Shown piece after piece: positions 1 to 16,870 of a DNA stretch of 16,870 nucleotides. This DNA comes from Anaerolineales bacterium UBA7227 (GTDB lineage: Bacteria; Chloroflexota; Anaerolineae; Anaerolineales; Villigracilaceae): positions 1 through 16,870 of the forward strand of contig DKTP01000172.1 in NCBI GenBank assembly GCA_002473085.1. The letters are read 5' to 3'. The notes under the pieces were generated by a model. It saw only the letters and a program-made list of their open reading frames with translations, was not told the DNA's origin and searched no databases. Within the stretch, counting starts at the first letter, position 1; every line of letters begins with the position of its first letter. A program made the translations under genes and the position numbers.

Positions 1-22
1 CGGGGGGGAGATAATCTGTCAT
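1..22 (-). CDS. Possible 5' end of the next minus-strand gene (7 codons visible)
   Basis: An ATG on the minus strand at 22-20 opens a frame reading MTDYLPP before the window ends, 7 bp beyond the stop codon of the BFN-family gene. The close spacing and same strand would fit a co-transcribed downstream gene. I see no Shine-Dalgarno sequence in front of it and seven codons cannot identify a family, so this may be a chance ATG. Confidence 0.2.
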
Positions 23-29
23 GGACGGA

Positions 30-608
30 TCACGTTTTCGGGTCGGAGGGCGAAGCGTCGGGTTTTCCTTTGTCGTCCAGTTTTCCAAAGTCGAGTTTAT
101 CTATGAAGTTTCGGAATACGTCGAGACGTTCGCTGGACTCGTCCACCGGGGGCGGCGGGACGCCTCGCTCGGCAGGCGGGAGGCTGGGCGCGCCTTCGGG
201 CAGGTCCTTCTCAGGGAGGATGCCTCCCGCGTCCATCACCTGCGGGTGGACGAGGATCGGCACGTGGGCGCGCACCGCCAACGCGATGGCGTCCGAGGGG
301 CGCGAGTCGATGTTGACCTCGCGTCCGTTCTGCTCGACCACGATGTTGCCGTAGAAAATATCGGCGCGCAGGCTGACGATCTCGATTCGGGCAATGCGCG
401 CGTTGAACGCCGTGAGGATGTTGCGGATGAGATCGTGCGTCAGCGGGCGGCTGATCTCCACTTCCTGCAACGCGATGGTGATGGCCTCGGCCTCGTACGG
501 ACCGACCCAGATGGGCAGGTAGCGTTCGCCCTGCGCCTCGCGCAAAACCACCAGCCGATGCGGCGACATCAGGTTGACGCGTACGCTGTCTATCACTACT
601 TCGATCAT
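30..608 (-). CDS. Bifunctional nuclease (BFN/DUF151) family protein
   Basis: A 192-residue protein whose residues 1-135 carry the BFN (DUF151) pattern: an opening MIEVVIDSVRV strand, LPIWVGPYEAEAI at 31-43, RPLTHDLI at 54-61, the LRADIFYG strand at 80-87, and DSRPSDAIALAVR at 101-113. Plant members of the family have been described as having DNase and RNase activity; the role of bacterial homologues is poorly defined. After a Pro-rich linker (about 141-155) comes the short LDVFRNFIDKLDF tail (162-174), a type of C-terminal segment common in this family. I start the gene at the Met at 608, not at 620, because a GGAG lies 6 nt before it and family members usually begin right at this strand. It is the last complete gene of the minus-strand cluster, 73 bp after the phosphohexomutase, with a possible promoter of its own. 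Confidence 0.9.
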   Translation of the reverse strand: MIEVVIDSVRVNLMSPHRLVVLREAQGERYLPIWVGPYEAEAITIALQEVEISRPLTHDLIRNILTAFNARIARIEIVSLRADIFYGNIVVEQNGREVNIDSRPSDAIALAVRAHVPILVHPQVMDAGGILPEKDLPEGAPSLPPAERGVPPPPVDESSERLDVFRNFIDKLDFGKLDDKGKPDASPSDPKT

Positions 609-614
609 TGAGGG

Positions 615-618
615 CTCC
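615..618 (-). promoter_or_regulatory. Shine-Dalgarno site deciding the BFN gene start
   Basis: GGAG reads on the minus strand from 618 to 615, with six bases before the ATG at 608-606. The upstream ATG at 620 overlaps this site and has no ribosome-binding sequence of its own, so translation most likely starts at 608. Confidence 0.6.
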
Positions 619-630
619 ATACTGGGTCTT

Positions 631-636
631 ATTGTA
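631..636 (-). promoter_or_regulatory. Candidate -10 box for the BFN gene
   Basis: TACAAT reads on the minus strand at 636-631, one base off the TATAAT consensus. Transcription would begin near 624, giving a leader of about 16 nt to the ATG at 608 that contains the GGAG site. No convincing -35 is visible 16-18 bp upstream, where the sequence is AACGGA or similar. A small 5-bp stem (CGTTT at 656-660, AAACG at 665-669) lies just upstream. The promoter is possible but weak. Confidence 0.35.
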
Positions 637-681
637 GCATAGAATGAGTCTCGTCCGTTTTGCGAAACGCCGAGAGATGGA

Positions 682-2112
682 TCACTTGATTCCCGCGACC
701 TTCAGGCCGTCTTGCAGGATCGCCTGCACTTTGTCCGCGTGCCGCGTCTCGCAGTAGACGCGCAGGATCGGCTCCGTCCCGCTGAAGCGGATGAGCATCC
801 AGCCGCCGTCTTCGAGTTTGAACTGGAAGCCGTCTATCGTCACCAGCCCGGTGACTTTGAGTCCGCCGAGGGTCTGGGGATTCGCGTCGAGGATCATCTT
901 TTTGCGGGTCTCGTGATCGCCGGTGAAGGGACTGTCTACGCGGTCGTAGAAATATTCGCCGCCCACTTTGGCGAACAGGTCTTTCAATAACTCGGTCGGC
1001 TTTTTGCCGGTCTTCACCATGAAGTCGAGCATGTAGAGTCCCGCCAGGATGCCGTCGCGTTCGGGGACGTTGCCGCGGAAGGCGTATCCGCCCGATTCTT
1101 CGCCGCCGATCAGCGCGTTCGTCTCGGTCATCTTCGGCGCGACGTATTTGAATCCCACGCCCGTTTCGTGGACGGGGACGCCGTAGATCTCGCCCAACTT
1201 GTTGAGCATGTTCGTGGTCGAGAGCGTCTTGACGATGTCGCCGCGCAGGCCGCGCACTTCGAGCAGGTAATACGCCAGCAGCGCGTAGACGCGCAATTGG
1301 TTGATGAACTGTCCGTTCTCGTCGCCGATCCCGCAGCGGTCCGCGTCGCCGTCGGTGATGAGCAGCACGTCGGCTTTGTTGTCCAGCGTGGCTTGCAGGC
1401 CGACGTCAATGTTTGGCTGGATCGGTTCGGGACGTTTCATCTCGGGGAAGATCGGGTTGCGGACGTTGTGGATTTCGATCACCTTCGTCTTTCCGCCCGC
1501 CAGCAGCCGCGGGAACCAGCCCGCGCCGTTGCCCCACATCGGGTCCACCATCACGGTCAACCCGGCGTCTTTGAGGAGCTGCAGGTCAATGAGACCGTCG
1601 CGCGTCAGATGCTCGATGTACGGCGCGGCCGCGTCGAATTTGACGATCTCGCCTGCCGCGCTTGCATCCGCATATGTTTTGCGTTTTACGTGGTCAATCG
1701 AATCGGGGATGGAGGCCTCGATCTCCTTCAACCCTTCGGGGTCGATCGCGCCGCCCGTCTCGTCGCGGACCTTGAAGCCGTTGTCTGTGGCGGGGTTGTG
1801 ACTCGCCGTGATGTTGACCGCGCCCGCGGCTTTCTTGTCCACCACCGCGTAGGCGATGACCGGGGTCGGCGTCGCGCCGTCGGTCAGATGGACGTTCAAA
1901 CCGTTGCCCGCCAGTACTTCCGCGACCGCGACGGCGAAATTCTCGCTGCCGAACCGCTTATCGTGTCCGACCACGATCCACTGTCCCTGCTTGCCGCGCT
2001 TCAAGAGATAGGACGCGAAACCCTGCGCGCAGCGGCGCACATTGTCGAACGTGTAATCCTCGGCGATGACGCCGCGCCATCCGTCGGTGCCGAACGTGAT
2101 TTTAAATGTCAT
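682..2112 (-). CDS. Phosphoglucomutase/phosphomannomutase family protein (alpha-D-phosphohexomutase)
   Basis: A 476-residue cytoplasmic enzyme that moves phosphate between C1 and C6 of a hexose phosphate through a phosphoserine intermediate. All four family signatures are present in order. The catalytic phosphoserine loop is TASHNP (Ser104). The Mg-binding loop is DGDADR (254-259). The sugar-recognition loop is GGEESGG (336-342). The phosphate-binding loop is RFSGTEP (442-448). FGTDGWRG at 7-14 is the usual N-terminal motif and the length is normal. The start is backed by AAGGAG (2125-2120) seven bases upstream. It lies 38 bp after the HhH membrane protein, likely in one transcript. Motifs alone do not separate glucose-, mannose- and glucosamine-phosphate specificity; the ESGG loop fits PGM/PMM. 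Nothing suggests damage. Confidence 0.93.
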
Positions 2113-2119
2113 GCGAAGT

Positions 2120-2125
2120 CTCCTT
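2120..2125 (-). promoter_or_regulatory. Shine-Dalgarno site of the phosphohexomutase
   Basis: AAGGAG reads on the minus strand at 2125-2120, seven bases before the ATG at 2112. It is one of the strongest ribosome-binding sites in the window and fixes this start. Confidence 0.75.
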
Positions 2126-2150
2126 GAAAAATAACGTTAAGTTCTGCCCG

Positions 2151-3182
2151 TTACGGCGTTGGCGTGGCTTCCGGCGTACCAGTGACCGTCGCCTCGGGCG
2201 TCGGCGTTTCTGTGGGGCTGGGCGTCTCGGTCGGGAAGACGACGCCTTCGGGCAGGTCGTCCATCAACAATTGCAAGGCGATGTCCGTGTCCGCGGCCGC
2301 GATCACGGGGAAGGCCGGCAGGTTGCCGAGCGCCAGGTCGAGACGGGCGATGGTCTGCGTCAGCGCGTCGGTTTTGAAGTCGGGTTCGTCCGTCTGAATC
2401 CCCGCCAGAAGGCCGCGCGCCGCGCTGATGTCGTCGCGCGCCAGCCCAAAGTTGCTCTGTGAAAGGTACAGCCGCGCCCGCAGGAGATATTGGACCGAAC
2501 GCGTCAGCGTGAGTTCGCGCTTCAATTCCGCCGCGAGTTCCGCGTTCTCCTCGGCGGTCGTCTTTTCCAGATCGGCCTGGGCCGTTTCCAGTTTCGTCAA
2601 CGACGCGCTGTAGGATTCGACGGACTGCTCCAGCGTATCCACGCGCCCGTTCGCTTCGGCGAGTTGCGCTTGCAGGTCGGCTGCTTGCGTTTGCGCCGCG
2701 TTCACGTCCGCGCGCAGCAGGAAAATTTCGGCGCTGTTTTGTTCGGCGGGCGCGAGCAGGTAGTCCCGCAAAATCGGCAGGCCGTACAGCGCGAGCGCGG
2801 CGAGCGCGCCGATGATGATGAGGACCGCGATCAATCGCACCAGCCCGCGGAAGACGCTGAGTAGCGCCGCGCCCAGACGCGACCCGAACGACGGACGCGC
2901 CTCCCGCGCGGCTTCCTCCTTCGGCGGAGACTTCTTCTCTGGCGCCGCCTCTTCCTTGACCTGGACCAGCGCCTTGTCTTCGGACGCGTCCGCCTGCGCC
3001 TCGGCGTATTCCCGCGCGCGCTCGAGCAGCGCGCTTCCCATCCCGCGCGTCTTCAAGACGCCTTCCTCCGTCTCGAACGGGCGCGCCGCGAGGATGTCTT
3101 CCGCCAGCGAGCGCGAGATGCCCGAAATTTTGGTCAACTCGTCCAATTCTGCATTGTTGAGAAAGGTCAGTAAGTCGGTCAT
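2151..3182 (-). CDS. Membrane protein with N-terminal helix-hairpin-helix domain, coiled coil and Pro/Thr-rich tail
   Basis: A 343-residue protein of no family I recognise as a whole. Residues about 4-60 look like a ComEA-type helix-hairpin-helix pair: LNNAELDELTKISGISRSLA, then FETEEGVLKTRGMGSALLERA. A charged Lys/Glu/Pro linker follows (65-97), then one membrane helix (about 114-138). A heptad-rich coiled coil with many Ala, Gln and Leu spans about 155-225, more helix runs to about 300, and the end is a PTETPSPTETPTP-type tail (317-343). Arg and Lys cluster before the helix and not after it, so the positive-inside rule puts the HhH domain in the cytoplasm and the coiled coil outside. HhH domains usually bind DNA non-specifically, but no DNA role is shown here. 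I start at 3182, not 3215, because AGGAG (3196-3192) precedes that Met by nine bases. First gene of the minus-strand cluster. Confidence 0.75.
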   Translation of the reverse strand: MTDLLTFLNNAELDELTKISGISRSLAEDILAARPFETEEGVLKTRGMGSALLERAREYAEAQADASEDKALVQVKEEAAPEKKSPPKEEAAREARPSFGSRLGAALLSVFRGLVRLIAVLIIIGALAALALYGLPILRDYLLAPAEQNSAEIFLLRADVNAAQTQAADLQAQLAEANGRVDTLEQSVESYSASLTKLETAQADLEKTTAEENAELAAELKRELTLTRSVQYLLRARLYLSQSNFGLARDDISAARGLLAGIQTDEPDFKTDALTQTIARLDLALGNLPAFPVIAAADTDIALQLLMDDLPEGVVFPTETPSPTETPTPEATVTGTPEATPTP

Positions 3183-3191
3183 GGCAATTTG

Positions 3192-3196
3192 CTCCT
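3192..3196 (-). promoter_or_regulatory. Shine-Dalgarno site deciding the HhH protein start
   Basis: AGGAG reads on the minus strand at 3196-3192, nine bases before the ATG at 3182. The earlier in-frame ATG at 3215 lies inside the palindrome and beside the minus-strand -10 candidate, so it is probably untranslated. Confidence 0.6.
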
Positions 3197-3200
3197 GTTC

Positions 3201-3215
3201 ATGATATTTTATCAT
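3201..3215. promoter_or_regulatory. Perfect 15-bp palindrome, candidate operator between divergent genes
   Basis: ATGATA-TTT-TATCAT is a perfect 6+3+6 inverted repeat centred at 3208. It sits midway in the 53-bp gap between the HhH gene and the cysteine desulfurase. It covers the best minus-strand -10 candidate (TAAAAT, 3211-3206) and ends five bases before the plus-strand extended -10 motif. A protein bound here could affect both promoters. The palindrome is seen directly; its use as an operator is inference, and short AT-rich palindromes also arise by chance. Confidence 0.4.
3206..3211 (-). promoter_or_regulatory. Candidate -10 box for the minus-strand cluster
   Basis: TAAAAT reads on the minus strand at 3211-3206. 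A transcript from here would start near 3199-3200, just ahead of the AGGAG at 3196-3192, giving a short leader to the ATG at 3182. No good -35 is seen 17 bp upstream (GAATGA). Confidence 0.35.
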
Positions 3216-3219
3216 TCCT

Positions 3220-3228
3220 TGCTATAAT
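3220..3228 (+). promoter_or_regulatory. Extended -10 promoter giving a leaderless cysteine desulfurase mRNA
   Basis: TGCTATAAT is a perfect extended -10 element (TGn plus consensus TATAAT at 3223-3228). Counting 7-8 bases from its end puts the transcription start at 3235-3236, and 3236 is the A of the ATG. No Shine-Dalgarno sequence precedes that ATG. The consensus hexamer with the TG motif needs no strong -35, and none is visible. Confidence 0.65.
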
Positions 3229-3235
3229 TCATTCC

Positions 3236-4381
3236 ATGATCTATCTTGACTACGCCGCGACGACTCCCGTGGATGTGCGCGTCCTCGACGCGATGACGCC
3301 CTACTTCGCCGATTCGTTCGGGAACCCGTCCTCGGTCCACCGCTTCGGACAGCGCGCCGAAGCCGCGGTCGAATCCGCCCGTGAGACGGTCGCGTCTGCC
3401 CTCCACTGCCGCCCCGACGAGATCATCTTCACCTCCTGCGGCTCCGAATCCGATAACCTGGCTTTCCGCGGCGCGATGATGTTCGGCCTGCAAAATGACC
3501 GCCCCTGGCTGTTGACCTCCCGCGCCGAGCATCACGCCGTCAGCAAGACCGCCGAACAACTGGAGAAATATTACGGCGTTCAGGTCGAGTGGCTGCCCGT
3601 GGACGCGCATGGTATGGTCACGCCAGAGACGATGCGCCGCGCTGTCTGTGATGGGACCGCGCTGGCTTCCGTCATGCTCGCCAATAACGAGATCGGGACG
3701 ATCAACCCGGTCGCCGAACTCGCGTCCATCTGCCGCGAGCGCGGCATTCTCTTCCACACCGACGCGGTGCAGGCCGCCGCCTATCTCGATGTGGATGTGA
3801 CCAGACTCGGCGTGGACATGCTCTCGCTCGGCGGTCACAAATTCTACGGACCGAAAGGCGTCGGCGCGCTGTACGTCAAAAAAGGGACGCGGCTCGTCCC
3901 GCACACCACGGGCGGCGGCCAGGAGTTCGGCCTGCGCGCCGGGACGCAGAACGTGCCGTACATCGTCGGCTTTGCGGAGGCGCTTCGTCTCGCCGCGGAA
4001 GAGCGCGAGGAACGCGTCGCCCACGTCCAGCCGCTGCGCGATCAGGTCATCGGCCGCGTCCTCGAAGAAATTCCCGACGCGCAGTTGACGGGTCATCCCG
4101 AAAACCGCCTGCCGAATCACGCCTCCTTCGTCTTCAAAGACGCGGACGGCAACCTGCTTTTGCAGCTGCTCGACGCGGCGGGCTTCGCCTGCTCCTCCGG
4201 CTCGGCCTGCAAAACGGGAAATCCCGAACCGAGCGAAGTCATTGCCGCCCTCGGTCTCTCCCGCGATTGGGCGCTCGGCTCGCTGCGAATCACCCTCGGC
4301 AAAGATTCCACGCCTGAGCAAATCAACTCCTTTCTCAACCTCTTGCCCTCCCTCGTCGAAAAATCCCGCGCCCTGCGCTGA
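3236..4381 (+). CDS. Cysteine desulfurase, class I NifS/IscS family, paired with MnmA
   Basis: A 381-residue PLP enzyme that takes sulfur from L-cysteine, leaving alanine and an enzyme persulfide. YLDYAATTP opens the protein. EHH at 98-100 supplies the His that stacks on PLP (H99). TDAVQ (175-179) holds the Asp and Gln that contact the cofactor. SLGGHKFYGPKG contains the Schiff-base lysine (K202). The catalytic cysteine is C325 in SSGSAC. The length is normal. It is followed directly by mnmA on the same strand, the arrangement of Bacillus YrvO-MnmA, where a dedicated desulfurase passes sulfur straight to the thiolase. I therefore infer tRNA thiolation as its main job; general Fe-S assembly is the alternative, since no iscU, sufU or iscR is seen nearby. 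The start is supported by the adjoining promoter and the MIYLDYAATTP opening; there is no Shine-Dalgarno site. Confidence 0.93.
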   Translation: MIYLDYAATTPVDVRVLDAMTPYFADSFGNPSSVHRFGQRAEAAVESARETVASALHCRPDEIIFTSCGSESDNLAFRGAMMFGLQNDRPWLLTSRAEHHAVSKTAEQLEKYYGVQVEWLPVDAHGMVTPETMRRAVCDGTALASVMLANNEIGTINPVAELASICRERGILFHTDAVQAAAYLDVDVTRLGVDMLSLGGHKFYGPKGVGALYVKKGTRLVPHTTGGGQEFGLRAGTQNVPYIVGFAEALRLAAEEREERVAHVQPLRDQVIGRVLEEIPDAQLTGHPENRLPNHASFVFKDADGNLLLQLLDAAGFACSSGSACKTGNPEPSEVIAALGLSRDWALGSLRITLGKDSTPEQINSFLNLLPSLVEKSRALR

Positions 4382-4457
4382 ATCACCAATCACCAATTAC
4401 CGCTCTCTACTCTCTGCTCTCTGTTCTCTATTCTCTACTCTCTTTTCTCTACCTCTT
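4381..4457 (+). repeat. Eleven-unit heptameric tandem repeat filling the gap before mnmA
   Basis: From the last base of the cysteine desulfurase stop codon to three bases before the mnmA ATG, the sequence divides into eleven 7-bp units. They are AATCACC, AATCACC, AATTACC, then GCTCTCT, ACTCTCT, GCTCTCT, GTTCTCT, ATTCTCT, ACTCTCT, TTTCTCT and a decayed ACCTCTT. There are two unit families in one unbroken 7-bp register. The second part is almost purely pyrimidine on the plus strand and so leaves no Shine-Dalgarno sequence for mnmA. Confidence 0.85.
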
Positions 4458-4460
4458 CCC

Positions 4461-5522
4461 ATGCCCAAAATCGCCGTCGCCATGTCTGGCGGAGTGGACT
4501 CCTCCGTCGCCGCGGCCCTGCTCAAACAGCAGGGCTATGACGTCATCGGGATGATGCTTCGGCTCTGGTCCGAGCCGGGGAAGGAAGACTCCAACCGCTG
4601 CTGCACGCCCGATTCGATGGCGCAGGCGAGACGCGTCGCCGCAAAGCTGGACATCCCCTTTTACGTGGTGGACGCGAAAAACGTCTTCCGCGAGACGGTC
4701 GTCCAGTACTTTTTGGACGGGTACGCGCGCGGCGAGACGCCCAATCCCTGCCTGCTCTGCAACCGGCAGATCCGCTGGACGTTCCTGCTCGACCACGCGC
4801 TGGCTCTCGGCGCGGACTTCATGGCGACGGGACATTACGCGCGGACGACGAAAGACGAAAGCGGAACGGTAAAATTGCTGCGGGCGGTGGACGAATCGAA
4901 AGATCAGTCGTACATCCTGCACGTGTTGACGCAGGAGAAGTTGCAGCGCGCCTTGTTCCCGGTGGGCGACTATCCCAAAGCCGAAATCCGCAGGATCGCC
5001 GAAACGTTTGGCCTGCCCACCGCTTCCCGCGCGGACAGCCAGGACCTGTGTTTCCTCGCGGGCGAAGACTACCGCGATTTCCTCGCGCGGAACGCGCCCG
5101 AAATCAACCAGCCGGGCAGCATCGAAACAACCGACGGACGGATCATCGGTCAACACACGGGACTCGCCAACTACACCATCGGCCAGCGCAAGGGACTCGG
5201 CCTCGCTTCGCCTGTTCCGCTTTTTGTCATTACGAAACACGCAGCACGCAATACGCTGGTAATCGGCACGGCAGATGCACTCGGATTCGCCAGTCTCACC
5301 GCCCGCGACGTCAACTGGGTGAGCGGGACTGCGCCGTCCGCGCCATTTCGCGCGCTGGTCAAGATCCGCTACACGGCGCGCGCCGTCCCTGCGGAGGTCG
5401 CGCCCGAAGACGGAAACCGCGTCCACGTCAAGTTCGACGCGCCCGCGCGGGATGTGACAGCGGGTCAGGCCGCGGTCTTCTACATCGGGGAGGAAGTCCT
5501 CGGCGGCGGAATCATCGTATAG
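4461..5522 (+). CDS. mnmA: tRNA-specific 2-thiouridylase MnmA
   Basis: A 353-residue cytoplasmic enzyme that adenylates the wobble uridine U34 of tRNA Lys, Glu and Gln and replaces its 2-oxygen with sulfur. The ATP-binding PP-loop is SGGVDS at 9-14. C100 in LLCN and C197 in DSQDLCF match the two catalytic cysteines of the family (Cys102 and Cys199 in E. coli). ATGHYAR (122-128) and GQHTGLANYTIGQRKGLG (230-247) are further family blocks, and the C-terminal barrel domain is complete. Residue 97 is Cys, giving PNPCLLCN where E. coli has PNPD. The frame stays open upstream to 4242, but that part overlaps the desulfurase gene and the repeats; MPKIAVAMSGG is the natural N-terminus. The sulfur donor is probably the adjacent desulfurase. 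No Shine-Dalgarno site precedes the ATG. Confidence 0.95.
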   Translation: MPKIAVAMSGGVDSSVAAALLKQQGYDVIGMMLRLWSEPGKEDSNRCCTPDSMAQARRVAAKLDIPFYVVDAKNVFRETVVQYFLDGYARGETPNPCLLCNRQIRWTFLLDHALALGADFMATGHYARTTKDESGTVKLLRAVDESKDQSYILHVLTQEKLQRALFPVGDYPKAEIRRIAETFGLPTASRADSQDLCFLAGEDYRDFLARNAPEINQPGSIETTDGRIIGQHTGLANYTIGQRKGLGLASPVPLFVITKHAARNTLVIGTADALGFASLTARDVNWVSGTAPSAPFRALVKIRYTARAVPAEVAPEDGNRVHVKFDAPARDVTAGQAAVFYIGEEVLGGGIIV

Positions 5523-5534
5523 TCGCTGCGTGTA

Positions 5535-5686
5535 GCCAGAATAACAGACGACTCTACCTTGCAAAATACTTTCATGGATTATGGCCAAATTTCGCAATAT
5601 GCGCTACGCAGCCAGAATAACGCGCCCCATCATTTGGCAACAGACCTTTATGGATTACAGCCAAGTTGCGCCATACATTACGCGGT
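5535..5686. repeat. Two imperfect 76-bp direct repeats with hairpin potential
   Basis: Copy one is 5535-5610 and copy two 5611-5686, at an exact 76-bp offset and without gaps. They agree at roughly 48 of 76 positions, clustered in GCCAGAATAAC (11 of 11 bases) and in the middle block around ATGGATTA and GCCAA. The bases before copy one (GCTGCGTGTA) also resemble those before copy two (GCTACGCA). Each copy can fold: TTGCAAAAT (5559-5567) with ATTTCGCAA (5589-5597) pairs at 8 of 9, and in copy two TGGCAAC pairs with GTTGCGCCA. The offset is not a multiple of three and the frames here show no conserved protein, so it looks like noncoding duplicated sequence. Confidence 0.65.
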
Positions 5687-5688
5687 TG

Positions 5689-5723
5689 GAATCACAATCT
5701 CTAATCTCCAATCTCCAATCTCC
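5689..5723 (+). repeat. Five-unit heptameric tandem repeat upstream of the S9 peptidase
   Basis: Units of exactly 7 bp: GAATCAC, AATCTCT, AATCTCC, AATCTCC, AATCTCC. It directly follows the 76-bp duplication and ends eight bases before the TGA-TAAGAT promoter candidate. The unit resembles the AATCACC units that start the array before mnmA. Confidence 0.8.
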
Positions 5724-5731
5724 CCGTGTAG

Positions 5732-5761
5732 TGATAAGATAACCCTACTTTCAAATGGAGG
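5732..5761 (+). promoter_or_regulatory. Candidate extended -10 and Shine-Dalgarno of the S9 peptidase
   Basis: TGATAAGAT (5732-5740) is a TGn-extended -10-like element, 4 of 6 to TATAAT, which predicts a start near 5747. GGAGG at 5757-5761 then precedes the ATG at 5767 by five bases. An earlier in-frame ATG at 5755 overlaps the GGAGG and would have almost no leader, so 5767 is preferred as the start. No -35 is evident because the heptamer array occupies that place. Confidence 0.45.
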
Positions 5762-5766
5762 CTCCC

Positions 5767-7677
5767 ATGACCCCGCGCGTCGAATCGTTCATGTCCGCTC
5801 GTCTTTTTGTCGTCCCGCAGTATGAAAGGGGACGGATATATTTTCTCAGCAACCTCTCTGGGCACTTGAGCCTGTACGGCATGTATTACGGCGGAAGCGT
5901 CCCTGAGCCGTTGCTGCCGCCGCAGATCGCGTTGCAAAATCCGCACCTGATCGGCGGACGTTCGTTTTACGTCTTTCCCGACCTCGATAAAATTCTGGTA
6001 ATGATTGACAGGGACGGCGACGAGAACTACCAGCCCATGCTCATCCCGATCGGTGGCGGATTCCCCGAACCCGCCTTCGACAATTTCTTCGCCAGTTACC
6101 GCGTCCATTTGGGCGCGTGCGACAAAGAGAAGAGCATCGTCTATTTTCTGGCGGAGCGACGCGACAAACCGATGGAGGAGACCTATCGCGCCAATTTGAA
6201 GACGGGCAAACTGACCAAGATCGCCGAGAGCGAATTTGGTTTGGGCGTCGAAGCCCATTCGGCCGACCACAGAAAATTGATTCTAGGATCGGGCTACGAG
6301 ACGGGGGATAACGTCATGTTCCTCTGGCGGGACGGCAAAAAGACCGTTCTCTATGGCAAGCCCATCGAAGAACGCGCCGCGGGCGAAAAGGTCCCGCTGA
6401 ACGGGCTGATCGGCGGCGCGTTTTCTCCTAGCGAGAAGGGCGTCGTTGTCGTCTCTGCCGTGTTCGACGATGCTTTCGCCCTCGGCTACATTGATTTGAA
6501 AAAACCTGGCGTAATTCAGCCCGTCAAAATGAAAGGCTTGATTCATACGGGCGTCGGCGAGATGAATGGTATCGCCCACCTCGTCGGGAATCGCTACCTT
6601 ATTGAGTACAACATTGACGGATGTTCCTGGGTCTACGAAACGACCTTCAGCGAAGCGCGCCTGACCATGACGGTCAGGCATGAACTGGTGGGGGCCGCGC
6701 CGCTCGACGGCGGGACGCTCGAACACATTGACTATAACAAGGAAGAAGATCTCTTCGCGCTGTCCTTCTCCACGGCCACCTCGCCGACGCAGATTTACAC
6801 CATCGAAGATCGGCTTCGCAACCAGTACGTCCAGCACACCAGCGAGAAGGTGCTGGGGATTCCCGCGCAGAATCTTTCGGCGGGTGAAGACGCGTCCTTT
6901 GTCTCCTTCGACGGGCTGCGCGTTTCGGCGCGTCTCTACCTGCCCGCGAAATCCCTGGGATTTAAGGGACCGCGCCCCCTCGTCTATTACATCCACGGCG
7001 GGCCGCAGGGACAGGAGCGTCCCGACTTCGCCTGGTTCTCGATGCCGTTGATCCAATTCCTGACCCTGCGCGGGTTCGCGGTCTTCGTCCCGAACGTGCG
7101 CGGCTCGACCGGCTACGGTCTTTCCTACGTCAAACACGTGGACCGCGACTGGGGCGGCAAGGACAGGCTCGACCACGTCCACGCGATGACGAAGGTCCTG
7201 CCCAAAGATAAGCGTCTCGACGTGAAGCGCGCCGCTGTGGTGGGACGTTCCTACGGCGGATACATGACCCTCATGCAGGCCGCCATGCATACCAACCTAT
7301 GGAAAGCCGCCTGCGATATGTTCGGTCCCTACGACCTGTTGACCTTCCTTGACCGCATCCCGCAGACGTGGAAACCGTATTTCAAGATCGCGCTGGGCGA
7401 TCCCGAAAATCCAGAGGAGAAAAAATTCCTCGTCGAGCGTTCCCCGAAGACCCATCTGCCGAAGATGAAATGTCCGATGCTCGTCATTCAGGGCCGCAAC
7501 GACCCGCGCGTCGTCGCGGCCGAGTCGGAAGACCTGGTGAAGCAACTTAAAGCGCAGGGCAAGGACATCGAACTCCTGCTCTTTGAAGACGAAGGCCACG
7601 ACGTGCTGAAATACGAAAACCGCGTGATCTGCTACAACGCCATCGTTGACTTCTTCGCAAAGCGCCTCAAGCCGTAG
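5767..7677 (+). CDS. S9 family (prolyl oligopeptidase-type) serine peptidase
   Basis: A 636-residue two-domain enzyme. Residues about 1-370 form strand-rich repeats compatible with the beta-propeller that gates substrate entry in this family. Residues about 375-636 are an alpha/beta-hydrolase domain: YIHGGPQG with the oxyanion HGGP (410-413), PNVRGSTGYG, GRSYGG with the nucleophile Ser495, GRNDPR with Asp579, and DEGHD with His611. The triad is complete and correctly ordered. The pattern is closest to acylaminoacyl-peptidase/dipeptidyl-peptidase-like members that act on short peptides. No signal peptide or membrane segment is visible, so it should be cytoplasmic. The propeller part is divergent and I cannot name the subfamily or substrate. 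The start at 5767 follows GGAGG. It is probably transcribed alone, with repeat-containing spacers on both sides. Confidence 0.9.
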   Translation: MTPRVESFMSARLFVVPQYERGRIYFLSNLSGHLSLYGMYYGGSVPEPLLPPQIALQNPHLIGGRSFYVFPDLDKILVMIDRDGDENYQPMLIPIGGGFPEPAFDNFFASYRVHLGACDKEKSIVYFLAERRDKPMEETYRANLKTGKLTKIAESEFGLGVEAHSADHRKLILGSGYETGDNVMFLWRDGKKTVLYGKPIEERAAGEKVPLNGLIGGAFSPSEKGVVVVSAVFDDAFALGYIDLKKPGVIQPVKMKGLIHTGVGEMNGIAHLVGNRYLIEYNIDGCSWVYETTFSEARLTMTVRHELVGAAPLDGGTLEHIDYNKEEDLFALSFSTATSPTQIYTIEDRLRNQYVQHTSEKVLGIPAQNLSAGEDASFVSFDGLRVSARLYLPAKSLGFKGPRPLVYYIHGGPQGQERPDFAWFSMPLIQFLTLRGFAVFVPNVRGSTGYGLSYVKHVDRDWGGKDRLDHVHAMTKVLPKDKRLDVKRAAVVGRSYGGYMTLMQAAMHTNLWKAACDMFGPYDLLTFLDRIPQTWKPYFKIALGDPENPEEKKFLVERSPKTHLPKMKCPMLVIQGRNDPRVVAAESEDLVKQLKAQGKDIELLLFEDEGHDVLKYENRVICYNAIVDFFAKRLKP

Positions 7678-7688
7678 TTCTTTCGTAC

Positions 7689-7741
7689 ACGGATTGCGCC
7701 GATTTGATAGATCTCACGGATTTTTTGAACCCGTGAAATCT
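7689..7741. repeat. Decayed CACGGATT hairpin repeat after the S9 peptidase
   Basis: CACGGATT occurs twice (7689-7696 and 7715-7722). The second copy starts within a strong inverted repeat: AGATCTCACGG (7709-7719) pairs with CCGTGAAATCT (7731-7741) at 10 of 11 positions around an 11-nt T-rich loop. CGTAATCC at 7752-7759 resembles the reverse complement of the first copy (GGATTGCG). From memory, ACACGGATT...AATCCGTGT hairpin repeats occur in spacers of many environmental bacteria, and this looks like a degenerate copy. It lacks a T-run after the stem and is not a typical intrinsic terminator, though as a 3' hairpin it could stabilise the peptidase mRNA. Confidence 0.5.
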
Positions 7742-7771
7742 CTCGTCTCCGCGTAATCCACGCCTGCGTCG

Positions 7772-7813
7772 ACTGAACACTGAACACCGAACACTGATCA
7801 CTGAACACTGACC
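7772..7813 (+). repeat. Six-unit heptameric tandem repeat directly before the small membrane protein
   Basis: Six exact 7-bp units: ACTGAAC, ACTGAAC, ACCGAAC, ACTGATC, ACTGAAC, ACTGACC. The array ends four bases before the ATG at 7818 and so takes the place of a ribosome-binding site. The unit sequence is unrelated to the CTCTCT units before mnmA, but the period is the same. Confidence 0.85.
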
Positions 7814-7817
7814 ACCA

Positions 7818-8105
7818 ATGCCCATCCCATCCCTCCTCTTTGCTCTCCTGATCGCCCTCGGCCTCGGCGCGCTCTACCACCTCATCCGCGGCGGGGATTG
7901 GTCGCGCCTGCTGGCGTACCTCTTCATGTCCGCGCTGGGATTCGCGGCCGGTCATTTGTTCGGGCTTTGGCGCGGCTGGGAGTTCTTCGTGGTCGGCCCG
8001 TTCAATCTCGGAATGGAACTCGTCGGCGCGCTGGCCTTCCTCGCGTTGACGGACTGGTTGCTCCACCTGCCGCCGCAGACGGACGATGGCGGCGGAAATC
8101 GCTGA
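7818..8105 (+). CDS. Small three-helix membrane protein, unknown function
   Basis: A 95-residue hydrophobic protein with three probable membrane helices at about 4-21, 31-50 and 63-83, joined by short loops (HLIRGGDWSR and WRGWEF) and ending in a polar PQTDDGGGNR tail. I do not recognise a family. Placement of Arg residues in the first loop suggests that loop is cytoplasmic. It lies 29 bp before the ABC permease on the same strand and may be co-transcribed with it, but nothing in it resembles a transporter subunit. No Shine-Dalgarno sequence precedes the ATG because the heptamer array comes right up to it. The hydrophobic pattern and lack of a competing frame make it likely real. Confidence 0.65.
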   Translation: MPIPSLLFALLIALGLGALYHLIRGGDWSRLLAYLFMSALGFAAGHLFGLWRGWEFFVVGPFNLGMELVGALAFLALTDWLLHLPPQTDDGGGNR

Positions 8106-8120
8106 TCGTCTCGAGGTTGA

Positions 8121-8126
8121 GATAAT
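8121..8126 (+). promoter_or_regulatory. Candidate -10 box just before the ABC permease
   Basis: GATAAT, one base off consensus, lies so that transcription would begin near 8133, two bases before the permease ATG at 8135. That would give a second near-leaderless mRNA, in keeping with the absence of a usable Shine-Dalgarno site (the nearest GAGG is 18 bases away). No clear -35 or TGn motif is seen, so read-through from the small membrane protein gene is equally possible. Confidence 0.3.
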
Positions 8127-8134
8127 CAAAGTCC

Positions 8135-9862
8135 ATGAGCGATCTAAAAGAATTATTCCAGGTCAACGTCCCCGCCCAAAGACGGGCGACCCTCGCGGAC
8201 GGGGTTGTGCTGCTCAGCCTCGCGGTGGCGTTTTATGGCGGGCTGACTCTGGCGAACCGCTTCTTTACAGGGTCGGCGGAGACCGGACAGATCTCGCTTT
8301 CGCCGGGCGCGCTGCCGGTCTACACCCTGTATTCGATGGGTCGTATGCTGATCGCGTACCTGCTTTCCCTGGCTTTTACGCTGGTGTACGGGCGCATGGC
8401 GGCCTACGACCGGCAGGCGGAAAAAGTGTTGATGCCGCTTCTGGACGTGCTGCAATCGGTACCCATCCTTTCATTCCTGCCCGTCGTGTTGATCAGCCTG
8501 AGCGCGGTCATGCCCCAGCGGTTCGCGGCGGAACTGACCTCCGTCGTGCTGATCTTCACCTCGCAGGCGTGGAACATGACCTTCGCGTGGTATCAATCCC
8601 TCACTACGATTCCAAAAGAGTTGAGGGAAGCCAGCGCTATTTTCCGCCTCACCCCGTGGATGCGCTTCAAAACAATGGAACTGCCTTTCGGCGCCATTCC
8701 CCTGATCTGGAACAGCATGATGTCCTGGGCGGGCGGATGGTTCTTTTTGATGGCTGCCGAAATTTTCACTGTTGGACAGGAATCGTTCCGCTTGCCCGGG
8801 TTGGGAGCCTACCTGCAGACGGCGGCCTATCAGGACAATTTGCCGGCCATCGGCTGGGGGTTGGGGACTCTCGTCCTCGTCATCATCGTCATGGACCAGT
8901 GGATCTGGCGGCCGCTGCTGGCATGGGCAGACCGCTTCAAACTCGAAATGGTCGAAAGCGACAACCCTCCCACATCCTGGTTTTACGACTTGTTGCGGAA
9001 CGCCTCGCTGGTGGGCTGGTTTCAAAGGCGGATTGCCTCTCCGCTCGTCGAGCGCTTCGACGGCTGGCTGATTCAACGTTATCCTGCGGCGGACGAGCCG
9101 GCCGCGCAAAGCCAGCGCAAGGGGGCCGGCCTTTCCATCTTCATGCTGCTCGGCGCGGGACTCCTCCTCTTTGGCGGCTACCGGGCCTTCGCGTGGATGG
9201 CGACCCTGCCCGCCAGCGCGTGGATGGACATCGCCTGGGGGCTTCTCGCGACGACGGCGCGCGTACTGATCTCGCTTGTCATCGCGCTGGCATGGACCAT
9301 CCCCGTCGGCTACGCCATCGGCTCGAACCCGCGCACGGCGGCCTGGCTGCAACCGATCGTTCAAGTGGTCGCCTCGCTGCCCGCCACCGCGCTCTTTCCC
9401 GTCCTTGTGGCGGCGCTTGCCGCCCTGGCGGGCGGCCTGAATCTGGCGGCCGTGCTGCTGATGCTGATGGGCACGCAATGGTACCTGCTGTTCAACATCA
9501 TCGCCGGGGCCGCGGCCATCCCACAGGACTTAAAATACACCACAGCCCTGCTGGGAATAAAAGGCTGGGAGCGCTGGAAGACCATGATCCTTCCCTCGCT
9601 CTTCCCGTTCATCATCACCGGCGCGATCACAGCCAGCGGCGGCGCGTGGAACGCCAGTATCGTGGCCGAATACATTCAGTTCGGCGGGAAGACCATGCAG
9701 GTCAGCGGGATCGGCGCGATCATCGCGTCCGCCACCCACAACGGCGATTATCCGCTTCTCCTGGCTTCCACCCTGACCATGATCCTGGCTGTGGCGCTAA
9801 TCAACCGCCTGCTTTGGAGGCGGCTCTACCGCGTCGCGGAAGAGCGCTTCCGAATGGAGTAG
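8135..9862 (+). CDS. ABC transporter permease, NitT/TauT type, two fused permease domains
   Basis: A 575-residue inner-membrane protein made of two BPD_transp_1-type permease halves in one chain, each with about six helices. Each half carries the EAA-type cytoplasmic loop that docks on the ATPase. The first is around 163-185 (LREASAIFRL, then WMRFKTMELP). The second is around 466-488 (LKYTTALLGI, then WERWKTMILP). The pattern SVPILSFLPV in half one is mirrored by SLPATALFPV in half two, typical of nitrate/sulfonate/bicarbonate-type importers. A polar linker (about 262-330) joins the halves. One such protein can replace the usual permease dimer. The ATPase gene starts three bases after its stop. 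No binding protein lies nearby, so the substrate cannot be told. Confidence 0.9.
   Translation: MSDLKELFQVNVPAQRRATLADGVVLLSLAVAFYGGLTLANRFFTGSAETGQISLSPGALPVYTLYSMGRMLIAYLLSLAFTLVYGRMAAYDRQAEKVLMPLLDVLQSVPILSFLPVVLISLSAVMPQRFAAELTSVVLIFTSQAWNMTFAWYQSLTTIPKELREASAIFRLTPWMRFKTMELPFGAIPLIWNSMMSWAGGWFFLMAAEIFTVGQESFRLPGLGAYLQTAAYQDNLPAIGWGLGTLVLVIIVMDQWIWRPLLAWADRFKLEMVESDNPPTSWFYDLLRNASLVGWFQRRIASPLVERFDGWLIQRYPAADEPAAQSQRKGAGLSIFMLLGAGLLLFGGYRAFAWMATLPASAWMDIAWGLLATTARVLISLVIALAWTIPVGYAIGSNPRTAAWLQPIVQVVASLPATALFPVLVAALAALAGGLNLAAVLLMLMGTQWYLLFNIIAGAAAIPQDLKYTTALLGIKGWERWKTMILPSLFPFIITGAITASGGAWNASIVAEYIQFGGKTMQVSGIGAIIASATHNGDYPLLLASTLTMILAVALINRLLWRRLYRVAEERFRME
9856..9859 (+). promoter_or_regulatory. 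Shine-Dalgarno of the ABC ATPase inside the permease 3' end
   Basis: GGAG at 9856-9859 lies in the last codons of the permease and precedes the ATPase ATG (9866) by six bases. Ribosomes finishing the permease would stop on top of it, which suggests translational coupling of the two subunits. Confidence 0.65.
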
Positions 9863-9865
9863 CAA

Positions 9866-11173
9866 ATGAGCGTTTCACCCCTGTTGGACGTGCGCGGCGT
9901 CAACCAAATGTACGGCAGCGGCGAACGGCGCTTCGTAGCCGTGCAGAATATCCAATTGTCAATCCACGAGGGCGAATTTGTAGCCCTGGTTGGCCCATCG
10001 GGATGCGGCAAAAGCACATTGCTGCGCATCATTACCGGGTTGAACAAACCCTCCTCCGGCGTTGTCCTCTATCGCGACAACGTGGTCAGCGGAGTTAATC
10101 CGCACGCCACGATTGTCTTCCAAACCTTCGCCCTCTTCCCGTGGCTGACCGTTCAGGCAAACGTGGAAGTGGCTCTCAAAGCGCGCGGCCTGCCCGCGGG
10201 GGAACGTTCCCAGCGCGCCGTCGCCCTGCTCGACAAAGTGGGGCTGGACGGGTTCGAGAACGCCTACCCGCGTGAACTTTCGGGCGGGATGCGCCAGAAG
10301 GTCGGGTTTGCGCGCGCCATGGCCGTCGAGCCGGAGCTGCTCTGCCTCGACGAGCCGTTTTCCGCGCTGGACGTCCTTTCCGCCGAAGCCCTGCGCGGCG
10401 AATTGCTCGAACTGTGGACGACCGGGCAGATTCCCACCAAAGCCATCCTGATGGTGACGCACAACATCGAAGAAGCGGTCATGCTCGCCGACCGCGTCGT
10501 CGTCATGGAGAAGGAACCGGGCCGCATCGTCGCGGACATCGCCGTGGACCTGCCGTATCCCCGCCGGCGAAAATCGCCGGAGTTCCTCGGCAAAGTGGAC
10601 CTGGTCTACGCCACCCTGGCCGGGCAGACCCAGCCCGAAACGCTTGAACTTGGAAGCGCGCCGGGCGAGCCCGGGCGGACGCGCTCCCTGCCCGACGTGC
10701 CGGTGGCCAATATCGCCGGGCTGCTGGAGACTCTCGCTGAGAAACCCGGCAACCGCGCCGACATTTATCAGTTCGTCTCCGAACTGAAAGTGGATTCGGA
10801 TCACCTGCTCCTGCTCACCGAAGCCGTGGAACTGCTCGGATTCGCCATCGTGGACAGGGGCGATATTCAACTGACCCCGCTTGGACAGACCTTTGCCGAC
10901 GCTTCGATCCTGGCGCGCAAGGAGATATTCGCCATGCGCATCCGTCGCCTGCCGCTCTTCCACTGGCTGTTGAGCATTCTGACCAAAGCGGACAAACACG
11001 AACTTCAATGGGATGTGATCCAGACCGCGCTGGAATTGGACTTCCCTCCGGCCGACGCCGAAAAACAGATCGACGTGGCGGTGGATTGGGGCCGCTACGC
11101 GGAGTTGATTTCCTACGACGACGGCCGCGAGGTGATCTCCCTGGAAGGCGGGTTGGTTAAAGAAGCTGCGTAG
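9866..11173 (+). CDS. ABC transporter ATP-binding protein, NitT/TauT type, with C-terminal AAA-associated domain
   Basis: A 435-residue ATPase that energises the fused permease upstream. Walker A is GPSGCGKST (43-51), the Q-loop glutamine Q86, the signature LSGGM (138-142), Walker B and D-loop LLCLDEPFSALD (158-169), and the H-loop His H199. Residues 1-255 are an ordinary nitrate/sulfonate-type ATPase. After a linker, residues about 280-425 form a second domain of winged-helix-like appearance (NIAGLLETLAEK, then LLLLTEAVELLGFAIVD and the QLTPLGQTFAD segment). This matches the AAA-associated C-terminal domain found on a subset of these ATPases; its function is not established, and sensing or regulation is a guess. 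It is in an operon with the permease (3-bp gap). No substrate-binding protein follows. Confidence 0.92.
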   Translation: MSVSPLLDVRGVNQMYGSGERRFVAVQNIQLSIHEGEFVALVGPSGCGKSTLLRIITGLNKPSSGVVLYRDNVVSGVNPHATIVFQTFALFPWLTVQANVEVALKARGLPAGERSQRAVALLDKVGLDGFENAYPRELSGGMRQKVGFARAMAVEPELLCLDEPFSALDVLSAEALRGELLELWTTGQIPTKAILMVTHNIEEAVMLADRVVVMEKEPGRIVADIAVDLPYPRRRKSPEFLGKVDLVYATLAGQTQPETLELGSAPGEPGRTRSLPDVPVANIAGLLETLAEKPGNRADIYQFVSELKVDSDHLLLLTEAVELLGFAIVDRGDIQLTPLGQTFADASILARKEIFAMRIRRLPLFHWLLSILTKADKHELQWDVIQTALELDFPPADAEKQIDVAVDWGRYAELISYDDGREVISLEGGLVKEAA

Positions 11174-11221
11174 GCGGTTTTCACGTTTGGGAGACGCCAA
11201 AGGCTATGAATAAAAAGGATT

Positions 11222-11259
11222 CCGCAAATTCTACTTGCGGTTTTCCCGAAGTAGAACTT
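11222..11259 (+). terminator. Intrinsic terminator overlapping a competing hairpin
   Basis: CCGCAA (11222-11227) pairs perfectly with TTGCGG (11235-11240) and is followed by TTTT, a modest Rho-independent terminator for the ABC operon. A second stem shares its sequence: AAATTCTACTT (11226-11236) pairs at 10 of 11 with AAGTAGAACTT (11249-11259). The two stems cannot form together, which resembles a terminator/antiterminator pair, but the second may simply add stability. A separate small hairpin GGGG-CGAA-CCCC lies at 11284-11295. Confidence 0.5.
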
Positions 11260-11354
11260 CTGGATTCCAAATTTTCACCATTCGGGGCGAACCCCTGTTC
11301 ATGGATACTTTATATTGACGCCGCCAGTTTATTAACCGCTTGGTTTGCGCGCGG

Positions 11355-11383
11355 CCGACACTTTCCCGAAAACTGGGTATAAT
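11355..11383 (+). promoter_or_regulatory. Promoter of the DedA-family gene
   Basis: CCGACA (11355-11360, 4 of 6 to TTGACA) and a perfect TATAAT (11378-11383) are separated by exactly 17 bp. The predicted start is near 11390, giving a leader of about 24 nt that ends in an AAAAGAGAGAAAC purine-rich stretch before the ATG at 11414. This rules out the upstream in-frame ATG at 11345. Confidence 0.75.
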
Positions 11384-11413
11384 CCGCCCGCCAAATCAAA
11401 AAAAGAGAGAAAC

Positions 11414-12070
11414 ATGGATACCATCAAACTCCTGATTGACTTCTTCCTCCACCTCGACGTATACCTCGCGCAGATCATCGCCGATTACGGCGTGTGGACG
11501 TACGCCATCCTCTTCGCCGTCATCTTCATGGAGACCGGCTTCGTCGTCACCCCCTTCCTGCCCGGCGATTCGCTCATCTTCGCGGCTGGCACCTTCGCCG
11601 CGCTCGGCTCGCTCAACGTCTGGCTGCTGTTCTTCCTGCTGGCAACCGCAGCCGTGCTGGGCGACTCTGTCAACTATTGGATCGGCCATTACCTCGGCGA
11701 CCGCGCCTACAACATCAAGTGGATCAAACGCGAATACCTCGATAAGACCCACGCCTTCTTTGAAAAACACGGCGGCAAGACCATCTTCCTCGCCCGCTTC
11801 GTCCCCATCGTCCGCACCTTCGCCCCCTTCGTCGCCGGCATCGGACGCATGTCCTACGGCTTCTTCTTCCGCTGGAACGTCATCGGCGGCATCGTCTGGG
11901 TGGCGATCTTCACCTTTCTGGGCTACGTCTTTGGCAACATCCCCTTTGTGAAGCGCAATTTCGAACTCGTCATCGTTGCCATCATCCTCGTCTCGCTCGT
12001 GCCGATCGGCGTGGAATGGTGGAAAGCGCGCCGCGAAAAGCGCGCCGCCCTTCCCGAAGCGGGCAAGTAG
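11414..12070 (+). CDS. DedA/SNARE-associated (VTT domain) family membrane protein
   Basis: A 218-residue integral membrane protein of the DedA family, whose members act as membrane-potential-linked transporters, some moving undecaprenyl phosphate or other lipids across the membrane. The family pattern is clear: FMETGFVVTPFLPGDSLIF (38-56) and the ARFVPIVRTFAPFVAGIGRM block (127-146). The acidic pair and arginine pair shown to matter in E. coli YqjA appear to be E40, D52, R128 and R134. Helices lie at about 28-60, 66-85, 155-175 and 184-202, and the C-terminus is basic and cytoplasmic. The start at 11414 follows a consensus promoter and a weak AGAGAG ribosome-binding stretch. It has its own promoter and terminator, so it is transcribed alone. 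The particular DedA subgroup and substrate are not determined. Confidence 0.92.
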   Translation: MDTIKLLIDFFLHLDVYLAQIIADYGVWTYAILFAVIFMETGFVVTPFLPGDSLIFAAGTFAALGSLNVWLLFFLLATAAVLGDSVNYWIGHYLGDRAYNIKWIKREYLDKTHAFFEKHGGKTIFLARFVPIVRTFAPFVAGIGRMSYGFFFRWNVIGGIVWVAIFTFLGYVFGNIPFVKRNFELVIVAIILVSLVPIGVEWWKARREKRAALPEAGK

Positions 12071-12093
12071 GACAAGTTCCCAACGATTTCAGC

Positions 12094-12125
12094 AGACCCG
12101 TTCTTCGCGAACGGGTCTCGATTTT
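12094..12125 (+). terminator. Intrinsic terminator of the DedA gene
   Basis: AGACCCGTTC (12094-12103) and GAACGGGTCT (12109-12118) form a perfect 10-bp GC-rich stem with a TTCGC loop, followed after CGA by TTTT (12122-12125). It begins 24 bases after the stop codon. Confidence 0.8.
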
Positions 12126-12197
12126 AGAACCGGCGGCTGGATTGGAACTCTTTCTTCTCCTGCCTCGTTGATACATCGTATCGCCCAGACCCGAAAC

Positions 12198-12239
12198 TTG
12201 ACTTTGGTTCCAGAATAATGCATACTGACCGCAAAGGTG
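12198..12239 (+). promoter_or_regulatory. Promoter and Shine-Dalgarno of the macroglobulin gene
   Basis: TTGACT (12198-12203, 5 of 6) and CATACT (12221-12226, 4 of 6) are spaced 17 bp apart, predicting a start near 12233. AAAGGTG (12233-12239) precedes the ATG at 12244 as ribosome-binding site. If the start prediction is right the leader is only about ten bases. A short inverted repeat GATAC-ATC-GTATC lies upstream at 12170-12182. Confidence 0.55.
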
Positions 12240-12243
12240 CGCT

Positions 12244-15200
12244 ATGAAAAAAATCATCGCTTCTCTCCTCCTCGTTGTCTTCGTCCTGACCTCCTGCGGG
12301 AAAGCCGCGCCCACGCTTCAGCCGCCGGTCGTCCCGACGGTCAGCCGGGCGCCTCAACTGGCGGGACAAACTCCCGCTGTGGAGGAACGTCTCGCGCTCG
12401 ACGCGCCCATGGACCTGGTCTTCGACCGCCCCATGGATCCCGCCTCGACCGGATCCGCTTTCACCCTGACCGACGCGGACGGGAACAAGGTCGCGGGGAC
12501 GGTCTCCTGGCCCGACGCGCGCACCCTCCGCTTCACCCCGGCCGAGACGCTGGATCCCGCTTCGAAGTACGTCGCGGCCGTTTCGACGTCCGCGAAAGAC
12601 GCCGACGGCGCCGCGTTGACCGAGACGCTCCGCGCCGAATTCCAGACGGTCGAATCCCTCGAAGTCGGACAGGTCTTTCCCGCGCCCGACGCCGAGGACG
12701 TGGACCTCGCCTCCACCATCACGGTCATCTTCAACCGTCCCATCGTCCCGATGACGGTCGCCGAGGAGCAGTCGCAACTTCCCCAGCCGCTCACCATCCA
12801 GCCCGAGGTCAAGGGGACGGGCGAGTGGGTCAGCTCGTCGGTGTACGTTTTCCAGCCGGAGAAACTCCTCGGCAGCGGCGTCAGTTATATGGTCAGCGTG
12901 GACGCGGGGTTGAAGGACGCGCTTGGGATGTCGCTCGGCGAGTCCTACGTCTGGAAGTTCGTCACCCGGGCCCCGCGCGTCGACACGCTCTCGCTCGTCA
13001 ACGGCGAGACCAACCCGGAGATGGACATCGAGAACGTCCTGCTCGACCAGGCGTTCATGATCACGTTCCGGCAGCCGATGGACGAGAAATCCACCGGCGC
13101 GGCTTTGACGTTGAAGGAACGCGACACGGGCAAGGCCTTCCCAGTCACCCTGAAATGGAACGAAGATTCCACCGCGTTGACGATCGCGCCCGTCGGCTTG
13201 TACCGCCTTTCTGGTTATTACGAACTCGGCCTGGCGCAGACGGCGCTCGCGCAGGACGGCAGCCCGCTGGCGGACGGCCTCGCGTTCCGCTTCTCAACAC
13301 TGGGACTGCCGCGCGTCGAAAAAGTGACGCCCGCGCCGAATTCCACGCAGGATTACTTTGACCCGTGGTTCTCGATCAAGTTCAGTTCGCCGATGGACTT
13401 CGACACGCTCAAAGACCGCGTCGTCATTACGCCCAAGCCAAAGGCCGACGTGCGGATGTACTATAACGAATACGACTGGTCGTTGAACCTCGTCGGGCTG
13501 GAACCGTCCACTGATTACGTGGTGCGCGTGTCGCCCGGCGCGGCGGACCTATACGGCAATGCTATTGGCGCGGAATTTTCGTGGGACTTCAAGACGAGCG
13601 CAAGATATCCAAGCGCCTATCTTGTCATCCCGCAGACGCTGGTCTATCGCGTGGGCGGCGACCGGGGTTTCTTTTTCGAATACACCAACCTCGCCTCGGC
13701 GGAACTTTCCATCTATTCGATTGCGCCCGAAAACTTCATCGCCTTCCAGCGCGGAAGCATTGACCCCGGCAACTTCAAGCCGCAGGGCGATCCCATTAAG
13801 ACCTGGAAGCCCGACCTGGACGTGCCGCAAAACGACTCGCGTCAGGCCGAATTTAAACTGGAAGACGCCAGCGGCAAACCCCTCGCGCCCGGCTACTACT
13901 TTATCGGCGTGAAGGCCGAACCTTTCGATTACGACGGCAATTTCCTGCAAGGCGCGGCGGTCGTCGTCGCCACCGACAACATGACGTTCAAGACCACCGA
14001 CAGCGAATCGCTCGTCTGGCTGACGGACCTCGACACGGGCGCGCCCGTCAAGAACGTGGGCATCGTCTTTTACAACATGGACGGGAAGCAGCTCGGCAAG
14101 GCGACCACCGACAAGGACGGGCTGGCCTACGCCGCCGACCTGTCCGAGCCGTATTACGCGCGCACCGAGGACAAGTCCCGCCTGGCGTTTGCCGCGCAGT
14201 CCTGGGGGAGCGGCATTTCGCCCGGCAATTTCGGAATCTACGAAAATTACTGGACTCCACCCAACCAGCCCTTTGCCTACGTCTATACCGAGCGCCCCAT
14301 CTACCGCCCCGGGCAGGACGTGTTCATCAAAGGCATCGTCCGCCAGAACGACGACCTGCACTACAGTTTGATGGAACGCAAATCGGTTTACGTCACGATT
14401 GACTTCGAAGGCGAGGTCGTCTACGAGAAAGAACTTTCCCTCAATGACATGGGCACGTTCGCGGAGGCCTTCCATCTCGGCAAAGACGTCTCCCTCGGTT
14501 CGTACTACATCAGCGTCCGATTTGCAAAGAGCGACGAGAGTCCCTTCGCCTACAGTTCCTTCCGCGTGGCTGAATACCGCAAACCCGAATTTCAGGTGAA
14601 GGCGGCCTCCAACGCGACCGACATCCTCGCGGGCGACGCCTACACGGTGACTTTGGACGCGTCCTACTATTCGGGCGGATTCGTCGGCGGCGCGGACGTG
14701 GACTGGTTCCTCTCCGCCTCCTCCGCGGACTTCGTCCCGATTCCCCTCTATTCGACCTTCTCCTTCTCCGATTACGACTACGACTCCTACGAGGCGAATC
14801 CCGTCCCGCCGACGACGCTGTTGAAGGAGGGCAAGTCCACGCTCGACGCGAACGGTCATCTCGAACTGACGGAGACCTCCGCGCTCGGCAAATATCCCAA
14901 CGGCAGCGACGTGACCTTCTCTGCAAACGTGACGGATGTGTCAGGCAACCTCGTCAGCGGGCAGGCCAGCGTCCACGTGCACCCCAGCCTGGTCTACGCG
15001 GGGATCCGCGCGCAGAGTTACGTCGGGATCGAGAATCTCCCGTCCGTGTTCGACCTGGTCGTCCTGGACTGGGAGTCGAAGCCCGTCGCGGGTCAGGAAG
15101 TGAGCGTGGACATCGTCCGCCGCGAGTGGAACAGCGTCCAGCAAAAGGACGAGCAGGGGACCCTCCGCTGGGTGACGACGGTCGAAGACATCCCCGTCGA

Positions 15201-16870
15201 AAAAGATTTGAAAGCCACGACAGACAAGGACGGCGCGGCGCGGGTCTCGTTCACGCCCGCGACGGGCGGCGTGTACAAAGCCATCGTCCACGTGACGGAT
15301 AAGAAAGGCAACCAGCAGCAGTCGTCGCAGTTCATCTGGGTCGCGGGCAGGGAATACATCCCGTGGCAGCAGACGAACGACCGCAGTTTCAAACTCGTCG
15401 CGGACAAAGGCTCCTACTCCGTCGGCGACACGGCGAAACTGCTCATCGCCCAGCCGTTCGAAGGCGAGCATTACGCGCTGGTGACGCTGGAGCGCGGACA
15501 CATTTACAAACAGGAAGTCATCAAACTCAGCGGCAACAGCACGGTCTACGAATTGCCGATCACCAAAGACATGGCCCCCGTCGAGTACGTCTCGGTGGTG
15601 GTCGTCAAAGGCGCGGACGCGAAATCCGCCCCCGACTTCAAAGTCGGCATGACGCGGCTGGATGTGGATCTCAACCAGCAGACGCTGGACGTGGACATCC
15701 AGCCCGATAAGACATCCGCCGGCCCGGGCGACAAGGTGACCTACACCGTCACCGTCAAGGATTACGCCGGGAAACCCGCGCAAGCCGAAGTCTCGCTGGC
15801 GCTGGTGGATAAAGCCGTGCTGGCGCTGGCGCCGTCCAACTCGGCCCCGATCCTGGAGGCGTTCTATCCCGAGCGCGGACTCAGCGTCTCTACCGCGTTG
15901 GGCATCGTCCTCAGCGCGGACGATTTCAACGCCAACTACCGCGCCTCGATCGCCACTGGCGAGGGCATGGGGAGCGGCGGCGGCGGAAAAGGCGAAGGCG
16001 ACCTGGGCGTGATGACCGTCCGCCAGGACTTCCGCGACACCGCCTTCTACGAAGCGCAGGTGCAGACGGACAAGAACGGCAAGGCCACCGTCACGGTGAC
16101 GCTGCCCGAAAACCTGACCGTCTGGCAGATGAAAGCGCGCGCCGTCACCGCGGATTCGATGGTCGGCGAGGCGGTGAACGAGATCGTCAGCAGCAAGCCG
16201 CTGCTCGTCAACGTGCAGGCGCCGCGCTTCTTCATCGTGAACGACTCGGCCCGCGTCGGCGCGAGCGTGCATAACAACACGAAGGAACCGCTCGAAGTCG
16301 AAGTCACGCTCGAGGCGCAGGGCGTCGAAATCCAATCGGAGGCCGCGCAAAGCGTCGCCGTCCCCGCGGGACAGCAGAAATACGTCACGTGGGACGTGAA
16401 GGTGAACGGCGACGCGGCGCGCGTCGACCTGACCGTCCGCGCGAAGGGCGGGCAATATTCGGACGCGGCCAAACCCGCCCTCGGCGCGCTGGAGGGACAG
16501 GGCATCCCCGTGTATACCTTCCACGTGACCGAATCCGTCGGGACGTCGGGCGCGCTGCGGGAGGCGGGTTCCGTCACCGAGGCCGTCCAGCTTCCGACGA
16601 CGATCCCGTACAAATCCGCCAGCGTCAACGTCGAACTTTCGCCCTCCCTGGCGGCCTCCATGGTCGGCGGTTTGAACTACCTCGAAGACTTCGAATATCT
16701 CGGCATGGAGCAGACCGTTTCCCGCTTCCTGCCGAACGTGGCGGGACTGCGCGCCCTCGAACTCGCGGGACAGCCCTCCGTCGAACTCCATTCCAAACTC
16801 GACGGGCAAGTGAGCGTCGCGCTTCAGCGGATCTATTCGAAGCAGAATTATGACGGCGGCTGGAGTTGGT
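12244..16870 (+). CDS. Alpha-2-macroglobulin family lipoprotein lacking the thioester Cys (3' end outside window)
   Basis: An open frame of 1,542 codons that runs off the window without a stop. The start is a lipoprotein signal, MKKIIASLLLVVFVLTSC, with lipobox LTSC (Cys18), so the protein should be anchored on the outer face of the cytoplasmic membrane. Four Big_5-type Ig-like repeats with PMD motifs follow (about 47-138, 140-241, 245-352, 359-451). Then come macroglobulin domains with the hallmark TERPIYRPGQ (682-691), a bait-region/MG domain zone (about 770-1230) including ALVDKAVLAL, a Gly-rich linker (1241-1250), and the A2M domain opening RQDFRDT (1260-1266). The thioester motif is GMEQ (1487-1490), Gly in place of the reactive Cys. 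Bacterial A2Ms are thought to trap attacking proteases in the envelope. They are often next to pbpC, which would lie to the right if present. Confidence 0.92.
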   Translation, partial: MKKIIASLLLVVFVLTSCGKAAPTLQPPVVPTVSRAPQLAGQTPAVEERLALDAPMDLVFDRPMDPASTGSAFTLTDADGNKVAGTVSWPDARTLRFTPAETLDPASKYVAAVSTSAKDADGAALTETLRAEFQTVESLEVGQVFPAPDAEDVDLASTITVIFNRPIVPMTVAEEQSQLPQPLTIQPEVKGTGEWVSSSVYVFQPEKLLGSGVSYMVSVDAGLKDALGMSLGESYVWKFVTRAPRVDTLSLVNGETNPEMDIENVLLDQAFMITFRQPMDEKSTGAALTLKERDTGKAFPVTLKWNEDSTALTIAPVGLYRLSGYYELGLAQTALAQDGSPLADGLAFRFSTLGLPRVEKVTPAPNSTQDYFDPWFSIKFSSPMDFDTLKDRVVITPKPKADVRMYYNEYDWSLNLVGLEPSTDYVVRVSPGAADLYGNAIGAEFSWDFKTSARYPSAYLVIPQTLVYRVGGDRGFFFEYTNLASAELSIYSIAPENFIAFQRGSIDPGNFKPQGDPIKTWKPDLDVPQNDSRQAEFKLEDASGKPLAPGYYFIGVKAEPFDYDGNFLQGAAVVVATDNMTFKTTDSESLVWLTDLDTGAPVKNVGIVFYNMDGKQLGKATTDKDGLAYAADLSEPYYARTEDKSRLAFAAQSWGSGISPGNFGIYENYWTPPNQPFAYVYTERPIYRPGQDVFIKGIVRQNDDLHYSLMERKSVYVTIDFEGEVVYEKELSLNDMGTFAEAFHLGKDVSLGSYYISVRFAKSDESPFAYSSFRVAEYRKPEFQVKAASNATDILAGDAYTVTLDASYYSGGFVGGADVDWFLSASSADFVPIPLYSTFSFSDYDYDSYEANPVPPTTLLKEGKSTLDANGHLELTETSALGKYPNGSDVTFSANVTDVSGNLVSGQASVHVHPSLVYAGIRAQSYVGIENLPSVFDLVVLDWESKPVAGQEVSVDIVRREWNSVQQKDEQGTLRWVTTVEDIPVEKDLKATTDKDGAARVSFTPATGGVYKAIVHVTDKKGNQQQSSQFIWVAGREYIPWQQTNDRSFKLVADKGSYSVGDTAKLLIAQPFEGEHYALVTLERGHIYKQEVIKLSGNSTVYELPITKDMAPVEYVSVVVVKGADAKSAPDFKVGMTRLDVDLNQQTLDVDIQPDKTSAGPGDKVTYTVTVKDYAGKPAQAEVSLALVDKAVLALAPSNSAPILEAFYPERGLSVSTALGIVLSADDFNANYRASIATGEGMGSGGGGKGEGDLGVMTVRQDFRDTAFYEAQVQTDKNGKATVTVTLPENLTVWQMKARAVTADSMVGEAVNEIVSSKPLLVNVQAPRFFIVNDSARVGASVHNNTKEPLEVEVTLEAQGVEIQSEAAQSVAVPAGQQKYVTWDVKVNGDAARVDLTVRAKGGQYSDAAKPALGALEGQGIPVYTFHVTESVGTSGALREAGSVTEAVQLPTTIPYKSASVNVELSPSLAASMVGGLNYLEDFEYLGMEQTVSRFLPNVAGLRALELAGQPSVELHSKLDGQVSVALQRIYSKQNYDGGWSW

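Follow-up and report, generated by a model that had tools for sequence, protein, structure and literature searches.

The window, a stretch of 16,870 nucleotides from Anaerolineales bacterium UBA7227 (contig DKTP01000172.1), carries three tandem arrays with a period of 7 bp. All of them are located in spacers in front of plus-strand genes (Table 1), as a preliminary description had proposed, and TRF rows agreed with their positions. For periods from 2 to 40 a lag-run scan detected period 7 and its multiples 14, 21 and 28, and nothing else. The lag-7 match fractions of the spacers of arrays 1, 2 and 3 were 0.72, 0.33 and 0.37, respectively. No RNA family was found in the window at gathering scores.

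Table 1. Heptamer arrays of the window and their neighbouring features.
Feature	Position	Strand	Description
iscS-like gene, upstream of array 1	3236..4381	+	class-V aminotransferase, iscS-like cysteine desulfurase (PF00266, E 4.2e-81)
Array 1	4381..4456	+	three AATCACC-type units, then about eight ACTCTCT-type units
mnmA, downstream of array 1	4461..5522	+	tRNA 2-thiouridylase (PF03054, PF20258, PF20259)
Array 2	5689..5723	+	about five AATCTCC-type units (TRF row 5695-5723)
TGATAAGAT	5732..5740	+	putative extended -10 element of the S9 peptidase gene, predicted from sequence
S9 peptidase gene, downstream of array 2	5755..7677	+	S9-family prolyl oligopeptidase (PF00326, E 8.7e-41)
Array 3	7772..7815	+	about six ACTGAAC-type units (TRF row 7772-7815)
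95-aa gene, downstream of array 3	7818..8105	+	conserved protein, function unknown (matches in relatives)

Array 1 consists of two adjacent words (TRF rows 4381-4401 and 4403-4456), begins within the stop codon of the iscS-like gene, on its final base, and stops 4 nt short of the mnmA start codon. The start codon of the 95-aa gene follows array 3 after 2 nt; no Pfam match was found for the product of this gene, and matches to this protein are present in genus mates and named relatives. The distance between the end of array 2 and a -10-like motif (TAAGAT, 5735-5740) is 11 nt. The element TGATAAGAT recurs in the orthologous spacers of genome G003 and of L051, and upstream of the S9 gene in L061. 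Array 2 would probably overlie the -35 region of the S9 peptidase gene.

A comparison of unit numbers between close genomes had been suggested. In G007, a genome of the same species, the sequence of array 1 is the same and array 3 is identical, while array 2 has exactly one 7-bp unit more in the window, so that a difference was seen for one array of the three. A composite array built like array 1 is present in the genus mate G005.

Heptamer arrays in the genus and their words

In 20 other contigs of the window genome (215,131 bases) 11 strong period-7 runs were found versus 0.1 in a third-order Markov null, and there were no strong runs of periods 2-6 or 8-13. The whole sample of the window genome (G000) has 14 such runs in 232 kb, the three window arrays included. 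G007 has 30 in 900 kb, not counting stretches L200-L202, which were picked near known matches, and its Markov null gave 0 runs at period 7 in three replicates. Strong runs were also found in G004 (22 in 320 kb), G003 (8 in 220 kb), G001 (9 in 145 kb) and G005 (4 in 80 kb), and none in 220 kb of G006 from the same genus. Among periods 2-13, period 7 is outstanding in the window genome and in most sampled genus mates; only period 8 is otherwise notable, and forms a second class in G004. As for the heptanucleotide simple sequence repeats of prokaryotes, the 7-nt unit is over-represented compared to other lengths and to the null.

The proposed lag-7 autocorrelation over all spacers had a mixed outcome. 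Discrete arrays are strongly enriched, while the bulk signal is not specific for this lag (z = 4.8 at lag 7 versus 6.4 at lag 3 in G000, and -3.0 at lag 7 in G007 spacers). The period-7 signal sits in discrete arrays and not in spacer sequence at large. Array density is 6.4 times higher in non-coding sequence, and neither a lack of period-7 enrichment nor arrays at chance level, the outcomes considered beforehand as counter-evidence, was observed. Three of 19 AATCTCC arrays lie less than 50 bp from a contig end (about 0.1 expected by a hand computation); arrays may complicate assembly.

The view that the units are unrelated and share only their period had to be given up. The units follow one degenerate heptamer, T-C-[AT]-C-[TC]-[GA]-[AC], common to the arrays of the window species. 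Alignment of 53 arrays, a few orthologous ones counted twice due to partial overlap of the G000 and G007 samples, gave 4.32 bits of shared-word information, compared to 2.98 +/- 0.07 bits after permuting columns within arrays (20 random starts for the real set, 8 for each null set). The commonest word is TCACTGA (17 units in 9 arrays). Neither this word nor the other common words TCTCCAA and TCTCTGC has a GGG run on either strand as expected for quadruplex heptamers; a minority, e.g., TCTCCCG and TCCCCCG, do have runs of three G.

The word is clade-specific and not universal. Although rotation seemed to bring heptamers from the literature into this form, a word universal to all phyla was rejected, as independent arrays did not exceed permuted ones: eight arrays from other Chloroflexota and similar loci gave 2.26 versus 2.08 bits permuted (sd 0.62), and eight from non-Chloroflexota loci 2.76 versus 2.01 (sd 0.59). 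In 16 non-Chloroflexota genomes the ratio of the pattern to its reversed control went in both directions (whole-genome counts of, e.g., 7:33, 14:2, 13:23 and 32:22), and the reversed pattern predominates in six genomes of another Chloroflexota genus (g49).

Position and orientation of the arrays

The statement that no array lies in coding sequence holds for the window and fails for the genomes: 47 of 114 arrays from six sampled genomes are located within predicted genes. These and the following location and orientation counts leave out G006 and G002, include the window, which was chosen for its arrays, and hold a few orthologous arrays twice. Loops of UvrA and Mfd contain arrays in frame, with words that differ between species.

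Arrays are enriched in co-directional spacers, which harbour 53 of 64 arrays compared to 65% of spacer bases; three of 67 non-coding or overlapping arrays have no neighbour on one side and were excluded from the spacer counts. In these spacers 39 arrays have the C-rich strand as the sense strand and 10 as the antisense strand, or 36 to 10 without the window, since its three arrays are all sense. Within genes the ratio is 25 to 19, i.e., without bias (p = 0.025 for the difference). A bias restricted to spacers points to selection on spacers rather than to a strand-biased generator.

A preference for positions before start codons, which the preliminary description had proposed to check, was seen for sense arrays: 22 of the 39 end at most 15 nt from one, compared to 12.8 +/- 2.0 under uniform placement and to 1 of 14 other arrays (p = 0.0015). 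Close to stop codons the relation is reversed (10 of 39 versus 10 of 14, p = 0.004). The orientation rule of Xanthomonas and Nostoc heptamers, with the G-rich strand antisense close to starts and sense close to stops (PMC4692102), is followed here as well.

These positions are what one would expect if the arrays were functional 5′ leaders. In that case ribosomal protein S1, or a different RNA-binding protein, would recognise the C-rich, G-poor heptamers, and translation could begin in the absence of a Shine-Dalgarno (SD) sequence, as has been suggested for TAACTGA repeats. Only 3 of 25 genes behind a C-rich array have an SD motif, versus about half of 983 others (spacers of at least 30 nt), and mean folding energies of the leaders are -2.0 and -6.9 kcal/mol, respectively. 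A similar placement is described for TAACTGA repeats, which abut starts in forward orientation, mostly without a ribosome-binding site (PMC4679880). However, SD motifs occur in 3% of shuffled windows of array-led genes versus 19% for the others, so the low SD frequency is partly due to low G content. Replacement of an SD motif by the array at mnmA is not supported: the motif is generally lacking at this gene, being present in only 8 of 29 relatives without an array. Moreover, G006, with 0 forward matches to the word pattern and 1 to the control, retains mnmA. Considering also the many arrays inside genes, we regard a leader function as the reason for the arrays as unlikely.

Change of unit number and search for copying between loci

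Comparison of G000 and G007 revealed 34 unique indels over 114,854 non-redundant G000 bases. Of these, 14 are 4 bp or longer, and 8 of the 14 measure 7, 14 or 21 bp, all 8 in heptamer context, some of them in the same array (L018/L169) and possibly not independent. At L039:9323 a fresh 7-bp duplication gave two copies, and the Mfd gene differs by exactly 21 bp with the frame kept. Whole-unit length changes between strains would be expected of prokaryotic heptanucleotide repeats and are seen here. Together with the dominance of period 7 among periods 2-13, they support the earlier idea of a process that makes or keeps 7-bp repeats.

The arrays had also been held not to be copies of one mobile repeat, and this is supported for the species: among 38 G007 arrays no pair shares a heterogeneous block of at least 21 bases (0.55 expected after shuffling). 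No pair with shared blocks of 21-28 bases was found between loci of G007, G000 and G003, which speaks against dispersed copies of one sequence, such as MITE or REP elements, and against copying of array blocks in these genomes. G004, with 3 pairs versus 0.5-1.1 expected, lies slightly above expectation.

This result also weakens the idea that words are copied or added from a template, by gene conversion between arrays or by a polymerase, telomerase-like or of another kind, that measures out 7 or 8 nt while extending DNA ends. Such a system could account for words common to the whole family, for the prominence of just 7 and 8 among periods 2-13, and for species-specific words in the same protein loops. 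Neighbouring arrays on opposite strands have the G-rich one left and the C-rich one right in 4 of 5 cases (4 convergent, 1 divergent), as would result from adding G-rich words to the two 3′ ends of a break, but these cases are too few. Since, in addition, the 7-bp indels fit unit-by-unit change, we consider copying or templated addition quite unlikely.

Phase variation, in which unit number switches the downstream gene, for example by promoter spacing, could be suggested by array 2 with its one-unit difference beside the probable -10 element. It appears very unlikely, as arrays 1 and 3 are identical in the two genomes, mnmA, the peptidase and the unknown protein are not surface structures, and the only in-gene length change, in Mfd, keeps the frame. 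A predicted role in transcription, either Rho loading on C-rich, G-poor sense RNA, for which the share of arrays in co-directional spacers would speak, or terminator-like hairpins of the few inverted pairs, is highly improbable: arrays hug start codons rather than transcript ends, and in-gene arrays lack an orientation bias.

Loss of mismatch repair as a cause is not supported. A MutL match was found in 51 of 51 array-rich genomes (at least 20 pattern plus control matches; listed by hand) versus 200 of 250 others, a comparison that is confounded by ancestry.

Possible origin and relation to known heptamer repeats

The reading we favour, with a probability of roughly 0.58, is that the arrays are clade-specific heptamer microsatellites that arise and change length in place through slippage by 7 bp, are tolerated in spacers and loops, and are selected for orientation near starts. 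Period-7 dominance, whole-unit strain differences, the lack of block copying in the species and the shared degenerate word support this reading. From the two genomes we infer slippage as the generator, possibly favouring certain words. Whole units would be added and removed by replication slippage or by an equivalent step that duplicates and deletes 7 bp, and arrays would persist where tolerated, in spacers and in-frame protein loops or linkers. Selection at the transcript level would then filter orientation in spacers, so that C-rich, G-poor arrays would tend to lie next to start codons and G-rich ones to follow stop codons. For the window this would result in G-poor stretches of weak structure immediately in front of mnmA and the 95-aa gene, and in a further stretch covering the probable -35 region of the S9 gene.

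Words at one and the same spacer or protein loop differ between species. Plain slippage leaves unexplained why this family has one word pattern and others another, and why G006, of the same genus, lacks period-7 runs in 220 kb. One could imagine that each array-rich lineage has its own word-writing system, measuring exactly 7 (in some species also 8) nt and independently refilling the same spacers and loops with lineage words. Selection would use the C-rich orientation as an SD-free start-codon leader, and the arrangement shared with Xanthomonas, Nostoc and Beggiatoaceae would make this one general bacterial phenomenon. We consider this unlikely.

Cyanobacterial short tandemly repeated repetitive (STRR) sequences have a heptamer unit, occur in tandem and are mainly intergenic; the arrays resemble them in these points and differ in their words. 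The TAACTGA repeats of marine Beggiatoaceae (PMC4679880) share with the arrays heptamers that abut starts in forward orientation, mostly without SD. There one exact word dominates, while here a whole set of related words exists: TCACTGA and TTACTGA occur, and TAACTGA itself is not among the 45 commonest of 85 words. GGGNATC of Xanthomonas and GGGGA(C/T)T of Nostoc (PMC4692102) have in common with the arrays heptamers, convergent inverted pairs and the orientation rule; their runs of three or four G make them quadruplex-capable, unlike most words here. In Geobacter metallireducens (PMC2700814) tandem heptamers (GGGACCG x4, MTYCTGA x5) likewise occupy many intergenic and intragenic sites, but in fixed number and aligned as dispersed families, whereas the arrays here are variable and unaligned.

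The preliminary description was not aware of heptamer repeats in this kind of genome, but the heptamer satellite family (GATAGRA)n of Chloroflexus aurantiacus has been published (PMC6749651). Long heptanucleotide repeats of prokaryotes (Mrazek et al. 2007, as cited in PMC4679880 and PMC4692102) resemble the arrays in the prominence of period 7, the mostly non-coding location, a member from the same phylum and the proposed 7-nt slippage. Compared to that account, the many imperfect words of one pattern, the in-frame arrays in conserved genes and the period-8 class of G004 are different. Heptamer abundance, start-proximity and the orientation rule are already published for other bacteria.

The arrays in the UvrA and Mfd loops show that drifting repeats of 7 bp are tolerated in conserved repair proteins. 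The preference of bacterial tandem repeats for seven bases is a long-standing question, for which we found one printed mechanism, a polymerase contact of about 7 nt (Mrazek 2007, as cited in PMC4679880). The genus offers a comparison set, with G000, G007, G001 and G003 rich in period 7, G004 rich in periods 7 and 8, and G006 without period-7 runs in the sampled 220 kb. Comparing replication and repair genes across these genomes could point to the cause.

Arrays of period 7 in the window and in related genomes

Contig C149 of a 3.0 Mb genome (G000; 182 contigs, 96.8% complete) makes up the window, and the MnmA encoded there shares 71-80% identity with proteins from named Chloroflexi and Anaerolineales genomes, among the best matches listed. 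The comparison set comprised another genome from the window's species (G007; 3.7 Mb, 4 contigs), which aligns over the full window length with 98.3% identity, and six genus mates (G001-G006). The preliminary description had reported three period-7 arrays with different units; TRF and a lag-run scan bore out the three arrays and their period, and no other short period was found in the window by either approach.

Features of the window, with array units and, in brackets, their aligned form
Feature	Position	Location	Sequence
Array 1	4381-4456	before mnmA	AATCACC (TCACCAA), ACTCTCT (TCTCTAC)
Array 2	5689-5723	before S9 peptidase gene	AATCTCC (TCTCCAA)
Array 3	7772-7815	before 95-aa gene	ACTGAAC (ACACTGA)
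Element behind mnmA	5527-5543	behind mnmA	TGCGTGTAGCCAGAATA
Degenerate second copy of the element	about 5601-5619		

In 20 further contigs of the window's genome (215,131 bases) we detected 11 strong period-7 runs versus 0.1 in the null, no strong runs of periods 2-6 and 8-13, and a few longer periods (15, 18, 20, 30, and multiples of 7). A 900-kb grid of G007 contained 30 runs of period 7, six of period 8 and at most three of any other period within 2-13, and the Markov null gave no period-7 runs in three replicates. The genus mates showed the same excess except for G006, in which no period-7 run was seen in the 220 kb scanned. For G004 (320 kb), 22 runs of period 7 and 17 strong runs of period 8 were counted; a second array class of this genome, with period 8, has the word form GTANACAN (loci L140, L219-L222, L257, L259, L261, L265, L266). 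In 1.39 Mb of sequence from 80 named loci and six genus loci, period 7 ranked first (16 runs; six for period 8, four for period 6). In a Desulfuromonadales locus (L104:10650-10738) and a Selenomonadaceae locus (L111:1873-1952), period-7 arrays lie next to each other, their orientations being opposite or related. After merging by hand, the window's genome has 19 distinct AATCTCC arrays, three of which are found no more than 50 bp from a contig end (C65, C112, C118; about 0.1 expected); arrays may break short-read assembly.

A shared word, and change between strains

Alignment of 53 arrays of the species by rotation and strand revealed the common word T-C-[AT]-C-[TC]-[GA]-[AC], which holds 4.32 bits of information versus 2.98 +/- 0.07 for permuted-column arrays. 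A loose four-unit pattern based on this word was counted against its reversed control. Of 18 genomes sampled from the family of this species, 17 had more matches to the pattern than to the control, the control prevailed by about tenfold or more in six genomes of a distant Chloroflexota genus (g49), and outside the phylum either one was ahead, depending on the genome. The word pattern is therefore clade-specific.

Heterogeneous blocks of 21, 24 or 28 bases were not shared by any pair among the 38 arrays of G007, 15 of G000 and 19 of G003; three such pairs occurred in G004, with 0.5-1.1 expected. That the words are related but no blocks are shared favours recurrent local origin with a common bias, or selection on the words, over copying. 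MutL was present in all 51 array-rich genomes versus 200 of 250 others (301 Chloroflexota genomes), a difference confounded by ancestry.

Between G000 and G007 we found 34 unique indels in 114,854 non-redundant bases, 14 of them of at least 4 bp. Eight of these 14 are multiples of 7 bp (six of 7 bp, one of 14 bp, one of 21 bp), and each of the eight lies in heptamer context; the remaining six measure 6, 11, 15, 18, 25 and 70 bp, with the 11- and 25-bp indels touching arrays too. Substitutions amounted to 2.6% within arrays and 1.2% outside. Array 2 differs by one unit from its counterpart in G007, and arrays 1 and 3 do not differ. At L039:9323 a 7-bp indel takes the form of a two-copy duplication, possibly the birth of an array.

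The orthologous iscS-mnmA spacer of G005 carries a composite array built as array 1 from other units; in G004 an array of GTACCCC/GTAACTC units lies behind mnmA. In G002 (L143), L048, L052 and L055 the iscS-mnmA spacer, which in the window holds array 1, contains between inverted ends a short ORF (about 125 codons) whose product we take to resemble a GxxExxY protein, and in L056 a hairpin-like stretch only. This spacer may be an insertion-prone site. The element behind mnmA, TGCGTGTAGCCAGAATA, has counterparts at this position in G005, G003, G001 and partly L047, some of the genus-mate copies differing by a single base; this region gave no Rfam match at gathering score.

Placement, orientation and start codons

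Genes for the placement analysis (114 arrays, 1.9 Mb, six genomes) were predicted by our own simple gene finder, which recovered the window genes, two of them with slightly shifted starts. Sixty-four arrays are intergenic, 47 lie in predicted genes and three overlap, and per-base array density is 6.4 times higher in non-genic sequence. Co-directional spacers hold 53 of the 64 spacer arrays with both neighbours; of these 53, 39 have the C-rich strand as the sense strand and 10 as the antisense strand, with four undecided (39 versus 10, p = 4e-5). A start codon follows within 15 nt of the array end for 22 of the 39 sense arrays, while uniform placement predicts 12.8 +/- 2.0, and for one of the 14 antisense or undecided arrays, ten of which have an upstream stop within 15 nt. 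No such bias is seen for arrays wholly within genes: the sense strand is C-rich in 25 and G-rich in 19, and one array is even.

A Shine-Dalgarno (SD) motif was found for 3 of the 25 genes that follow a C-rich array, compared to half of 983 other genes (spacers of at least 30 nt), and mean leader folding energy was −2.0 kcal/mol versus −6.9 kcal/mol for a random 400 of the others. Low G content by itself reduces the chance of an SD motif. Even in relatives without the array, mnmA mostly lacks the motif (present in 8 of 29); arrays may therefore be tolerated where SD is dispensable, rather than installed as its replacement. SD absence at mnmA is older or wider than array 1. In six of the relatives without an array, all of them named (L047, L049, L050, L051, L053, L054), the ATG of mnmA has a TATAAT some 7-12 nt upstream, a position that suggests leaderless transcripts.

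Arrays within genes and relation to known repeats

Translations and Pfam identified in-frame arrays in UvrA, Mfd, a radical SAM protein, an M20 peptidase, FemAB and a 2-oxoacid dehydrogenase acyltransferase, and for G004 in an AMP-binding (acetyl-CoA synthetase-like) enzyme. The units of two loops were read by eye. The UvrA loop has GAGAACA-type units in the window's species and TCGAATA-type units in G003 and G004; G001 and G006 lack an array there. Units of the Mfd loop are GTTGAAA/TTCAACC in the window's species, GTCGAAA/TTCGACC in G004, TTCATCC-type in G002 and G005 and GTTGAAC-type in G003, with a partial form in G001 and no array in G006. The Mfd gene of G007 exceeds that of G000 by exactly 21 bp.

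An orientation rule of such kind is in print for Xanthomonas and Nostoc heptamers, with a discussion based on quadruplexes (PMC4692102). Unlike those heptamers, most words here contain no three-G run, so a quadruplex is unnecessary for the rule. Published heptamer-repeat work (PMC4679880, PMC4692102, PMC2700814, PMC6749651) served for comparison, and no description of the multi-word pattern was found in the literature searched on heptamer and short tandem repeats, including Chloroflexi and Anaerolineae. The repeats, which fit a known class, are real, widespread and dynamic. Three points are new: a word pattern that is common within the family and different between clades; in-frame arrays that occupy the same protein loops and carry species-specific words; and an orientation rule now seen in a third phylum, with words that are not of the quadruplex type.
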